Source: Collimonas sp. OK242
GTDB taxonomy: Bacteria; Pseudomonadota; Gammaproteobacteria; Burkholderiales; Burkholderiaceae_D
Direction: 5' to 3'
Assembly: GCF_900107095.1 (NCBI RefSeq)
Contig: NZ_FNOR01000020.1
Location: forward strand, 1-64,000
Length of the DNA stretch: 64,000 bases
Within the stretch, counting starts at the first letter, position 1. Each line of letters starts with the position of its first letter. A program made the position numbers and the translations under genes. Below, in pieces: positions 1 to 64,000 of this stretch. Below the pieces are notes generated by a model. It was not told where the DNA came from. It saw only the letters and a program-made list of their open reading frames with translations, and searched no databases.

Positions 1-490
1 TGGCGCCGATACGGGCGCAGGCTTGCATCGCGACCACGCCTTCGATCGACATCGGCATGTAGATGACGACCCGGTCGCCCTTCTTGATGCCGAGCGATTT
101 CAGGCCATTGGCGAACTGGCAGACTTTTTTATGTAGTTCCTGATAAGTGACCTTGGTGACATCGCCGCTGTCGGTTTCAAAGATCACCGCGACTTTGTCC
201 GCATTGCCATTGTGCAAATGGACGTCGAGACAATTGTAGGAAACGTTCAGCTTGCCGTCGCCAAACCATTTGTAGAACGGCGCATCGGATTCGTCCAGCA
301 CCTTGGTGAAAGGCGTTTGCCATTGCAGGTGTTCACGGGCCAGGCGGCCCCAGAAGCCCTGCTCATCCTGTTCGGCTTCGGCCACCAGAGCGCGATACGC
401 GTCCATGCCGGAAATTGCCGCAGTTTTGGAAAATTCTGCCGGGGCGGGAAAAATGCGGGTTTCCTGACCAAAGGTTTCGATGTTCGCCAT
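1..490 (-). CDS. acs: acetyl-CoA synthetase, N-terminal part (cut by window edge)
   Basis: Reading the minus strand from the ATG at 490 gives 163 codons that stay open to the left edge, so the 3' end lies outside the window. The protein starts [17 protein letters not shown] and contains [20 protein letters not shown], the typical N-terminal cap of AMP-forming acetyl-CoA synthetases, followed by the start of the adenylation domain ([17 protein letters not shown]). The enzyme makes acetyl-CoA from acetate, ATP and CoA in the cytoplasm. GGAGACAGC just before the ATG is a good ribosome binding site. The catalytic motifs are not in the window, so a propionyl-CoA synthetase cannot be fully excluded, although the N-terminus looks like Acs. 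Confidence 0.9.
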
Positions 491-507
491 GCTGTCTCCT
501 GCTTTTA

Positions 508-535
508 ATAATAATTAACGCCAAGTTGACGTCAA
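508..535 (-). promoter_or_regulatory. likely acs promoter
   Basis: On the minus strand TTGACG (535-530) is followed after 16 bases by TATTAT (513-508), about 20 bases before the acs start codon. The -35 box lies in the 10-base palindrome TTGACGTCAA (526-535). Assigned by eye only. Confidence 0.35.
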
Positions 536-653
536 AAATAAACTTTTACACTTACTCAGGCCTTACACAGATTTCTTTTGAAGAATCCCCCGCTAGCGCT
601 ACCAGAGCGCCACAGTCGGTTATCATCGCACATTCAGCCCAATTCGACAGCCC

Positions 654-1541
654 ATGCAACACACAAAGTCCTACGTTTACCTGGCACTGGCCATGATGCT
701 GGTGGGCGCCAATATCGGTTTCGGTAAAGCAATCATCGCTGTGATGCCGGTGCTAGTGTTCGGCTTGTTGCGGTTTGTGATCGCCGTGGCCGTGATGGCG
801 CCGCAGTTCTTCAAAGCCGCGCCGCGCCTGGCGCGCCATGAATGGCTGACGCTGTTTGGCCAGGCTTTCTTCGGTACGTTTTTATTTACGCTGTGCATGT
901 TGTACGGGGTGCAGCACACCACCGCTACCGCTGCGGGTGTGATTACCAGCACCTTGCCTGCCGCAGTGGCAATCCTGTCGCGCCTGATCCTCAAGGAAGG
1001 ACTGCAGCCGCGCACGCTGGCCTCGATCCTGCTGGCCATTGCCGGCATTGCCGTACTCAACCTGAGCAAGACTAACGGCGGCGACACCTCGGTGATCGGC
1101 AATCTGTTTGTCATGGCTGCTGTGCTGTGCGAAGCCACTTACGTGGTGCTGTCCAAGCGCCTGACGCAAACCCTGTCGCCGCTGCGGATCACCGCTTACA
1201 GCCATCTGTTCGGCTTGTTGCTGATGCTGCCGTTCGGCCTTGCCGCCGCCCTGTCTTACGATTTCGGCCAGGTCACGGCCGGCATGTGGATGCTGATCTT
1301 CTGGTATGCGCTGGCGGCAAGCGTGATCGCGTTCTGGCTATGGCTGACCGGCACCAAACACGTGCCAGCCAATGTAGCAGGCATCTTCACTGCCTTGATG
1401 CCGCTGGCGGCGGCCTTTATCGGCGTGGTGTTTTTGCATGAGAGTTTGAGCTGGGGCCATTTTGCGGCATTGGCGCTGGTGCTGACCGGAATCGCGGTGG
1501 CAAGTTGGCCGCAGCCCATGAAAACCGTGCAAGAAGTGTAA
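654..1541 (+). CDS. EamA/DMT-family transporter
   Basis: A 295-residue protein made almost entirely of hydrophobic segments, consistent with about ten membrane helices in two EamA repeats (roughly residues 8-135 and 145-285). Length and pattern fit the drug/metabolite transporter superfamily, which exports metabolites or amino acids from the inner membrane. Typical features are the early GANIGFGKAI turn and a second-repeat start at GNLFVMAAVLCEATYVVLSK. It is divergent from acs across 163 bases. The substrate cannot be read from the sequence. Confidence 0.85.
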   Translation: MQHTKSYVYLALAMMLVGANIGFGKAIIAVMPVLVFGLLRFVIAVAVMAPQFFKAAPRLARHEWLTLFGQAFFGTFLFTLCMLYGVQHTTATAAGVITSTLPAAVAILSRLILKEGLQPRTLASILLAIAGIAVLNLSKTNGGDTSVIGNLFVMAAVLCEATYVVLSKRLTQTLSPLRITAYSHLFGLLLMLPFGLAAALSYDFGQVTAGMWMLIFWYALAASVIAFWLWLTGTKHVPANVAGIFTALMPLAAAFIGVVFLHESLSWGHFAALALVLTGIAVASWPQPMKTVQEV

Positions 1542-1575
1542 AATAGCGACGCCCGATTCCTTCCCGATAATTCCA

Positions 1576-1665
1576 ATGAGCAACATTCAACCTTCTGCGT
1601 CCAAACAAACCATCGGCCTCCTGCCGAATCCGGTCTGCACGGGCCGCCGGCTGCATCTGTTGTAA
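1576..1665 (+). CDS. possible 29-codon ORF upstream of fumA
   Basis: ATG to TAA encodes MSNIQPSASKQTIGLLPNPV and nine more residues, ending LHLL. It lies between the transporter and fumA, and ends 69 bases before the fumA ATG. No strong ribosome binding site precedes it and I recognise no family. It could be a leader ORF or chance. Confidence 0.15.
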   Translation: MSNIQPSASKQTIGLLPNPVCTGRRLHLL

Positions 1666-1734
1666 TTTCTATCGCGGATTTTTACCGATTTTTTTACCCA
1701 ATACGTTCACCGAATCCCATTACCGAGAAACGCC

Positions 1735-3282
1735 ATGACCACCCTCACCACAGTCAAGCAAGAAGATCTCATCGAGTCGGTAGCCGCTGCGCTCCAGTAC
1801 ATCAGCTATTACCATCCCGTCGACTATATCCAGCACCTGGCGCGCGCTTACGAGCAGGAGCAAAGTCCTGCGGCGAAAGACGCGATTGCGCAGATCCTGA
1901 CCAACTCGCGCATGTGCGCCGAAGGCAAGCGGCCGATCTGCCAGGACACCGGCATCGTCAACGTGTTCCTGAAAATCGGCATGGATGTGCGCTTCGAGGG
2001 CTTCAAGGGTTCCATCACCGATGCCGTCAACGAAGGCGTGCGCCGCGGTTACCTGAATCCGGACAATATGCTGCGCGCCTCGATCGTGGCCGATCCGCAA
2101 TTCGAGCGCAAGAACACCAAAGACAACACGCCAGCCGTGGTGCACATGGAACTGGTGCCGGGCAATACGATTGACGTGCAGATCGCGGCTAAAGGCGGCG
2201 GTTCGGAAAACAAGACCAAGTTCGCCATGCTGAATCCTTCCGATTCGCTGGTCGACTGGGTCATGAAGACTGTGCCGACCATGGGCGCCGGCTGGTGCCC
2301 GCCGGGCATGCTCGGCATCGGTATCGGCGGTACGGCGGAACGGGCGATGCTGATGGCCAAGCAAGTGTTGATGGAAGATATCGACATGTACGACCTGCTC
2401 AAGCGCGGCCCGCAAAACAAGACGGAAGAATTGCGTATCGAACTGTTCCAGAAGGTCAATGCGCTGGGCATCGGCGCGCAAGGACTGGGCGGCCTGACCA
2501 CCGTGCTCGACGTCAAGATCATGATGCATCCGACCCATGCGGCATCGAAGCCGGTAGCGATGATTCCAAACTGCGCGGCGACCCGTCACGGCCACTTCGT
2601 GCTCGACGGTTCCGGCCCGGCCTACATGGAGCCGCCATCGTTGTCGGAATGGCCGGAAGTGCATTGGGTGCCGGATACCGAGAAATCGAAACGGGTTGAT
2701 CTCAACACGCTGACCAAAGAAGAAGTCGCCTCCTGGAAGCCTGGCCAGACCTTGCTGTTGAACGGAAAGATGCTGACCGGCCGCGATGCCGCGCACAAGC
2801 GTATCCAGGAGATGCTGGCCAAGGGCGAGAAGCTGCCGGTGGATTTCACCAACCGCGTGATCTATTACGTTGGTCCGGTTGATCCGGTGCGCGATGAAGT
2901 GGTTGGCCCGGCCGGCCCGACTACCGCTACCCGCATGGATAAATTCACCGACATGATGCTGGAGCAAACCGGCTTGATTTCGATGATCGGCAAATCGGAA
3001 CGCGGCCCGGAAGCTATCGAGTCGATCAAGAAGCACAAGTCGGCTTATCTGATGGCGGTGGGCGGCGCGGCTTACCTGGTTTCCAAGGCGATCAAGTCGG
3101 CGCAGGTGCTGGGCTTTGCCGACCTTGGCATGGAAGCGATCTACGAGTTCGACGTCAAGGACATGCCGGTAACGGTGGCGGTCGATTCCAACGGTATTTC
3201 GGTGCACAACACCGGGCCGAAGGAATGGCAGGAAAAGATCGCGCACGCAGCGCTGTCGAAGATCCCAGTGACCGCCATCTGA
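1735..3282 (+). CDS. fumA: class I (iron-sulfur) fumarate hydratase
   Basis: A 515-residue class I fumarase, converting fumarate to malate in the TCA cycle with a [4Fe-4S] cluster. Candidate cluster cysteines sit in RPICQDTGIVNVF (about residue 67), GAGWCPPGMLGIGIGG (about 188) and MIPNCAATRHGHF (about 280). The C-terminal beta domain begins near KRVDLNTLTKEEV and includes GPAGPTTATRMDKF. Length and layout match the single-chain enzymes of Burkholderiales. It lies 23 bases ahead of murI on the same strand, so they may share a transcript. A long open frame on the opposite strand is a coding shadow. Confidence 0.95.
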   Translation: MTTLTTVKQEDLIESVAAALQYISYYHPVDYIQHLARAYEQEQSPAAKDAIAQILTNSRMCAEGKRPICQDTGIVNVFLKIGMDVRFEGFKGSITDAVNEGVRRGYLNPDNMLRASIVADPQFERKNTKDNTPAVVHMELVPGNTIDVQIAAKGGGSENKTKFAMLNPSDSLVDWVMKTVPTMGAGWCPPGMLGIGIGGTAERAMLMAKQVLMEDIDMYDLLKRGPQNKTEELRIELFQKVNALGIGAQGLGGLTTVLDVKIMMHPTHAASKPVAMIPNCAATRHGHFVLDGSGPAYMEPPSLSEWPEVHWVPDTEKSKRVDLNTLTKEEVASWKPGQTLLLNGKMLTGRDAAHKRIQEMLAKGEKLPVDFTNRVIYYVGPVDPVRDEVVGPAGPTTATRMDKFTDMMLEQTGLISMIGKSERGPEAIESIKKHKSAYLMAVGGAAYLVSKAIKSAQVLGFADLGMEAIYEFDVKDMPVTVAVDSNGISVHNTGPKEWQEKIAHAALSKIPVTAI

Positions 3283-3305
3283 TTCGACCTGATTGAATTA
3301 GCACG

Positions 3306-4172
3306 ATGACCAGTAGCGCTCAAGAAATGCCGATGGCGCAAGTTGCGCCCATCGGCATTTTTGATTCCGGTATCGGCGGCTTGTCGGTGCTGCATCATAT
3401 CCATCAGCATTTGCCGCACGAAGATCTTTTGTATTTTGCCGATTCGGCTTACGCTCCATATGGCGATAAATCGGAAGCGGAAATTTCCGCGCGCTCGCTG
3501 GCGGTAACGGAATTTCTTCTGCACAGCGGCGTCAAGGCGCTGGTGGTTGCTTGCAATACCGCCACCACCGCCGCCATCAAGGCGATACGCAGCGCTTATC
3601 CAGACTTGCCGGTGATCGGTATCGAACCCGGGCTCAAGCCGGCCGCCGCGCAAAGCCAGAGCAAGATCGTCGGCGTATTGGCTACCAAAGCCACCCTGCT
3701 GAGCGCCCGGTTGCTGGCGCTGCAACAGCAAATCAGCGCGGCCAGCGGCGTGCGCTTTGAGCTGCAAGCCTGCGTCGGCCTGGTCGACCAGATTGAAAAA
3801 GGCGAATTGCGCTCCGCCCCAACCGCGCTGCTGCTGCGGCGGTATATCAGTCCGTTGATACAGCAAGGCGCCGATACGCTGGTGCTCGGCTGCACCCACT
3901 ACCCTTTCGTCCGGCCTCTCATCGAGGAAATCGTTGGCGAGCTGACGGCCCGGCCGGTCGCCATTATCGATACCGGCGCCGCGGTCAGCCGGCAACTGGT
4001 GAAGGTCTTGAATGAAAACATGCTACTGCGCACTTGCGCGCGCGAAGGCCAGATGGGCGCTTTCACCAGCGGCAGCCAGTCGGCCCTGACGACCGCATTT
4101 TCCAGCTTGCTGCAGCTGCATCCACCGGTGTCGGTGGCGGCCACAATTGCCCAGCCTGCAGGAATTTTATAA
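3306..4172 (+). CDS. murI: glutamate racemase
   Basis: A 288-residue cytoplasmic enzyme interconverting L- and D-glutamate, which supplies D-Glu for peptidoglycan. The two catalytic cysteines are in VACNTATT (Cys83) and LGCTHYPF (Cys196). The N-terminal substrate motif IGIFDSGIGGLSVL is intact. MPMAQVAPIGIFDSG, beginning eight codons in, is an alternative start, since the first residues are not conserved in the family. It follows fumA closely. Confidence 0.95.
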   Translation: MTSSAQEMPMAQVAPIGIFDSGIGGLSVLHHIHQHLPHEDLLYFADSAYAPYGDKSEAEISARSLAVTEFLLHSGVKALVVACNTATTAAIKAIRSAYPDLPVIGIEPGLKPAAAQSQSKIVGVLATKATLLSARLLALQQQISAASGVRFELQACVGLVDQIEKGELRSAPTALLLRRYISPLIQQGADTLVLGCTHYPFVRPLIEEIVGELTARPVAIIDTGAAVSRQLVKVLNENMLLRTCAREGQMGAFTSGSQSALTTAFSSLLQLHPPVSVAATIAQPAGIL

Positions 4173-4188
4173 AAAACGATGAATTAAT

Positions 4189-4217
4189 TTGCCAAGCGGC
4201 GGGCAAGTTTGTATAAT
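4189..4217 (+). promoter_or_regulatory. promoter of tRNA-His
   Basis: TTGCCA (4189-4194), a 17-base spacer and TATAAT (4212-4217) form a near-consensus sigma-70 promoter. It lies just after murI and about 55 bases before the tRNA. Confidence 0.7.
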
Positions 4218-4272
4218 TGCCAGCTGCCTTAGTGCTGAATAAGCATGACGGTAATTGCAGTAGTACAGCAAT

Positions 4273-4349
4273 GGTGGCTGTAGCTCAGTTGGTAGAGTCC
4301 AGGATTGTGATTCCTGTTGTCGTGGGTTCGAGCCCCATCAGCCACCCCA
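4273..4349 (+). tRNA. tRNA-His (anticodon GTG)
   Basis: A complete cloverleaf of 77 bases. It has the extra 5' G typical of tRNA-His, a seven-pair acceptor stem GTGGCTG/CAGCCAC, the D arm AGCTCAGTTGGTAGAGT, the anticodon loop TTGTGAT with GTG, the T arm with TTCGAGC, and CCA encoded at 4347-4349. Confidence 0.97.
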
Positions 4350-4429
4350 ACTAATTCAATAAAATCAAATAGTTACACAATATTTGAGTTTCGTGTCGTA
4401 AAACAGCGACATCCAGGATTTACCCCAAA

Positions 4430-4454
4430 AGCCCATCCATTCGATGGGCTTTTT
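4430..4454 (+). terminator. intrinsic terminator after tRNA-His
   Basis: AGCCCATC (4430-4437), the loop CATTC and GATGGGCT (4443-4450) form an eight-pair stem followed by a T run. It should end the tRNA-His transcript and lies before the convergent LysE gene. Confidence 0.75.
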
Positions 4455-4488
4455 GCATTTATGCGCGGTAATCTTGCAACCGTGACTC

Positions 4489-5130
4489 TCAGGCGCTGCG
4501 CTTAACAAAAAACAGCGCCGTTCCCACTCCCATCAACACGCCGCCGAAGAAACGGTTCTGTTTCTTGACTGCGCGCGCATCGCGAAAATAGCCTTGCATG
4601 GTCGATGCAGCAAAGGCGTAGCTGTGCATCACCACCAGATCGACTGTACACATGGTCGCGGCAAGCAACAGCAACTGCGGTAGCAATGGACTTTCGCCGC
4701 TGATAAATTGCGGCAAGACCGCCACCATGAAAATAATCCCTTTGGGATTGGTAGCGTTGGTCATGAACCCCAGCAGCATGCGCTTGCGCATGGTTGGCGG
4801 CGTTGATTGCATGGCCGGCTCAGGCTGCTGGAGCGCGGCGGCGTCTACCTTGGCCCGCCATTGGCTCAAGCCCAGGTAAATCAGGTACAGCGCGCCGACC
4901 GTCTTAACTGCCGTAAACATGGTCTCGGAAGCCAGCAAGATCGAGCCCACTCCGGCGCCGGCCACAAAAAGAATCAGCAACAAACCCAGCTGCAAGCCGG
5001 CGATGGTGGCGGAAGTTCTCTTGACGCCATACGACAGGCCATGCGACATCGACAACACTGCGCCGGAGCCGGGAGAAATGGCAATCAGCCAACAGGCGGC
5101 AAAAAAGGTAAACCAGGTATGGAAATTCAT
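4489..5130 (-). CDS. LysE/RhtB-family exporter
   Basis: A 213-residue inner-membrane protein with about six hydrophobic segments. The family N-terminal signature appears as SPGSGAVLSMSHGLSYG, followed by SILLASETMFTAVKTVGALY and LIYLGLSQW. LysE/RhtB proteins export amino acids or related compounds. It is convergent with tRNA-His. A second LysE-type gene lies on the other side of cfa (6627-7283). The substrate is unknown. Confidence 0.85.
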   Translation of the reverse strand: MNFHTWFTFFAACWLIAISPGSGAVLSMSHGLSYGVKRTSATIAGLQLGLLLILFVAGAGVGSILLASETMFTAVKTVGALYLIYLGLSQWRAKVDAAALQQPEPAMQSTPPTMRKRMLLGFMTNATNPKGIIFMVAVLPQFISGESPLLPQLLLLAATMCTVDLVVMHSYAFAASTMQGYFRDARAVKKQNRFFGGVLMGVGTALFFVKRSA

Positions 5131-5298
5131 GATCGGGAAATAATGGAAATGGCGAATATTAACTGCGTGAAATTAGCGGCAGAAGGTTAGCAGCGACTAT
5201 TTGTTATCTGTCTTGAGTCGGGCCCGACAGGATATCACTACCCGCCAATCCTGGCTGCGGAGCAGATTCCGGCGCTCAATTAGAACGATTTGCTGCAG

Positions 5299-5330
5299 AT
5301 GGCTATCTCATCAGGGATAGCCATTTTTTT
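5299..5330 (+). terminator. hairpin with T run between exporter and cfa
   Basis: ATGGCTATC (5299-5307) pairs with GATAGCCAT (5316-5324), and seven T follow on the plus strand. Both neighbouring genes are on the minus strand, where the hairpin ends cfa but is not followed by T. The polarity therefore does not match the adjacent gene. It may still stop transcripts entering from the left. Confidence 0.5.
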
Positions 5331-5339
5331 CTTGAGAAA

Positions 5340-6509
5340 TCAGCGCACCGAACGATAAGGCTGGCTGCGCCCGCGCTTGCTTAGAACCAGTTGCCAGAGT
5401 TGTCCCTGGCCAGAACGGAAAAACCCGGCCGAGGAGAGTATGAAATATTTCCACATGCGATAGAAACGTTCGTCGTATTTGGCTGACAGCTGCGGCCACG
5501 CCCGTTCGAAGTTGTCCCACCATGCCATCAGGGTGAGGTCGTAGTCGCGGCCGAAATTGTGCCAGTCCTCGATCAGGAAGCGCCCTTCCAGCACCTCCGT
5601 GATCTCCTTGGCGGACGGCAGATGGCCGTTGGGAAAAATGTACTTGTCGAGCCAGACATCGCGCTTCTTTTCGGTCACGTAGTTGCCGATGGTGTGCAAC
5701 AGAAACAAGCCCTCTGGCGCCAGCAGCTTTCCCGTGACATCGAAGTAAGCGGCGTAATTTTTTGCACCGACGTGTTCGAACATGCCGACTGAAACAATCT
5801 TGTCATATCGCCCGCTGAGCTGTCGATAATCGGTCAGTTCGATTTTTACCGGCAGTCCGGCACAACGTTCTTGCGCGAGTTTTTTCTGCTCTTTCGAAAT
5901 CGTGATGCCAACCACTTCAACCTGATAATTTTCCGCCGCATAACGCGCCAGGCCGCCCCACCCGCAGCCGATATCCAGCAGGCGTTCGCCCGGTTTCAAC
6001 TCCAGCTTCCGGCAAATCAATGCCAGTTTATGCTGCTGCGCTTGTTCAAGATTGCCGGCGCGCGCCCAATAAGCGCAGGAATACATCATGCTCGAATCGA
6101 GCATACTTTCGAACAGATCGTTGCCGATATCGTAGTGCTGCTCGCCGACCTGGAATGCGCGGCTCCTGGTTTGCAGGTTGAAGAAATTCTGCCGCAGGAT
6201 TTCCAGGAAAAATTTTATCTTTGCGGGGCCGACAACCGTTTGCTCAAGATCGTGGCTGGTGACCCTGAAGAAGAACTCATCCAGGCTGGCGCAATCCCAG
6301 TCGCCATCCATATACGATTCACCGATGCCGAGTTCCCATTTCGAAAACATCTTCTGAAAGAAAATCGGATCGTGGATTTGCATATCCCACGGCTGCTCGC
6401 CATTCAACCCGATGCCCGCATGTTCAAACAGCTGCCGGATGATCTTTGGCGCGTTTGCGTTCATGTCGAACGTTGCCGGGATGGTCTTGCCGACTTCCAC
6501 TTTATCCAT
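5340..6509 (-). CDS. cfa: cyclopropane-fatty-acyl-phospholipid synthase
   Basis: A 389-residue enzyme that uses S-adenosylmethionine to cyclopropanate unsaturated acyl chains of membrane phospholipids. SAM motif I is LLDIGCGWGGL (residues 177-187). Other family hallmarks are MMYSCAYWARAGNLEQAQQ (141-159), EQHYDIGNDLF (123-133) and GMFEHVGAKNYAAYF. The length matches bacterial Cfa (about 380). AGAAGGAAG precedes the ATG. It stands alone between two exporter genes on the same strand. Confidence 0.93.
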   Translation of the reverse strand: MDKVEVGKTIPATFDMNANAPKIIRQLFEHAGIGLNGEQPWDMQIHDPIFFQKMFSKWELGIGESYMDGDWDCASLDEFFFRVTSHDLEQTVVGPAKIKFFLEILRQNFFNLQTRSRAFQVGEQHYDIGNDLFESMLDSSMMYSCAYWARAGNLEQAQQHKLALICRKLELKPGERLLDIGCGWGGLARYAAENYQVEVVGITISKEQKKLAQERCAGLPVKIELTDYRQLSGRYDKIVSVGMFEHVGAKNYAAYFDVTGKLLAPEGLFLLHTIGNYVTEKKRDVWLDKYIFPNGHLPSAKEITEVLEGRFLIEDWHNFGRDYDLTLMAWWDNFERAWPQLSAKYDERFYRMWKYFILSSAGFFRSGQGQLWQLVLSKRGRSQPYRSVR

Positions 6510-6580
6510 GTAGTACTTCCTTCTAAGGTAGCGTTATGGAACAGCTTTTGTATCGATGCAAACGGGGCAGTTATCGAGTC

Positions 6581-6600
6581 AGTTCAAGTCGATTCAAGTC
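6581..6600. repeat. 10-base tandem duplication
   Basis: AGTTCAAGTC is followed directly by GATTCAAGTC and then AGTT, a short imperfect tandem repeat between cfa and the next exporter gene. Function unknown. Confidence 0.5.
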
Positions 6601-6626
6601 AGTTGGCGGCCGCAGACGTGTTGAGC

Positions 6627-7283
6627 TCAGCTTGCGGGACGCCGCAGGAACGCCAGCAACAGACCAAACCCTATCATCAGCGAACCACTGGCGCGGTTGA
6701 ACCAGCGGAATCGTCCGCCGGTATTGGTGAGTGTCCCTAGCCTGGTGCCGATAGCGGCGTAGATGGCGATCGCTACCAGCTCAAACAACAGGAAAGTTGC
6801 TCCCAGCACGATGAAGCTGGTCGTATAGCTCGAACGATCGACGAATTGGGGAAAGAACGCGGTGAAGACGAGGATCGCCTTGGGGTTTCCGGCCGCCACC
6901 AGGAATTCTTGCTTGGCTAAGCGACGCAACTTGTCAGCGGGAAGCTCGAGGCGAGTTTTAACATGATCAGCATTGTCGGTGGATCCCGACAGCGCGATCG
7001 GCGCAGAACGGAACAATTTTATGCCCAGCCATACCAGGTAAGCGGCGCCAGCATATTTCAATATCGTGAACAGCGTTTCCGACGCAATCAGCAGCGCCCC
7101 CAGGCCAAAGCCGGAGATGGCGATCATGACCGCAAAGGCCAGCAATCGCCCGCATGCCGCGAGAATGGAATAACGCATGCCATCGCGCGCGCCGTTGGAC
7201 AAGGACAGCACGTTATTCGGACCGAAAGCCATGTTTATGGCGAAGCAGGCTGGCACGAAAAGCCAGTAATTTTGAAATGACAT
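6627..7283 (-). CDS. LysE/RhtB-family exporter
   Basis: A 218-residue membrane protein with the family signature AFGPNNVLSLSNGARDGM near the N-terminus and LIASETLFTILKYAGAAYLV in the middle, with about six membrane segments. It probably exports an amino acid or related metabolite. It resembles the exporter at 4489-5130 in layout but is clearly divergent. It lies downstream of a glyoxalase-like gene fragment on the same strand. Confidence 0.87.
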   Translation of the reverse strand: MSFQNYWLFVPACFAINMAFGPNNVLSLSNGARDGMRYSILAACGRLLAFAVMIAISGFGLGALLIASETLFTILKYAGAAYLVWLGIKLFRSAPIALSGSTDNADHVKTRLELPADKLRRLAKQEFLVAAGNPKAILVFTAFFPQFVDRSSYTTSFIVLGATFLLFELVAIAIYAAIGTRLGTLTNTGGRFRWFNRASGSLMIGFGLLLAFLRRPAS

Positions 7284-7320
7284 GGCAAGTATCTCTGTTT
7301 AAAATTTCAACTGACGTACT

Positions 7321-7416
7321 CAGTAATTCAAGCCTGTTCCCGAACGGGTCTGCCGTAAATATACGCGTGAATCCTGCGATTGGCACATCGTTCTTTACAA
7401 ACAGCGACCACGCCTG
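7321..7416 (-). pseudogene. C-terminal remnant of a VOC (glyoxalase-like) gene
   Basis: Between the exporter and the aldo/keto reductase the minus strand encodes, without a start codon, QAWSLFVKNDVPIAGFTRIF followed by TADPFGNRLELL. The pattern F-x-R-I-x-x-x-DPFGNRLELL is the C-terminal signature of vicinal-oxygen-chelate proteins. An in-frame TGA at 7419-7417 sits directly upstream, and the reductase stop codon lies only about 10 bases away. The rest of the VOC gene is therefore missing, probably lost by a deletion that brought the reductase gene against its tail. Confidence 0.65.
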
Positions 7417-7426
7417 TCAACCACAC

Positions 7427-8275
7427 TTATCTCATGTCGAGCGGAGTACTCCGAAGCGGCGGCGCAAATGCCTGGTCAAGCTCCGCCAGATCCTGTGCCG
7501 TGAGCAGAATATCCAGCGAAGCGCGATTCTCGCGGACGTGCGCCGGATCGACCGCCTTCGGAATCGCTATGACATGCTCCTGCCGCAGCAGCCATGCCAA
7601 AGCTATCTGAGCCGGGCTGGCGTCATGGCGTCTGGCGATCTCTTTCAGATGCGGATTGTTCAGCAGCCGCCGCTGCTCGTTCGCGGCAGACTCGAGCGGC
7701 GAGTACGCCATCACAGGCATGGCGTGCTCGCGGCACCAGGGCAGCAAGTCCCATTCAGCGCCTCGCCGCATCAGGTTGTATAGCAGCTGGTTGGCCGCGA
7801 CCTGGTCGCCGCCAGGCAATGCGCTCGCTTCCAGCATATCGTTTCTGTCGAAATTGCTGACACCGAAATCGCGTATTTTTCCTGCCTTCTTGAGCGACTC
7901 GAACGCCTCAAGCGTTTCCGCCAGCGGAACCGAACCGCGCCAGTGCAACAGGTAGAGATCGAGATAATCGCTGCCGAGCCGCCGCAAGCTGCGCTCGCAG
8001 GCGAGCAGCATTGCGCGGCGATCAGCGTTATGCGGATAGACCTTGCTGACCAGGAATACCTCGGCACGCCGCCCCTGGATTGCCTTGCCCACGACTTCTT
8101 CGGCGCCGCCGTCGGCATACATCTCCGCCGTATCGATCAGGGTCATGCCGAGATCCATGCCCAGTCGCAGCGCATCAATCTCTCGCTTTTTATGAACCGG
8201 GTCCTCCCCCATGTACCAGGTTCCCTGTCCCAATATTGGTATCGCGTTGCCCGAAGGTAAAAGTAAAGTTTTCAT
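7427..8275 (-). CDS. aldo/keto reductase
   Basis: A 282-residue NAD(P)H-dependent oxidoreductase of the AKR fold. The catalytic tetrad is visible: Asp48 and Tyr53 ([11 protein letters not shown]), Lys78 (LVSKVYPHN) and His111 ([11 protein letters not shown]). It probably reduces aldehydes or ketones in the cytoplasm. It lies 31 bases after a TetR regulator on the same strand, so the regulator probably controls it. Confidence 0.9.
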
Positions 8276-8306
8276 GATCGGCTCACTCTGAAGGAAAAAG
8301 AAACGT

Positions 8307-8840
8307 TCACCTTGGCTGTAAAACCGAGAGAATCAGGTCGACCTGCTGTTCCGTGACGCGCGGGCCATCCAAGGTGGAGTATCCAACCCAGGCCCAATAC
8401 GCCCAGTGCCCGAGCGTCGTCGCCTGGTCTTTTTTCCAGCCGGCGTCACGTAATAATTTATCCAGATAGTCGATCCGCCTTTGATCCACCCGCGCTTGTA
8501 TTGCGCAGGCATGCTGGTTGTTCAAAGACCAGGAGCGTATGGCCCTGGCCAGCGTAAAATCCGCCGCCACGGAACCGATGAACCATTTGCGCAGTTTGCT
8601 GGCGGCGTCGCCGCCCATCCCTTCGACACACGCAATCGCATCCTGCGTGTGACCTTGCGCCCATTCCTCCAGCAAGGCGGATTGGTATTCCTCCAGGTTT
8701 TTAAAATGCCAATAGAAGCTGCCTTTGGTGACGCCCAGCCGCTGGGCAATCGCCGTGATGCGCAAGCCGTCCGGGCCGTCGCTGGCGAGCGCTGACAAGC
8801 CGGCCTCCAGCCAGCTTGTGCGGTTTTTTTTCTGATCCAT
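8307..8840 (-). CDS. TetR-family transcriptional regulator
   Basis: From the internal ATG at 8840 the protein has 177 residues. It begins [14 protein letters not shown] and carries the helix-turn-helix [20 protein letters not shown] at about residues 24-43. The open frame continues upstream to 8936, but those codons would run through two palindromes and do not look like a TetR N-terminus. No strong ribosome binding site decides the start. It probably represses itself, the downstream aldo/keto reductase and perhaps the divergent DUF4336 gene. Confidence 0.87.
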
Positions 8841-8847
8841 TGCATCA

Positions 8848-8911
8848 CCATACCCAAAGGTATTGACAAATGCAATGGCAGCTGTGACCATCGCCATACT
8901 CAAAGGTATGG
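8848..8911. promoter_or_regulatory. paired palindromic operators of the TetR regulator
   Basis: CCATACCCAAAGGTATTG (8848-8865) and CCATACTCAAAGGTATGG (8894-8911) are two copies of one palindrome, CCATAC-6-GTATGG, the second perfect. Their centres are 46 bases apart. They lie between the divergent regulator and DUF4336 genes, and a TTGACA (8863-8868) overlaps the first copy. Size and position fit dimeric TetR binding. Confidence 0.7.
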
Positions 8912-8991
8912 AAGATTGCCGTTGCGATGATTCCATCGATTCATTGATTTATCCGATACGACAAAAGAATTGCTGCGAAAGGATTATCGCA

Positions 8992-9672
8992 ATGCTTCAA
9001 GCCATCGCCCCCGATATCTGGCACGCACAGCACGCTTTTGTCGCCGCCGGCCTGCGCGTCTCTTCTCGCATGACGGTGGTACGCCTTCAACATTCCGGAC
9101 TATGGCTGCACTCGCCGGTGCCCCTGACGCCTGCGATCCGCTCGCAGCTTGCGGCATTGGGCGAAGTGCAGTTTATCGTTGCGCCGAGCAAGACCCATCA
9201 TCTGTTCGTCGGCGAATATCTTGATGCGTTTCCGCAAGCCAGGTTATACGGAGCTCCCGGACTGCTTGCCAAGCGGCTGGATCTGCAAGGCTTGCGGGAG
9301 CTGACGCCAGAAGTCGAGCCTGAATGGAGAGCGGATCTTGAGCAGGTCTTTTTCGCGGGCATCCCGCTCGGCAATGAAACCGTCTGGTTTCACAAAACCT
9401 CGCGCACACTGATCGTCACAGATTTATGCCAGTGGTGGCGCGGCGATTTGTCGTTGGGAGAAAAAGTGTACGCAAGCCTGAGCGGCGTGCGTGCGCAACT
9501 GGCGGTGCCGCGCACGATTCGCCTGCTGGTCAAAGACCGTCAGGCGGCGCGGGCCAGCGCCCGTAAAATCCTGGAATGGCCGTTCGAACGCGTAGTGGTT
9601 GCGCACGACACCATCATCGAACAAGGCGCACACGAAGCGGTGGAAAAAGCTTTCGCTTACTTTGACAGATAA
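8992..9672 (+). CDS. DUF4336 domain protein
   Basis: A 226-residue protein starting MLQAIAPDIWHAQHAF. RMTVVRLQHSGLWLHSPVPL and VQFIVAPSKTHHLFVGEYL match the DUF4336 family, which resembles metallo-beta-lactamase-fold proteins. FVAPSKTHHLF-type and VVAHDTII histidines may bind metal. The function of the family is not established. The frame is open further upstream, but the ATG at 8992 gives the conserved N-terminus. It is divergent from the TetR gene and may share its operators. Confidence 0.8.
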   Translation: MLQAIAPDIWHAQHAFVAAGLRVSSRMTVVRLQHSGLWLHSPVPLTPAIRSQLAALGEVQFIVAPSKTHHLFVGEYLDAFPQARLYGAPGLLAKRLDLQGLRELTPEVEPEWRADLEQVFFAGIPLGNETVWFHKTSRTLIVTDLCQWWRGDLSLGEKVYASLSGVRAQLAVPRTIRLLVKDRQAARASARKILEWPFERVVVAHDTIIEQGAHEAVEKAFAYFDR

Positions 9673-9774
9673 TCCTTTGCTCAGGATTTAGTTCCGTTCG
9701 GCAATATTTTCGCAGGCGCGCTAAAATCCTCCAATTATTTTATTGTCCATAATCCAACCGTTGGAGCCTGATTC

Positions 9775-11550
9775 ATGCTGCGTTCTGCCGTACTGTCTGC
9801 CTTGCTAACCCTCTCCTCCATTACTCCCTTCGCCAACGCCGCCGATCCGCTGCTCGGCACGATCGCTGAGCGTTCCGGCTTTCAGAAAACAGGGCGCTAT
9901 GAAGAAGTCATCGCTCTTTGCGCCGCCTTCCAGAAAGCCTATCCAAAGGAAGTGCGTTGCACCGAATTTGGCCGCACCCCGGAAGGCCGGCCGATGCTCG
10001 CCCTGGTTGTCTCGCGCAGCGGCGCCTTGAGTGCTGATGCTGCGCATCAGCGCGGTTTGCCGGTGCTGCTTATACAAGGCGGCATCCACGCCGGTGAGAT
10101 CGACGGCAAGGATGCCGGTTTCCTGGCCTTGCGCGAAGCCTTGCAAGACACTTCCGCAAACAATGCGCTCAGCAAGCAGGTGCTGATCTTCGTACCGGTA
10201 TTCAATATCGACGGCCACGAGCGTTTTGGGCGCTGGAATCGTCCTAATCAGCGCGGCCCGGAGGAAATGGGCTGGCGCACTACCGGTCAGAATTTCAACC
10301 TGAATCGCGATTACGCCAAAGCCGACTCGCCGGAAATGCAGGCCATGCTGCAGTTGGTCAATCGCTGGGATCCGCTGGCCTATATCGACCTGCATGTCAC
10401 CGATGGCGCCAAGTTCGAGCATGACGTATCGATCCAGGTCGAGCCGGTGCATGCCAGCGACCTGGCTTTGCGCAAGGATGGCGAGGCATTGCGCGACAAT
10501 GTGATCAGCGACCTGGCCAGGCAGGGTTCGCTGCCGCAGCCTTTCTATCTCTCGTTCAGTATTGACGACGATCCTAGTTCTGGCTTTGTCGACGATGTCT
10601 CGCCGCCGCGTTTTTCCACCGGCTACTTCCATCTGCGCAACCGCTTCGGGATGTTGGTCGAAACGCACTCCTGGAAGGATTATCCGACCCGCGTGCGCAT
10701 CACGCACAACGCCATTGTCTCGGTCATGGCGCAAATCGCCGCGCATGGCAATGCATGGCTGAAGACTGCGCACCAGGCTGACCTGCGTGCAGCCCAACTG
10801 GGCGGCCAGGCGGTTGCGCTGAGCTACAAGGCGAGCGAGAAAACCCGTCCGGTGGCGTTTCGCGGTTATGAATATACCCGCACGCCATCGGATATTTCAG
10901 GCGCCCTGATGACGCATTACGACGAGAGCAAGCCGCAAATCTGGAACGTGACGGTGCGCGATGACCTGCAACCTGAACTCAGCGTCAATGCGCCGCAGGC
11001 CGGTTATCTGGTGCCTGCCGCACATGCTGCATGGGTCGCGCAAAAGCTGCAGCAGCACGGGATTGCTTTCCGCGTGCTGCCGGCAGCATTGCAGCAGGCC
11101 CGGCTTGAAACTTTCCGTGTAGTCAAAACCAATTTTGATCCGCAGTCGATAGAAAGCCACCAGCGTCTGAAGCTGGAGGGCGCATGGCATGGCGAAACGC
11201 GCGACCTCGGAGCCGGCGCGCTGTTTGTGCCGATAGTACAAGCCAAGGCACGGCTGGTGATGGCTTTGCTGGAGCCGCAAGCACCAGACTCGCTGGCGGC
11301 GTGGGGGCGTTTCAACAATGCCTTCGAGAAGAAGGAATATATGGAGGCGTATGTGGCGGAGGACGTCGCGCGCGAACAACTGGCGGCGGATCCGGCGCTG
11401 GCGGCCGAGTTCAAGCAGAAACTGGCTGACGATCCGGCATTTGCCAATGATCCGGCGACACGGCTGGAGTTTTTCGCGCGCCGCCATTCTTCCTGGGACG
11501 AGCGCTTTAACTTGTATCCGGTGATGCGAACCGCGGTCGCACCGGGATAA
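9775..11550 (+). CDS. secreted M14-family zinc carboxypeptidase
   Basis: A 591-residue protein with a signal peptide (cleavage likely after residues 20-22, FANA-ADP). Zinc ligands are His105 and Glu108 in GGIHAGEIDGKD and the later histidine in YIDLHVTDG. LVETHSWKDY supplies the likely catalytic glutamate. NLNRDYAKADSPEMQAM is also typical of M14. The region after residue 330 is a long C-terminal extension of unassigned fold. It should act in the periplasm or outside the cell on peptides or cell-wall fragments. TTGGAG precedes the ATG. It appears monocistronic. Confidence 0.9.
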   Translation: MLRSAVLSALLTLSSITPFANAADPLLGTIAERSGFQKTGRYEEVIALCAAFQKAYPKEVRCTEFGRTPEGRPMLALVVSRSGALSADAAHQRGLPVLLIQGGIHAGEIDGKDAGFLALREALQDTSANNALSKQVLIFVPVFNIDGHERFGRWNRPNQRGPEEMGWRTTGQNFNLNRDYAKADSPEMQAMLQLVNRWDPLAYIDLHVTDGAKFEHDVSIQVEPVHASDLALRKDGEALRDNVISDLARQGSLPQPFYLSFSIDDDPSSGFVDDVSPPRFSTGYFHLRNRFGMLVETHSWKDYPTRVRITHNAIVSVMAQIAAHGNAWLKTAHQADLRAAQLGGQAVALSYKASEKTRPVAFRGYEYTRTPSDISGALMTHYDESKPQIWNVTVRDDLQPELSVNAPQAGYLVPAAHAAWVAQKLQQHGIAFRVLPAALQQARLETFRVVKTNFDPQSIESHQRLKLEGAWHGETRDLGAGALFVPIVQAKARLVMALLEPQAPDSLAAWGRFNNAFEKKEYMEAYVAEDVAREQLAADPALAAEFKQKLADDPAFANDPATRLEFFARRHSSWDERFNLYPVMRTAVAPG

Positions 11551-11620
11551 CTAAGGCATCCGGCGCTAAGGGATCCGGCGTGCCGAGTATAGCTTGTTTC
11601 TGAATTTATTTCTGAATTTA
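11551..11620. repeat. two adjacent short tandem duplications
   Basis: CTAAGGCATCCGGCG is followed directly by CTAAGGGATCCGGCG (11551-11580, 14 of 15 identical). Next, TTTCTGAATTTA occurs twice head to tail (11597-11620). They lie directly after the M14 peptidase gene, and the second pair overlaps the end of the small ORF at 11618-11713. Confidence 0.8.
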
Positions 11621-11713
11621 CTTCTGTGCTTCGCCGATTTTTTTCGACAAATAAAAGCGTAAGGCAAAAGCAGCGATAACGGCGAGTAAGGGCAGGGTTT
11701 GAATGATGTTCAT
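11618..11713 (-). CDS. possible 31-residue membrane microprotein
   Basis: ATG at 11713 to TAA encodes MNIIQTLPLLAVIAAFALRF followed by YLSKKIGEAQK. Residues 3-20 form one hydrophobic helix followed by a basic tail, the pattern of single-pass small membrane proteins. GGAG lies about 11 bases before the ATG. It stands in a 544-base gap between larger genes. The tandem TTTCTGAATTTA repeat contributes its stop codon. No family is recognised. Confidence 0.45.
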   Translation of the reverse strand: MNIIQTLPLLAVIAAFALRFYLSKKIGEAQK

Positions 11714-11870
11714 GGGCAGGGCTCCGAATTAATTAACTGTGTTGATGCGTTGCAGCATATAAAAACGGAGCACTTATTGCCAATTCTTATTTCTGATTCC
11801 TTATATATGATTCATGAATATCACTGGGATTATCGAATCAGCCCCCAATCAGCCAGAATCCGTTCCAGAA

Positions 11871-11906
11871 TATAAAAAGCCCGCTATCTTTAACGATGCG
11901 GGCTTT
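11871..11906 (-). terminator. terminator of the GMC oxidoreductase gene
   Basis: AAAGCCCGC (11876-11884) pairs with GCGGGCTTT (11898-11906). On the minus strand the stem runs into TTTTTATATT. The GMC gene, on the same strand, ends 189 bases upstream. Confidence 0.6.
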
Positions 11907-12094
11907 CCCTGTCTCCTCACCTCTAGAGAGATGGACTCTTTTTTGCGTGAAGCGATACTGAGCTAAAAAACTTTAACCGTCATCATGCACCGCAACATAG
12001 CGTTGTTTTGCACCAACATGGAAAGATAGCGCTTGTAAGCTTATGCGTTTTTCGCGTAACGATTGCGATATTCATCGCTGTTATGCATTTCGCA

Positions 12095-13690
12095 TCACCT
12101 TCCCTGCCGGATGAAATCTACCGCCTTCTCGGCAATCATGATAGCTGGCGCGTTGGTATTGCCGCCGATTAGCGTCGGCATGATCGATGCGTCCACCACC
12201 CGCAAACCCCGGATGCCATGGACCTTCAAGGTCGGATCGACAACAGCGGCCTGGTCGACGCCCATCTTGCAAGTGCCGACCGGGTGGTAAACCGTATCGA
12301 CATAATTCTTCAACGCCGAGCGTATCTGTTCATCAGACTGCACATCTGCGGTGCGTATGTCACGCGTGCTGTAGCTGGCCAGCGCCGGTGCATCCAGCAA
12401 TTTGCGCGTCATCTTGAACGCATCCACCATGTCTTCCAGATCTTGCGGATGATCCAGGAACTTGGGATCGATCAGCGGCGCATCCTGCGGATTGGTATTG
12501 CGTAGGCGGACCTCGCCTTTGCTCTGCGGCCTCAGCAGACAAACGTGGCAGGAAAAGCCGTGGCCGAGATGCAGTTTTCGGGCATGGTTTTCAACGCAGG
12601 CCATGACGAAATGCAATTGCAGATTGGGCGCCGGCAAATCCGGCCGGGTTTTCAAAAAACCGCCGCATTCGGCAAAATTACTGGTGAGCATGCCACGCCG
12701 CTCGTGACGGAAGCGCCGCAGCTCCTTGAGCATGCGGACCGATCCGCTGGCCGAGATGCCGAAGGTATCCAGGCTGTCGGATTTATGGCAAAACACGAAA
12801 TCGGGATGGTCTTGCAGATTCTTGCCGACGCCTGGCAAATGATGTTGCACCTGGATACCTAGCTTGCGCAGCTCGGTGCCGTCGCCAATGCCCGACAACA
12901 TCAGCAGTTGCGGCGACTGGAAAGCGCCGGCGGCGAGGATCACCTCACGCCTGGCACGCAGCACCCGCAACTTGCCGTCCTGCCGGACTTCCACGCCGGT
13001 TACGCGTCCCTGCTCGATGATCAGGCGCTCGGCATAGGCGCCGGTTTGCACGCACAGATTGCTGCGTTGACCCATGTGCGGCATCAGGTAAGCGCGCGCA
13101 GCACTCCAGCGTTCGCCATTTTTCTGGGTAACCTGGTAAACACCCAATCCCTCCTGATGTTCGGCGTTGAAATCTTCGCTGAGCGGATAACCGGCCTGGC
13201 GTGCGGCTTCCAGGTAATGCAGATGAAGAGGATTGTCGGTGCGCAGATCGCTGACCCATAAAGGGCCGTCCTGACCATGCCAGGCATTGGAAAACCGTTC
13301 GTTGTGCTCTGACTTTTTAAAGTAGGGCAACACGTCGTCGAAGGACCAGCCGTTGTTGCCGAGCTCGGCCCAATGATCGTAATCGGAGCGATGGCCGCGA
13401 GTATAGACCATGGCGTTGATCGCCGACGATCCGCCCAGTGTCTTGCCGCGCGGCTGGTAGCCGCGGCGGCCGTTGAGTCCGGCCTGCGGCACGGTTTCGA
13501 AAGCCCAGTTGTTGAGCCGGGTCGGCACCATGGCAAGTGCGCCAACCGGCATCTTTACAGCCCAGCTATCGCCGCTGCCGCCCGCCTCCAGCAAACAGAC
13601 CGACAGCTCCGGATCTTCTGTCAGGCGGCCCGCCATCACGCTGCCGGCCGACCCGCCGCCCACCACCACAAAGTCAAACTCATCGTTCAC
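12095..13690 (-). CDS. GMC-family FAD oxidoreductase (alcohol/choline dehydrogenase type)
   Basis: A 531-residue flavoprotein. The FAD-binding motif FVVVGGGSAGSVMAGRL is at residues 7-23, and GMC signatures follow in GKTLGGSSAINAMVYTRG and AAGAFQSPQLLMLSGIG. The C-terminal active site contains TVYHPVGTCKMG (catalytic His) and GGNTNAPAIMIAEK. It oxidises an alcohol to an aldehyde and passes electrons to a quinone or other acceptor. Translation probably starts at the GTG at 13690, because GGGAGA lies six bases upstream and the FAD motif follows at the normal distance. The substrate is not determinable. Confidence 0.92.
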   Translation of the reverse strand: MNDEFDFVVVGGGSAGSVMAGRLTEDPELSVCLLEAGGSGDSWAVKMPVGALAMVPTRLNNWAFETVPQAGLNGRRGYQPRGKTLGGSSAINAMVYTRGHRSDYDHWAELGNNGWSFDDVLPYFKKSEHNERFSNAWHGQDGPLWVSDLRTDNPLHLHYLEAARQAGYPLSEDFNAEHQEGLGVYQVTQKNGERWSAARAYLMPHMGQRSNLCVQTGAYAERLIIEQGRVTGVEVRQDGKLRVLRARREVILAAGAFQSPQLLMLSGIGDGTELRKLGIQVQHHLPGVGKNLQDHPDFVFCHKSDSLDTFGISASGSVRMLKELRRFRHERRGMLTSNFAECGGFLKTRPDLPAPNLQLHFVMACVENHARKLHLGHGFSCHVCLLRPQSKGEVRLRNTNPQDAPLIDPKFLDHPQDLEDMVDAFKMTRKLLDAPALASYSTRDIRTADVQSDEQIRSALKNYVDTVYHPVGTCKMGVDQAAVVDPTLKVHGIRGLRVVDASIMPTLIGGNTNAPAIMIAEKAVDFIRQGR

Positions 13691-13859
13691 TATGCGTCTC
13701 CCGCCCTGGTTGTATTTATGCGTTGCAGATAGACTAGCCTGCCAGGCAACAAATTTAACAGTTACGGGATGATCACGCCATGTGGCGTATTAGAGCATTT
13801 GTTTCAATTACGCAAAATATTCAGCCGATTGCGCAAACGATGCGACCGACGCGCCAGAT

Positions 13860-14084
13860 TCAATGCGCTTTCGACATGACTACCAGCCATTTGCGAAATA
13901 GCAATATTTCCAAATGTCCGGCCTGGATGCCGGCATTGCATTCGACCACGGGATTGCTTCTGTAGAGGCGCTTGTAGAAATCGCGGCAGATGAACAATTC
14001 ACGCTTGCCGAAACGCATCAGGATTGAGGAAGGGGTAGACTCCATACCAAAGCGGGAGCCGGAGGTAATATCCAAGTTCGTCAT
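13860..14084 (-). CDS. uncharacterised 74-residue protein under a LexA box
   Basis: A small basic protein (about 11 Lys/Arg against 6 Asp/Glu) beginning MTNLDITSGSRFGMES, with a middle RELFICRDFYKRLYR and a hydrophobic EILLFRKWLVVM near the end. I recognise no family. It is the first ORF 48 bases downstream of a perfect LexA operator, so it is probably SOS-induced. The ribosome binding site is weak (GGAA about 12 bases upstream), and Met14 is a possible alternative start. No other gene follows it on this strand until the GMC gene, 170 bases on. Confidence 0.5.
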   Translation of the reverse strand: MTNLDITSGSRFGMESTPSSILMRFGKRELFICRDFYKRLYRSNPVVECNAGIQAGHLEILLFRKWLVVMSKAH

Positions 14085-14132
14085 GGCAGCAATTCCAATC
14101 TCGTTGAAGGGAAGTCCACTGTACCATAACTA

Positions 14133-14148
14133 CTGTATATGCATACAG
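14133..14148 (-). promoter_or_regulatory. LexA (SOS) box
   Basis: CTGTATATGCATACAG matches the proteobacterial LexA consensus CTGT-N8-ACAG exactly and is a near-perfect palindrome, extended to TACTGT...ACAGTA. On the minus strand it falls in the spacer of a plausible promoter (TTTACT, 17 bases, TTATGG) directed at the 74-residue ORF, the position expected for repression. Confidence 0.75.
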
Positions 14149-14241
14149 TAAAATGCGATGTGTCTGTTTTTAGTCACGCCGCAAGCCGGCCATCGGCACA
14201 ACTTGCGGGCACATGATTTACCGGTTCAACGCCGGCTCGAC

Positions 14242-14550
14242 TCAACGACGCCAGCCGCGATCATAGTCATGGTAACGATCATGCCAGCCGCGTCCGCGCC
14301 AGTAAGCCCGACCATAATAGCCTGGTGGATAATAACCTGGGGCGCCATACACCACGACCGGCGGCGGCTGCACATACACAGGCGGCGGTGCGTAATAGAC
14401 CGGCGGCGGGTTGTAATAAACCGGTGGCGGCGGGTAATACGCAGGCACACCGATATTCACCGACCAGTGTGCTCCAGCGAATGCCGGAGTTGCCGAAAAC
14501 ACGCCGACGGCAAGCAATCCAAGCAGGGCAACGCGCATGGTTTTTTTCAT
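14242..14550 (-). CDS. secreted Pro/Tyr-repeat protein
   Basis: A 102-residue protein. Residues 1-25 are a signal peptide (MKKTMRVALLGLLAVGVFSA then TPAFA). The mature part has repeats of the type PPPVYY (residues 40-66), then a Gly/Tyr/Arg/His-rich tail ending DRGWRR. Such short Tyr-Pro repeat proteins are common in betaproteobacterial envelopes and have no assigned function. The start is the ATG with the signal peptide, although the frame is open much further upstream through the neighbouring gene. Compare the protein at 40991-41407, which has a similar repeat tail. Confidence 0.75.
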   Translation of the reverse strand: MKKTMRVALLGLLAVGVFSATPAFAGAHWSVNIGVPAYYPPPPVYYNPPPVYYAPPPVYVQPPPVVVYGAPGYYPPGYYGRAYWRGRGWHDRYHDYDRGWRR

Positions 14551-14705
14551 GGCAGTTCTCGATGGCTTTGAGTTAAACATGACTATATTTAACCCAATTT
14601 TTGAACGCCCCGCCATACACAAGTGGTAAGGCCTGTAACAACATGTATCACAGCAGCTGCATTGTGGTTTTTTTCGTACATGTGAACATGAATGTGAACG
14701 TGAAA

Positions 14706-15356
14706 TTAGTCGATGGCCAGGTCCTGGCGCTTGTATCTTGCGATTCTGATCAGCGCCTGCGCAATCAGGAAAAGCCCCGCCAATAACATGACAGCATTGG
14801 CCATCACCCGAGGGTAACCCAGCACCGTGACATTCAGAAAGGGATAGGGATAAAACCCCGAAAGGCTGCCACGTACCATCGCCATCACGAAATAGGCCAG
14901 CGGGTAGATCAGCCATAAAAGACCGTCTTTTGCCTGTATGCCATGCTTTACTGCAAACAACAGCCAGTACCAGGCAAACAGCAAGGGAACGACGGTATGC
15001 ATGCCTTCGTCCGCAATGCGATGCAAGCCGGTGAACGGCGCATGATTGCGCAGCAAGAGGTTGTAGCCCAGGCCGACAAAGATGATATACAGGGCCAGTG
15101 CGGCCAGCACTCCGGGCCGCGAGAAAAAGCGGCCAGGCGCAGAGTCCGGCATGAGCAACAGCAATGTGCAGCAAACCGCCAGCAGGATATTGGTCAGGAT
15201 CGTCAAGAAGCCGAACAGGCGCCAGACTGCCTCGCCGTAAGTCATGCCCTTGGCCACCAAGGCAGGAATTGAAATGGAAAATTGCGCGGCAATGGAAAAC
15301 CATGCGATCAGCGCGATCAGCAGTAGCAGCAATTGCGGTGCGATAGTTTTTTTCAT
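14706..15356 (-). CDS. Pr6Pr-family membrane protein
   Basis: A 216-residue protein with six or seven hydrophobic segments. TYGEAVWRLFGFLTILTNIL, followed by HRIADEGMHTVVPLLFAWYW and later YPLAYFVMAMVRGSLSGFYP, fits the Pr6Pr (FAR-17a/AIG1-like) family of unknown function. The ATG at 15356 is preferred to the TTG two codons earlier. GGAAAT lies upstream. Confidence 0.75.
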   Translation of the reverse strand: MKKTIAPQLLLLLIALIAWFSIAAQFSISIPALVAKGMTYGEAVWRLFGFLTILTNILLAVCCTLLLLMPDSAPGRFFSRPGVLAALALYIIFVGLGYNLLLRNHAPFTGLHRIADEGMHTVVPLLFAWYWLLFAVKHGIQAKDGLLWLIYPLAYFVMAMVRGSLSGFYPYPFLNVTVLGYPRVMANAVMLLAGLFLIAQALIRIARYKRQDLAID

Positions 15357-15398
15357 AGACAATTTCCGAGGTATTGGGGTACTACACTAAGGCGTGTT

Positions 15399-16025
15399 TC
15401 AGGGAACAATACCTTGATCGACGCTCAACATGCGTTCCACGTAGCGTGCGATCAGATCGACCTCCAGATTGACTTGCTTGCCAACCTGCAGATGCTTTAA
15501 GGCGGTCACTTCAATTGTGTGGGGAATCAGGTTGATCGAAAACAGGCAACCGTCGGCCACGTCGTCGACCCGGTTCACCGTCAGCGAAACGCCGTTGACC
15601 ACGACCGAACCTTTATAGGCAAAGTATTTGGCGAGATCGCGCGCAGCCTTGATCACCAATTCCCAGGATTCGCCCACCGGCTCGAATTTCTGCACCAGCC
15701 CGAGGCCGTCGACATGGCCGGATACCAGATGGCCGCCCAGGCGGTCGGCCAGGGTCAGCGCCTTTTCCAGATTGACTTCGCCGCTGGCGTCGAGGCCGAC
15801 GGTGCGATTCAGGCTTTCGCGCGAAACGTCGACTTCAAAGCTGTCGGCGGTCTTTTCGACCACGGTCATGCAGGCGCCGTTCAAGGAAATCGAATCGCCA
15901 AGCGCGACGTCAGCCAGCGACAAGGCACCGGCATCGATCTTCAGCCTGACGCCATCCTCTGCGCTGGAACCGAGTGGTTTAACGGATGTAATTTTGCCGA
16001 CGGCAGCGACGATACCAGTGAACAT
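15399..16025 (-). CDS. ribE: riboflavin synthase alpha subunit
   Basis: A 208-residue enzyme made of two similar lumazine-binding barrels (about 1-97 and 98-200). It starts with the family motif MFTGIVAAVGKI and contains DSISLNGACMTVV and the second-repeat counterpart GSVVVNGVSLTVN. It dismutates two 6,7-dimethyl-8-ribityllumazine molecules to riboflavin. The start is fixed by MFTG. The longer open frame would run into ribD. It follows ribD by 16 bases and is surely co-transcribed with it. Confidence 0.96.
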   Translation of the reverse strand: MFTGIVAAVGKITSVKPLGSSAEDGVRLKIDAGALSLADVALGDSISLNGACMTVVEKTADSFEVDVSRESLNRTVGLDASGEVNLEKALTLADRLGGHLVSGHVDGLGLVQKFEPVGESWELVIKAARDLAKYFAYKGSVVVNGVSLTVNRVDDVADGCLFSINLIPHTIEVTALKHLQVGKQVNLEVDLIARYVERMLSVDQGIVP

Positions 16026-16041
16026 GATAGTGATATGGAAA

Positions 16042-17127
16042 TTAATGGAATCGTGCAAGGATACGCAAATCCTCGCCAATCTGCTTGATTTGATGAAATT
16101 TCAGGGTCAGCTTATCCTGCAGATTCTCCAGCGCAGGCAGGCTGAACATGCCGCGGCCGTCGCCCAGGATGGCCGGCGCCAGATAGACCAGCAATTCGTC
16201 GACGCAATGTTCCCTGATCAGCGAAGCATTCAGCTTGGACCCGGCTTCGACATGCAGCTCATTGATCTGGCGCTTGCCGAGTTCGAGTATGACTTGCGGC
16301 AAATCGACCTTGCCGCCGGCGTTCGGCAGCACCACTACCTCTGCCCCCTGCTGCTCCAGCAACGCCTGTTTTTCGGCATCGGCGGTGGCGCAGAAAATCA
16401 GGTTGCCGCCACCGACCAGGATTTTTGCATCCGGGCTGATGCTTAATTTGCTGTCGACGATGACGCGCAACGGCTGCCGCGCCAGCTGTACGGTACGCAC
16501 CGTCAGTTGCGGATTGTCTTCCTTCACCGTGCCGATGCCGGTCAGGATGGCGCCGGCGCGGGCGCGCCACATATGGCCGTCGTCGCGCGCCGCCTGCGAG
16601 GTGATCCACTGGCTCTGGCCGTTATGCAGCGCAGTCTTGCCGTCCAGGCTGGCGGCTACTTTCAGCCTTACCCAGGGTTTGCCAGTTTGCATGCGCGTAA
16701 AAAATCCGATATTCAGTTCGCGCGCCTGTGCCGCCAGAACGCCCGATTCGACCGCTATCCCCGCCGCTTGCAAACGCGCCCTGCCCTGCCCTGCCACCAG
16801 CGGATTGGGATCGTCCACGGCCGCTACCACCTTGGCCACCCCGGCCCGCACCAAGGCATCGGCGCAGGGCGGCGTGCGGCCGAAATGGCTGCACGGCTCC
16901 AGCGTGACGTAGACGGTGGCGCCGCGCACATCATGGCCTTTGGCGGCGGCGTCCAGCAGCGCCTGGATCTCGGCATGGTTGCCGCCCGGCGGCTGAGTAT
17001 ATCCGCTGCCGATAATCTGGCCGTCCTTGACGATCACGCAGCCGACGGCGGGATTAGGCGCACTCGACAGCTGGCCGTGTTCGGCGAGCTGCAAGGCTTG
17101 CGACATCAACAATTCAGCCTGGGTCAT
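16042..17127 (-). CDS. ribD: bifunctional riboflavin deaminase/reductase
   Basis: A 361-residue fusion. The N-terminal deaminase domain (about 1-145) has the zinc motif HAE (GGNHAEIQALL) with PCSHFGRTPPCADAL. The C-terminal reductase domain (about 150-361) begins KPWVRLKVAASLDGK. It carries out the second and third steps of riboflavin synthesis from GTP. It is first in a ribD-ribE pair. The other riboflavin genes are 36 kb away. Confidence 0.96.
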   Translation of the reverse strand: MTQAELLMSQALQLAEHGQLSSAPNPAVGCVIVKDGQIIGSGYTQPPGGNHAEIQALLDAAAKGHDVRGATVYVTLEPCSHFGRTPPCADALVRAGVAKVVAAVDDPNPLVAGQGRARLQAAGIAVESGVLAAQARELNIGFFTRMQTGKPWVRLKVAASLDGKTALHNGQSQWITSQAARDDGHMWRARAGAILTGIGTVKEDNPQLTVRTVQLARQPLRVIVDSKLSISPDAKILVGGGNLIFCATADAEKQALLEQQGAEVVVLPNAGGKVDLPQVILELGKRQINELHVEAGSKLNASLIREHCVDELLVYLAPAILGDGRGMFSLPALENLQDKLTLKFHQIKQIGEDLRILARFH

Positions 17128-17251
17128 GGGTTACGCCTGGAAGTAAGCCTGAAATTCATGTGGGAGCCATCGGAAAGAAGATATGCGGTGATTGTACAAA
17201 ATATGCCGGAGCCGCCGTTAATTAAAATGCGATGCCGGCCATACCCGGATT

Positions 17252-18217
17252 TCAAGGCGGCGGGACCAGGCTGGCAGCCGCGCTATTGCGCAAAGTAACA
17301 ACCCGCTTGAATACGGCGCGCAACTTGCGGTCACTCGCCAGCCTGGCGCTGCCGCTGCAATCGACATAACGCTGCGGCTCGATGGCGAGGCTGCGTTCGC
17401 CGAACAGCAACAAACACAGGTGGACGCTGACGACTCGGCCCCAGTTCTGGTGCTGGTCGTCGGATAAGGCCGCCACCTGCGTTGCATTCAAGAGCTGGTT
17501 CACGCTGACGTCGCCGACCGCCGCTACGCCGTACATCAGTTGCATATCTTCGACATTATTGAGGATCGGCTGCGCACTGTTGTTGCTATTGCCATTGCCC
17601 TGGCAATACAGGGAATTGGCGCCGCCGCCTGCACGTGCAGCAACAAAAAAAAGATTTCGCGCAATGCGGACATAGGGCGCCCGCAGGTGTGCTGGATGGC
17701 CGGGCGGCACTGCGCTCAAGCCAATCCCCGCACCATTGCAGTCGACACCGGCGCCGCTGGCCGGATCGACATGGTCGTCCAGCCGGTAACTGACTTCAAA
17801 ACCCGCCATCCCGGGATTTGCGCTGCACGAGAAATCTTTTCCCGGAGCCTGCGGTTTGACGAAACCATGCTCACAGCCGCGCAAACCTTGGGCCGGCGTG
17901 CCGTCGGCAAGGATAAAATCGGTGACAGCCGTGGCACCCGCAGCACCCGCCGACAAACTGGCACTGACCAGATTGCCATAACCCGCTTGCCGCAAATCCC
18001 TTTCCATCAAGCCCATGGCGTAGTTGCCATCCTGATACAGACGCCTCTTGTCCTCGCTCACACGAAAACTGGCGCTGCTGCCAAGATAAAGCGTTGTACT
18101 CGCCAACAGCACACCGGAAGCAATCGCCATTGCCACCAGCAGCTCCACCAGCGAAAGACCGCTCCGAAATGGCGCTTGCGGCGCTCGCTTTTTGCCGATG
18201 GCAACAGTGATCAACAT
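17252..18217 (-). CDS. pilW: type IV pilus minor pilin PilW
   Basis: A 321-residue prepilin-like protein. The leader ends RSG with cleavage before LSLVELLVAMAIASGVLLAS, the class III signal with glutamate at +5. The body has paired cysteines and the C-terminal pattern LRAVFKRVVTLRN usual for PilW. PilW is part of the priming complex at the pilus tip. The ATG at 18217 overlaps the end of fimT by seven bases, which sets the start. pilV, pilX, pilY1 and pilE, the usual partners, are absent here, and ribD follows directly. Confidence 0.87.
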   Translation of the reverse strand: MLITVAIGKKRAPQAPFRSGLSLVELLVAMAIASGVLLASTTLYLGSSASFRVSEDKRRLYQDGNYAMGLMERDLRQAGYGNLVSASLSAGAAGATAVTDFILADGTPAQGLRGCEHGFVKPQAPGKDFSCSANPGMAGFEVSYRLDDHVDPASGAGVDCNGAGIGLSAVPPGHPAHLRAPYVRIARNLFFVAARAGGGANSLYCQGNGNSNNSAQPILNNVEDMQLMYGVAAVGDVSVNQLLNATQVAALSDDQHQNWGRVVSVHLCLLLFGERSLAIEPQRYVDCSGSARLASDRKLRAVFKRVVTLRNSAAASLVPPP

Positions 18218-18753
18218 TCGCCGCCATCCAGCTTGATGCTGACGCGCCCGGAACTGGCGATGCACACCGCGCGCGCAAACTCGTCGTTGTGGCTGAACAC
18301 CACTTTAGTGAAACTGCTGCTGGCGTTGCCAGTGCCGTTATAGGTAATCGGCCGCTTGCCGGCGTTGACTCGGGTATTGTCATCCAGCGCGCCTTGCCGC
18401 AGCAATATTTTGCGGCTATCGCCGACCATCACCAGCCAACCGGCGCCCCAGTCGCCGGCAGCGTGTTTACCGGTGGCCGCCGTGCTGCATACGGCGTCGG
18501 CAGAGTCGGCATCGATACTGCGGCAGATCAACACTGCGCGGCCGCGCTGGATTGCTTCACTGCGCGCCAAGGTGAGTGCGGCGATGAATTGGCTGGTTTC
18601 CGCAGACAGCCGGTTCTGGATCACAAACGTCCGCATGGATGGCAAAGCCAGGCTTAACAGGATGCACATGATCGCCAGCGTTACCATGGCCTCGATCAGG
18701 GTCATGCCTGAATCTCGCGCAAACACGCGCATGGTCGAGCGCAGCAAGCGCAT
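18211..18753 (-). CDS. fimT: minor pilin FimT/GspH-type pseudopilin
   Basis: A 180-residue prepilin. A basic leader ends RDSG and is followed by MTLIEAMVTLAIMCILLSLA, the N-methylated helix. ETSQFIAALTLARSEAIQRG is the conserved GspH/FimT segment. In some bacteria FimT binds DNA during uptake. GGAG lies nine bases before the ATG at 18753. The alternative ATG at 18732 would give a shorter leader. Its stop codon overlaps the pilW start. Confidence 0.88.
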   Translation of the reverse strand: MRLLRSTMRVFARDSGMTLIEAMVTLAIMCILLSLALPSMRTFVIQNRLSAETSQFIAALTLARSEAIQRGRAVLICRSIDADSADAVCSTAATGKHAAGDWGAGWLVMVGDSRKILLRQGALDDNTRVNAGKRPITYNGTGNASSSFTKVVFSHNDEFARAVCIASSGRVSIKLDGGEC

Positions 18754-18803
18754 AGGCGGCTCCGGTTATTGTCTTTGTGATATTTTCAATAACCATTCTC
18801 GCA

Positions 18804-18840
18804 AAAAAATAGCGCCGATCAGAGCGGCGCTAGCTTTTTT
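18804..18840 (-). terminator. bidirectional terminator between nrdR and fimT
   Basis: AGCGCCG (18811-18817) pairs with CGGCGCT (18825-18831). T runs occur on both outer sides (ATTTTTTT on the minus strand, CTTTTTT on the plus). It lies just after nrdR and separates it from fimT. Confidence 0.8.
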
Positions 18841-18853
18841 AGGAATTTACTTT

Positions 18854-19321
18854 CTACTTCCTACGAGTTGGCGGCCCGGAGAACTCTTCAATCATGTTCT
18901 GGAACTCGGCAACGTCTTCAAAGCTCTTGTAGACCGAGGCGAAACGGATATACGCAATCTTGTCCAGGCGCTTCAATTCGCGCATGACGAGTTCGCCGAC
19001 ATGGCCTGAGAGCACCTCTCGCTCGCCGCTGGACAGCAGTTTTTCCTTAATGCGCTGCAATGCCTCATCCAGGGCCTCGACCGATACCGGGCGCTTGCGC
19101 AAGGCCAGCATCAGGCTGGCGCGCAATTTGAGCGGATCGAAATCAGTACGGCTGCCGTTTTTCTTGACGATCACCGGCATCGCCAGCTCGATCCGTTCAA
19201 AGGTGGTGAAACGTTTGTCGCATTGCATGCAACGGCGCCGGCGGCGAATCGCATCGCCCTCTTCCGACACGCGGGTGTCGAGCACCTGGGTTTCTTCATG
19301 CTGGCAGAATGGACATTTCAT
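18854..19321 (-). CDS. nrdR: ribonucleotide reductase repressor NrdR
   Basis: A 155-residue regulator. The N-terminal zinc ribbon is [17 protein letters not shown] ... [15 protein letters not shown] (residues 1-44). The ATP-cone domain starts at about residue 49 ([15 protein letters not shown]). It senses ATP/dATP and represses ribonucleotide reductase genes. Full length for the family. It lies downstream of glyA on the same strand, with a 211-base gap. Confidence 0.96.
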
Positions 19322-19443
19322 GATGGCAGTAATCCGAAAGTTATTGCGGCGGGCAGTGTCGGCAGTTCCATCTCTACATTATTCCTTTTTGGGGCCGCGC
19401 GTCTATGCGTCTATCCCATGCGAAGCAGAGCACCACTAATGGA

Positions 19444-19457
19444 GCACGGGCCCGTGC
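19444..19457. repeat. 14-base perfect palindrome
   Basis: GCACGGGCCCGTGC lies in the 211-base gap between nrdR and glyA. Without a loop it is more likely a protein site than a terminator. Function unknown. Confidence 0.4.
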
Positions 19458-19532
19458 AGAGTTTAAGCTGCGCCGGGCCCATGGCTTTATTCAATCACCG
19501 ACGAGCTCTGCAGCGCATCGGCAATCAGTGCA

Positions 19533-20780
19533 TCAAGCTGCATACACCGGGAAAGCGTCAGTCAGTTTCTTGACTTCAGCCTTGACCCGTTCGATGGTCG
19601 CTGCGTCTTGCGGGTTGTCGAGCACGTCGGCGATCAGGTTGCCGACCTTGGTTGCTTCCGCTTCCTTGAAACCGCGGGTGGTGAACGCCGGACTGCCGAC
19701 ACGGATGCCGGAAGTGACGAATGGCTTTTCCGGATCGTTAGGAATAGCGTTCTTGTTGCAGGTCATGTGCGCTGCGCCGAGAATCGCTTCGGCTTCCTTG
19801 CCGGTGATCTTCTTGGCGCGCAGGTCGACCAGCATCACGTGCGATTCGGTGCGGCCGGAAACGATGCGCAAGCCACGTGCGATCAGTGCTTTCGCCAGGG
19901 CGTCGGCATTCTTTACAACCTGTTGCTGATAAGCCTTGAATTCAGGCGTCAGCGCTTCCTTGAACGCTACCGCCTTACCAGCGATGACGTGCATCAGCGG
20001 GCCGCCTTGGATGCCGGGGAAAATCGCCGAATTGATGGCTTTCTCGAACTCGGCCTTCATCAGGATGATGCCGCCGCGCGGGCCGCGCAGGGATTTATGG
20101 GTAGTCGAAGTCACGAAATCGGCATGCGGCACCGGATTCGGATATTCGCCAGCCGCGATCAGGCCGGCGTAGTGCGCCATGTCGACCATGAAGTACGCAC
20201 CGACCGCTTTAGCCACTTTAGACATGCGCTCGAAGTCGATGCGCAAGGCGTAGGCCGAGGCGCCGGCGATGATCAGCTTCGGCTTCTTTTCGTGCGCCAG
20301 GCGTTCAAACGCTTCGTAGTCGATTTCTTCTTTTTCGTTCAGACCGTAGGAGACCACGTTGAACCACTTGCCGGACATGTTCAATGCCATGCCGTGCGTC
20401 AGGTGGCCGCCTTCCGCCAGCGACATGCCCATGATGGTGTCGCCTGGCTTGAGCATGGCGAAGAACACGCCCTGGTTGGCTTGCGAACCGGAGTTCGGCT
20501 GCACGTTGGCGGCTTCGGCGCCGAACAATTCTTTCACGCGGTCGATCGCCAGTTGCTCGACGATGTCGACGAATTCGCAACCGCCGTAGTAACGCTTGCC
20601 TGGATAACCTTCAGCGTACTTGTTGGTCAGCTGCGTGCCTTGCGCTTCCATCACGGCCGGCGAAGTGTAGTTTTCCGAGGCGATCAGCTCGATATGCTCT
20701 TGCTGGCGATGGTTTTCTTTCTGGATGGCGCTCCACAATTCTGGATCGACATTGGCGATAGTGTGGTTTTTTTCGAACAT
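19533..20780 (-). CDS. glyA: serine hydroxymethyltransferase
   Basis: A 415-residue PLP enzyme that interconverts serine and glycine with tetrahydrofolate, the main source of one-carbon units. The PLP lysine is in [15 protein letters not shown] (about residue 229). [18 protein letters not shown] and [15 protein letters not shown] are family signatures. [16 protein letters not shown] is the usual start; four further codons upstream are not needed. A ZTP riboswitch precedes it. Confidence 0.97.
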
Positions 20781-20867
20781 GTGATACTCCAATCGATAAG
20801 GTTGAGCCTAAATCGAATGAGGGCCAGAATAAGGGGAAATGCGGCAGCCTCAGTCGTACTTTCCATT

Positions 20868-20990
20868 CGGGCTGCCCAGGCGTACGGCGGATGAAATCTC
20901 ACGCTTCCCGGTGGATGCCCACCTTTTGCCGAAGCCGCCGCGATCTTATGAATCCGCGCGGTCCGGTTTTTTCGCCAGTCACGTGAGACG
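20868..20990 (-). promoter_or_regulatory. ZTP (pfl) riboswitch upstream of glyA
   Basis: Read on the minus strand, the glyA leader contains the conserved pfl elements in order: GTGACTGGCGA (20982-20972), CCACCGGGAAGCG (20914-20902), and CCGCC then CGCCTGGGCA (20890-20873). ZTP/ZMP signals shortage of 10-formyl-tetrahydrofolate, and the class typically switches on one-carbon and purine genes, including glyA. After the aptamer, GGCAGCC (20876-20870) can pair with GGCTGCC (20849-20843). This hairpin overlaps the last conserved stretch and has no T run, so control may be at translation or through structure. The aptamer call is firm; the mechanism is inference. Confidence 0.9.
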
Positions 20991-21003
20991 AAATGGTGCG
21001 GCT

Positions 21004-21033
21004 ATTGTAAGCGATAGCACCTGGTTTGGGCAA
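21004..21033 (-). promoter_or_regulatory. promoter of the glyA leader
   Basis: On the minus strand TTGCCC (21033-21028), an 18-base spacer and TACAAT (21009-21004) precede the riboswitch. They predict a start near 20997 and a leader of about 215 bases. Confidence 0.55.
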
Positions 21034-21059
21034 GATTGGCAGTGCGCCTCAGCGCTGGA

Positions 21060-21085
21060 TAAAAAAAAACCGCCCCGGAGGGCGG
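21060..21085 (-). terminator. terminator of the TonB-dependent receptor gene
   Basis: CCGCCC (21070-21075) and GGGCGG (21080-21085) form a tight hairpin. On the minus strand it is followed by nine or more T. It lies about 60 bases after the receptor stop codon and upstream of the glyA promoter. Confidence 0.85.
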
Positions 21086-21147
21086 CCTGATCATGATTTG
21101 CCAAAAAACAACAAACGATCAACGCATGCGCATGCTGTTTTATTTGC

Positions 21148-23496
21148 TTATATCTTACCCGCCAGGCTGATCCCTATCGTGCGCGGTGCAACCCGGTAAC
21201 CTTCTGATATCGACTGCACGTTCGGACGCTGGATCACCTTGTCGTTGTTGCTTGCATTCTTGACAAACAAGGTCAATTCCCATTGATCGAAGGTGGCGCC
21301 GATGCTGGCGTCGATGGTGCTGTATGCCGGACGCGAATGGTCCGGATCGGTGGCCACCAGGGTGCCGTGACTGCTGCCGGTCCAATGTGCCGCGGCGCGC
21401 GCGAAACCGTAATAGTCGCCGCTCAGGTTGAACGTGTATTGACCGGTCAGGCTGGCATTGTATTTTGGCACGCCCTGGATTGGATCGCCGGCGTGCGCTT
21501 TCAATGACGGCACATCGGACGACAAGGTCGCGTTGGTGTAGCCGCCGGACAGGCCGAGCACTATATTGGCAGTCGGCTTGCCTTTGATCTCGAACTCTGC
21601 GCCATAGCTTTTTGCCTTGCCGACATTGGTCTCGTAATCGAAGCCGCAACCGGGCAATTGGATATCCTGTTGCAAATCATTCCATTGGATATAAAAAAGG
21701 GCCGCATTGAACGACAGGCGATTCCCCAGCAGGCGCGACTTGTTGCCGATTTCATAGCTCCACAGCTTGTCGGAATTGAATGAAGTCGGCGCTTGCGCGA
21801 TGCCGAGATTGCTGAAGTCGGACGCGCACAGCGACGCCGGAATCGGACGGTCATTGCCGCCCAGGCGGAAACCCTCGGTAGCAGATGTGTAGACGGTGTT
21901 GTTCGGATCGACCTCCCAAATCAGCGAGACCTTCGGCGTGAACGCCGACGATTTGGTGCTGACCGAGGAGGTGGTCGGGCCGCCGTTCCAGTAATAATCG
22001 CCGCTGCGGCTCAAGCTGTCGGTGGCTTGCAGATAGCGCATGCCGACAGTGCCGTGCAAGTTCGGCATGAAATAGTAGTTCAGCTCGCCAAACACCGCTT
22101 CTTGCTCGGTATGGTAGTGCCGTTCGCTGAAGTAGGAATTGTCATTCGGAAAGGCGATCCCGAGTTGGCCGGGATCGGCCGGATTGGCGCCGAACGCAGC
22201 GTAGGTAGAGTTGAGGCCGAAAATAGGTTCGTTGTCGGTCACGTTGGTATGCAGGTTGGCGTAATAGACGCCGCCCAGCCAGGTGAAGGGCGATACTTTC
22301 TGGTCATACGGTTTGGAAGTGACGCGCAATTCTTGCGAGAACTGCCGCACCTGGTTCTGCAGATAGACAGCTGACGGCAAGGCGCCGATCGCTTCGGCAA
22401 GGCCCGGCGGCGTAGCCGGCACCGCGAAACCCAGGTTGTTGACCGTAGTGCCGTCCTGGGTGCGGTTGAAGGTCCGCTGATAAAAGCTGGAAACCGAGAT
22501 CAGATCAGCCTTGCCCAGGTCGTAATTGACGGTCAGGCTGGGCACCAGCAAACGGTCGTTGCCCGGCTCGCGCACCAGCTTGCTGGTCTGGTTCTTGGGC
22601 AGATCCAGATAGGACGCATCGATATCCTTGGAATTGACTTCCTGGTAGAACACCGATGGCGTGATGCTGAGGTTGCGGGTCGGCGCCCATTTCATCGCCA
22701 GCTTCACCACGCTTGAATCCTGGGAGTTGATGCCCTTGGCAATCACATTGCCGGTAGTTGGCGATACCTGGTCGATGTAGCCGCTCTCATGGCCGGTCTG
22801 AATGCCGATGCGCAGCGCCAGCTGGTTCGGGATCAAGGGCTGGTTGACCACGCCGTTGACCGTGTAATTGGTGCCGCCGCCCTTGGTCGACGAGGTTTCG
22901 GAATAGACGCTGGCTTCGCGCTCCTTCAGGTTGGGCTGGTTGCTGATGAACTTGATGGTGCCGCCCATCGAACTCGCGCCATACAGCGTGCCTTGGGGGC
23001 CGCGCAGCACTTCGATACGATCGATGTCGAAGAACTTCGGCTCGGAACTGCCCATGCTGTACAGATTGCGCGTGGTCATCGAGACGTCGTCCAGATACAC
23101 GCCGACGGTGGCCGAACCGGCGGCCGAACTGATGCCGCGAATTTCGATATTGCTCAGCCCTGCCCCTGAACCGCTGGCGCCGGAGAACGATATGTTCGGC
23201 ACGGCCCGCGTCACATCCGCAAAGTTGTTGATGTGCGCAGCCTGCAATTCCTCGCCGTTGATCACCGAGATGCTCAACGGCACCTTGCTTGCATCTTCCT
23301 TGCGTTTTTGCGCTGTGACGAGCACCGCTTCAATTTGCTCGGTTGGCTTCGCCGATTTTTTTGTCTCAGGTGCAGCGGCTGTATCGGCGCTGGCAGGCAG
23401 TTGCTGCGCCGCAGCCGTAACTGTAGTCAGCAGCAACGTTGAAGTTGCTGCGGCCACAGCAATCGCGCAGCTAAAATTTGCGGAACTCGCTCTCAT
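21148..23496 (-). CDS. TonB-dependent outer-membrane receptor
   Basis: A 782-residue protein with a signal peptide (about 1-30, ending AAAQQ), then TEQIEAVLVTAQKRKED, the TonB-box region that opens the plug. The plug (about 50-170) has VPNISFSGASGSGAGLSNIE and EVLRGPQGTLYGASSMGGTI. The rest forms the 22-strand barrel, ending YRVAPRTIGISLAGKI with the family C-terminal aromatic/hydrophobic pattern. It imports a ligand (often an iron chelate, sugar or aromatic) across the outer membrane. The ligand is not readable, and no uptake genes are adjacent. It ends in a clear terminator. Confidence 0.92.
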   Translation of the reverse strand: MRASSANFSCAIAVAAATSTLLLTTVTAAAQQLPASADTAAAPETKKSAKPTEQIEAVLVTAQKRKEDASKVPLSISVINGEELQAAHINNFADVTRAVPNISFSGASGSGAGLSNIEIRGISSAAGSATVGVYLDDVSMTTRNLYSMGSSEPKFFDIDRIEVLRGPQGTLYGASSMGGTIKFISNQPNLKEREASVYSETSSTKGGGTNYTVNGVVNQPLIPNQLALRIGIQTGHESGYIDQVSPTTGNVIAKGINSQDSSVVKLAMKWAPTRNLSITPSVFYQEVNSKDIDASYLDLPKNQTSKLVREPGNDRLLVPSLTVNYDLGKADLISVSSFYQRTFNRTQDGTTVNNLGFAVPATPPGLAEAIGALPSAVYLQNQVRQFSQELRVTSKPYDQKVSPFTWLGGVYYANLHTNVTDNEPIFGLNSTYAAFGANPADPGQLGIAFPNDNSYFSERHYHTEQEAVFGELNYYFMPNLHGTVGMRYLQATDSLSRSGDYYWNGGPTTSSVSTKSSAFTPKVSLIWEVDPNNTVYTSATEGFRLGGNDRPIPASLCASDFSNLGIAQAPTSFNSDKLWSYEIGNKSRLLGNRLSFNAALFYIQWNDLQQDIQLPGCGFDYETNVGKAKSYGAEFEIKGKPTANIVLGLSGGYTNATLSSDVPSLKAHAGDPIQGVPKYNASLTGQYTFNLSGDYYGFARAAAHWTGSSHGTLVATDPDHSRPAYSTIDASIGATFDQWELTLFVKNASNNDKVIQRPNVQSISEGYRVAPRTIGISLAGKI

Positions 23497-23657
23497 TGTT
23501 TTATAACCCCTATGGTACGCATCGATGAAAAACTGTGAAACAGCGGTGAAAAATGCTTATCAGCAATATGCATGCCACAGGTTGAAGCTGCTAATACTGG
23601 CGTTAATACAGGCTGCAAAACATTGCGGTCAAAATGACGGTCGGCTTTGTGTCGTGT

Positions 23658-23678
23658 TTTGGTGCGGCTTGCACCAAA
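23658..23678. promoter_or_regulatory. inverted repeat in receptor/ydfG gap
   Basis: TTTGGTGC (23658-23665), five bases, and GCACCAAA (23671-23678) form a perfect inverted repeat in the 313-base gap between the divergent receptor and ydfG genes. It is a candidate operator for either gene. No classical Fur box was seen. Confidence 0.35.
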
Positions 23679-23809
23679 GCAATTAAACAGCCGCACCCCT
23701 GCGGCAGGCATGCGCGCTAGAGGCTGGCAGCGATTGTCAACGGCGGGTCTGGCAAATTGGGCTACAATTTCCGGCTACACCAAACATCGCAACAACAGGA
23801 GCATTGACC

Positions 23810-24556
23810 ATGATTGTCTTGATTACTGGCGCAACATCTGGCTTCGGTGCCGAAATGGCACGTAAATTCACCAAAAACGGCCATCGGGTCATCGCTACCG
23901 GCCGCCGCAAGGACCGCCTGGATCATTTGGCAGCCGAATTGGGCGCCGCGGTGCTGCCTATCGTCATGGACGTCACCGACAAGGCTTCGATCAGCGCCGC
24001 GCTGGCTGCGCTGCCGCCGGAGTGGCAAGAAATCGATGTCCTGGTCAACAATGCCGGCCTGGCGCTGGGCGTGGAATCGGCGCAGCAAGCCTCGCTGGAA
24101 GAGTGGGAAACCATGATTGAAACCAATTGCAAGGGGCTGGTGAGCATGACCCGCCTGGTGCTGCCCGGCATGGTGGCGCGCGGACGCGGCACCGTGATCA
24201 ACCTTGGCTCCATCGCCGGCGAATACCCTTATCCCGGCGGCAATGTGTATGGCGCCACCAAAGCTTTCGTCAAGCAATTCACCTTGAACCTGCGCGCCGA
24301 CTTGGTCGGCACCGGTGTGCGCGCAACCGATATTGCGCCGGGTTTGTGCGGCGGCACCGAATTCTCCAATGTGCGCTATCGCGGCAACGACGAGGCTGCC
24401 GCCAAGGTGTATGAGGGCACGCAGCCGCTGACGCCTGGCGATATCGCCGACACCGCCTATTGGGTCGCGACCTTGCCTGCCCACATCAATATCAACCGCA
24501 TCGAAATGATGCCGACCTGCCAAGGTTTCGCAGGCATGAGCATCAAACGCAACTAA
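23810..24556 (+). CDS. ydfG: NADP-dependent 3-hydroxy acid dehydrogenase (YdfG-type SDR)
   Basis: A 248-residue short-chain dehydrogenase, the same length as Escherichia coli YdfG. The cofactor motif is TGATSGFG (residues 6-13), with NNAG at 80-83. The catalytic residues are Ser134, Tyr147 and Lys151. YdfG enzymes oxidise L-allo-threonine and related 3-hydroxy acids and also reduce malonic semialdehyde. AGGAG is placed eight bases before the ATG at 23810, which is preferred to a TTG two codons earlier. Confidence 0.9.
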   Translation: MIVLITGATSGFGAEMARKFTKNGHRVIATGRRKDRLDHLAAELGAAVLPIVMDVTDKASISAALAALPPEWQEIDVLVNNAGLALGVESAQQASLEEWETMIETNCKGLVSMTRLVLPGMVARGRGTVINLGSIAGEYPYPGGNVYGATKAFVKQFTLNLRADLVGTGVRATDIAPGLCGGTEFSNVRYRGNDEAAAKVYEGTQPLTPGDIADTAYWVATLPAHININRIEMMPTCQGFAGMSIKRN

Positions 24557-24652
24557 TCAACCTTAACCAAGTAAGCAACATTATCGGATGGCTACAGCGC
24601 AGCTCCCGGCTGTAGCCTGTCCGCATACAACATTCGAAAAGCACCGCAGGCA

Positions 24653-25117
24653 ATGAACCAGACAAGCTCCACCCCGCCTAGAGACTTTAGCTGGCGTATC
24701 CGGGTGTATTACGAAGACACCGATACCGGCGGTGTCGTGTTTTATGCCAACTATTTGAAATTTTTCGAGCGCGCCCGCACCGAATGGTTACGCGCAGCCG
24801 GCGTCGGCCAGCGCACGCTGGAACAGACCGATGGCGTCATGTTTGTCGTAAAAAGCACCAGCGTCGACTATCATGCGCCTGCCAAGCTGGATGACGAGCT
24901 GGAACTGACCGTGGTGGTCGAGCGCATGGGGCGCGCTGGCGTTGACTTCATTCAGCAAGCCTGGCGCTTGGGTGGCAATGAACCGGCATTGCTGGCGACC
25001 GGCCGCATCAGCGTGGTCTGCGTCAATGCCGTCACCTTCCGGCCGCAGGCAATCCCGAAACAGGTATTGCATAGCATCAAGCCCGGCACCACCCATTCTG
25101 TGCCGGCAGCGGCATAG
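24653..25117 (+). CDS. ybgC: tol-pal-associated acyl-CoA thioesterase
   Basis: A 154-residue hotdog-fold thioesterase. RVYYEDTDTGGVVFYANYL (residues 18-36) carries the catalytic aspartate, followed by KFFERARTEWLR. YbgC hydrolyses acyl-CoA and is linked to phospholipid metabolism at the Tol complex. It stands 295 bases before tolQ, the usual first gene of the cluster. Confidence 0.95.
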   Translation: MNQTSSTPPRDFSWRIRVYYEDTDTGGVVFYANYLKFFERARTEWLRAAGVGQRTLEQTDGVMFVVKSTSVDYHAPAKLDDELELTVVVERMGRAGVDFIQQAWRLGGNEPALLATGRISVVCVNAVTFRPQAIPKQVLHSIKPGTTHSVPAAA

Positions 25118-25412
25118 TTTTTGCGTTAATGCGCTTAGCCCTTACTCTTCTTACTCTTTAATACACTTAGCCCAGTAGTGCGAAATAGTACAAAATAGCA
25201 ACTCCGAGGGCACAATGAACCTTCGCGCACCGGACGCGGTCTCATGCAGCATTGCAAGGAAACCGGGATAACGCGATAGCGCCCGGCAACATTGCCGGCG
25301 TCAATTGCTAATTTTGCGGTAAGCACTTTGCGATTACAATTCACTGTTTGAGTATTTTACTTAAACCTAAGTCTTTACTTAAACCTAAGACCATTCCTCA
25401 AGACCGCTATCC
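25118..25412 (+). other. tolQ upstream region
   Basis: No gene seen. It contains a small hairpin CCGGCA/TGCCGG (25283-25298) and the tandem repeat described separately, directly before tolQ. A promoter is expected here but no box pair stands out. Confidence 0.5.
25356..25389. repeat. direct repeat before tolQ
   Basis: TTTACTTAAACCTAAG occurs at 25356-25371 and again at 25374-25389, an 18-base period, ending 23 bases before the tolQ ATG. It may be a regulator site or a simple duplication. Confidence 0.8.
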
Positions 25413-26114
25413 ATGACTGTCACCCAAGATCTTTCGTTTATTACCCTCATTACCAATGCCTCCGTATTAGTACAACTGGTCATGGCGCTGCTGCTGGCAG
25501 TTTCCGTGATGAGCTGGACCTATATTTTCCGCAAGATGTTCGCTATCCGCAGCGCCCGCTCACAGACAGAAGACTTCGAGCGCGCATTCTGGTCCGGCGG
25601 CAACCTGAGCACGCTGTATCAGGACGCCACCTCGAACCGCCGCAAAGGCGCAGGAAAAACCGGTGCGCTGGAACGTATTTTCCAAGCCGGCATGGATGAG
25701 TTCAACAAGGTCAAGGCTTCGATCGGCCACAAGGGCGGCAGCGACAATGCACCCTTGCTGGAAGGTGCGCGGCGCGCCATGCGCGCGGCCTACCAGCGTG
25801 AGATGGATGCACTGGAATCGCATCTGGCGTTCCTCGCCTCGGTCGGCTCGGTATCGCCGTATGTCGGTTTGTTCGGCACTGTATGGGGCATCATGAATGC
25901 TTTCCGCGGCCTGGCGAACGTACAGCAAGCAACGCTGGCGGCAGTCGCGCCCGGTATCGCCGAAGCCTTGATCGCTACCGCGATCGGCTTGTTTGCAGCG
26001 ATTCCGGCGGTGGTTGCCTATAACCGCTTTTCTCATGATGTCGACCGCCTGGCCATCCGCTTCGAGAGTTTCATCGAAGAATTCTCCAACATCTTGCAAC
26101 GTCAGGCGCACTAA
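25413..26114 (+). CDS. tolQ: Tol-Pal system motor protein TolQ
   Basis: A 233-residue inner-membrane protein of the TolQ/ExbB/MotA family with three helices (about residues 18-40, 140-160 and 170-195). SVSPYVGLFGTVWGIMNAF is the conserved second-helix motif. With TolR it uses the proton gradient to energise TolA during cell constriction. Its stop shares one base with the tolR start (TAATG), so the two are translationally coupled. Confidence 0.96.
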   Translation: MTVTQDLSFITLITNASVLVQLVMALLLAVSVMSWTYIFRKMFAIRSARSQTEDFERAFWSGGNLSTLYQDATSNRRKGAGKTGALERIFQAGMDEFNKVKASIGHKGGSDNAPLLEGARRAMRAAYQREMDALESHLAFLASVGSVSPYVGLFGTVWGIMNAFRGLANVQQATLAAVAPGIAEALIATAIGLFAAIPAVVAYNRFSHDVDRLAIRFESFIEEFSNILQRQAH

Positions 26115-26548
26115 TGTCGGGGCCCTCATCCATGCGCGGCGGCCGTACCCGCAAATTCAAGGCAGAAATCAACGTCGTCCCGTACATCGACGTGATGATG
26201 GTATTGCTGGTGATTTTCATGGTTTCGGCGCCGCTGACCAACCCTAGCGTCATCAATTTGCCGAATGCGGCGAAATCGGCGACGCCGCCGACTGAATACA
26301 TAGAAATCACCTTGAAACCCGGCGAGCTGGCCAGTATCCGTATCAACGGTCAGAAAAGCGGCATGAGCAAAGCCGAAAGCGTTCCCCGCAACGGCTTGAA
26401 ACAGAAACTGCAAACCCTGCACGCTGACAAACCCGAGATGCCGGTGATGATTTCCGCCGACAGGGACATCAAATACGACGACGTGATCAAGGTCATTTCG
26501 GACGCCAAGATGCTTGGCATTAACCGCGTCGGACTGGCGACAAAGTGA
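26114..26548 (+). CDS. tolR: Tol-Pal system protein TolR
   Basis: A 144-residue protein with one N-terminal helix. VVPYIDVMMVLLVIFMVSAP contains the conserved aspartate that carries protons. The periplasmic part has the ExbD/TolR fold, ending INRVGLATK. It partners TolQ and TolA. Confidence 0.96.
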   Translation: MSGPSSMRGGRTRKFKAEINVVPYIDVMMVLLVIFMVSAPLTNPSVINLPNAAKSATPPTEYIEITLKPGELASIRINGQKSGMSKAESVPRNGLKQKLQTLHADKPEMPVMISADRDIKYDDVIKVISDAKMLGINRVGLATK

Positions 26549-26558
26549 CGATCTGGTT

Positions 26559-27488
26559 ATGACAGGCAACTCCCCGTATTCCGTACCAAAAGAACCCGGC
26601 AGCATCCGCGCCATCTTGCTCGCAGCGGCAGTGCATGCCGCCTTGTTTGCATTCCTGTGGTTTGGCATTCACTGGCAAAGCCAGCAGCCGATAGCAGTCG
26701 AGGCCGAAATCTGGAGCCCGGAGATCAAGGATGCTGCGCCGACGCCGCCGGAACCAACGCCGCAGCCGACGCCCGTGCCCAAACCGGAACCGGTGATCCA
26801 GGAAACCGCGCCGCCGAAAGTGGTGACGCCACCGCTGCCGGATCCGGAAATTGCGCTGGAAAAAGAAAAGAAACGCAAAGAACAGGAACGCAAGGACCTG
26901 CAACGCCAGGAAGAGCTGGAAAAGCAAAAACAATTGCAGAAACAGCAAGCCGAGGAAGAGCGCAAGGACAAGCTGAAAGCCGAGGCTGAACAAAAAGCCG
27001 CCAAGGACAAAGCCGCAGCTCAGGAAAAGCAAAAACAGGATGCCGCCAAAAAAGCGGAAGCCGACGCCAAGAAGAAGCAAGCAGCAGCCGATACCGCGGC
27101 TGACAACAAGCGCCACAGCGACGAATTGAAACGCATGATGGGCCAGGCGGTCGGCAATGGTGCGGCCAACAGTACCGGCACGGCAGCCCAGTCGCAAGGG
27201 CCGCGTGGCGATCCTAGCTATGGGCAAAAGGTCGGCGCCAAGATCAGGTCGAACATTATCTTTAATGTGCCTGAAGGTTTGGCCGGAAACCCGGCAGCGG
27301 AATTCGATGTCGAACTGCTTCCGGACGGTTCGGTGGCAAGCGTGCGCCTCAGGAAATCCTCTGGGGTTTCCGGTTTTGACGAGGCCGTGAAGCGTGCGAT
27401 TGAGAAATCTGTACCCTATCCAAAAGACAGTAAAACGGGTTCTGTACCTTCCAGTTTCCTCGGAATCCATAAACCGAAAGATCAGTAA
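26559..27488 (+). CDS. tolA: cell envelope protein TolA
   Basis: A 309-residue protein. One membrane helix (about 17-37) is followed by a Pro-rich linker (PTPPEPTPQPTPVPKPEP), a long Lys/Glu/Gln/Ala coiled coil (about 98-200) and a C-terminal TonB-like domain (about 215-305). It spans the periplasm and links TolQR to TolB-Pal. Translation from the ATG at 26559 avoids overlap with tolR and puts the helix at the expected position. Confidence 0.94.
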   Translation: MTGNSPYSVPKEPGSIRAILLAAAVHAALFAFLWFGIHWQSQQPIAVEAEIWSPEIKDAAPTPPEPTPQPTPVPKPEPVIQETAPPKVVTPPLPDPEIALEKEKKRKEQERKDLQRQEELEKQKQLQKQQAEEERKDKLKAEAEQKAAKDKAAAQEKQKQDAAKKAEADAKKKQAAADTAADNKRHSDELKRMMGQAVGNGAANSTGTAAQSQGPRGDPSYGQKVGAKIRSNIIFNVPEGLAGNPAAEFDVELLPDGSVASVRLRKSSGVSGFDEAVKRAIEKSVPYPKDSKTGSVPSSFLGIHKPKDQ

Positions 27489-27491
27489 GCC

Positions 27492-28775
27492 ATGAAAAAC
27501 AAATTGCATCAATTATTCGCGATCATAGGACTGGCGCTTACCGCTTTAGTATTCAGCGCTCCGGCAAATGCCCAGTTGCGCATCGAAACCTCCGGCGTCG
27601 GCGCCACCCAGATTCCCATCGCGATTGCCGGCTTCAGCGACGAAAACCTGGCGCCGCAGCAGGTCACAGCCATCATCAAAGCTGATTTGGCGCGCAGCGG
27701 ATTTTTCAAGATTATTGATACCGGTGATGTCATTTCCGAAGCGACCCAGGTCAACTTGGGCGACTGGAAAGCCCGCGGCGCCGACGCTTTGGTAGTCGGC
27801 AGCGTGCAGCGCCTGGCCGATGGCCGTTTCGATGTCCGCTACCGTCTGCTTGATACCGTCAAATCGGCCCAGCTGTCAGCCCTGGCGATGGCCGCCGCAC
27901 CGCAGTACACGCGGGTTACCGCGCACAAGATCGCCGACGATATTTATGAAAAACTGATCGGCGGACGCGGTGCGTTCGCTACCCGCATCGCCTATATCAT
28001 CAAGGCCGGCAAGGAATACCGCCTTGAGGTCGCCGATTCCGACGGCGAAGGCACCCAGGTCGCCCTGCGTTCCAACGAGCCTATCATTTCGCCAGCCTGG
28101 TCGCCCGACGGCACCAGGGTTGCCTACGTCTCGTTTGAAGCAAAAAAACCGGTGGTCTACGTGCAAAACCTGGTCACCAAGCAGCGCATCGTGGTGGCCA
28201 ACTACAAGGGCAGTAATTCGGCCCCATCGTGGTCGCCCGACGGCACCAAACTGGCGATTGCGCTGGCCCGCGACGGCCTGACCCAGGTGTATATGGTGAA
28301 TGCCGACGGCGGCGGCTTGCGCCGTTTGACCAATACCAACGGCATCGACACCGAACCGCAATTTTCGGCTGACGGCCAAAGCATCTATTTCACCAGCGAT
28401 CGCAGCGGCGGCCCGCAAATCTATAAAATGAGCGCCAGCGGCGGCGATGCGCAACGCGTGACATTCGGCGGCAGCTACAACATCAGCCCGCGGATTTCAC
28501 CCGACGGCAAGGCATTGGCCTATATCTCGCAGCGCAGCGGCCGCTTCCAGCTGTATGTACTGGACCTGAGCAACGGCCAGGAGCAGCGTTTGTCGGACAC
28601 CGTCAAAGACGAATCCCCAAGTTTTTCGCCGAACGGCAAATACATCATGTACGCCACTGAATCAGGCCGCCGCGGCTCACTGGCCGTTGTCTCGGTTGAC
28701 GGCCGCGTGAAACAGCGTTTAACTATGCAGGCAGGCGACATACGGGAGCCTACTTGGGGTCCTTTCATGAAATAA
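27492..28775 (+). CDS. tolB: Tol-Pal system translocation protein TolB
   Basis: A 427-residue periplasmic protein with a signal peptide (about 1-27, ending ANAQ). The N-terminal domain (about 30-155) is followed by a six-bladed beta propeller with repeated motifs such as SPAWSPDGTRVAYVSF, APSWSPDGTKLAIAL and EPQFSADGQSIYFTSD. It binds Pal and, during signalling, TolA. It starts three bases after the tolA stop. Confidence 0.96.
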   Translation: MKNKLHQLFAIIGLALTALVFSAPANAQLRIETSGVGATQIPIAIAGFSDENLAPQQVTAIIKADLARSGFFKIIDTGDVISEATQVNLGDWKARGADALVVGSVQRLADGRFDVRYRLLDTVKSAQLSALAMAAAPQYTRVTAHKIADDIYEKLIGGRGAFATRIAYIIKAGKEYRLEVADSDGEGTQVALRSNEPIISPAWSPDGTRVAYVSFEAKKPVVYVQNLVTKQRIVVANYKGSNSAPSWSPDGTKLAIALARDGLTQVYMVNADGGGLRRLTNTNGIDTEPQFSADGQSIYFTSDRSGGPQIYKMSASGGDAQRVTFGGSYNISPRISPDGKALAYISQRSGRFQLYVLDLSNGQEQRLSDTVKDESPSFSPNGKYIMYATESGRRGSLAVVSVDGRVKQRLTMQAGDIREPTWGPFMK

Positions 28776-28826
28776 TCACGCAGTAATTTGAATCGACGTA
28801 CGTTTCCCACCCTGGAGAATTAAAAA

Positions 28827-29342
28827 ATGCTAAATATCAAAAACTTTGCCCTTATCGTTGCCAGCGCCATTTTGCTGGCCGCTTGCTCCTCCCCAGTCAA
28901 ACTCGACGACAAAGCGGTCCCGGTCGTCGATAGCGGCGCCACCGGCGCTGATGCACGTTCGGTCAATACCGTCGATACCGGCAGCGATCCGCTCAACAAC
29001 CCGACCGGCATCCTCTCGAAGCGCAGCATTTACTTCGACTTCGACAGCTATACCATCAAGGATGAATTCAAGTCCGTGGTTGAAGCGCACGCGCAATACC
29101 TGAACAGCCACAAGAATCGCAAGATCATCATCCAAGGCAATACCGATGAACGCGGCGGCCGTGAATACAATCTGGCGCTGGGACAAAAACGTGCCGAAGC
29201 GGTTCGCAAGGCATTGGTATTGCTAGGCGTTTCGGATACCCAGGTCGAAGCAGTCTCACTGGGTAAAGAAAAGCCTAAGGCCCTCGGCAGCGACGAAGCG
29301 TCCTACGCTGAAAACCGCCGCTCCGACATCGTTTATCAATAA
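28827..29342 (+). CDS. pal: peptidoglycan-associated lipoprotein Pal
   Basis: A 171-residue outer-membrane lipoprotein. The lipobox LLAACSS places the acylated cysteine at about residue 19. The C-terminal OmpA-like domain has SIYFDFDSYTIKDEF and GNTDERGGREYNLALGQKRA, the peptidoglycan-binding motif. It anchors the outer membrane to the wall and binds TolB. Its stop shares one base with the cpoB start. Confidence 0.96.
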   Translation: MLNIKNFALIVASAILLAACSSPVKLDDKAVPVVDSGATGADARSVNTVDTGSDPLNNPTGILSKRSIYFDFDSYTIKDEFKSVVEAHAQYLNSHKNRKIIIQGNTDERGGREYNLALGQKRAEAVRKALVLLGVSDTQVEAVSLGKEKPKALGSDEASYAENRRSDIVYQ

Positions 29343-30091
29343 TGATGCGGACGTTCTTCAAAGCCACGATGACTGCGGCCATGCTGGCCGCAGTTTTTTC
29401 CGCTCCGACCGCCCACGCCGGGCTGTTTGACGACGATGAAGCACGTCGGGCGATATTGGATATACGCGCCAAGATTGACGCGGTCAATGCAAGGGTCGAC
29501 GGCAAGGCGGACAAAACCAGTTCGCTCAGTTTGTCGGAACAGAATGACCGCCTGAATCAGGAACTGGCCAAGCTGCGCGGACAAATCGAAGTGCTGACCA
29601 ATGAGCTGGCCAACACGCAACAGCGCCAGAAAGATTTCTATGTCGATCTGGATACCCGCTTGCGCAAGCTGGAGCCGCAAAAAGTCAGTGTCGACGGCCA
29701 GGAAGTCAGCGTTGGCGCCAACGACCAGAAGGCCTACGACGCAGCATTGGCGACCTTCAAAGGCGGCGACTATAAAACTGCGGTAAGCGCATTTTCCAAT
29801 TTTGTACGCTCCAACCCGGATTCGGGTTTAGCGCCATCAGCCCAGTACTGGCTGGGGAACTCGTATTACGCTCTACGCGATTACAAGAATGCGATTGCGG
29901 CGCAGCAGGTGGTTGTCAGCAAGTATGCCGACAATCCCAAAGCTGCCGATGCCCTGTTGAATATCTCCAGCAGCTATACCGAGCTGAAGAATAAACCTCA
30001 GTCCAAGCGTGCGTTGGAACAACTGCTGTCGCAGTATCCGAACACGCCGGCAGCACAGACGGCAAAAGAGCGCCTGACAACGCTCAAGTAA
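29342..30091 (+). CDS. cpoB: cell division coordinator CpoB (YbgF)
   Basis: A 249-residue periplasmic protein with a signal peptide (to about residue 25, PTAHA). A coiled coil (about 35-110) mediates trimerisation, and tetratricopeptide repeats follow (about 130-245; for example SAQYWLGNSYYALRDYKNAI). CpoB coordinates peptidoglycan synthesis with outer-membrane constriction through PBP1B and TolA. Two ATG codons stand in tandem at the start; the first overlaps the pal stop. Confidence 0.94.
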   Translation: MMRTFFKATMTAAMLAAVFSAPTAHAGLFDDDEARRAILDIRAKIDAVNARVDGKADKTSSLSLSEQNDRLNQELAKLRGQIEVLTNELANTQQRQKDFYVDLDTRLRKLEPQKVSVDGQEVSVGANDQKAYDAALATFKGGDYKTAVSAFSNFVRSNPDSGLAPSAQYWLGNSYYALRDYKNAIAAQQVVVSKYADNPKAADALLNISSSYTELKNKPQSKRALEQLLSQYPNTPAAQTAKERLTTLK

Positions 30092-30128
30092 GCCGCAAAA
30101 TTTAATTTTGCAAATTATGTAAATAAAA

Positions 30129-30170
30129 GTGCATATGGGTTTGACAGCTCATATGCACATTACATATAAT
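30129..30170 (+). promoter_or_regulatory. tRNA-Lys promoter with embedded inverted repeat
   Basis: TTGACA (30141-30146), 18 bases, and TATAAT (30165-30170) form a consensus promoter 12 bases before the tRNA. GTGCATATG (30129-30137) and CATATGCAC (30150-30158) are a perfect nine-base inverted repeat that brackets the -35 box. Confidence 0.75.
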
Positions 30171-30181
30171 AGCCGTCTTTC

Positions 30182-30257
30182 GGGTCGTTAGCTCAGCTGG
30201 TAGAGCAGCGGACTTTTAATCCGTTGGTCGCAGGTTCGAATCCCGCACGGCCTACCA
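30182..30257 (+). tRNA. tRNA-Lys (anticodon TTT)
   Basis: A 76-base cloverleaf. Acceptor GGGTCGT pairs with ACGGCCT (two G-T wobbles), the D arm is AGCTCAGCTGGTAGAGC, the anticodon loop ACTTTTAAT holds TTT, the T loop is TTCGAAT, and CCA is encoded at the end. Confidence 0.96.
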
Positions 30258-30280
30258 CGAATAAGTCGTAGTACAGAAAT

Positions 30281-30312
30281 AGCCGCTTACAGAAATGTAA
30301 GTGGCTTTTTTG
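30281..30312 (+). terminator. terminator after tRNA-Lys
   Basis: AGCCGCTTAC (30281-30290) pairs with GTAAGTGGCT (30297-30306) with one G-T pair, and a T run follows. Confidence 0.85.
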
Positions 30313-30669
30313 TTTTGGCCTCCGTATTTTTAGGTCATTGCAAAACACCGCTTTTTTACAGCCTTGGCGCCAGCCGCCCCATTCGTTGCAAATAATTTCC
30401 TCTCGTTCATCTATTTTCGAATTTTATGTACCCTACCCGTTTTTAAATTCAAAAACCACCTCTCGAAATCAATTCATCTTCAGGAAAAGCATGTAAACAC
30501 AGGCCTTTTGGCAATCATCGATAAATTCGAAGATATATCCATATTTTTTCCGTTTTTCTTTTGAATTGGCAACGCGCATACTTTCCCCTGTCGACCCAAC
30601 CCTGCATCCAGCGCAACCATTCTTCACTGTGAAAAATGGCGTTGCCTGCAGTAACTGACGGAGAAAATC
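30313..30669. other. gap before pirin gene, AT-rich, no gene seen
   Basis: About 357 bases, more AT-rich than the surroundings (30400-30560). A 66-codon open frame at 30364 has no ribosome binding site and an unlikely composition (a run of Phe at its end). No repeat or hairpin stands out. It probably holds the pirin promoter. Confidence 0.5.
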
Positions 30670-31371
30670 ATGCTTCAAATTCGTAAAAGCGAAGAACGCG
30701 GTATTGCCGATCACGGCTGGTTGAATTCGCACCATACATTTTCGTTCGGCCATTACTTTGATCCGCAGCACACCGGCTTCGGGCCGCTGCTGGTGATCAA
30801 TGAGGACCGGGTGCAAGCCGGCCAGGGTTTCGGCACGCACGGCCACAGCGACATGGAGATCATTTCCTATGTGCTGGATGGCGCACTGGAGCACAAGGAC
30901 AGCATGGGCACCGGTTCGGTCTTGCAATACGGCGATGTGCAAAGGATGAGCGCAGGCACTGGCGTGCGTCACAGCGAGTTCAATCACTCGGCGACAGCGC
31001 CTGTGCATTTTCTGCAGATCTGGATTCAGCCGAATGTCAAAGGCATTCCGCCCAGCTATGAAGAAAAGCATTTCACTGCCGCGGAAAAACAAGGCCAGCT
31101 GCGTCTGATCGCGTCAGCCGATGGCCGCGACAACTCGGTGCTGATACATCAGGATGCGGCGATCTATGCAGCTATCCTGAACGGTGGCGAGCCGCTGCAA
31201 TACGCGCTGGCTAAAGGGCGCAACGCTTATGTACATGTGATACGCGGCCGTCTCAGCGTCAACGGCGCCGCGCTGAACGGCGGCGATGCGGTGAAGGTGA
31301 CTGAGGAGAATCTGATCACGCTGGCGAATGCCGACGCCGCAGAAGTGTTGCTTTTCGATCTGCCTTATTGA
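30670..31371 (+). CDS. pirin-family protein
   Basis: A 233-residue double-cupin protein. The metal site lies in NSHHTFSFGHYFDPQHTGFG and GFGTHGHSDMEIISYV. YhaK-type bacterial pirins of this length are cytoplasmic and some have quercetinase activity or respond to oxidative stress; the role here is not known. A strong terminator follows. The LysR gene faces it. Confidence 0.92.
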   Translation: MLQIRKSEERGIADHGWLNSHHTFSFGHYFDPQHTGFGPLLVINEDRVQAGQGFGTHGHSDMEIISYVLDGALEHKDSMGTGSVLQYGDVQRMSAGTGVRHSEFNHSATAPVHFLQIWIQPNVKGIPPSYEEKHFTAAEKQGQLRLIASADGRDNSVLIHQDAAIYAAILNGGEPLQYALAKGRNAYVHVIRGRLSVNGAALNGGDAVKVTEENLITLANADAAEVLLFDLPY

Positions 31372-31399
31372 TTTTGTATTTTGGTTTACTGAAACGATG

Positions 31400-31438
31400 C
31401 AGGCCGGAGCAGCTTCACGCTGTCCGGCCTGTTTTTTT
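31400..31438 (+). terminator. terminator of the pirin gene
   Basis: CAGGCCGGA (31400-31408) pairs with TCCGGCCTG (31423-31431), and seven T follow. The inner bases GCAGC and GCTGT extend the stem. The convergent LysR gene ends at its edge. Confidence 0.88.
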
Positions 31439-32361
31439 CAAAGCGCACCCGGCACATGCCGGATCAAGCGCGCCATCGCATCGCTGTCGCGCATTTTATC
31501 TATCCACCAGCTCAATGCGGCGCCATCGTCGCCGGTTCGCCACGCCAGCGAAAACGTTTCATCCGGCTTCGGTTCTTCCACTTCTTTCACGATCAAGGCG
31601 CCTGAGGCAATCGCCGCCCTTGCACATGGCTCCGGCAAAAAACCGAAACCTACGCCGGCCAGTTGCAACTCATATTTGCTGCGCATGTCGGGCACGGTCA
31701 GCGTGTCCTGTCCAAACAAAAGGCCGACCGTGCGCGAGGCCATCTTGCGCGCCGAGTCCGCCACGCTGATGGCGCGATGCGGATGCAGCTCCGCCTTGCC
31801 CAGTACGCGCCTTACCTTGGCCAGCGGATGCGTAGGCGCCACCACGAACACGAAAGAGACCGTCCCCATCTGTTCGGCGATATAACCGCCGCCTGCCGGT
31901 CCCGGCCCCGGCGCTGCAATCAACAAATCAACGCGACGGTCCAGCAAGGCTTCCCAGGTGCCGGCCAGAGATTCTCGGGCGATGCGCAAACGGGTTTTAT
32001 CGGCAATCGCGCAGAAATTGGCGATATCGGTTTCCAGCGCCGCCACCGAAAACAAAGAGTCCATGCATATCGTCAGTTCGGTTTCCCAGCCTGAAGCCAC
32101 GCGCCGCACACGATGTTCCAGGTCCTCTGCCGCTTTCAGCAGATAGCGCCCTTCCTTGAGCAATTCTGCGCCGGCGCGCGTCAGCGTGACTTTCGGCCCC
32201 TGGCGCTCGTACACCTGCACGCCCAGGTCCTGCTCCAGTTTCGACACCGTATAGGAAATGGTCGAAGGCACCCGATGCAATTCGCTGCCGGCGGCGGAGA
32301 ACGATCCGCGGCGGTCGATGGCGTCGAGAATCAACAGCGCGTCGAGACTGATTCTGAACAT
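31438..32361 (-). CDS. LysR-family transcriptional regulator
   Basis: A 307-residue regulator. The N-terminal winged helix (about 4-62) contains RRGSFSAAGSELHRVPSTIS and YTVSKLEQDLGVQVYERQGP. The effector-binding domain follows (about 90-300). It lies 24 bases after the DedA-rhodanese gene, so it may be the last gene of the minus-strand set. Its target may be that set or the pirin gene. The effector is unknown. Confidence 0.9.
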   Translation of the reverse strand: MFRISLDALLILDAIDRRGSFSAAGSELHRVPSTISYTVSKLEQDLGVQVYERQGPKVTLTRAGAELLKEGRYLLKAAEDLEHRVRRVASGWETELTICMDSLFSVAALETDIANFCAIADKTRLRIARESLAGTWEALLDRRVDLLIAAPGPGPAGGGYIAEQMGTVSFVFVVAPTHPLAKVRRVLGKAELHPHRAISVADSARKMASRTVGLLFGQDTLTVPDMRSKYELQLAGVGFGFLPEPCARAAIASGALIVKEVEEPKPDETFSLAWRTGDDGAALSWWIDKMRDSDAMARLIRHVPGAL

Positions 32362-32385
32362 GGAACTCCGATAGAGAGAAAAAGA

Positions 32386-33309
32386 CTAGGAATCGATGGC
32401 GTAGCCGGCTGCGATCCAGGCGTCTATGCCACCTGAGAGCGGGCGCACTTTCTTGTAACCCCTTTGCATCAGCTGCTTGGCAACCAGTGCCGCCGAGGCT
32501 TCGTTAGGGCAAGCGCAGTAGACAATTATTTCCTGATCCACCGGCGCGTCGAAGACGAAGCTGTTGATTTCCTGATGCGATATGGTGCGCGCACCGGGAA
32601 TCCGCCCGGCCTGCTGCGAAGCCGGCGAGCGCACGTCGACAATCGCCGGCGTGATTCCTTCCTTGAACAATTGATCCAGCTCCGCCACCGAAATGCGCGC
32701 CATGCGCAGGGACATGCGGAAGCGCCGGCGCTGCCACCATTTGCTGGCGACAAAGATGGCAAATCCGGCGGCGACCAGCATCATGCCGTATTGGCCTAGC
32801 TGGGTCAGCACGTTCAACAGATCGTCGATGGTGGTGCTGAACAGCGAACCGAGGAAAATCGCCAGGCCGGCCCATAATGCCGCCCCTAAGCTGTCGTAGA
32901 CGATGAACCTTGTGCGGCTGGTGCCGATGGTGCCGGCCAGCGCGCTGGCGATGGAAGCGAAACCGGGGATGAATTTGGCTACCAGCAGTGAGCGCGCACC
33001 CCAGCGCGAATAGATCGATTCGGTTTGGCGCACACAGGAATCCGGCGACAGCGAAATCCGGCACAGCGTAGACAGCACCCTCCTGCCATAACGCCGGCCC
33101 GCCAGATACCAGAGGAAGTCGGCGATCAACGCCGCCGCTACCGCTGTGAGCAGCAGCACCGGCGCCGAGTAGTCGCCGCGGTGCATCAAGGCGCCGGTAA
33201 TCACCAGGGTCGGATACGCCGGTACCGGCGCCCCCAGCTGTTCCGCCAGCACATTGAAAAATACGATGACCAGCCCATATTGCTCAATCAAATGAAACAA
33301 ATAGGTCAT
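32386..33309 (-). CDS. DedA-family membrane protein fused to a rhodanese domain
   Basis: A 307-residue fusion. Residues about 1-195 are a DedA/VTT membrane domain (GAPVPAYPTLVITGALMHRG and KFIPGFASIASALAGTIGTS). DedA-family proteins flip phospholipids or undecaprenyl phosphate. Residues about 205-307 are a rhodanese domain with the active cysteine in IIVYCACPNEASA and the closing GGIDAWIAAGY. The rhodanese part should face the cytoplasm and may relay sulfur or sense redox. It lies 77 bases after the DUF1275 gene. Confidence 0.9.
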   Translation of the reverse strand: MTYLFHLIEQYGLVIVFFNVLAEQLGAPVPAYPTLVITGALMHRGDYSAPVLLLTAVAAALIADFLWYLAGRRYGRRVLSTLCRISLSPDSCVRQTESIYSRWGARSLLVAKFIPGFASIASALAGTIGTSRTRFIVYDSLGAALWAGLAIFLGSLFSTTIDDLLNVLTQLGQYGMMLVAAGFAIFVASKWWQRRRFRMSLRMARISVAELDQLFKEGITPAIVDVRSPASQQAGRIPGARTISHQEINSFVFDAPVDQEIIVYCACPNEASAALVAKQLMQRGYKKVRPLSGGIDAWIAAGYAIDS

Positions 33310-33386
33310 CTCTTTCGTCGCCTCATCGCCATGTCAGGGATTGCCAGATCGGCAATATCAAAGTACTGCGGTAATTTCCCTGACCA

Positions 33387-34091
33387 TTATAAAGTTGATG
33401 GCGATCCGGCTCCGGTTTTTTCTGAAAGATATTCTGTGGCCGCCAGCCAGGCCAGCATGGCGGCCGGCAACAACAGCGCGAAAAACAGCAGGTGCTTGTA
33501 GGCGAACCCGCCGCCTATCGCACCGGCGCCGAACGCTACCACCGGCCAGAAGAACTTGATGCAGCGCTGGCGCACCACGTCGTCCGCCGCGCCGCGCAGG
33601 ATGTCGACCAGATCGATCACCAGCTGGGTGACATTGCCGGTCATCACCGTAGTTGGCGTCAGGTGCTGCAAGATCAGGCGGCTGCTGGCATTCTGCACGC
33701 CCATGCTGGCGGCGCCGCATATGCCGGCCAGCAAAGCCAGCGGCGCCTGCGTATTGCTGACCGGTTCGGCCAGACAGCCGGCGGCCATGAAGCATAGCAA
33801 AAAGACCAATTGCAGCAACAGCAGATAAGGCATAGGCGTTCTGGCGCTGCGTTCCAGCCAGATGTGCGCCATGCGCGTCAGCGCCACCGCGAGTATGAAA
33901 GCCGGGAACGCCAGCAACTTGATCAGCACGCCGTTCGAATGACTAGCCAGCGCGCTGCCGATCAGCACGAAGTTGCCGGTAACGTGCGCGGTGAACAAAC
34001 CGAACAAGGCGATAAAACCGACGGTATCGACGTAACCGGCCAGGAAACTCAATACGATAGACTGCTGTGTCATACGCTTGTTTGGCTGCAT
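33387..34091 (-). CDS. DUF1275 (YoaK-type) membrane protein
   Basis: A 234-residue protein with about six membrane helices. AGYVDTVGFIALFGLFTAHV then TGNFVLIG is the DUF1275 N-terminal signature, and ASMGVQNASSRLILQHLTPT and TVMTGNVTQL the middle one. Function of the family unknown. GAGG precedes the ATG at 34091; the ATG six codons on is an alternative. It lies 12 bases after the XapX gene. Confidence 0.87.
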   Translation of the reverse strand: MQPNKRMTQQSIVLSFLAGYVDTVGFIALFGLFTAHVTGNFVLIGSALASHSNGVLIKLLAFPAFILAVALTRMAHIWLERSARTPMPYLLLLQLVFLLCFMAAGCLAEPVSNTQAPLALLAGICGAASMGVQNASSRLILQHLTPTTVMTGNVTQLVIDLVDILRGAADDVVRQRCIKFFWPVVAFGAGAIGGGFAYKHLLFFALLLPAAMLAWLAATEYLSEKTGAGSPSTL

Positions 34092-34103
34092 CGCATCCTC
34101 ACG

Positions 34104-34256
34104 TCAAACCCAGCCCGCGACCACGTAGCCGAGTGTCATCGCCACCACCAGCAAGGCGCCGACCGGGGTCGGCGGCGTTGGCGACGGCAAATCGAACCAG
34201 CGGCAGACTGCGCCCACCAGCAAACCCAGGATGGCGCCCAGCAGGAGGGCAATCAT
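34104..34256 (-). CDS. XapX/DUF1427 small membrane protein
   Basis: Fifty residues from the ATG at 34256: MIALLLGAILGLLVGAVCRW, then FDLPSPTPPTPVGALL. The glycine-rich helix, the SPxPP turn and the second helix are the XapX pattern at the family's usual length. Its ATG overlaps the stop codon of the upstream paralogue (ATGA). Function unknown. Confidence 0.75.
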   Translation of the reverse strand: MIALLLGAILGLLVGAVCRWFDLPSPTPPTPVGALLVVAMTLGYVVAGWV

Positions 34257-34444
34257 GATTGCCTCTCGGGCGCAACACGGGTCGCCAGATAACGGCCCAC
34301 CAGCCAATATCCGCTACTCATCATGAACACCAGCAGCGCTCCGCTCAGCACCGGCGGCGAAGGCACCGGAATCTGCGCGAGGCGGCAAGCGGCGCCGACC
34401 ACGAACGATAGCAGCAAACCCATTAGTATCTTTGTATAGCGCAT
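34253..34444 (-). CDS. XapX/DUF1427 small membrane protein, paralogue
   Basis: Sixty-three residues starting MRYTKILMGLLLSFVVGAAC, then RLAQIPVPSPPVLSGALL and a second helix. It aligns with the following gene over the two helices and the PSPP turn, so the two are tandem paralogues. It lies 30 bases after the amidohydrolase and overlaps the next gene by four bases. Confidence 0.75.
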   Translation of the reverse strand: MRYTKILMGLLLSFVVGAACRLAQIPVPSPPVLSGALLVFMMSSGYWLVGRYLATRVAPERQS

Positions 34445-34474
34445 GATAATCCTCGGTGATAGTCCGTCGCATGC

Positions 34475-36322
34475 TTAAAAAGCGAAACAGCTGCAACCCA
34501 ATGCGCCCCAGAATCCGGAATAATCGGAAATCGGTACGCTCGACTTTCTTGCAGCGTCATGCGCATGGGCGTGCACGCCGCAGGCGCCGGCGCATTGATG
34601 CGGTAACGCCTGGCGTTGTTGCAGCGCCGGACGATAATGCCCCGGCACGGTTTTTACCGGCGACCAATCAGGCAATACCGGGATCGGCGGCGGCGCCAGC
34701 GACGTAAATTCTGCCGCGCCGTACACGATCTTGCCGCCAACTATCGTCAGCACCGATTCCAGCGCCTTGATGCCGTCTTCATCGATACCGAAAAAATCCG
34801 CTGACAAGACTGCCAGATCGGCCAGTTGTCCTTGCTTGATGCGGCCTTTCTTGCCTTGCTCGCTGGAGAACCAGGCGCTGCCTGCGGTCCACAGTTCGAG
34901 TGCGGTTTCCCGTGGCAGCCTGGCTGCGGTGTCATACAGTTGCATGCCGCCGACGCTGCGCCCCGATACCAGCCAATACAGCGCAGTCCATGGGTTGTAG
35001 CTGGCCACGCGGGTAGCGTCGGTGCCGGCGCCGACCGGCACCCCCATTTCCAGCATGCGCGCGACAGGCGGCGTGTGGGCGGCGGCTTCGGCGCCATAGC
35101 GGTCGACGAAATATTCACCTTGGAACGCCATCCTATGCTGAATCGCTATACCGCCGCCAAGTGCGCGCACCCGCTCGATATTGTGCGGCGTAATGGTTTC
35201 CGCATGATCGAAGATCCAGTGCAAGCCGTCGAAAGGAATATCGCGATTCACCTTTTCAAACACGTCCAGCATGCGGCTGATCGACTCGTCATAAGTAGCA
35301 TGCAGACGGAACGGCCAGCGGTTCGACACCAGATGCCGCACCACTTTTTCCAGTTCGTCCTCCATGCCAGCCGCCGGCTCCGGCCGCGGCTCCAGGAAAT
35401 CTTCAAAGTCTGCCGCCGAAAACACCAGCATTTCGCCGGCGCCGTTATGGCGATAAAAATCATCGCCATGTCCGGGACTGATCATGTCCGTCCATTTCTG
35501 GAAATCCTCCAGTTCCTGCCCCTTGCGCTGGGTGAACAGGTTGTAGGCGACGCGGATAGTCAACTGCTGGTCACGCGCCAGCTGGTCGATGATGGCGTAG
35601 TCTTCGGGATAATTCTGAAAGCCGCCGCCGGCATCGATAGCGCTGGTGACCCCGAGCCGGTTCAGTTCGCGCATGAACTGGCGGGTAGAGTTGACTTGTT
35701 GCTCGCGCGGCAATGCCGGCCCCTTGGCCAGGGTGGCGTACAGGATCATGGCGTTCGGCCTGGCGATCAGCATGCCGGTCGGATTGCCAGCCGCATCGCG
35801 CTGGATTTCGCCGCCGGGCGGATTCGGCGTGTCCTTGGTATAACCTACAGCGCGCAAAGCGGCGCGATTGAGCAAGGCACGGTCGTACAGGTGCAAGATA
35901 AACACCGGCGTGTCAGGTGCTGCGGCATTGATTTCTTCCAAGGTCGGCATACGTTTTTCAGCAAACTGGAACTCGGTCCAGCCGCCGACCACACGCACCC
36001 ACTGCGGATGCGGCGTACGCAACGCCTGTTGCTTCAGCATGCGCAAGGCATCCGCCAGCGAAGGCACGCCTTCCCAACGCAATTCCAGGTTGTAGTTGAG
36101 GCCGCCGCGGATCAGGTGAATGTGGGAATCGTTCAAGCCCGGCACCACGGTGCGGCCGTTCAGGTCGATCACCTGGGTCGCCGCGCTGCGATGACGCAGC
36201 ACCTCCTCGGCATCGCCGACTGCAATGAATTTACCGTCCTGGATTGCTACTGCCGTCGCCAGCGGCTGCGTCTTGTCGACCGTGTGAAAGCGGCCGTTCA
36301 ACAAAATCATGTCTGCATGCAT
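34475..36322 (-). CDS. YtcJ-like amidohydrolase
   Basis: A 615-residue metal-dependent hydrolase of the amidohydrolase superfamily, DUF1427-linked YtcJ group. The N-terminal sandwich begins MILLNGRFHTVDK. LNDSHIHLIRGG is the metal motif. Later ligands are in FRLHATYDES, HWIFDHAETITPHN and GAGTDATRVASYNPW. The substrate is unknown; relatives act on amides, formamides or imides. About 40 residues after the usual C-terminal sandwich (from PVLPDWSPVK on) are a variable tail. A tandem repeat and a stem-loop separate it from the upstream isochorismatase gene. Confidence 0.9.
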   Translation of the reverse strand: MHADMILLNGRFHTVDKTQPLATAVAIQDGKFIAVGDAEEVLRHRSAATQVIDLNGRTVVPGLNDSHIHLIRGGLNYNLELRWEGVPSLADALRMLKQQALRTPHPQWVRVVGGWTEFQFAEKRMPTLEEINAAAPDTPVFILHLYDRALLNRAALRAVGYTKDTPNPPGGEIQRDAAGNPTGMLIARPNAMILYATLAKGPALPREQQVNSTRQFMRELNRLGVTSAIDAGGGFQNYPEDYAIIDQLARDQQLTIRVAYNLFTQRKGQELEDFQKWTDMISPGHGDDFYRHNGAGEMLVFSAADFEDFLEPRPEPAAGMEDELEKVVRHLVSNRWPFRLHATYDESISRMLDVFEKVNRDIPFDGLHWIFDHAETITPHNIERVRALGGGIAIQHRMAFQGEYFVDRYGAEAAAHTPPVARMLEMGVPVGAGTDATRVASYNPWTALYWLVSGRSVGGMQLYDTAARLPRETALELWTAGSAWFSSEQGKKGRIKQGQLADLAVLSADFFGIDEDGIKALESVLTIVGGKIVYGAAEFTSLAPPPIPVLPDWSPVKTVPGHYRPALQQRQALPHQCAGACGVHAHAHDAARKSSVPISDYSGFWGALGCSCFAF

Positions 36323-36346
36323 GGTTATGCCCTCGCGTCATTGATC

Positions 36347-36374
36347 TGATGCCATTGATTTGATGCCATTGATT
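36347..36374. repeat. 14-base tandem duplication upstream of the amidohydrolase
   Basis: TGATGCCATTGATT is repeated exactly head to tail. A partial third copy (CATTGATC) precedes it and TGATAC follows. It sits 25 bases before the amidohydrolase start. Confidence 0.85.
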
Positions 36375-36392
36375 TGATACAGCACGGACAAC

Positions 36393-36430
36393 GCGGCCCT
36401 GTCGGCGACTGAGCGACTGAACCGGGCCGC
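36393..36430 (-). other. stem-loop between isochorismatase and amidohydrolase genes
   Basis: GCGGCCC (36393-36399) pairs with GGGCCGC (36424-36430) across a 24-base loop. No T run follows, so it may be a processing or pausing signal rather than a terminator. Confidence 0.35.
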
Positions 36431-36436
36431 CCGCTC

Positions 36437-37090
36437 TTAATGTGCTTCAGAAGCGTTGAACATGGTCTTAGCATAAATCAAGCCGAGGCCGTAGCCGCCG
36501 CCGTGGGCAATTGAAGTGGCCACGGTTTCGTTGTAGGTTTCGCCGCGCGCCCAGTCGCGCTGCAGCTCCAGCAGGTACTGCAGCGAGGTCATGGGCCGCG
36601 CGCCTTGCTGAATCATGCGTTCAACCGCGCGCTGATGCGCCTCGTCGGACACATCGCCGCTGGCGTCGGTGATGACATACACCTCGAATCCCTGATCCAG
36701 GGCCGACAAGGCCGGACCGACGATGCACACCGAAGTCCATAAGCCAGCCAGTACGATCTTGCCCTTGCCGATGGCATTGACCCGTTCAGCAATGCGCGCA
36801 TCTTCCCAGGTATTCATGGTGGTCCGGTCTATCACTTCCTGCTCCGGGAACACTGTTTTGATTTCGTCGAAGACGGGACCTGAAAACGATTTTTCGGCGA
36901 CCGAGGTCAGAATGGTCGACACCTTGAATTCCTTTGCGGCCTTGGCTACCAATGCGACGTTATTGCGCAAGGACGCCAGATCGATGGATCTGGTGGCGAA
37001 CGCCATTTGCGATTGATGATCGATCATGATCAAGGTGTGGTTGGCAGGATCCAACAATGTGCTGCCTGGCTTGGCGGTTGCGATTGGCAT
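36437..37090 (-). CDS. isochorismatase-family cysteine hydrolase
   Basis: A 217-residue YcaC-like hydrolase. The catalytic aspartate is Asp24 (TLIMIDHQSQMAF) and the nucleophile Cys122 (LAGLWTSVCIVGPAL). The cis-peptide region follows. Family members hydrolyse isochorismate, amides or carbamates; the substrate here is unknown. AGAGGAG before the ATG is a strong ribosome binding site. It is the first gene of the minus-strand set that continues with the amidohydrolase, and the two hydrolases may act in sequence. Confidence 0.9.
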   Translation of the reverse strand: MPIATAKPGSTLLDPANHTLIMIDHQSQMAFATRSIDLASLRNNVALVAKAAKEFKVSTILTSVAEKSFSGPVFDEIKTVFPEQEVIDRTTMNTWEDARIAERVNAIGKGKIVLAGLWTSVCIVGPALSALDQGFEVYVITDASGDVSDEAHQRAVERMIQQGARPMTSLQYLLELQRDWARGETYNETVATSIAHGGGYGLGLIYAKTMFNASEAH

Positions 37091-37112
37091 GATTTCTCCT
37101 CTTTAATATGCA

Positions 37113-37262
37113 ATTAATTCGACATTAAAATAAAGTCAGATAAGAATCGGATAAACATCGATTTTCATTGATTGGCGTTGGGTCAGTGCCAATGGATTGC
37201 AGTATGGGCTAGGGAAAATCAAAAGAAAAACGGAAAATTTGCAGATTAATGATCGAATTAAT
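37113..37262. promoter_or_regulatory. inverted pair of TCGAATTAAT motifs
   Basis: ATTAATTCGA (37113-37122) and TCGAATTAAT (37253-37262) are the same ten-base motif in opposite orientation, one near each divergent gene start. The right copy is part of the inverted repeat GATTAAT-6-ATTAATC (37244-37263). They could bind one regulator that controls both genes. Confidence 0.4.
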
Positions 37263-37366
37263 CGAACATTTATTTTTCGATATTTTTCAGACCGTAAGAA
37301 CGCGCAGAAAGCGGCCGATGCCGCCTGATGTCATACAATGGACGTTTCCTCTCCTGAGACCATGCC

Positions 37367-38350
37367 ATGCGCGCTATCGAAATCACTCATCCCGGCGGCC
37401 CGGATGTCTTGCAAATCTGCGAACGCCCTCTCCCGTCTTTCAAACCAGGCGAAGTATTGATCAAGGTGCAGGCCGCCGGCATCAACCGGCCCGACGTGTT
37501 TCAACGCACCGGCAATTATTCGCCGCCGCCAGGCGCGTCTGATTTGCCGGGGCTGGAAATCGCAGGTGAAATTGTCGACGGCGATTTCAGCGGCAGCGCT
37601 TTCAAGAAAGGCGACCTGGTATGCGCCCTGGTCCAGGGCGGCGGTTACGCCGAATACTGTTGTGCGCCGACCGCGCAGTGCCTGCCGCTGCCCGATGGCT
37701 GGAGCGCAGTGGAAGCTGCCTCGCTGCCGGAAACTTTTTTCACTGTCTGGAGCAATGTTTTCGATCGGGTAAAGCTGGCGAGCGGCGAAACCCTGTTGGT
37801 GCAGGGCGGCAGTTCCGGCATCGGCGCGGCGGCGATCCAGATCGCCACGGCACTCGGCCATCGGGTATTCGCCACTGCCGGCTCGGATGAAAAATGCCTT
37901 GCCTGCGAAGCGCTGGGCGCCGAACGCGCGATCAATTACCGGACTGAAGACTTCGCCGCTGTCATCAAGGCCGCAACCGACGGCAAAGGCGTCAATGTCA
38001 TCCTGGACATGGTGGCCGGCGACTATGTTCCGCGCGAAATAAGCTGCCTGGCCGACGACGGCCGCCTGGTATTCATCGCCACCCTCGGCGGCAGCAGCGC
38101 CAATATCGATTTCCGCCATATCCTGATGCGGCGCCTGACGATTACCGGTTCGACGTTACGGCCGCGGCCGATCGCTTTCAAGGCGGCCATTGCGGCCCAA
38201 TTGCGCGAGCGCGTCTGGCCGCTGCTGGCGGCACGGAAAATCAAACCGGTGATTTTCAAGACATTTCCACTTGAGCAGGCGGCACAAGCGCATGCACTGA
38301 TGGAGAGTAGTTCGCATATCGGCAAGATCATGCTGACCATAGAACACTAA
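37367..38350 (+). CDS. NAD(P)H:quinone oxidoreductase, PIG3-type zinc-less MDR
   Basis: A 327-residue medium-chain dehydrogenase. The N-terminal GroES-like domain has AAGINRPDVFQRTGNYSPPP. The nucleotide site is LLVQGGSSGIGAAAIQIA, and the C-terminus is HIGKIML. Zinc-binding cysteines are absent, as in quinone oxidoreductases. RPDVFQR with PPGASD is the pattern of the PIG3 group. The second of two nearby ATGs (37367) gives the family N-terminus MRAIEI. It is divergent from the isochorismatase gene. Confidence 0.9.
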   Translation: MRAIEITHPGGPDVLQICERPLPSFKPGEVLIKVQAAGINRPDVFQRTGNYSPPPGASDLPGLEIAGEIVDGDFSGSAFKKGDLVCALVQGGGYAEYCCAPTAQCLPLPDGWSAVEAASLPETFFTVWSNVFDRVKLASGETLLVQGGSSGIGAAAIQIATALGHRVFATAGSDEKCLACEALGAERAINYRTEDFAAVIKAATDGKGVNVILDMVAGDYVPREISCLADDGRLVFIATLGGSSANIDFRHILMRRLTITGSTLRPRPIAFKAAIAAQLRERVWPLLAARKIKPVIFKTFPLEQAAQAHALMESSSHIGKIMLTIEH

Positions 38351-38384
38351 ACGACAAGGCAGCCGGACGGCTGCCTTGTCGTTT
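38349..38384. terminator. convergent terminator after the quinone oxidoreductase gene
   Basis: AAACGACAAGGCAGCC (38349-38364), four bases, and GGCTGCCTTGTCGTTT (38369-38384) form a perfect 16-pair stem. It lies between convergent genes and can serve both. T runs are short. Confidence 0.75.
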
Positions 38385-38410
38385 GGACAAATCCCAGGAC
38401 TAACTCAGAG

Positions 38411-39706
38411 TTAATCCAACGGCACCGAGCGATATCGGCTAACTTCCGATGCGCTCACAATCGGCGCCTTGTTGCCCCAGCTGTTGCGGATATACGAGAC
38501 GACCGCAGCGACTTCGCTATCGCTCAGCGTCGGACCGTATGGCGGCATGCCGTAAGGACGCGGATTGGCAGCCGTACTCGGTGCAAAACCGCCGTTCAAC
38601 ACCACCCGGATCGCATTCACCGGCGCCGACATGGTGATCGCGTGATTGCTTGCCAGCGGCGGGTAAGCCGGCCACACGCCTTTGCCGGAAGCCTGGTGGC
38701 AATCCACGCAATGGTTCTTGTAGATCTTCTGGCCCAACTCCAGCGCGCTTGCCACCTGCTCAGGACTGGCGCGCTCTTTTTCTGCCGGCGCTTCCTGCTG
38801 GCGCGGCAACGATTTCAGGTAAACCGCCATCGCGCTGACATCCGCATCGCTCAGATGTTGCAAACTGGCGCCCACCACCTCCGCCATCGGCCCCAACACT
38901 GTTCCGCGCGGCGAGACGCCGTCTTTCAGCAAAGCGCTGATGTGCTCAATACTCCAGCCGCCAAGACCGATTTCTTCATCCGATGTCAGCGACGGTGCGT
39001 ACCAGTTCACCACCGGGATAAAACCCCCTCCCAGCTCCGCTTTCAGATCGCTGCCGCCGAGTGCATTGCGGGTGGTGTGGCAAGCACTGCAGTGGCCCAA
39101 TCCCTGCACCAGGTAAGCACCGCGATTCCACTCGGCCGATTGCGGCGTCTCGGCCTGGTACACGCCAGGCCGGAAATACAAGGCGCGCCAGCCGTAGAGC
39201 AGGAACCGGTTGTTATAGGGAAAACGCAAACCGTGTTGCAAATTCTTTTGCCGTACCGGCGGCACGCTCCGCAAATAAGCAAACATCGCATCGGCATCGG
39301 CACGCGTGACCTTGGTGTAGTTCGTGTACGGAAAAGCCGGATACAGCAAGCTGCCGTCTTTCGATTTACCGTTATGCAGCGCGCGCCAGAAATCGTCGGC
39401 CGACCAGGTGCCGATACCGGTTTCCTTGTCAGGCGTGACATTCGGCGAATAGACGGCGCCGAACGGCGTCTGTATCGCGCGCCCTCCCGCCAGCTCCTTG
39501 CCGCCGCGCGCTGTATGGCAAGCCATGCAATCGCCGGTGCGCACCAGATAGGCGCCGTGCGCAATCTGCTCTGCGGTTGCAACTGCGGCTGTAGTGGCAG
39601 CCGGCTGGTCGCCGTGATCGTCGACGTTGAGCAATGCCACTACCCCGACTGCCGCCGCGATCAGCAACACAAGAGCGCCGGCCGCCCACTTGAATATCCG
39701 TTTCAT
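38411..39706 (-). CDS. tri-haem cytochrome c (alcohol dehydrogenase cytochrome subunit type)
   Basis: A 431-residue protein with an N-terminal hydrophobic segment (about 8-27) and three CXXCH haem sites: CMACH (60-64), CSACH (about 205) and CVDCH (about 345). The layout matches the membrane-bound cytochrome c subunit of acetic-acid-type alcohol or gluconate dehydrogenases, which passes electrons to ubiquinone. No dehydrogenase large subunit is adjacent. The ATG at 39706 gives the signal/anchor; the frame is open further upstream into the next gene. It lies 16 bases after the di-haem cytochrome gene. Confidence 0.9.
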   Translation of the reverse strand: MKRIFKWAAGALVLLIAAAVGVVALLNVDDHGDQPAATTAAVATAEQIAHGAYLVRTGDCMACHTARGGKELAGGRAIQTPFGAVYSPNVTPDKETGIGTWSADDFWRALHNGKSKDGSLLYPAFPYTNYTKVTRADADAMFAYLRSVPPVRQKNLQHGLRFPYNNRFLLYGWRALYFRPGVYQAETPQSAEWNRGAYLVQGLGHCSACHTTRNALGGSDLKAELGGGFIPVVNWYAPSLTSDEEIGLGGWSIEHISALLKDGVSPRGTVLGPMAEVVGASLQHLSDADVSAMAVYLKSLPRQQEAPAEKERASPEQVASALELGQKIYKNHCVDCHQASGKGVWPAYPPLASNHAITMSAPVNAIRVVLNGGFAPSTAANPRPYGMPPYGPTLSDSEVAAVVSYIRNSWGNKAPIVSASEVSRYRSVPLD

Positions 39707-39722
39707 TCTTGGTTCCGCTTCA

Positions 39723-40484
39723 TCAATTGGGGACACTGCCGCAGGCAAGCGGCAATTTGACCGGGGTTGGAGCAACTGCGACGGCGTCGGCAGGGACCGG
39801 CTGCGCAGCCAGCCATGCCGCCACCGCACCGATATCTTCTGGACTCAAGCGTTGCACAACCTGCGCCATGCAATCGGGCGCCTTGGCGTGCCGTGCGCCG
39901 TTTTTCCAAGCGCCTATCTGTCCGACCAGGTAATCGCGCGGCAGGCCAAGCAAACCCGGCGTAGCAGGCATGACGCCGGTCATGGCGCTGCCGTGGCAGG
40001 CTATACAAGCCGGAATCTTCTTGCCGGGATCGCCCTTGTTGACCAAGGTTTCGCCGCGTTCGCGGGTTGCGTTCGACCGATCGAACGGTTGCGGCGCCGG
40101 GTAAGGCGGGTGCTGATCTGCAAAATACCGGGCGATTTCCTGCAGATAGGCGTCGGACAGGTGATCGACCAGATAGGTCATCATCGGATACCGACGGCGT
40201 CCTTCGCGAAAATTATGCAGCTGGTTGTAGAGATAGCCAGCCGGTTTGCCGGCGATGCGCGGGTAATAGCCATCGTTGGTGGCGCGCCCTTGCTCGCCAT
40301 GGCAGGCGGTACATGCGGTGAGGCGCTGCTTGATGGTATCTGGAACTGCGCCGGCGTCGACCTCTGCCGCATTGGCAACCACCGCCAGCAATGTCGCGGC
40401 AAAGAAAACCAGGAACTTCGCGCTCAAGTGGCGCGCACTGTCTGCCGCACGGCCGCTGGCCGGGCTTACCGAAATAATCGACAT
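39723..40484 (-). CDS. di-haem cytochrome c4-like protein
   Basis: A 253-residue exported protein. The signal peptide spans about residues 22-40 (FLVFFAATLLAVVANAA) after a long polar N-region. The haem sites are CTACH (about 60) and CIACH (about 155), each with the local pattern of cytochrome c4 halves (GKPAGYLYNQLHNFREGRR; PRDYLVGQIGAWKNGARH). It should shuttle electrons in the periplasm. It is first in a two-gene unit with the tri-haem cytochrome. Confidence 0.88.
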   Translation of the reverse strand: MSIISVSPASGRAADSARHLSAKFLVFFAATLLAVVANAAEVDAGAVPDTIKQRLTACTACHGEQGRATNDGYYPRIAGKPAGYLYNQLHNFREGRRRYPMMTYLVDHLSDAYLQEIARYFADQHPPYPAPQPFDRSNATRERGETLVNKGDPGKKIPACIACHGSAMTGVMPATPGLLGLPRDYLVGQIGAWKNGARHAKAPDCMAQVVQRLSPEDIGAVAAWLAAQPVPADAVAVAPTPVKLPLACGSVPN

Positions 40485-40636
40485 GATTTCCTGCCTTGTT
40501 ATGTTCCTGCATTTTTAGGGAGGGCATTCAGCTGACGATTATAAACTAGCAAGTACAACTAAGCCCCTCCCGCAACAGCTGTTCAGGCTGGACAAATTGT
40601 CCCAGGCCGCAGGCGCGGCGGAACATTCGGGGCATC

Positions 40637-40840
40637 TCATTTTGGCGGTTTCTGCGGCGGCACCAGGGGCTGGTCGATCGTGGTTCCCGGTTCATTCACG
40701 TATATCTGCTCTTCGACGATATCCAGCTGCTGGCTGCCGTCCAGCGCGTGCCCGGTCCATCTCTCGGCCGGACTCAAAGGGCGTATCTTCTTTTTCTTGC
40801 CGGTATTGCTGTCCTTCGTAACATCTTTAGCTTTACCCAT
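40637..40840 (-). CDS. small charged hypothetical protein
   Basis: A 67-residue protein beginning MGKAKDVTKDSNTGKKKKIR, with a proline-rich end (PLVPPQKPPK). No signal or membrane segment. AAGGAGAC lies seven bases before the ATG, which supports translation. No family recognised. Confidence 0.6.
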   Translation of the reverse strand: MGKAKDVTKDSNTGKKKKIRPLSPAERWTGHALDGSQQLDIVEEQIYVNEPGTTIDQPLVPPQKPPK

Positions 40841-40924
40841 CGCAGTCTCCTTGGTTGCCTGGTTTATTTTATATTTTCAATATAGAACGTTCACGGACTC
40901 GCGCATAGCAAAGAATCCCTTGCA

Positions 40925-40966
40925 ACGAAAAAACGCCGGGCCGGATTCACATCCGGGCCAGCGTTT
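40925..40966 (-). terminator. terminator of the glycine-zipper protein gene
   Basis: AAACGC...CCGGAT (40931-40946) pairs with ATCCGG...GCGTTT (40951-40966) with two mismatches. On the minus strand six T follow. It lies 25 bases after the gene end. Confidence 0.8.
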
Positions 40967-40990
40967 CAAGGATACCTGCTTAGTATTGGA

Positions 40991-41407
40991 TCAGCGCTCG
41001 TAGTAGCCGTCTCGATAAGGCCGGCGATAATAATAGTCGCGGCTTTCTACATAAACCGGGGCTGGCCGGTAATATACCGGCTGCGGCTGGTAGTACACCG
41101 GGGCCGGGCGATAGTAGACCGGCTCCGGCCGGTAATACACCGGCGCAGGCTGCGCATAATAACCTTGCCCGCGGTCATAGTAGCCACGGTCATCCTGGCG
41201 ATAGCCGCCGGAAGTCGCGCCCACCGCAGCGCCAAGCACGCCGCCGACGATGGCGCCGTTACGGCCGCCCACCGCGCCGCCGATGACAGCGCCGGCTACC
41301 GCGCCGATGGCAGTATTGGCGCCATCGTCGTAAGCCATGGCAGAGCTTGAAATTGCAGCGCCTGTGCTGGCCAGCAGCGCAACGCACATCCATTTTTTAT
41401 ACAGCAT
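40991..41407 (-). CDS. glycine-zipper envelope protein with Tyr/Pro repeats
   Basis: A 138-residue protein. Residues 1-25 are a signal peptide (to SSSAMA). Residues about 30-67 form a glycine zipper (AIGAVAGAVIGGAVGGRNGA), typical of proteins that insert in or associate with the outer membrane. The tail repeats PVYYRPAPVYYQPQ-like units and ends DGYYER. AAAGGAGT before the ATG at 41407 fixes the start. The longer open frame upstream lacks these signals. Function unknown; the repeat tail resembles the protein at 14242-14550. Confidence 0.82.
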   Translation of the reverse strand: MLYKKWMCVALLASTGAAISSSAMAYDDGANTAIGAVAGAVIGGAVGGRNGAIVGGVLGAAVGATSGGYRQDDRGYYDRGQGYYAQPAPVYYRPEPVYYRPAPVYYQPQPVYYRPAPVYVESRDYYYRRPYRDGYYER

Positions 41408-41582
41408 GGTTGACTCCTTTAAGGGTCGTACAGCCAACAGCCGGGCAAAAATTGCGAGAAAAATTGCAAGATCGCGGCTGTTGATTTGAACTATAGACCA
41501 GCTTCCGGGAAAGCCATGCAAGCGATACACACTTTTACATTTGCACAACATACTTACATCTGCAGGGCCGCTTATCCAGGCC

Positions 41583-42881
41583 CTAGTGCAGCTTGACTGA
41601 CGGCTTGGCGTGTTTCATCAAGCTGCTGGCGGCAGCTGTAACGCCGGTGCGAACCGGTCCCAGCAAGGCATTCAAATGCATCAGGTGCAAGCTGGTGTAC
41701 ATCATGCGGGCAAAGAAACCGTCGACAAACCAGCCGAGCTTGGTCAGCGAACCCATCAAGGTGCCAACCGAGGTATTCCTGCCGAACGACACCAGCGAAC
41801 CATGGTCCGTATAGACATAAGGCGCCTCCAGTGCCGCCTGGCCCTTGTTGGCGCGGACGAACATCTGCACCAGATAATCAGCCTGCTGATGCGCCGCCTG
41901 CGCGCGCGGCGGCACCATTTTTCCGTCGGGGCCGAGGCATGCCGCGCAATCGCCCAGCGCATAGATATTGTCGGTGCCGGCGACCTTCAGGAAACCGTCG
42001 ACTTCCAGCTGGCCTGATTTTGTCACCGGCAATCCCAGCGTCTTGAGGAAATCGGGCGCCTTGATACCGGCCGACCACACGCACAGGTCGCTGACATAAT
42101 TGTTGCCGTTGGCGTCAGTGACAAAATTCTCTGCGATGCTGGCGACGCGGCAATCGGTAACCACTTTCACCTCACGCTCCTGCAAGAGTTTGGTAGCGGC
42201 TTTCGAGACCCGTTCAGTCAACGGCGCCAGCAGGCGCGGCGCGCCTTCCAGTATGGTGATGCGCACGTCGCGGTTCGGATTCAGATGCGGAAAATCATAA
42301 TCGGTGTACACGCTGCTGACATCGCGCAGCTCTGCCGCCAGTTCAACGCCGGTAGCGCCGCCGCCGACAATCACGATATCGATCCCGGCATCCGGATTCT
42401 TTTCTTTCTTCAAATCCGCCGACGACAGCATTTTCAACAGGCGCAGCCGGAAATGTTCCGCGTCTTCGGTGGTGTTCAGCGAAATCGTATTTTCCTCGGC
42501 GCCGCTGATGCCGAAATAATTGGAGATGCTGCCGACCGCGATCACCAGCTTGCTGAACGCGATTTGACGTGGCGGGATCAGTTCGGCCGCCGATTCGTCG
42601 AGCACTGCATCCACCGTGATCGTATGGTTGCCATTGTCGAGAGCGCTCATTGCGCCGTAAACAAAACGAAACTTGTTGTCGTGTGCCAACATTTGATAGG
42701 ACAGGCCTTCCTGATGGATATCGCGCGTGCCCGCTGCGACTTCGTGCAGGGACGGCTTCCAGATGTGATACAGCGCCCGGTCGACCAGCGTGACGTGGCC
42801 GTTCCCCAACTTGCGGCCGAGCTTGCAAGCCAGCTCCAGGCCACCGGCGCCGCCGCCGACAATCACGATTTCATCTGACAT
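41583..42881 (-). CDS. ndh: type II NADH:quinone dehydrogenase
   Basis: A 432-residue flavoprotein with two dinucleotide-binding folds: IVIVGGGAGGLELACKLG (residues 5-22) for FAD and DIVIVGGGATGVELAAEL (about 165-182) for NADH. ALGDCAACLG is the FAD/quinone-site motif. The C-terminus has the amphipathic membrane-binding region. It oxidises NADH to reduce quinone without pumping protons. The ATG at 42881 has AAGGA eight bases upstream; the TTG five codons earlier is less likely. Confidence 0.93.
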   Translation of the reverse strand: MSDEIVIVGGGAGGLELACKLGRKLGNGHVTLVDRALYHIWKPSLHEVAAGTRDIHQEGLSYQMLAHDNKFRFVYGAMSALDNGNHTITVDAVLDESAAELIPPRQIAFSKLVIAVGSISNYFGISGAEENTISLNTTEDAEHFRLRLLKMLSSADLKKEKNPDAGIDIVIVGGGATGVELAAELRDVSSVYTDYDFPHLNPNRDVRITILEGAPRLLAPLTERVSKAATKLLQEREVKVVTDCRVASIAENFVTDANGNNYVSDLCVWSAGIKAPDFLKTLGLPVTKSGQLEVDGFLKVAGTDNIYALGDCAACLGPDGKMVPPRAQAAHQQADYLVQMFVRANKGQAALEAPYVYTDHGSLVSFGRNTSVGTLMGSLTKLGWFVDGFFARMMYTSLHLMHLNALLGPVRTGVTAAASSLMKHAKPSVKLH

Positions 42882-43247
42882 CCATCTATCCTTCAAATTT
42901 TATTGGCCAATATTGACTAATCGCGCCTGGAAACGCCGGGTTTGCGCAGAGACAAAACCAGCGAACCGCCTGGCAAGTCTACTTTTATAGTGCCGCATAG
43001 CGCAATAGTGCCGTAGTTTCAGCGATTGTTGATCAGGCGGCGCCAATTTGCAGTATTCGGGGAAAAGCCGAGGGTGCGGGAAAACCGCCCGGACTGGATG
43101 CCAAAACCCACCTTCACCACCCAAAATCCTCAGCGAAAACCCAGCTTACAAATACCGCAATGGCAGCTGGTTCATGGCCGCAGTCTGCGCTATGATGAAA
43201 GCGAAGGGCATTGCAAACATAAAAAAAAATAATCTTCAGGAGGGTAT
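42882..43247. other. gap between ndh and the universal stress protein gene
   Basis: No gene seen in 366 bases. ATAGTGCCG occurs at 42987-42995 and again at 43005-43013 (18-base period), close to ndh, and may be a regulatory site. AGGAGGG directly before 43248 is the ribosome binding site of the stress-protein gene. Confidence 0.5.
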
Positions 43248-43688
43248 ATGTACCGGAAAATTCTCGTCGCCTACAATGGCACGCCCGAAAGCCGTTCTGC
43301 CCTATATTCGTGCATCCAGCTAGCGCCCGCTCCCGAAGTCGAGATCCATCTGCTGGGGGTGATCAATCTTGCCACCTATCTGATGGCAGGCGAATTCGTC
43401 GCCGAATCTGCCATCCGGGCTGAAAAAACCTTGCTGGAACAAGAACTGATCAAAGGCCACAAACTGCTCAGCGACGCCGGCCTCAAGCCCATCGATCACT
43501 TTGAAAGCGGCGAACCGGTCAATGTGATCAGCGATCTGGTCAGCAAACTGGGGATAGACCTGGTGATTGTCGGCCATTCGCGCAAAAGGCCGCTGGCGAC
43601 GCGCTGGTGGCGTGGTTCAGTCGATGCCTTGCTGGTCGAAAAAGTGCCTTGCAGCGTGCTGGTGGCGACCGATCCCTGCATGCCTTAG
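43248..43688 (+). CDS. universal stress protein (UspA family)
   Basis: A 146-residue UspA-fold protein. MYRKILVAYNGTPES opens the nucleotide-binding site, and LVIVGHSRKRPLATRWWRGS provides the G-x2-G-x9-G-S-like ATP loop (slightly altered). VEKVPCSVLVA is the final strand. Probably ATP-binding, involved in stress survival. AGGAGGG precedes the ATG at good spacing. Confidence 0.9.
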   Translation: MYRKILVAYNGTPESRSALYSCIQLAPAPEVEIHLLGVINLATYLMAGEFVAESAIRAEKTLLEQELIKGHKLLSDAGLKPIDHFESGEPVNVISDLVSKLGIDLVIVGHSRKRPLATRWWRGSVDALLVEKVPCSVLVATDPCMP

Positions 43689-43713
43689 CGCCTCCTTAAA
43701 CTCGGCGCCAACC

Positions 43714-43740
43714 AGGCAGCCTGCGCAATGCCGGCTGCCT
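43714..43740. terminator. inverted repeat between convergent genes
   Basis: AGGCAGCC (43714-43721) pairs with GGCTGCCT (43733-43740) across 11 bases. There is no T run. It overlaps the kinase stop codon and may help end either transcript. Confidence 0.4.
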
Positions 43741-45820
43741 ACGTCTTGGGTTGATCTGTCGGGGCTTGCTCCAATACCGGCAGTTCGATCACCACCGTGG
43801 TGCCTTTACCTTCTGCCGCGTTAAAACGGACTTGCCCGCCCAGATAAGTTGCTCTTTCATGCAAGCCACGCAAACCATGGGTGGCAGTGTTTTCAAAGCG
43901 CTGCTGCGACATGCCGACGCCGTTGTCCCGCACCGTTAGCGCCAGCCTGTCCTCGTCAATATCGAGAATCACCTCAACCTGGCTGGCATGGGCGTGCTTG
44001 GAGACATTGTTCAAAATTTCCTGCAGCATGCGATATACCGCGATGTCGACTTTATGGTCGACCGCAATGTCCTCATCGGGCAGACTGGACTTGCATACGA
44101 TCCCGGTACGCTGGCCGAAATCTTCCAGCTGCTCCAGGATGGCCGCTTTCAATCCAAACAGATCAAGCATGTTAGGCCGCAATTCCGTTTGAATCCGGCG
44201 TGTGGTAGCCACCAGCGAACTGAGCAGCTCCTGCATCTGGATCTGGCGATTCTGCCATTGTTCATTGTCCGGCAGGACTTTATAGACTCCCGCCAGATGC
44301 ATGCTCAGCGCAGTCAGGGACGCGCCCATATTGTCGTGCAGCTCGCGCGCAATCGCCCGCTTCTCTTCTTCCCGTATGGTCTCCATATGGTTGGCCAGCT
44401 CGCGCAATAATGCAGTGCGCTGCGCGATGGTGCGCTCCAGCTCCGACTCGCGCTGCCTGAGCGAATCCTCGGCACGCTTGCGTTCACTGATATCGGTGGC
44501 GATGCCGACTACCCCCATGACCCGCCCCTGCTGGTCGAACCACGGCGCTTTGGTGGTCTGGAAAGTTACCATGTCGTTTAACGATTGCACCGTTTGCTCC
44601 AGCGTCTCCGATACCCCGCCGCTCATGATGCGGCTATCGGCCTGGTCGATCTGCTCGGCGTCTTCCCGTCGCTGAAACAGTTCTTCGCTGCGGCGGTACC
44701 TGGCGTCTCGCCATTCCAGTCCGAGCCGGCGCAAATAGGCCGGATTGGCGAAAATCAGGCGCCCCTGGCGATCTTTCACGAAGATCGGATCGTTGGTGTT
44801 ATCGCTGACCGCGATCAGCAACGCGGTAGCTTCCGCCAGCTCTGCCGCGCTTTGCAGACGCGCGCCGTACTCGCGGTCGACCTGGCCGGCGGCACGCCAG
44901 AAAATGAACAACACCAGCACGCTGTCGATCAAGGTCAGCAAAGGCGGCACCGAGGCGCGGTCGTAGATACCCTGGCGCGCACCCCAATCGGCCAGCCAAT
45001 GCAGGGCAACCAGCAAGATCAGCATCTGCGGCACGGAACGGCGCAACATCTGCCCGCCCGGCGCGTGCCGGGTAATGATCGCCATCATGCGTTGACGCGG
45101 ACGCGACATCAGCAACGCCATGCCGAACAGGAAAAAAGCCACTGCCGCCAGCCACGGAATGCGGGTCGCGTAAACCATCTGGGTCATTGCAGCAACGTTA
45201 TACAGATAACCCAGCAACGGGATCGCGCTTAGAAAAATGAGGGAAATTGCCAAGTATTCGGCCAGGTGGCGATCGCTCCTGGTGCGATGATCCAGCAGGA
45301 GCAAAGCCATTCCGCAGAAAACAAAGCCGATCGCAGCCATCGGATGCAAGCCATCCGGATAGCGCTGACCTGGATGTGACGCCAGCAGGTTAAGGAGAAC
45401 GTCGAGCCAGCCGGCGCTGCCCAGCACCTCGTGCAACAGTGCTGCGATGGCAAGCATCAAAAGTAAAACGGCCAGTATCTGCGCCAGAAATTTAATCGCT
45501 TTTTGGGGCCCCACTATCACGCACTGCAGTAACAGGCTACAGGTTGCCAGCAGAAAACCGGCTGCTGTGTTGGTACCCCAGAGGGGTAGTTGCGAAGTAG
45601 AAAACTGCAGCGGAAATGACAGCGTAAACGGGTAAACAGCGGCAATCAGCACAAACGCAGAAATCATCATCAGCAACATGCTCACGGCTACCGCGGCGAG
45701 GATAGTGCGCGACACATAGGTTTGGGTCGCAGCCAGGCTCTCCAGCGCGCGTGTCTTCAGCAGATCCTGATAGTGCGGATTGCCAAGTCCCGCCTCCGCC
45801 TGATCACCATCTTCTATCAA
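43739..45820 (-). CDS. membrane-bound PAS histidine kinase (NarX/DegS type)
   Basis: A 693-residue sensor kinase. About eight membrane helices occupy residues 35-315, a PAS domain lies at about 335-450 (NDPIFVKDRQGRLIFANPAY), and a HisKA_3 dimerisation domain has ARELHDNMGASL with the phosphorylated His494. The ATPase domain (about 580-680) has LNNVSKHAHA, VRDNGVGMS and GLRGLHERA. Translation appears to begin at the TTG at 45820, since GGAGG lies four bases before it and the next ATG would cut into the first helix. It lies 24 bases after a receiver gene. Confidence 0.9.
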   Translation of the reverse strand: MIEDGDQAEAGLGNPHYQDLLKTRALESLAATQTYVSRTILAAVAVSMLLMMISAFVLIAAVYPFTLSFPLQFSTSQLPLWGTNTAAGFLLATCSLLLQCVIVGPQKAIKFLAQILAVLLLMLAIAALLHEVLGSAGWLDVLLNLLASHPGQRYPDGLHPMAAIGFVFCGMALLLLDHRTRSDRHLAEYLAISLIFLSAIPLLGYLYNVAAMTQMVYATRIPWLAAVAFFLFGMALLMSRPRQRMMAIITRHAPGGQMLRRSVPQMLILLVALHWLADWGARQGIYDRASVPPLLTLIDSVLVLFIFWRAAGQVDREYGARLQSAAELAEATALLIAVSDNTNDPIFVKDRQGRLIFANPAYLRRLGLEWRDARYRRSEELFQRREDAEQIDQADSRIMSGGVSETLEQTVQSLNDMVTFQTTKAPWFDQQGRVMGVVGIATDISERKRAEDSLRQRESELERTIAQRTALLRELANHMETIREEEKRAIARELHDNMGASLTALSMHLAGVYKVLPDNEQWQNRQIQMQELLSSLVATTRRIQTELRPNMLDLFGLKAAILEQLEDFGQRTGIVCKSSLPDEDIAVDHKVDIAVYRMLQEILNNVSKHAHASQVEVILDIDEDRLALTVRDNGVGMSQQRFENTATHGLRGLHERATYLGGQVRFNAAEGKGTTVVIELPVLEQAPTDQPKT

Positions 45821-45844
45821 ATCGCCTCCAGGAAATCGTGTCGA

Positions 45845-46273
45845 TCAATGATCTGGCAGTCCCGTTCCCAAGGCTGCGAGCAAGTCGCGCAGCTTGGTGA
45901 ATTCTGAACTCTTATCGAAGAAAAAACGTACACCATATTTCTCTCCGGCGCGTCGAAAGGCATTGCTGACATTATTGCTGAAAATGATTTTCAGCGAATT
46001 GAGCGGCTTGTGCGATTCAGCCAAGGTCCGCAACAGGTTCATGCCATTGCCCTGCTTAAGTTCAATATCCAGAATCAAGACATCAAAAGACTCCGCATTG
46101 ATCTTTTTCAAGGCGTCGGCTTCCTCTTCCGCAAATCCGGCAAATATCACGCCGGGAATTTCCTTCAAGGTATCAATCATCAAATCCCGTACAGCCAGCG
46201 AATCTTCCACCAGGAAAATCCGCAAGGGCGCGACGCTGGCATTGGCTGCAGCAGGGGTTATGGTTTGGTTCAT
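45845..46273 (-). CDS. single-domain response regulator
   Basis: A 142-residue receiver domain with no output domain. The acidic pocket is VEDS (about 22-25), the phosphorylated residue Asp69 (VLILDIELKQGNG), and the lysine is in RFFFDKSSEF. It may compete for phosphate or act through protein contact. It stands between the LuxR-type regulator and the kinase, all on the same strand. Confidence 0.88.
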   Translation of the reverse strand: MNQTITPAAANASVAPLRIFLVEDSLAVRDLMIDTLKEIPGVIFAGFAEEEADALKKINAESFDVLILDIELKQGNGMNLLRTLAESHKPLNSLKIIFSNNVSNAFRRAGEKYGVRFFFDKSSEFTKLRDLLAALGTGLPDH

Positions 46274-46397
46274 ATTGGTTGACGGCTAGTTATCAACATA
46301 CCTCGCTTGGGTTCGTGCATTATGCCAGTCTGGATGGCGGCGGCTGACAGCCTTCTTGCAGCAACTATATCGTGTGTCTCTGGTGCATCTCGCCTGC

Positions 46398-47030
46398 CTA
46401 ATCGATCAGATTATTCTTGATCGCGTAATAAATAATATCGGCATTGCTCGTCATGCTCATCTTTTGCAGCACACGGGTGCGATAGGTGCTGATGGTCTTG
46501 ACGCTCAGGCAAAGTTCCTTGGCAATCTTGGTCACCCCTTCGCCCTGGCTCAGCTTATAAAAAATTTCGTACTCGCGCGCGGACAAGGATTCATGCAACG
46601 CCCCCTGTTCAGCATTGGCAGGATCGGCCGTCAATAGCTCCGCAACTGCATAACTGATGTATTTGTGACCTTGCAATATAGTCTCGATAGCCTTCACCAG
46701 TTCCGTCGCCAGCGCCTCTTTTTGCACATAGCCGTCGGCTCCGCTGCGCAGCACCTGCACCGCGTAGCGATTCTCCGGATGCATGCTGAGCATGAGCACC
46801 GGCAGCGCCGGTTTCTCGCGCTTGATCTGTTTCAGCACTTCCACTCCGCTCTTGTCCGGCATCGCGATATCAAGCAGCACGATGTCATATTCATTGGAGC
46901 GGATCAGCCGGATGGCTTCCTGCGCATTGGCGGCCTCGCCGGCGATCTCCATTTCCGGTATGTCGGCGATGAAGTGCTGGACACCGGCGCGCACTACCGC
47001 ATGATCGTCAACCACCAAAATTCTCGTCAT
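46398..47030 (-). CDS. NarL/FixJ-family response regulator
   Basis: A 210-residue regulator. The receiver domain (1-120) has acidic DD at 8-9 and Asp54 (IVLLDIAMPDKSG). The LuxR-type helix-turn-helix (about 145-205) has LSAREYEIFYKLSQGEGVTK and LCLSVKTISTYRTRVLQKM. It is the likely DNA-binding partner of the kinase at 43739-45820. It lies 124 bases upstream of the receiver gene, with room for a separate promoter. Confidence 0.92.
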   Translation of the reverse strand: MTRILVVDDHAVVRAGVQHFIADIPEMEIAGEAANAQEAIRLIRSNEYDIVLLDIAMPDKSGVEVLKQIKREKPALPVLMLSMHPENRYAVQVLRSGADGYVQKEALATELVKAIETILQGHKYISYAVAELLTADPANAEQGALHESLSAREYEIFYKLSQGEGVTKIAKELCLSVKTISTYRTRVLQKMSMTSNADIIYYAIKNNLID

Positions 47031-47150
47031 CTGTTCAACCGTCGCAATCAGATCAATTATCCGGCGCTGTCATGGCCTGGCTGCGGCCAATCTTCAGCGT
47101 GTCATATGCAGTGTGCGACTGACTGCCTTCAATGTAAACATATGCGGCAA

Positions 47151-47702
47151 TTATTTGTTGAGCTCGATTTTGGCGGCGTTGACACACTCGTCTTTCGCAG
47201 CACCGGCCAGCGCATCGCACTGGGCAAGTGCAACCTTGTATCTGGCATCGGCGCGCTCTTCCCTGGCACTGGCGCTTGCCTTGGAGACGTCGCGTTGCGT
47301 GTTGGCGTTGGTGATGGCATCGGTTTGCGCGGCTTTTGCTTGCGTGATGCAGACATCCTTGCCGTTACCCGCCAGGCCGTTGCATTTTTCCCTGGCTACT
47401 GCATAGTCGGCATCAGCTTCGGATTTGCGGGCGCTGGCCAATGCTTCAGGTGTGTCTTTATACTCGGCCATGGCATCCTGCTTGCTGTGCTCGCGCGTGG
47501 CCTTGGCTTGCTTGAGACAGACGTCCTTGCCATTGCCGCTGAAATCGTTGCATTTCACCTTGTCAGCCTTATAGCTCGCATCGGCCGCATCTTCTGCCGC
47601 CTTGTAGCTGGCTTTGGCATTGTCTGCCGCCAGCGCCAGCGATGCGCCGCTAACGCCGGCCACGCCGATCAGCATGGCGGCGATCATTTTTTTGATAATC
47701 AT
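47151..47702 (-). CDS. periplasmic Ala/Lys-rich protein with three cysteine-pair repeats
   Basis: A 183-residue protein with a signal peptide (about 1-25, ending ASLALA). The mature part is Ala/Lys/Asp-rich and probably helical, with three copies of a unit of the form A-x-Y-...-C-N/D-x-x-x-G-x-x-K-D-x-C. The cysteine loops are CNDFSGNGKDVC (about 51-62), CNGLAGNGKDVC (about 108-119) and CDALAGAAKDEC (about 162-173). Each pair is 11 residues apart and may form a disulfide hairpin. Similar proteins are sometimes labelled TolA-like, but there is no evidence for that role. No function known. Confidence 0.75.
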   Translation of the reverse strand: MIIKKMIAAMLIGVAGVSGASLALAADNAKASYKAAEDAADASYKADKVKCNDFSGNGKDVCLKQAKATREHSKQDAMAEYKDTPEALASARKSEADADYAVAREKCNGLAGNGKDVCITQAKAAQTDAITNANTQRDVSKASASAREERADARYKVALAQCDALAGAAKDECVNAAKIELNK

Positions 47703-48014
47703 GTCAATATCCTTTATTCAATCCGGCATGCAAGAACTTCCCGCTGAGCCCCTGATGGACCATACCAGCCTCGCCGGCCTGCCATCGCCGTTGCCCTTGC
47801 GCCGGTGATCCCATACTAACCAGGCACAGCTATACAGCGCTATAGGACAGGGACGGGCATGCTTGTAGGACAAGCGGAAGCGTCAGTCATGCGGAGCGCG
47901 CCATCAATGTGTAAAATTCGGCGTGTAAAATTGTCAACCTGCTCTGCCAAATGCGGTTTCCTACGCATAATCGCCATTGCACCCGCAAATACAAGTCTTA
48001 AAAGGAAGGAAGTC
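47703..48014. other. divergent gap before the FMN protein gene
   Basis: No gene seen in 312 bases. GTGTAAAATT occurs at 47909-47918 and 47923-47932 (14-base period), and each copy contains a TAAAAT that could serve as a -10 box. AAGGAAGGAAG directly before 48015 is the ribosome binding site of the next gene. Confidence 0.5.
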
Positions 48015-49628
48015 ATGAGAGTCAGTCGTTATCTTAGCTTTTGGGCAGTGCTGTTGCTGACTTTGCTGCTTGCCGCCGGCGCCGCGGCTGGCAAAATGGC
48101 ATGGTGGTGGGCTGCGATCCCCGCTCTGCTGACCGTACTGGGTATCTGGGACATGCGCCAGCGCAGCCACGCGATCCTGCGCAACTATCCGTTGATCGGA
48201 CATTTCCGTTTTCTGTTTGAAATGATCCGTCCCGAGATGCGGCAGTATTTTTTCGAGAGCGATAACGACGGCGCGCCATTTACCCGCAAGGAACGCAGCC
48301 TGGTTTACCAGCGCGCCAAAGGCGCTGTCGACAGCCGGCCGTTCGGCACCGAGCTCGATGTCAAGCTGCGCGGCTACGAGTGGGTCGGCCATTCGCTGGC
48401 GCCCACCGTCCTGGCCAGCCACGACTTCCGCGTGACGGTCGGCGCCGAGCGCGCGCAGCCGTATTCGATGTCGGTCTTCAATGTTTCCGCGATGAGCTTC
48501 GGCGCGCTCTCGGCCAACGCAATTCGCGCGCTCAATCGCGGCGCCAAGAAAGGCGGCTTCGCACACGATACCGGCGAAGGCTCGATCTCACCTTATCATC
48601 GCGAATTCGGCGGCGACCTGCTGTGGCAAATCGCCTCCGGCTACTTCGGTTGCCGCAACGGCGACGGCAGCTTCAACGAAGAAAAATTCGTGGAGCAAGC
48701 CACTACGCCGCAAGTCAAGATGATCACCGTCAAACTTTCGCAGGGCGCCAAACCAGGCCATGGCGGCGTACTGCCGGCAGCCAAGATCACGCCGGAAATA
48801 GCGGCAACTCGCGGCGTGCCTATGGGTGTCGATTGCATCTCGCCGGCCACCCACTCCTCGTTTTCGAATCCCGTCGGCTTGCTGGAATTCATCCAGAAAC
48901 TGCGCACGCTGTCGGGCGACAAACCGGTCGGCTTCAAACTCTGCGTCGGCCATCCCTGGGAATTTTTCGGGATTGTAAAAGCCATGCTGCAAACCGGCAT
49001 CCTGCCTGACTTCATTGTGGTGGATGGCTCTGAAGGCGGCACCGGCGCTGCGCCGCTGGAGTTTGTCGATCACGTCGGCATGCCTTTGCAGGAAGGTTTG
49101 CTGCTGGTGCATAACACCTTGCTCGGCGCCGGACTGCGCGACCGCATCAAGATCGGCGCCAGCGGCAAAGTGATTACCGCCTTCGACCTCGCTCGCACAC
49201 TGGCGATCGGCGCCGACTGGTGCAATTCGGCGCGCGGCTTCATGTTTTCGCTGGGCTGCATCCAGTCGCAAAGCTGTCATACCGACCGTTGTCCAACCGG
49301 CGTCGCCACCCAGGATGTCGGTCGCCAGAAGGCATTGGTGGTGCCTGACAAGGCCGAGCGCGTGTATCGCTTCCATGAAAGCACCTTGCACGCCTTGCAA
49401 GAACTGGTGCAAGCTGCCGGCTTGCCGCACGCCTCTGCACTACGCGCGCACCATATTGTGCGCCGCACTTCGGACCATGAAGTGAAACTGATGTCTGATT
49501 TGCTGCCTTATCTGCAAGCGGGGGATTTGCTGAATCAGAAATACCGCTTCCCGGTATTTGAGAAATACTGGCCGATCTCGCGCGCGGAAAGTTTTCATCC
49601 CGCAGCGCCGATCAAAAGCGGCGCCTGA
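48015..49628 (+). CDS. membrane-anchored FMN-binding glutamate-synthase-like protein
   Basis: A 537-residue protein. Two hydrophobic segments at the N-terminus (about 8-26 and 31-47) anchor it. The rest is a GltB-type FMN barrel (for example GEGSISPYHREFGGDLLWQI, VDGSEGGTGAAP, IGASGKVITAFDLART). The cluster motif LGCIQSQSCHTDRCPTG binds a 3Fe-4S centre in glutamate synthases. The glutaminase domain is missing, so it is not a complete glutamate synthase; the reaction is unknown. The ATG at 48015 has AAGGAAGG upstream; the open frame extends further but without support. Confidence 0.9.
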   Translation: MRVSRYLSFWAVLLLTLLLAAGAAAGKMAWWWAAIPALLTVLGIWDMRQRSHAILRNYPLIGHFRFLFEMIRPEMRQYFFESDNDGAPFTRKERSLVYQRAKGAVDSRPFGTELDVKLRGYEWVGHSLAPTVLASHDFRVTVGAERAQPYSMSVFNVSAMSFGALSANAIRALNRGAKKGGFAHDTGEGSISPYHREFGGDLLWQIASGYFGCRNGDGSFNEEKFVEQATTPQVKMITVKLSQGAKPGHGGVLPAAKITPEIAATRGVPMGVDCISPATHSSFSNPVGLLEFIQKLRTLSGDKPVGFKLCVGHPWEFFGIVKAMLQTGILPDFIVVDGSEGGTGAAPLEFVDHVGMPLQEGLLLVHNTLLGAGLRDRIKIGASGKVITAFDLARTLAIGADWCNSARGFMFSLGCIQSQSCHTDRCPTGVATQDVGRQKALVVPDKAERVYRFHESTLHALQELVQAAGLPHASALRAHHIVRRTSDHEVKLMSDLLPYLQAGDLLNQKYRFPVFEKYWPISRAESFHPAAPIKSGA

Positions 49629-49629
49629 T

Positions 49630-49666
49630 AAAAAAAGCCAGGGCTCTCGCGACCCCTGGCTTTTTT
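49630..49666. terminator. bidirectional terminator between convergent genes
   Basis: AAAAAAGCCAGGG and CCCTGGCTTTTTT flank a ten-base loop (49630-49666). T runs exist on both strands, so it serves the FMN protein gene and the facing GST gene. Confidence 0.9.
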
Positions 49667-49683
49667 CCATACCTGGCTGTGTT

Positions 49684-50346
49684 TCAAACCTCGGCATCCG
49701 GTTGATTTTGCGGCGCCGCCTTGATGAAGGCATCCAGCTCCTGGCAGTTCTGGTAAATGCCCGTCAAGGTCGGCATCGCAGACAAATCGCATTTCAGGCG
49801 CTGCGCATTGAAAATCTGCGGCACCAGGCAGCAATCGGCCAGCGTCGGCGTATCGCCGAAACAAAATTTGCCGGACCGGCTGTCCCTGGCCAGCGTAAGC
49901 TCCAGCGCCGCCAAACCGCTTTCGCACCAATGGCGATACCAGGCGTTCTTGGCATTCTCATCGACCTTCAGTTCGTGCACCAGATAACGCAATACGCGCA
50001 GATTATTCACCGGATGGATGTCGCAGGCAATCGACAGGCCGATGCTGCGCACAAAAGCGCGATCCAGTGCCGTCGATGGCAGCAAGGCAGGCGCAGGCTG
50101 GACTTCTTCCAGATACTCCATAATCGCTAACGACTGGGTCAGCGCAACCTGGCCGCCGGCAGCATCGTCGTCGACCAAAGTCGGCACCAGGCCATCGCTA
50201 TTCAAGGTCCGGTACATCTGACTCAGTTGCTCGCCGCCGTGCTTCAGCAAATGGACCGGTACGATATCGTAGGGCATGCCTTTCAAATTCAAGGCGATCC
50301 GTACCCGATAGGCGGCGGAACTTCGGAAATAGCTATACAGTTTCAT
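49684..50346 (-). CDS. maiA: maleylacetoacetate isomerase (zeta-class GST)
   Basis: A 220-residue glutathione transferase. YFRSSAAYRVRIALNLKG (about 6-23) is the zeta-class active-site segment, although the usual SSCS-type cysteine is alanine here. LTQSLAIMEYLEE binds glutathione. The C-terminal domain has FCFGDTPTLADCCLVPQIFN. The family isomerises maleylacetoacetate in tyrosine breakdown. An FAH-family hydrolase gene lies 28 bases upstream on the same strand, the usual pairing, though gentisate-type pathways use similar pairs. Confidence 0.85.
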   Translation of the reverse strand: MKLYSYFRSSAAYRVRIALNLKGMPYDIVPVHLLKHGGEQLSQMYRTLNSDGLVPTLVDDDAAGGQVALTQSLAIMEYLEEVQPAPALLPSTALDRAFVRSIGLSIACDIHPVNNLRVLRYLVHELKVDENAKNAWYRHWCESGLAALELTLARDSRSGKFCFGDTPTLADCCLVPQIFNAQRLKCDLSAMPTLTGIYQNCQELDAFIKAAPQNQPDAEV

Positions 50347-50374
50347 CAATGTATCTCGAATCTCGATTCAGGTA

Positions 50375-51070
50375 TCAAACCAGGCGCACCCGCAGATCGC
50401 CGACGCCCGCTATCGATCCTTCCAGCAGATCGCCTTTGCCCACTGCGGCAACGCCAGCGGGGGTGCCGGTAAAAATCAGATCGCCGGCCTGCAATTCAAA
50501 ATAGGCGGACAACTGCGCTATGGTCTCGGCGATGTTCCAGATCATCTGGCTGATATCGCCTTGCTGGCGCAATGCGCCATTTACATTCAGATGGATATCG
50601 CCTTGATCGATGACACCGCTCGCGCCGGCGGGATGGAGATGAGAAATCGGGGCGGAGTAATCGAAACCCTTGGCGGTACACCATGGCCGACCGAGTTTCT
50701 TGGCCTCGCCCTGCAAATCGCGGCGGGTCATGTCGAGCCCGACGGCATAACCCCAGATATGCTTGACAGCTTCCGCTACCGGAATATTCTTGCCGCCGGT
50801 AGACAGCGCTACCACCAACTCGATCTCATGATGCAGATCCTCGGTCATGGAAGGGTAAGGCATCTCGCCTACCGTGCCGTGCGCAACCGGCAGCACCGCA
50901 TCAGCCGGCTTCATGAAGAAAAACGGCGCTTCGCGGCCGCTGCTGCCCATTTCCCTGGCGTGCTCGGCATAATTGCGGCCGACGCAATAAATCCGGTGTA
51001 CCGGAAACAATTGGGCGCTGCCTGCGACGGGGACCGCTGCTACTGGCTTAGGGGGAAAAATGAATTGCAT
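50375..51070 (-). CDS. fumarylacetoacetate hydrolase-family protein
   Basis: A 231-residue FAH-fold hydrolase. IYCVGRNYAEHAREMG, FMKPADAVL and MTEDLHHEIELVVAL (metal-binding EhEiEL) are family motifs. GDLIFTGTPAGVAAVGKGD is the C-terminal signature. Likely substrates are fumarylpyruvate or fumarylacetoacetate. AAAGGAGC before the ATG at 51070 fixes the start. With the adjacent isomerase it suggests a maleyl-to-fumaryl-pyruvate or -acetoacetate step. Confidence 0.88.
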   Translation of the reverse strand: MQFIFPPKPVAAVPVAGSAQLFPVHRIYCVGRNYAEHAREMGSSGREAPFFFMKPADAVLPVAHGTVGEMPYPSMTEDLHHEIELVVALSTGGKNIPVAEAVKHIWGYAVGLDMTRRDLQGEAKKLGRPWCTAKGFDYSAPISHLHPAGASGVIDQGDIHLNVNGALRQQGDISQMIWNIAETIAQLSAYFELQAGDLIFTGTPAGVAAVGKGDLLEGSIAGVGDLRVRLV

Positions 51071-51141
51071 GGAAGCTCCTTTTTCAATACCGCCGAAAAT
51101 ACTGCCGAGAATATTGCCCAATGATCGGCAGCGAACAATAG

Positions 51142-52338
51142 TTAAACGTCATTCTTACCCAGAAACAGCCCAAGGCGACGTACCGCTTCTTGCAGGTTTT
51201 CCATCGACGTCGCATAGGACAGCCGAATATAGTGCTGCGCCGTGTACGGGCCGAAATCCAGGCCGGACACCATGCTGACGCCGACCTGATTCAATACATC
51301 CTTGACCAGCGTGTCGGCGTCGCCGCCGTCCTTGACGCAGTGCTTGAGTAAAGCGCTGCAATCGGCATACACATAGAATGCGCCGTCCGGCATCACCGGC
51401 ACTTTGAAACCGAGCTCGACCAAGGCCGGCACCAGATAATCGCGGCGCCGCTTGAATTCGCTCTTGCGCGCCTCGTACAAGGCCAGCGAGTCAGGCTCAA
51501 AACAGGCCAGCGCTGCATGCTGGGCGATCGCCGAAGGACAGATGAACAAATTCTGTGCAAGTTTTTCAATCGGCGCCGCCAATGATTCCGGCACCACCAT
51601 CCAGCCGAGACGCCAGCCGGTCATATTGAAATATTTGGAGAAACTGTTGATGACGATAATGTCGTCAGCCAGCGACAGCGCCGAAAACGGCTCGCCGTCG
51701 TAAGTCAGGCCTTGATAAATTTCATCGACAATGGCAAAGCCGCCTTTGCCGCGCACGGTGGCGATGATCTTCGCCAGTTCGCTGTGCAGGATCGAGGTGC
51801 CGGTGGGGTTGGACGGCGATGCCAGCAGCACGCCGCGCGTGTTTTCGCTCCAGTGCTGGCGCACCGTCTCATCGGATAACTGAAAACGCTGGTCCGGACC
51901 GCTGGCAATCATTTTCGCCTGGCCGTCGAACGCAGCAACGAAGTGACGATTGCATGGGTAGGATGGATCCGGCATCAGCACTTCGCTGCCCTTTTCCACC
52001 AATGCAGCGCAAGCCAGCAGCAAAGCGGCCGAGGCGCCAGCGGTCACGATAATCCGTTCAGGGGCGATATCCAGGCCGAATGCCTGGCGATAATGGGCCG
52101 AGATCGCCGCCCGCAACGCCGGTAAACCGGTAGCCGAAGTGTATTGCATCTTGCCGTCGGCCATGGCCCTGGCGGCAGCTTCAATCACCAGCGGCGCTGC
52201 AGTGAAATCGGGCTCGCCGATACCCATGTGAATGATATGGCGGCCTTGCTGCTCCAATGCCGCGGCCATTTTTGCCAACTCCATCACATGAAACGGTGCG
52301 ATGTTGTCGAGACGTGAAGCCAAATGCGAGAATGTCAT
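51142..52338 (-). CDS. PLP-dependent aminotransferase (class I/II)
   Basis: A 398-residue aminotransferase. GIGEPDFTA (about 39-47) and the PLP lysine in INSFSKYFNMTGWRLGW (about 238-254) are intact, and YIRLSYATSMENLQEA contains the substrate arginine pattern (with LS in place of FS). The exact amino acid is not clear; this position next to nusB is common for an aspartate/alanine-type enzyme in Burkholderiales. The ATG at 52338 gives the family N-terminus MTFSHLASRL. Confidence 0.88.
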   Translation of the reverse strand: MTFSHLASRLDNIAPFHVMELAKMAAALEQQGRHIIHMGIGEPDFTAAPLVIEAAARAMADGKMQYTSATGLPALRAAISAHYRQAFGLDIAPERIIVTAGASAALLLACAALVEKGSEVLMPDPSYPCNRHFVAAFDGQAKMIASGPDQRFQLSDETVRQHWSENTRGVLLASPSNPTGTSILHSELAKIIATVRGKGGFAIVDEIYQGLTYDGEPFSALSLADDIIVINSFSKYFNMTGWRLGWMVVPESLAAPIEKLAQNLFICPSAIAQHAALACFEPDSLALYEARKSEFKRRRDYLVPALVELGFKVPVMPDGAFYVYADCSALLKHCVKDGGDADTLVKDVLNQVGVSMVSGLDFGPYTAQHYIRLSYATSMENLQEAVRRLGLFLGKNDV

Positions 52339-52463
52339 GAACACTTTTCCGAATGGCGAGGCGTTTCCGGTTGCTGGAGCCATGCCGCGCCTGAAACACG
52401 GGGCCGGTATCGGTGCACGAGATAAGCGCACCGTCCGTATTCCCGTCTACATTGATTGCCGAC

Positions 52464-52934
52464 TCAGGATTTCCTGCCGGCGCCGATTTCGGTCGCCCGT
52501 GCTTTGGCGGCAAACTTGTCCAGCACGCCGTTGACGTATTTGTGGCCATCGATACCGCCGAACGATTTGGTCAGTTCCACCGCTTCGTTGATGACGACAC
52601 GGTAAGGAATCTCAACGTGATTCTGCAACTCGAAGGCGCCGATCAGCAGGGCCGCGTGTTCCACCGGCGACAGCTCGCTGATCTTGCGGTCGATCAGCGG
52701 CTCCAGGCCGGCGCGCAGTGTCGTCACATCCTTGATCGCACCATACAGCAGCGAGTTGAAATGCTCGGCATCGGCCTTGTCGAAGCCGTGCGCCTGGCGG
52801 ATGTTTTCGCTGATGGCAGTCACGTCTTCGTTATTCAACAGCCATTGATACAGGCCCTGCAACGCGAATTCGCGCGCGCGGTGACGTGGCGTGCGGCTCT
52901 TGCTCGGATTGGCGTGCAAAGTTTTATTAGTCAT
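52464..52934 (-). CDS. nusB: transcription antitermination factor NusB
   Basis: A 156-residue RNA-binding protein. [18 protein letters not shown] (about 16-33) and [20 protein letters not shown] then VNGVLDKFA are the NusB signatures. It acts with NusE (S10) at boxA of rRNA operons. It follows ribH on the same strand, the usual pairing. Confidence 0.95.
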
Positions 52935-53049
52935 AGTTTTTCCAGCTTGTTTATCTACTGCGCGGCCGGTTCAGCCGCCAGCTTGTAATTCATTCAAACA
53001 CTACACTACGCGGCAAGACATCAAAGATGCCTTGCCTGTCGCAAAAATC

Positions 53050-53535
53050 TTATTCTTCGCTGGTGGCTTCCGCCAGTTCTTCCAGCGCGATAGAGAGATT
53101 GGCCATCTCTACCGCTACCCGCGCGGCATCGGTGCCCTTCTCTTCCATCCGGGCTTCGGCTTGCTCGTCGTTCTCGGTGGTCAATACCGCATTCGCAATC
53201 GGAATGCCGGAATCCAGGCCGACGCGCGTGATGCCTGCGCCGGACTCATTGGAGACCAGCTCGAAGTGGTAGGTCTCGCCGCGAATCACGGCGCCGATCG
53301 CGATCAGCGCGTCAAACTGCATGGTTTCCGCCATTTTCTGCAACGCCAGCGGGATTTCCAGCGCACCCGGCACGGTGACGTGCAAGATGTCTTCATCCGC
53401 CACGCCCAGATGCTTCAGCTCTGCCAGACAGGCCGAGATCAAGCCGTGGCATACATCTTCATTGAAGCGGGCTTGCACAATTCCGATGCGCAAATCTGCA
53501 CCATCCAGATTGGTTTCGTAAATTCCGACTGTCAT
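53050..53535 (-). CDS. ribH: lumazine synthase
   Basis: A 161-residue subunit of the penultimate riboflavin enzyme. [29 protein letters not shown] and [20 protein letters not shown] (with the catalytic histidine) are conserved. The acidic C-terminal tail ([12 protein letters not shown]) is longer than minimal. It lies between ribBA and nusB. Confidence 0.96.
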
Positions 53536-53658
53536 GGCTTTCCTCTTATGCGCACTGGGCGCTTTCTACTAATTAATTTTCAAGATAATTTACAAAAATC
53601 GCTGCTCGTTGCTGCCACTGCCATTGATTGCAAGGACAAACGCAAAGACACCCGATCT

Positions 53659-54771
53659 TCAAGAATTCGGCTTGTTCTGATAGCCGGTAATTTCAAGGTC
53701 ATAACCTGTCATCGACGGCATCTTGCGCGGGCTGGCCAGCAATTTCATTTTGCCGACGCCGAGGTCTTTCAGAATCTGCGCGCCGATGCCGTAGGTCCGC
53801 AAATCGACCCGCGGCGGCGGCGGCTTGATGCCGCTGCAGGCCGCTTCCAGCGCCGCAAACTTGGCGAATATCTGGTCTGCCGACTCTTCGCAATTGAGCA
53901 ACACCACCACGCCGCAAGGCGACGCCGCAATGGCCGCCAGGGCCGACGCCATATTCCAGGAATGGTTGGTGGCCTGGGTTTCCAGCAAATCCAGGATCGA
54001 GACCGGCTGATGCACCCGCACCAGCGTTTCCACGTCCGGCGCAGGCTCGCCATGCAGCAGCGCCAGGTGGGCGCCGCCACTCGGCGTATCGCGATAGGCG
54101 ATGGTCTTGAACGTGCCCTGCGCGGTGTGCGTGGTGCGTTCAGCGAGCCGTTCGACGATGCTTTCGTGCTGGCCGCGATAGTGGATCAGATCGGCAATGG
54201 TGCCGACCTTCAAGCCGTGTTCCTTGGAAAACTCCAGCAAGTCAGGCAGACGCGCCATGGTGCCGTCTTCCTTGAGAATTTCGCAAATCACCGCGGCCGG
54301 CGTCAAGCCCGCCATTTCAGTCAAATCGCAACCGGCTTCGGTATGCCCGGCGCGCATCAATACGCCGCCCTTGCGCGCCTTGATCGGGAAAATATGGCCC
54401 GGCTGCACGATGTCGCCAGCCTTGGCATTTACCGCCACCGCAACCTGGATGGTGCGGGCGCGGTCAGCAGCGGAGATCCCGGTCGTGACGCCTTCCGCGG
54501 CTTCGATCGAGACCGTGAAATTGGTGCCGTAGGCGGTGCCGTTACGGCTGGTCATCATGCCCAGGTTGAGCTGGTCGCAGCGTTCTTCGGTCAAGGTCAG
54601 GCATACCAGGCCGCGGGCATACCTGACCATGAAGTTGATCGCCTCTGGCGTCACAAAATCGGCGGCGAGCACCAGGTCGCCCTCGTTTTCACGATCTTCT
54701 TCATCCACCAAAATCACCATGCGCCCGGCGCGGAGTTCGGCAATGATTTCCTCTGTTGTTGCAATTGACAT
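53659..54771 (-). CDS. ribBA: DHBP synthase fused to a degenerate GTP cyclohydrolase II domain (RibBX-type)
   Basis: A 370-residue protein. The N-terminal DHBP synthase half (about 1-205) is complete: [35 protein letters not shown] and [14 protein letters not shown]. It makes the four-carbon unit of riboflavin from ribulose 5-phosphate. The C-terminal half has the GTP cyclohydrolase II fold pattern (ATNHSW...; [20 protein letters not shown]) but lacks the zinc-binding cysteine stretch (SECLTGD...RCDCG in active enzymes); the equivalent region reads [14 protein letters not shown]. It is therefore probably inactive for GTP, and a separate ribA should exist elsewhere. Confidence 0.92.
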
Positions 54772-54861
54772 GTTTCGCCTTGAAGATAACCAGTCGGGAA
54801 GTCGCCTTGTGAGCTGACTGCGTCCAACTGATATTTGCTATAAATCGTGCTATGAAGATTG

Positions 54862-54917
54862 TGGTTTATGGACTAAGGGTCGCTGCTGAGCAATCCTGAT
54901 AAATCAAACATAAACCA
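54862..54917 (-). promoter_or_regulatory. long inverted repeat in the ribBA leader region
   Basis: TGGTTTATG (54862-54870) and CATAAACCA (54909-54917) are a perfect nine-base inverted repeat 38 bases apart, about 90 bases before ribBA. The inner part holds a small TGATTTATCA hairpin on the minus strand. It does not match the FMN riboswitch consensus. It may be a leader structure or a paired protein site. Confidence 0.4.
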
Positions 54918-55021
54918 GAGGTGGCTATTTTAAAGGATTTAGCAGACTGAAAATGTTTTACGGACAGCAGTTTGCGGAAGTTTCGCCTCGGTCAGGCAAT
55001 ACAGCAACGATGCCAGTCGAA

Positions 55022-56080
55022 TCAAGCCGCCAATGGTTGCATGTTTGCCAATGCATCAACCAACAACAAGGGGTCGCCCAGCGCCAGTTTTTTCGAGTCC
55101 GACAGCGCCTGCCGGAACGATTTGGCGCCCGGCACGCCGGCCATCAAGCCCAGCATGTGGCGGGTAATGCTATTGAGGCGCAAACCGTTGCCATCGCGCC
55201 CATGCAGGGCAAGTTGCTGGCGGATATAAGGCAACATGGCGTCTATCACCTCGGCCCGGGTCTTCGGCGCGGCGCCGGCGTCGCCAAAATAGCGGGAATC
55301 GAAATCGGCCATCAGATAGGGATTGTGATAAGCCTCGCGCCCCAGCATCACGCCGTCCACATATTGCAGATGGAAATCGATTTCACCGGTAGTCTTGATG
55401 GCGCCGTTGATGATGATTTCCAGCTCCGGAAAATCGTTCGCCAGCCGGTAGGCGTATTCATATTTCAGCGGCGGGATTTCACGGTTCTCCTTAGGGCTCA
55501 GCCCTTTCAGGATCGCGTTGCGCGCGTGCACGATAAATGTCTGGCAGCCGGCTTCTGCGACGGTCCCAACAAAATCGCGGACAAACTCATAGGATTCAGT
55601 CTGGTCGATACCAACCCGATGTTTGACAGTCACGTCAATCGTCACCGCATCACGCATTGCCTTGACGCAATCTGCAACCAATGCCGATTCCGCCATCAGG
55701 CATGCGCCAAAAGCGCCCTTCTGCACCCGTTCCGACGGGCAGCCGCAATTCAGGTTGATCTCGTCGTAACCCCATTCCTGGCCCAGCTTGGCGCTCCTGG
55801 CCAGGTCGGCCGGCTCGCTGCCGCCCAGTTGCAAGGCGACCGGATGCTCCATATCGCTGAAATCCAGATGGCGCGCCACATCCCCGTGCAGCAAGGCGCC
55901 GGTGGTCACCATTTCGGTGTAGAGCCAGGTGTGGCGGGTGATTTGACGGTGGAATACGCGGCAATGGCGATCGGTCCAGTCCATCATGGGCGCAACAGAT
56001 ATCCTCCGGCCTCGGTAATTCGTTGATTTCCCGGTGTTTGCAAGGGATTCAGGAGTGTTTGTCAGCATTGCAATATTCAC
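55022..56080 (-). CDS. dusA: tRNA-dihydrouridine synthase A
   Basis: A 352-residue FMN enzyme that reduces uridine in the D loop of tRNA. APMMDWTDRHCRVFHR opens the barrel, and LNCGCPSERVQKGAFGACLM holds the catalytic cysteine in its DusA-specific context. VKHRVGID and VDGVMLGREAYHNPYL are later signatures. DusB and DusC differ at these places. It starts about 20 residues before the conserved SVAPMMDW; several in-frame Met residues lie in the variable tail. Confidence 0.93.
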   Translation of the reverse strand: MNIAMLTNTPESLANTGKSTNYRGRRISVAPMMDWTDRHCRVFHRQITRHTWLYTEMVTTGALLHGDVARHLDFSDMEHPVALQLGGSEPADLARSAKLGQEWGYDEINLNCGCPSERVQKGAFGACLMAESALVADCVKAMRDAVTIDVTVKHRVGIDQTESYEFVRDFVGTVAEAGCQTFIVHARNAILKGLSPKENREIPPLKYEYAYRLANDFPELEIIINGAIKTTGEIDFHLQYVDGVMLGREAYHNPYLMADFDSRYFGDAGAAPKTRAEVIDAMLPYIRQQLALHGRDGNGLRLNSITRHMLGLMAGVPGAKSFRQALSDSKKLALGDPLLLVDALANMQPLAA

Positions 56081-56393
56081 TGTAATTCATGTTTCATCAT
56101 CGGACTTCACGTTTCCTGGCTATAGAAAACATGGCCTTGACCATTAAAATAGGTAAACGCTGGCGGGCTCAGAAATGAGCCGCAAAGATGGAAAGCGACA
56201 GGCGAACGCTCAAATAGCAGGATGGACGCATTATATCTGACATGGCGTTACCTACCTTAAACAATGCTGAGACCTGACCTCGGTGTCCGGGCACGATGAT
56301 AGTTGCGACATAGATTAATTCAGAATTAAATTCAATTGCAAAATAGACAATAAAACCAAGATCGCAAATATCACAAGACAGGCAGGCCAGCCA
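56081..56393. other. gap between dusA and the GNAT pseudogene
   Basis: No gene supported in 313 bases. The 56290-56370 part is AT-rich and probably holds promoters. An 82-codon minus-strand frame (56169-56417) has no ribosome binding site and an odd composition. Confidence 0.5.
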
Positions 56394-57011
56394 ATGTACA
56401 CACTCGGGACAGAACATTTGGTTTTACGCGACTTTTCCTCCGAAGACAGGGACGAATAAAGAGCGCTGCGGGATGACCGGAAATTCGCGCGATTCTATAG
56501 CGAGGAAGACCTTTCGAATGAGAAGTCGGATGCCTTGCTTACATTCTTTATATCCGAGAACCTGGCGCAACCGAGAAGCAAATATCAATTTGCGATAGTC
56601 ACCAAGGGCGGCGACCTGATTGGTTCATGCGGCATCCGCCTGGAAGCGGATCAACAGGCATCGGTTGGCTGTGAACTAGGCCGTGAATGGCAAAAGAAAG
56701 GATACGCGCTTGAAGCCGGAAGTGCGATGCTTGCCTTCGGTTTTGAGCAGCAGGGAGTGCATCGCATTTATGCGGAAACGATTTCGGAAAATAAAGCAGC
56801 GATAAGGCTGTGCAAAATTCTCGGGATGCGACACGAAGCGCTTTTTCTGGAGAACAGGTATTTCCAGAACCGATGGGGGAGCACTTGCGTTGGACTGGAA
56901 ACAACGTTGCTCGTCCACCGTTGTAGGGTCGTGACCGTACCAGCAACCAGCATGTCCGTGCAACCAGGTTTCGCCGCCCGCACGCAGGCCGGCAACCCGC
57001 GCATTGACTGA
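56394..57011 (+). pseudogene. GNAT acetyltransferase broken by an in-frame stop
   Basis: From the ATG at 56394 the frame reads MYTLGTEHLVLRDFSSEDRDE, then TAA at 56457-56459, then continues in the same frame RALRDDRKFARFYSEEDLSN and on through a RimJ/RimL-type GNAT fold (GSCGIRLEADQQASVGCELG; EWQKKGYALEAGSAM; RIYAETISENKAAIRLCKIL). Both sides of the stop match one protein, so this is a single nonsense mutation. The C-terminus from about 56880 also departs from the family, where an aromatic-rich LWSxxYALL-type ending is expected, so a second lesion is likely. Translation might restart downstream, but the domain would lack its first strand. Confidence 0.7.
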
Positions 57012-57181
57012 GCAAGGCGCGCAATCCGATATCCGCAGCTTACTCGGCCAATCACTCTGCTTACTGCCGTGCCGGTGTATTTTCCAGTACGCGCCACACA
57101 GGCAGACAGTATAAGACTGATCCCGATGGGCATAACCGCCAAGCATTGGCCGTACCATAAGCGATGGCGGCGTCTTTCAAG

Positions 57182-60100
57182 CTACCCCAAAAGACTACTT
57201 GACTGAAATGGCCCCGGAGCGAGAATGACAGTGCCTTTCTGCTCCATCATCGACCAGTTATCGATATTGTTTTTCCAATCCGGGCTGGTCAGTCCGGCTT
57301 CATTGTACGGCTTGAAGAATTCTTCTAACGCCTGCTTATTCTGATCGATTTTACTGGGCTCGAAAATCTTCTCGGAAATAAAGACGCCCACGGCACCTAC
57401 CACGGTAAGTCCCAGTGCGACCAGGAAGAACGGCCCTGCAGCCACATCGATTGCGCCGGCTTCCGCCAGACCTGCGGCGCCCCAGAACACTCCTCCTCCA
57501 GTCTCTACCGCACCAAAGCCAACTACGCCATAATTGTTCGGCAACGGATTGCCGTACGCATCTTTCATGTTGAAACCGGTATACATGTCCCTGGCGCCCG
57601 AATATATTGAAAGCGGCCCGGACAATACATCCAATGCGGCTACGCCTCCCTTGAGCGCCAAGCCAGTGTATGCCAATCCCCTGGTTAATCCCGACCCGAT
57701 CTTCTCGGTGGAAACATCGATCACTCCCGACAGCGCTACGTTGCCGCCGGCTTCGCTAGCCTGCAGGGCCGCCTTCTGAATCGCAGGGTCCGAATAGAGC
57801 GGCGCGCTTGAATAGGTATCGAGCGTCAAGCGTCCATAGGTTTCCAAGGTCGTAGCAGTGCCCTCACCGCCGGTAGTCACAGTGGCTGCAATCCGGTCGG
57901 AAAGTAAATCAGCATCGCCTACCGCGTATTTGCCTTTATCGATCAAGGCGGCCTTTACTGCTGCCTGATCCGATAAATTAACACCGGTCAACGCTTTCGC
58001 TTGTTTACTGATTTCCTGGGTAAGCGGTGTCTGGGCGCTGCCGGCAGCGCCGGCAGCCGGGCTATCGAGCAAAAATCCCAGCCTGGCCATGGGATTGTTC
58101 TGGACCGCAGCCCGCTCATCCGCGCTGAGCTGTCCCGCCGCCTTGCTATAGCGTTCAGCAAAGGATGCCGAGTCATATTTAACGGCTGGAAGCAATTTAT
58201 ACAGTTGGCCATTTTTGCTAAGTGCACTATCAAGCGCGGCCTGAACGGCTTTCTTATCTGTCGGGTCCACCTTATCCAACGCCTTGGTCAGCGTATTCAC
58301 ATCGGGGCGCAGGTTTTGCTTAAGCTCCGGTAATATTTCTCCGAAATCCTTATACAGCGCTATCTTGTTTTGCGTTTCCGGAAACTTGGTCGTAGCGAAC
58401 CGAACGTAATGCTCGGCATAGGAACCTGCAATGTCGATATAGTTCACGCCGGCGACGATGGCATCCCGTTTGGCCCATGCAGCCTTGGAATTATCGGAAA
58501 AATCCAGTGGATTGGTGCCATTGAACAGATCAGTCTGGAACTGAGGATCGCCCCAGCGCTTGTCCCCCGCGACCAAATCGATAGCGCCGGAAAGACTGCC
58601 CCAAATTCCGGCCTTGTTTAATTTCTCTGCCAGAGGCAGTAGCGCGGTGGGCGCCGCCCCGTCTTTTCGAGATTCGGCTAAAAATTCGGTGTAGCTGGTG
58701 GGATCACCGCCTCTGGCTTGAATTCGCTGCATCGCCGTGAACATATACTGGCCAAATTGCTTCATCTCTTTATCCGACGTCCCGCTAAGGAAGCCTGTAC
58801 CGCGCGCGCTCCAGCGCTCTATATTCAATATCAAATATGCTGCAGTTGCACCTGCTTTAGGATCGATGGTGTTGAGCTTGACATCATAGGTTTGCTGATA
58901 CAGGTTCAATCCCAGCTTTTCAGCTGCCGTGTCGGCAATCGACGGATTGAATGCACGAATGGTAGCCAGAGCGTCGTTTACCTGCTGCTTTTGCTGAGCG
59001 TCCGGCAACGTGGCGAGCCATTTGGCATACGCAGGTGTGGCAATGTAGTCGGCCCAGCCGTTCGCGATATTGCTGGAACTGAATTGCGTACTGGCGCCCT
59101 GGTCGATGGCTGTCTCCAGCGATGTCCGGTCCAGGTTCTTGGTCAATGCCGGATCGGTCGTCAGCGCGCTTGGCGGATGGACACCGTTGGTATCGTCCAG
59201 CGCGGCGCGCATCTCGGCAACTTTATGCAAAGCGTCCCAGGCAGCCTTCGCCGAAGCCGGCGCATCGGCGCTGAGGGCGACGCCTTGTGGCAGAGTTCCA
59301 GGCGCGACAGGCGCCGGGCCGGGACTTGCGGTCGGCACACCGGGAGTGGCGACTGCTGGGCTGGCCGGCGCCGTCAGGTAAGGCGCTACCGCTTTGGCAT
59401 ATTCAGTGGCTTGCCGGTTCGATACTCCCATCAACTCGTAAGCCTGGTTGACGGCATCGGAGCGCTGCTGCGGAGTCAGCTCAGGATGCGTCTTCGCCAG
59501 ATACGCCAATTGCGCATTTACGCCGTAAGCGGTAGTGCCGACAGCACTGAACGGATTTGCTGTGGCGTTAGCCTTCGCCGCTGTCTGGATATTGGCCACC
59601 ACAGCGAGACTGTCATTTACCAAGTCCGGGTGATCGATTTTCGCTTGGGCTGCTGGCACGCCTTGCAACAACCCCGGGCTGAGCAGTCCACCCGATAGGT
59701 ACTTTTGCGGAGTAGCGGCAAGTGCTTGCGGATTGATCTCGCCGTTGCTGAGTCCGCTAAGCGCCAGAGATTGCAGATCGAGATTGCCGCGTTTCAGCGT
59801 GTCTGCCGAGGCTGGGGCGTTCGACGCAGCAGCTGCCGGGGTGGCGGACGGACTCGACGTCGGTGCGGGAGCGGGTGATGTTGCGGGCGACCAGCCGGAC
59901 GCACTGGGTGACGGCGTAGGAACCGGCACAGTCGTCGCTGCGGCCGGATTGCCAGTTTGCGGCTTAGGAATCGGGTCGCCGTTGACAGCGGCCCATAGCA
60001 ACGGCTTTTGTGTGGTACTGATCGCCGTCGGGAAATATTTCAACGTCAAGCCGTCGGTGATGGCTTGGTAGTCTTTACCCAACTGATCTGTAAACGTCTT

Positions 60101-60883
60101 GTTCTTGCTGAAAGAGCCTAGAAGTGCTTGCACTTTTGGCAGGTCGATGACGCCGTTTGTAATAACCTGGCTCGACATGGCCCCAGTTTTGAAATCTTTC
60201 GTGTCCACCGGCACACCGGTTTGCGCCAACGATTGCGCTTTGACAGTCATCGCCCATTTGTACTGATCTGAATTATGGTCTGCGTTGCTGTACTGCGCGA
60301 CCAATGCGGCCATACTGGCTTCAGGCAGCGTCTGGCCGTCGATCTTGCGGGAGTTGATATCGGCCAGCGTAGGCAAGGTGGGCGGCGCCGGCTGCGGCAC
60401 CGCATTGACGTCTGCGGTCTGTACCGGCGTAAGCGGCGGAACCACTGTGCCAGACGGTCCCGACACCGCTGGCCCAGGCACGCCGTTAGATCCAGCGGTG
60501 GCGGTCAAATTGATTATCTCGCCTGGGTCCAGATTGTTAGGATCGCGCGCAGGAGCCTTCGGATTCGGTGGACCGGGCAGACGGCTATCCACCAGCCTCA
60601 TGTCGAAATTCTGACTCTTGTTGTATTCGCTCAACCGTTTGAATACCAACAGAAATTGCTGATCATAAGTAAGCTTGGTCTGTTCATCCGGGGACAGCAA
60701 TTGATCACGACGGTTGACGAAAACGGCAAACAGATTGTTATCGCCGTTTTTCCCGATGGTCACGGTCGGAGACGAATTATCGGGCGTTGTTGGGGGTTGG
60801 GGCGGTGGTGAAGCAGGCGCAGCGGCAGGAACTATCGCCGGCTGGTATCTCGCCGAAGACTCTCCATCGATATACAAACCCAT
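57182..60883 (-). CDS. very large protein of unknown function with Pro-rich linkers
   Basis: A 1233-residue protein. AAGGAG seven bases before the ATG at 60883 fixes the start, giving MGLYIDGESSARYQPAIVP. Pro-rich segments at about 17-40, 312-365 and 520-550 divide it into several mainly helical blocks. A hydrophobic Gly-rich stretch (AGPFFLVALGLTVVGAVGVF, about 1155-1175) lies near the C-terminus. There is no classical signal peptide. I recognise no domain with confidence; the modular, linker-rich layout and late hydrophobic hairpin resemble type III secretion translocators or effectors (HrpK/NolX-like), but this is a guess. It shares this layout with the protein at the right edge. Confidence 0.6.
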   Translation of the reverse strand: MGLYIDGESSARYQPAIVPAAAPASPPPQPPTTPDNSSPTVTIGKNGDNNLFAVFVNRRDQLLSPDEQTKLTYDQQFLLVFKRLSEYNKSQNFDMRLVDSRLPGPPNPKAPARDPNNLDPGEIINLTATAGSNGVPGPAVSGPSGTVVPPLTPVQTADVNAVPQPAPPTLPTLADINSRKIDGQTLPEASMAALVAQYSNADHNSDQYKWAMTVKAQSLAQTGVPVDTKDFKTGAMSSQVITNGVIDLPKVQALLGSFSKNKTFTDQLGKDYQAITDGLTLKYFPTAISTTQKPLLWAAVNGDPIPKPQTGNPAAATTVPVPTPSPSASGWSPATSPAPAPTSSPSATPAAAASNAPASADTLKRGNLDLQSLALSGLSNGEINPQALAATPQKYLSGGLLSPGLLQGVPAAQAKIDHPDLVNDSLAVVANIQTAAKANATANPFSAVGTTAYGVNAQLAYLAKTHPELTPQQRSDAVNQAYELMGVSNRQATEYAKAVAPYLTAPASPAVATPGVPTASPGPAPVAPGTLPQGVALSADAPASAKAAWDALHKVAEMRAALDDTNGVHPPSALTTDPALTKNLDRTSLETAIDQGASTQFSSSNIANGWADYIATPAYAKWLATLPDAQQKQQVNDALATIRAFNPSIADTAAEKLGLNLYQQTYDVKLNTIDPKAGATAAYLILNIERWSARGTGFLSGTSDKEMKQFGQYMFTAMQRIQARGGDPTSYTEFLAESRKDGAAPTALLPLAEKLNKAGIWGSLSGAIDLVAGDKRWGDPQFQTDLFNGTNPLDFSDNSKAAWAKRDAIVAGVNYIDIAGSYAEHYVRFATTKFPETQNKIALYKDFGEILPELKQNLRPDVNTLTKALDKVDPTDKKAVQAALDSALSKNGQLYKLLPAVKYDSASFAERYSKAAGQLSADERAAVQNNPMARLGFLLDSPAAGAAGSAQTPLTQEISKQAKALTGVNLSDQAAVKAALIDKGKYAVGDADLLSDRIAATVTTGGEGTATTLETYGRLTLDTYSSAPLYSDPAIQKAALQASEAGGNVALSGVIDVSTEKIGSGLTRGLAYTGLALKGGVAALDVLSGPLSIYSGARDMYTGFNMKDAYGNPLPNNYGVVGFGAVETGGGVFWGAAGLAEAGAIDVAAGPFFLVALGLTVVGAVGVFISEKIFEPSKIDQNKQALEEFFKPYNEAGLTSPDWKNNIDNWSMMEQKGTVILAPGPFQSSSLLG

Positions 60884-61177
60884 AAACAATCTCCTTAAAT
60901 TTTTTACAGTATTTTTTTGAGGCTGGATTGAAGCTTATGCGGACACGCCTTGGCCCTTGACTTTCGGTATGCCAATTGATCCATTGTATGTTCGAATTAC
61001 TTGTCCGCCATTTCAAAAAACCGTAGTTTTCCTATGACAGTGCAATTGGTGACAGGACGACAAGAACACGTCGAAGCCGCTCAGGAAGTTTTATATGCCG
61101 ATATCGTTAGCTATAGGTGACGCCGGGCGGTACCCGACAAAAATGCGGTGCTTGCACGGTATTCGGGCCACACCGGC
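60884..61177. other. gap upstream of the large protein gene
   Basis: No gene seen in 294 bases. I looked for hrp/PIP-type boxes (paired TTCGC or GGAACC...CCAC) and found none. The bases before the gene are T-rich on the plus strand. Confidence 0.45.
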
Positions 61178-61549
61178 TTATTTGCCTTTCCCTTTGCCTG
61201 GCCGCCTTGCTGCTTGTTTAGCGGCAGCTATGCGGGCCCGACCGATTGCCACCATGTTCGCGCTGGTCAACTCCTCCGGCCGCAGAGGTACCCAGGCCGC
61301 ATACAGCGCAAACGTGCATACGAGGCACAGCAGCAACGAGGCCGCCAACGTCACCGGATCGCGCACCAAGCCGAAGCTGGCCATGATCACCAGCAACAAG
61401 GTCGGCAGCATCGCCAGACAGGAGCGGGAAACATCGACACCAACCTTGCAACCGCAGATTCGACAGCATGCAGTGCCCGCCGGGCCAAGACAGAGCTTGC
61501 GCCACAAGGGCAAACAGGATTCGGATTTGCAATGCGGACAGAGGTTCAT
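61178..61549 (-). CDS. zinc-ribbon membrane protein
   Basis: A 123-residue protein. The N-terminal CPHCKSESCLPLWRKL with a second CRICGC pair (about 29-34) looks like a zinc ribbon. Two hydrophobic segments follow (about 44-62 and 68-88), then a basic tail (AAAKQAARRPGKGKGK). It probably sits in the inner membrane with the ribbon in the cytoplasm. It lies between two very large genes on the same strand, 115 bases after the upstream one and 294 before the next. Function unknown. Confidence 0.75.
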   Translation of the reverse strand: MNLCPHCKSESCLPLWRKLCLGPAGTACCRICGCKVGVDVSRSCLAMLPTLLLVIMASFGLVRDPVTLAASLLLCLVCTFALYAAWVPLRPEELTSANMVAIGRARIAAAKQAARRPGKGKGK

Positions 61550-61664
61550 TGCTCGCTTCTTCGATTATCAATCATGCTTGATTGCTTGCCAGTGTAGCGT
61601 TTCGCTCCCCTTCAAATGCCAAACATTACACCCTGCAGATGGGCATATCAGATGCATAGCCTGG

Positions 61665-64000
61665 CTACCCAAGCGGTACATGATCGTATTTCAGATATTC
61701 CTCGAATACGCCCAGCGTATTGGCCCGCGTTACCTGCACCGCATAGCCGTCTGCGCCTGCGATAAATACGGTCTGCCGGGGACCATCGGTGAAATTTCCT
61801 GGCTTTCCACCGCTATCGCTGGCTGTCTGCTGCAGACGCTTTGACACGGCATCGACCTGGTCGGCGGACAGGCTGTTGACCCAATTCCGGATCTGATCAG
61901 GCGTCATTTTCTTGAGCTGGGCGAATTTCGCCAGGAATGGTATCTGACTCGCTCCCGCAGCATCCGAGATGACACTTCCTTGTTTGCTCAGCGCATCCGC
62001 AGCGACGTCGTCGTAGCCGGCCGACTTCAAAAAACGTTTAGATGCAGTTTCATACTTGTGCGCATCTTTATTCGCTTCGTAAATTGCCTTGCCGACCACC
62101 CCGACCGCAGTCACCCCCAGGCCGACCGGTCCGAGCCAGGCGGCAGCGCCAAACGCCGGCGCCACCGTCAATGCGCCGCCAACGGCAGTCGTCGCTGAAA
62201 GCGCCGCATTGGCGCCATCTTGCTGAGTACCGATACCGAATGTCGACCTTACCGCGCTGACGCCGTCGAGCACCGTCGACACGCCCGCAATCAGGTCACC
62301 CGCAGACGCACGGCCGGCCATCTTCCACTCGCCGCCAAATTGCCCCATCAGCGAATTCTTGTCGATGCGGCCCAAACCGACCAGCACTTCGACGTTCTTT
62401 TGGACGAAGCCCGACGAGTCGACCAGCAGCTTGAGACTGTTCTGCGGGTCGGACGGATCGGCGTTGAATTTGTTGTCCGAATTGATGAGACTGGCGCTGG
62501 CAAAGACCACGGCAACACCGCGCAGCAATTGACCCGGCACCGTGACTTTATTGAAAGTCTTGGATAGCGTTGCGTCGGTGCTGAGCGTCTTGTTAAGGTT
62601 TTGCAGCGCCGCATCCGCGCCGTCCGGCGTCCGGGTTTCAGCAATATTGTCGGCAGCCCCCTGCACCGCTTTGATGGCTTTGTCGAGGTCGCTCTGCGTC
62701 ACGCCCAACAGTCGCGCAAAAGGCTCGCCATGCAAGCTGTTGATCGCCCGCTTGGCTTGCTCGACGCTCACAGGATCGTGGAGGTCGACCCCTTGCAGTT
62801 GGCTAAGTACATTGCGGCGCAAGTAGGCAGAGGCGATCTCGCTGGAGTACTTGCGTCCGATGTCGCCGATCTTCGACAAGGCGAACAAGTCAGCCATATC
62901 CTTGGCGTGTGACGCATCCGTCAAATTCGGATCGGCCTGAATCGCGGTGGAAATGGCCAAGCCTGCGGACGGATCGCTGACGATCGCCTGCAACGCCGGA
63001 TCGACCATTGCCCGCGTCACCGACGTCTGCGGCGTCTGGTTGACTGCGATCATTTGCGCAGTCAGCTGGTTGCCATCGGCTACAATCTGCTGGCGCAGCT
63101 TGTCTTCGTCAGCTTGCCAACCGGGTCCCTTCTTGGTGCGATAGTCGGCGACAGCCTGATTGAGCTGTTGCGGTGTCATACCGGCGCCGAGGTTCTGCAC
63201 CAGCCAGGATATCTCGGCATCGTGCTGCGCCAGCTTCGTGACGTCAGCCGTGACAACTCCCTTGAATTGCTGCATGCCGTCTATCACGACCTTCATTACG
63301 CCATTGCCATCGAGCCCCGCTGCCTGCATGCGCTTGACTAGATCAAGGGTCGGCTGCGGGTTGGCGCCGCGAGCGATATTTTTCTGGTCCCGCAACGCGA
63401 TGCCGTCATTGATGATCTGGACCACACCGTCCGGTTTCTGTCCGTCCATCTTGATGGCTCCCGCCAGCGCGATTGCGTAAGCGGGGTCCGCGCCGGCAGC
63501 GATCGCGTCGCGCACTGCATCGCTGTTCCAGGCTCCGGTCGCGGCAAGCCGCACTATCGCATTATCGCCTTGCGTACTGCCCGCGATGCGCCCTGACAAA
63601 TTCATCAAGACAGTCATTCCTTGAGTCCCGAATAGCGAAAAAGCACTGTGCTCCGGATCCTTGTAGAAAGTTTCATAAGCGGACACGGCACGCTCAACCA
63701 GCGCGCCAGCCATTGTTTTATCCAAACCCTGCGTCGCCTGATCCACCCGCCTGATCGCCGCTACAGTTTGTCCCTGGGGCAATACTCCATTCTCAGGCTT
63801 CTGCGTAATCGGCTGGTTGGCCCACGCCGCGACAGCGTCCAACATATCCTGCGCATGCGGGTCGGCCAGCAACGCGTCCTTTACATCCTGCGGCGCATTG
63901 GCATAGCCGGCACTGAACGTTCTCATCATTTGAAGCGGATCGCTCTGCGCCCGAACGCCGGTGACGATCGCTTGCACCTGGCGGCCGATGCGCACCTGGG
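61665..64000 (-). CDS. very large protein of unknown function (N-terminus outside window)
   Basis: At least 778 codons are open to the right edge, so the start is missing. The visible part is helical and Asp/Ala/Gln-rich, with repeated short units. A Gly/Ala-rich hydrophobic region (AAWLGPVGLGVTAVGVVGKA, about 160-180 residues before the end) comes before a polar C-terminal domain ending EEYLKYDHVPLG. The layout, a long helical body and a late hydrophobic hairpin, matches the protein at 57182-60883, suggesting distant paralogues or partners. No enzyme motif seen. Confidence 0.6.
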   Translation of the reverse strand, partial: QVRIGRQVQAIVTGVRAQSDPLQMMRTFSAGYANAPQDVKDALLADPHAQDMLDAVAAWANQPITQKPENGVLPQGQTVAAIRRVDQATQGLDKTMAGALVERAVSAYETFYKDPEHSAFSLFGTQGMTVLMNLSGRIAGSTQGDNAIVRLAATGAWNSDAVRDAIAAGADPAYAIALAGAIKMDGQKPDGVVQIINDGIALRDQKNIARGANPQPTLDLVKRMQAAGLDGNGVMKVVIDGMQQFKGVVTADVTKLAQHDAEISWLVQNLGAGMTPQQLNQAVADYRTKKGPGWQADEDKLRQQIVADGNQLTAQMIAVNQTPQTSVTRAMVDPALQAIVSDPSAGLAISTAIQADPNLTDASHAKDMADLFALSKIGDIGRKYSSEIASAYLRRNVLSQLQGVDLHDPVSVEQAKRAINSLHGEPFARLLGVTQSDLDKAIKAVQGAADNIAETRTPDGADAALQNLNKTLSTDATLSKTFNKVTVPGQLLRGVAVVFASASLINSDNKFNADPSDPQNSLKLLVDSSGFVQKNVEVLVGLGRIDKNSLMGQFGGEWKMAGRASAGDLIAGVSTVLDGVSAVRSTFGIGTQQDGANAALSATTAVGGALTVAPAFGAAAWLGPVGLGVTAVGVVGKAIYEANKDAHKYETASKRFLKSAGYDDVAADALSKQGSVISDAAGASQIPFLAKFAQLKKMTPDQIRNWVNSLSADQVDAVSKRLQQTASDSGGKPGNFTDGPRQTVFIAGADGYAVQVTRANTLGVFEEYLKYDHVPLG

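Follow-up and report, generated by a model that had tools for sequence, protein, structure and literature searches.

The locus

The window, that is, the whole stretch of 64,000 nucleotides of Collimonas DNA that was analysed, contains on its minus strand a reading frame of 74 codons which agrees in position and length with the one described in the initial annotation, the 16-base core of a putative LexA-type operator starting 64 nt before its ATG. The coordinates of the gene, of its 5' leader and of the elements assigned to the upstream region are compiled in Table 1.

Table 1. Features of the 74-codon gene and its upstream region (coordinates refer to the window)
Feature	Position	Strand	Basis
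74-codon gene for a small basic protein, predicted five-stranded beta, unnamed family	13860..14084	-	homologues, pN/pS, AlphaFold2
5' leader with the first ~22 codons, almost no variation at synonymous positions	14019..14108	-	14 Collimonas genomes
Predicted extended -10 TGGTACAGT	14118..14126	-	TGnTAnnnT pattern conserved after the box
Putative LexA-type operator TACTGTATATGCATACAGTA	14131..14150 (core 14133-14148)	.	motif scan and boxes of relatives
Mostly conserved block GCGTGACTAAAAACAGACAC	14160..14179	-	alignment of 14 Collimonas upstream regions

The putative operator and similar sites in the Collimonas genome

The exact CTGT-N8-ACAG palindrome on which the initial annotation was built is present as CTGTATATGCATACAG and is the sole exact site in the window. 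The occurrence of this core alone is within chance (0.42 sites expected per 64 kb, and at least one site in 34 of 100 shuffles), but the 20-mer TACTGTATATGCATACAGTA encompassing it has no mismatch to TACTGT-N8-ACAGTA and is far rarer than the 16-base core. Only three zero-mismatch sites occur in the 4.98 Mb assembly, the two besides TACTGTATATGCATACAGTA preceding an imuA-like gene and a radical-SAM gene, and the lexA and recA operators of the same genome, with two mismatches each, are further from this pattern than TACTGTATATGCATACAGTA. When up to two mismatches to TACTGT-N8-ACAGTA are allowed, sites are rarer (67 per strand) than those matching a reversed control (151); therefore, loose matches in the genome are regarded as noise and only close sites as informative.

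From the same genome we took eight stretches surrounding close sites (L172 to L179). The genes behind these sites include an imuA-like gene (L172), the radical-SAM gene (L173) and the genes for a DinB-type polymerase (L174), LexA (L176) and RecA (L177); L175 and L178 likewise have close sites, before a DUF4145 gene and the gene for a FAN1-type nuclease, respectively, and in L179 a weaker site precedes a further gene. The L172 gene is without a Pfam match, and we take it to be imuA-like from its similarity to genes in Undibacterium loci. The form of TACTGTATATGCATACAGTA is the one found before lexA, recA, imuA and dinB in this genome, as would befit an operator of the LexA regulon.

Several of these stretches hold further observations. 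The DUF4145 gene (L175:470-1123, minus strand) has its close LexA-type site 148 nt upstream and is possibly another uncharacterised SOS gene; the radical-SAM gene (L173:23-1180, minus strand) lies 13 nt behind its exact TACTGT-N8-ACAGTA site; the L178 site separates the FAN1-type nuclease gene from a YfbU-like gene in divergent orientation; and on the far side of the Collimonas imuA box, divergent from the imuA-like gene, there is a frame of ~100 residues (L172:1291-1593, plus strand) which may resemble a RelE/HigB-type toxin.

A predicted promoter element next to the operator

The initial annotation had placed the box in the spacer of a plausible minus-strand promoter. A promoter is indeed predicted here, and the placement was modified, the conserved element being an extended -10 about 4 nt past the box, with the box over the -35/spacer region. 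Of 78 members of the gene family, 69 show the pattern TGnTAnnnT with its start 3-5 nt past the box, at exactly 4 nt in 55 of them, as compared to 23 of 16000 random positions; the extended -10 is absent in the remaining nine. A standard sigma-70 scan returned nothing at this site, which fits a promoter devoid of a good -35. Considering that the extended -10 follows just after the box, LexA positioned on the box would be expected to cover the -35/spacer region. A scan of 13690-14260 for terminator-like sites yielded none.

Just upstream of the operator, and within an otherwise variable intergenic region in Collimonas, lies the block GCGTGACTAAAAACAGACAC, for which the question may be posed whether it represents an UP element or a further regulatory site. 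In 20 of the 78 members, a match to AAA[AC]C[CA]AC occurs in the 45 nt preceding the first box, a count made without a control.

The encoded protein

On comparative evidence the frame is a real gene under strong purifying selection, with a pN/pS of 0.034 (pS 0.32, pN 0.011) over 14 Collimonas genomes. The protein is 96-100% identical in 13 other Collimonas genomes, and a fourteenth, of 1.7 Mb, carries a broken copy. The description of the product as a small basic protein of no recognised family, under the control of LexA, is likewise supported: its pI is 9.78, homologues are present in relatives, the frame is under selection and the box is conserved alongside it. Over 78 members G26, R28, G56 and W66 are invariant, and M1, R24, E29, D35, R39, Y41, P45, G52, L61, L67 and A73 are nearly so.

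The AlphaFold2 model, generated with 78 sequences, shows five strands after a low-confidence segment made up of the first ~20 residues (mean pLDDT 72, pTM 0.53), and the protein is thus probably all-beta according to this model. With a GRAVY of -0.04 the window protein is neither tiny nor strongly hydrophobic. None of the 78 members matches any Pfam model at E values up to 0.1, PF03846 included; sequence searches found no credible family for the protein; and fold searches gave no convincing structural match, be it to a division inhibitor or to another protein. At the level of sequence, the family could not be linked to any described one.

Distribution of the gene

An absence of homologues, named in the initial annotation as an outcome that would speak against its reading, was not what was found. 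A profile built from 30 members matched 211 of the 294 genomes that were sampled from the family, and 24 of its 44 genera, both counts including a marginal match in G475 (E 6.2e-4) which represents one genus, has no box and is probably due to chance or a remnant. In an order-wide sample 12 of 399 genomes match, all 12 being within Oxalobacteraceae. A class-wide sample searched with a 78-member profile yielded 2 of 274, namely the genome of the window itself and one match with an E value of 2.9e-4, which spans 42 positions within a 278-codon frame and was judged to be a chance match.

A scan of named genomes returned 179 encoding stretches, the best 80 of which were kept and include Collimonas, Glaciimonas, Herbaspirillum, Noviherbaspirillum, Undibacterium, Duganella, Rugamonas, Massilia and Janthinobacterium. 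Most of the listed genomes have one copy and a few have two. Because members were collected by similarity, distant ones are under-sampled.

A mobile origin was considered and rejected, as no relative was encountered in phage, plasmid or IMG/VR collections. In the phage collections the window protein had a single match (E 0.7), L038 had none and two divergent members gave only E values of at least 2; the plasmids contained no relative of the L017 member used as query, and IMG/VR no confirmed relative of query A1. The best PHROGs match had an E value of 0.0023 and concerned one of the 78 members.

Conservation of the operator together with the gene

Among 128 loci, in which some genomes are counted twice, an exact box is present within 220 nt upstream of the gene in 103 and an exact or near box in 116, as compared to 14 exact boxes in the other 908,636 bases of the same loci. 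When only the 37 primary loci, representing 21 genera, are considered, 36 possess an exact or near box and every genus is covered, the exception being the broken copy (L016). For a non-redundant set, 115 distinct proteins were reduced to 80 at 93% identity. Within 300 nt upstream, 66 of these 80 have an exact CTGT-N8-ACAG, as compared to 3 among 1152 control windows drawn from those sequences; for an exact or near box the counts are 77 of 80 and 5 of 1152, a near box being defined as one which agrees at no fewer than 13 of 20 positions and retains CTG...CAG, a rule set after the Undibacterium sites had been viewed. A looser rule which extends to 340 nt raises the number to 78 of 80 through the addition of L147, where a pair of sites is located at -314 and -332.

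The two members of the 80 that are without a box are L016 and L038. The former, from the Collimonas genome of 1.7 Mb, has its frame interrupted by an internal stop and its box decayed, and that genome retains a LexA match, whereas the latter (L038:1458-1888, minus strand, in G028) is a diverged second copy amid small unannotated frames; the frame before it contains an IRVGRLEF stretch that looks similar. Other diverged copies, situated in different surroundings, do have an exact box (L168, L180, L181 and L182 in genus g15, and L170 in g27); four of these are second copies, whereas no further copy was found in the genome of L168.

Many members carry tandem boxes, with 24 spacings of 18 or 19 bp, of which 22 are exactly 19 bp. 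Further CTGT-N8-ACAG sites near Janthinobacterium genes resemble, by eye, inverted repeats or terminators.

Neighbouring genes and co-occurrence with LexA

The surroundings of the gene vary between genera: in a comparison of 29 of the 80 named loci, based on frames of at least 90 codons, the commonest neighbour cluster was present in 8 of the 29. Since the neighbours change from genus to genus, no partner gene is evident, and the box and the gene form the conserved unit. Of 37 genomes carrying the gene, 35 were found to encode LexA, the two misses being genomes that are 92% and 68% complete. A strong LexA match is also present in 16 of the 23 genomes of the family in which the same search showed no copy of the gene, so that the gene does not constitute a universal checkpoint.

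A probable single-gene SOS unit and its candidate functions

The regulatory core of the locus would be a single-gene SOS unit, consisting of a LexA-type operator and a promoter element over a gene under selection, and to this reading we assign a probability of roughly 0.85. Control by the SOS response is well supported by the comparison among relatives, from which we infer that LexA binds this site and that DNA damage induces the gene. In the undamaged cell, LexA would sit on TACTGTATATGCATACAGTA and cover the -35/spacer of a promoter whose extended -10, TGGTACAGT, follows 4 nt past the box; upon DNA damage, RecA filaments would bring about the self-cleavage of LexA and the promoter would open, whereupon the basic, probably all-beta protein of 74 residues would be made. 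This protein may then delay division, or another essential process, during repair, which is the job performed elsewhere by SulA.

A soluble checkpoint effector that delays division is our first choice of function, proposed tentatively and by analogy. It is put first because the gene is present in most of the sampled genomes of the family, its operators are strong or doubled, its product looks soluble and the SulA model (PF03846) has no match in the Collimonas genome. The classes brought up in the initial annotation, division inhibitors and toxins, are indicated by no match in sequence or fold. The E. coli gene sulA is tightly repressed through a near-consensus LexA box, and the near-consensus or doubled boxes described here suggest a similarly tight repression. 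SulA, which inhibits division during the E. coli SOS response, is an alpha/beta protein of about 170 residues. The proposed effector would resemble it in being soluble, under SOS control and preceded by a near-consensus LexA box over the promoter, but differs in that none of the 78 members matches PF03846 and that its 74 residues are predicted to be all-beta. Of 100 relatives, 20 match PF03846, 15 of them with scores that exceed the cut-off, and the open frames concerned are 132-376 codons long; as these matches are presumed to be ImuA-like, the presence or absence of SulA does not provide a clean test.

YneA, SosA and SidA are small membrane-anchored SOS division inhibitors, with which the present protein has in common that they are short, lineage-specific and under LexA; they are membrane-anchored, whereas here a hydrophobic anchor is not evident from the GRAVY value and the five strands of a medium-confidence model. 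DinI is comparable in size (about 80 residues) and in its SOS control, but it is acidic, whereas the protein described here is basic, has no predicted helix and is without a Pfam match. SosA is also mentioned in PMC6851548. In the excerpts of open-licence PMC literature that were consulted, no paper on this gene or on the SOS regulon of Oxalobacteraceae was apparent, Herbaspirillum seropedicae RecA being studied in PMC4957752 and PMC6472873, and PMC7739468 being concerned with HrpB.

The gene could alternatively encode an SOS-regulated accessory of error-prone repair, which would help or restrain the ImuA-ImuB-DnaE2 mutasome or RecA, for example by binding DNA. This is a possibility that we consider somewhat less probable than a checkpoint function, and it was ranked close behind the latter because of the closeness to imuA in some loci and because the protein is basic. 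The mutasome is itself LexA-controlled, and in 12 loci (six from Undibacterium, four from MAGs and two from other genomes) the gene and an imuA-like gene are divergently oriented, each side having its own box, with a gap of 199-430 nt in 11 of these loci and of 1681 nt in one. The left half of the gene-side box is CTGA in all 12, and the same form occurs on the imuA side in 7 of the 12, so that CTGA looks like the version of the site belonging to that lineage. The pI and the conserved arginines R24, R28 and R39 would also suit such an accessory, and a place next to imuA fits a mutasome helper no less than it fits a checkpoint.

However, the other compared loci do not show this adjacency, although it may be missed in the many which have only 1.5 kb of flank, and the neighbourhood varies across the 29 named loci; in the Collimonas genome of the window, the imuA-like gene sits on another contig; and the 78 members are without a Pfam match. 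A common SOS region does not require a common function.

A constrained 5' leader in Collimonas

Over the 14 Collimonas genomes, pS amounts to 0.068 in codons 1-25, as compared to 0.42 and 0.46 further along the gene, and the adjoining GMC oxidoreductase gene has a value of 0.41 in its codons 2-25, obtained on a slightly different count. A further constraint at the level of DNA or RNA therefore seems, from these substitution counts, to act on the leader and the first ~22 codons. An alternative reading frame as the cause of this frozen 5' end was rejected, as one Collimonas sequence of the alignment has, by eye, a stop in it.

The frozen stretch allows for the gene being an SOS-induced toxin or growth regulator subject to an additional brake at the RNA level, on the model of TisB or DinQ, since the near-freezing of the leader and first codons, in which the neighbouring gene does not share, suggests a second control at the nucleic-acid level. 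We hold this to be unlikely. The stretch is a feature of Collimonas: in eight groups from elsewhere, with 2 to 15 sequences apiece, the dip is either weaker, reaching about 2.8-fold at the most over the first ten codons, or absent; the leader is less structured than its shuffles (z +1.59), no Rfam family matches it and no second copy of it was found in the genome; and the product has neither the tiny size nor the strong hydrophobicity of such a toxin.

That the palindrome is a chance occurrence or serves another gene, the frame being no gene, accords with one exact CTGT-N8-ACAG per 64 kb and is nevertheless refuted, to the point of being extremely improbable, by the comparison among relatives, in which box and frame are kept in each of the 21 genera to which the 37 primary loci belong and in 78 of the 80 non-redundant members, the pN/pS is very low and the two stay paired while the neighbours change, a joint conservation which raises the observation above chance and is the opposite of the box without a conserved frame that the initial annotation had named as evidence against itself.

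Implications for the SOS response of Oxalobacteraceae

SOS regulons share a core of repair functions, and what varies from lineage to lineage is the effectors that halt division or contain the damage. To our knowledge, little has been learnt about such effectors except in a small number of model bacteria. The comparison of sequences strongly supports the view that the gene described here is LexA-controlled and lineage-specific. In its fullest form, our reading is that of a lineage-specific SOS checkpoint protein with a small beta fold of its own, which would perform the job of SulA in Oxalobacteraceae and would in Collimonas be subject to an additional nucleic-acid-level control through its leader; as a whole, we consider this combination rather doubtful. 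What the comparison brings forward is a small gene that keeps its LexA-type operator across at least 21 genera as its neighbours change, in a family member whose genome has no match to the SulA model. As this switch is present in nearly all of the relatives compared, the gene is probably a real but unstudied part of the DNA-damage response of these soil bacteria.
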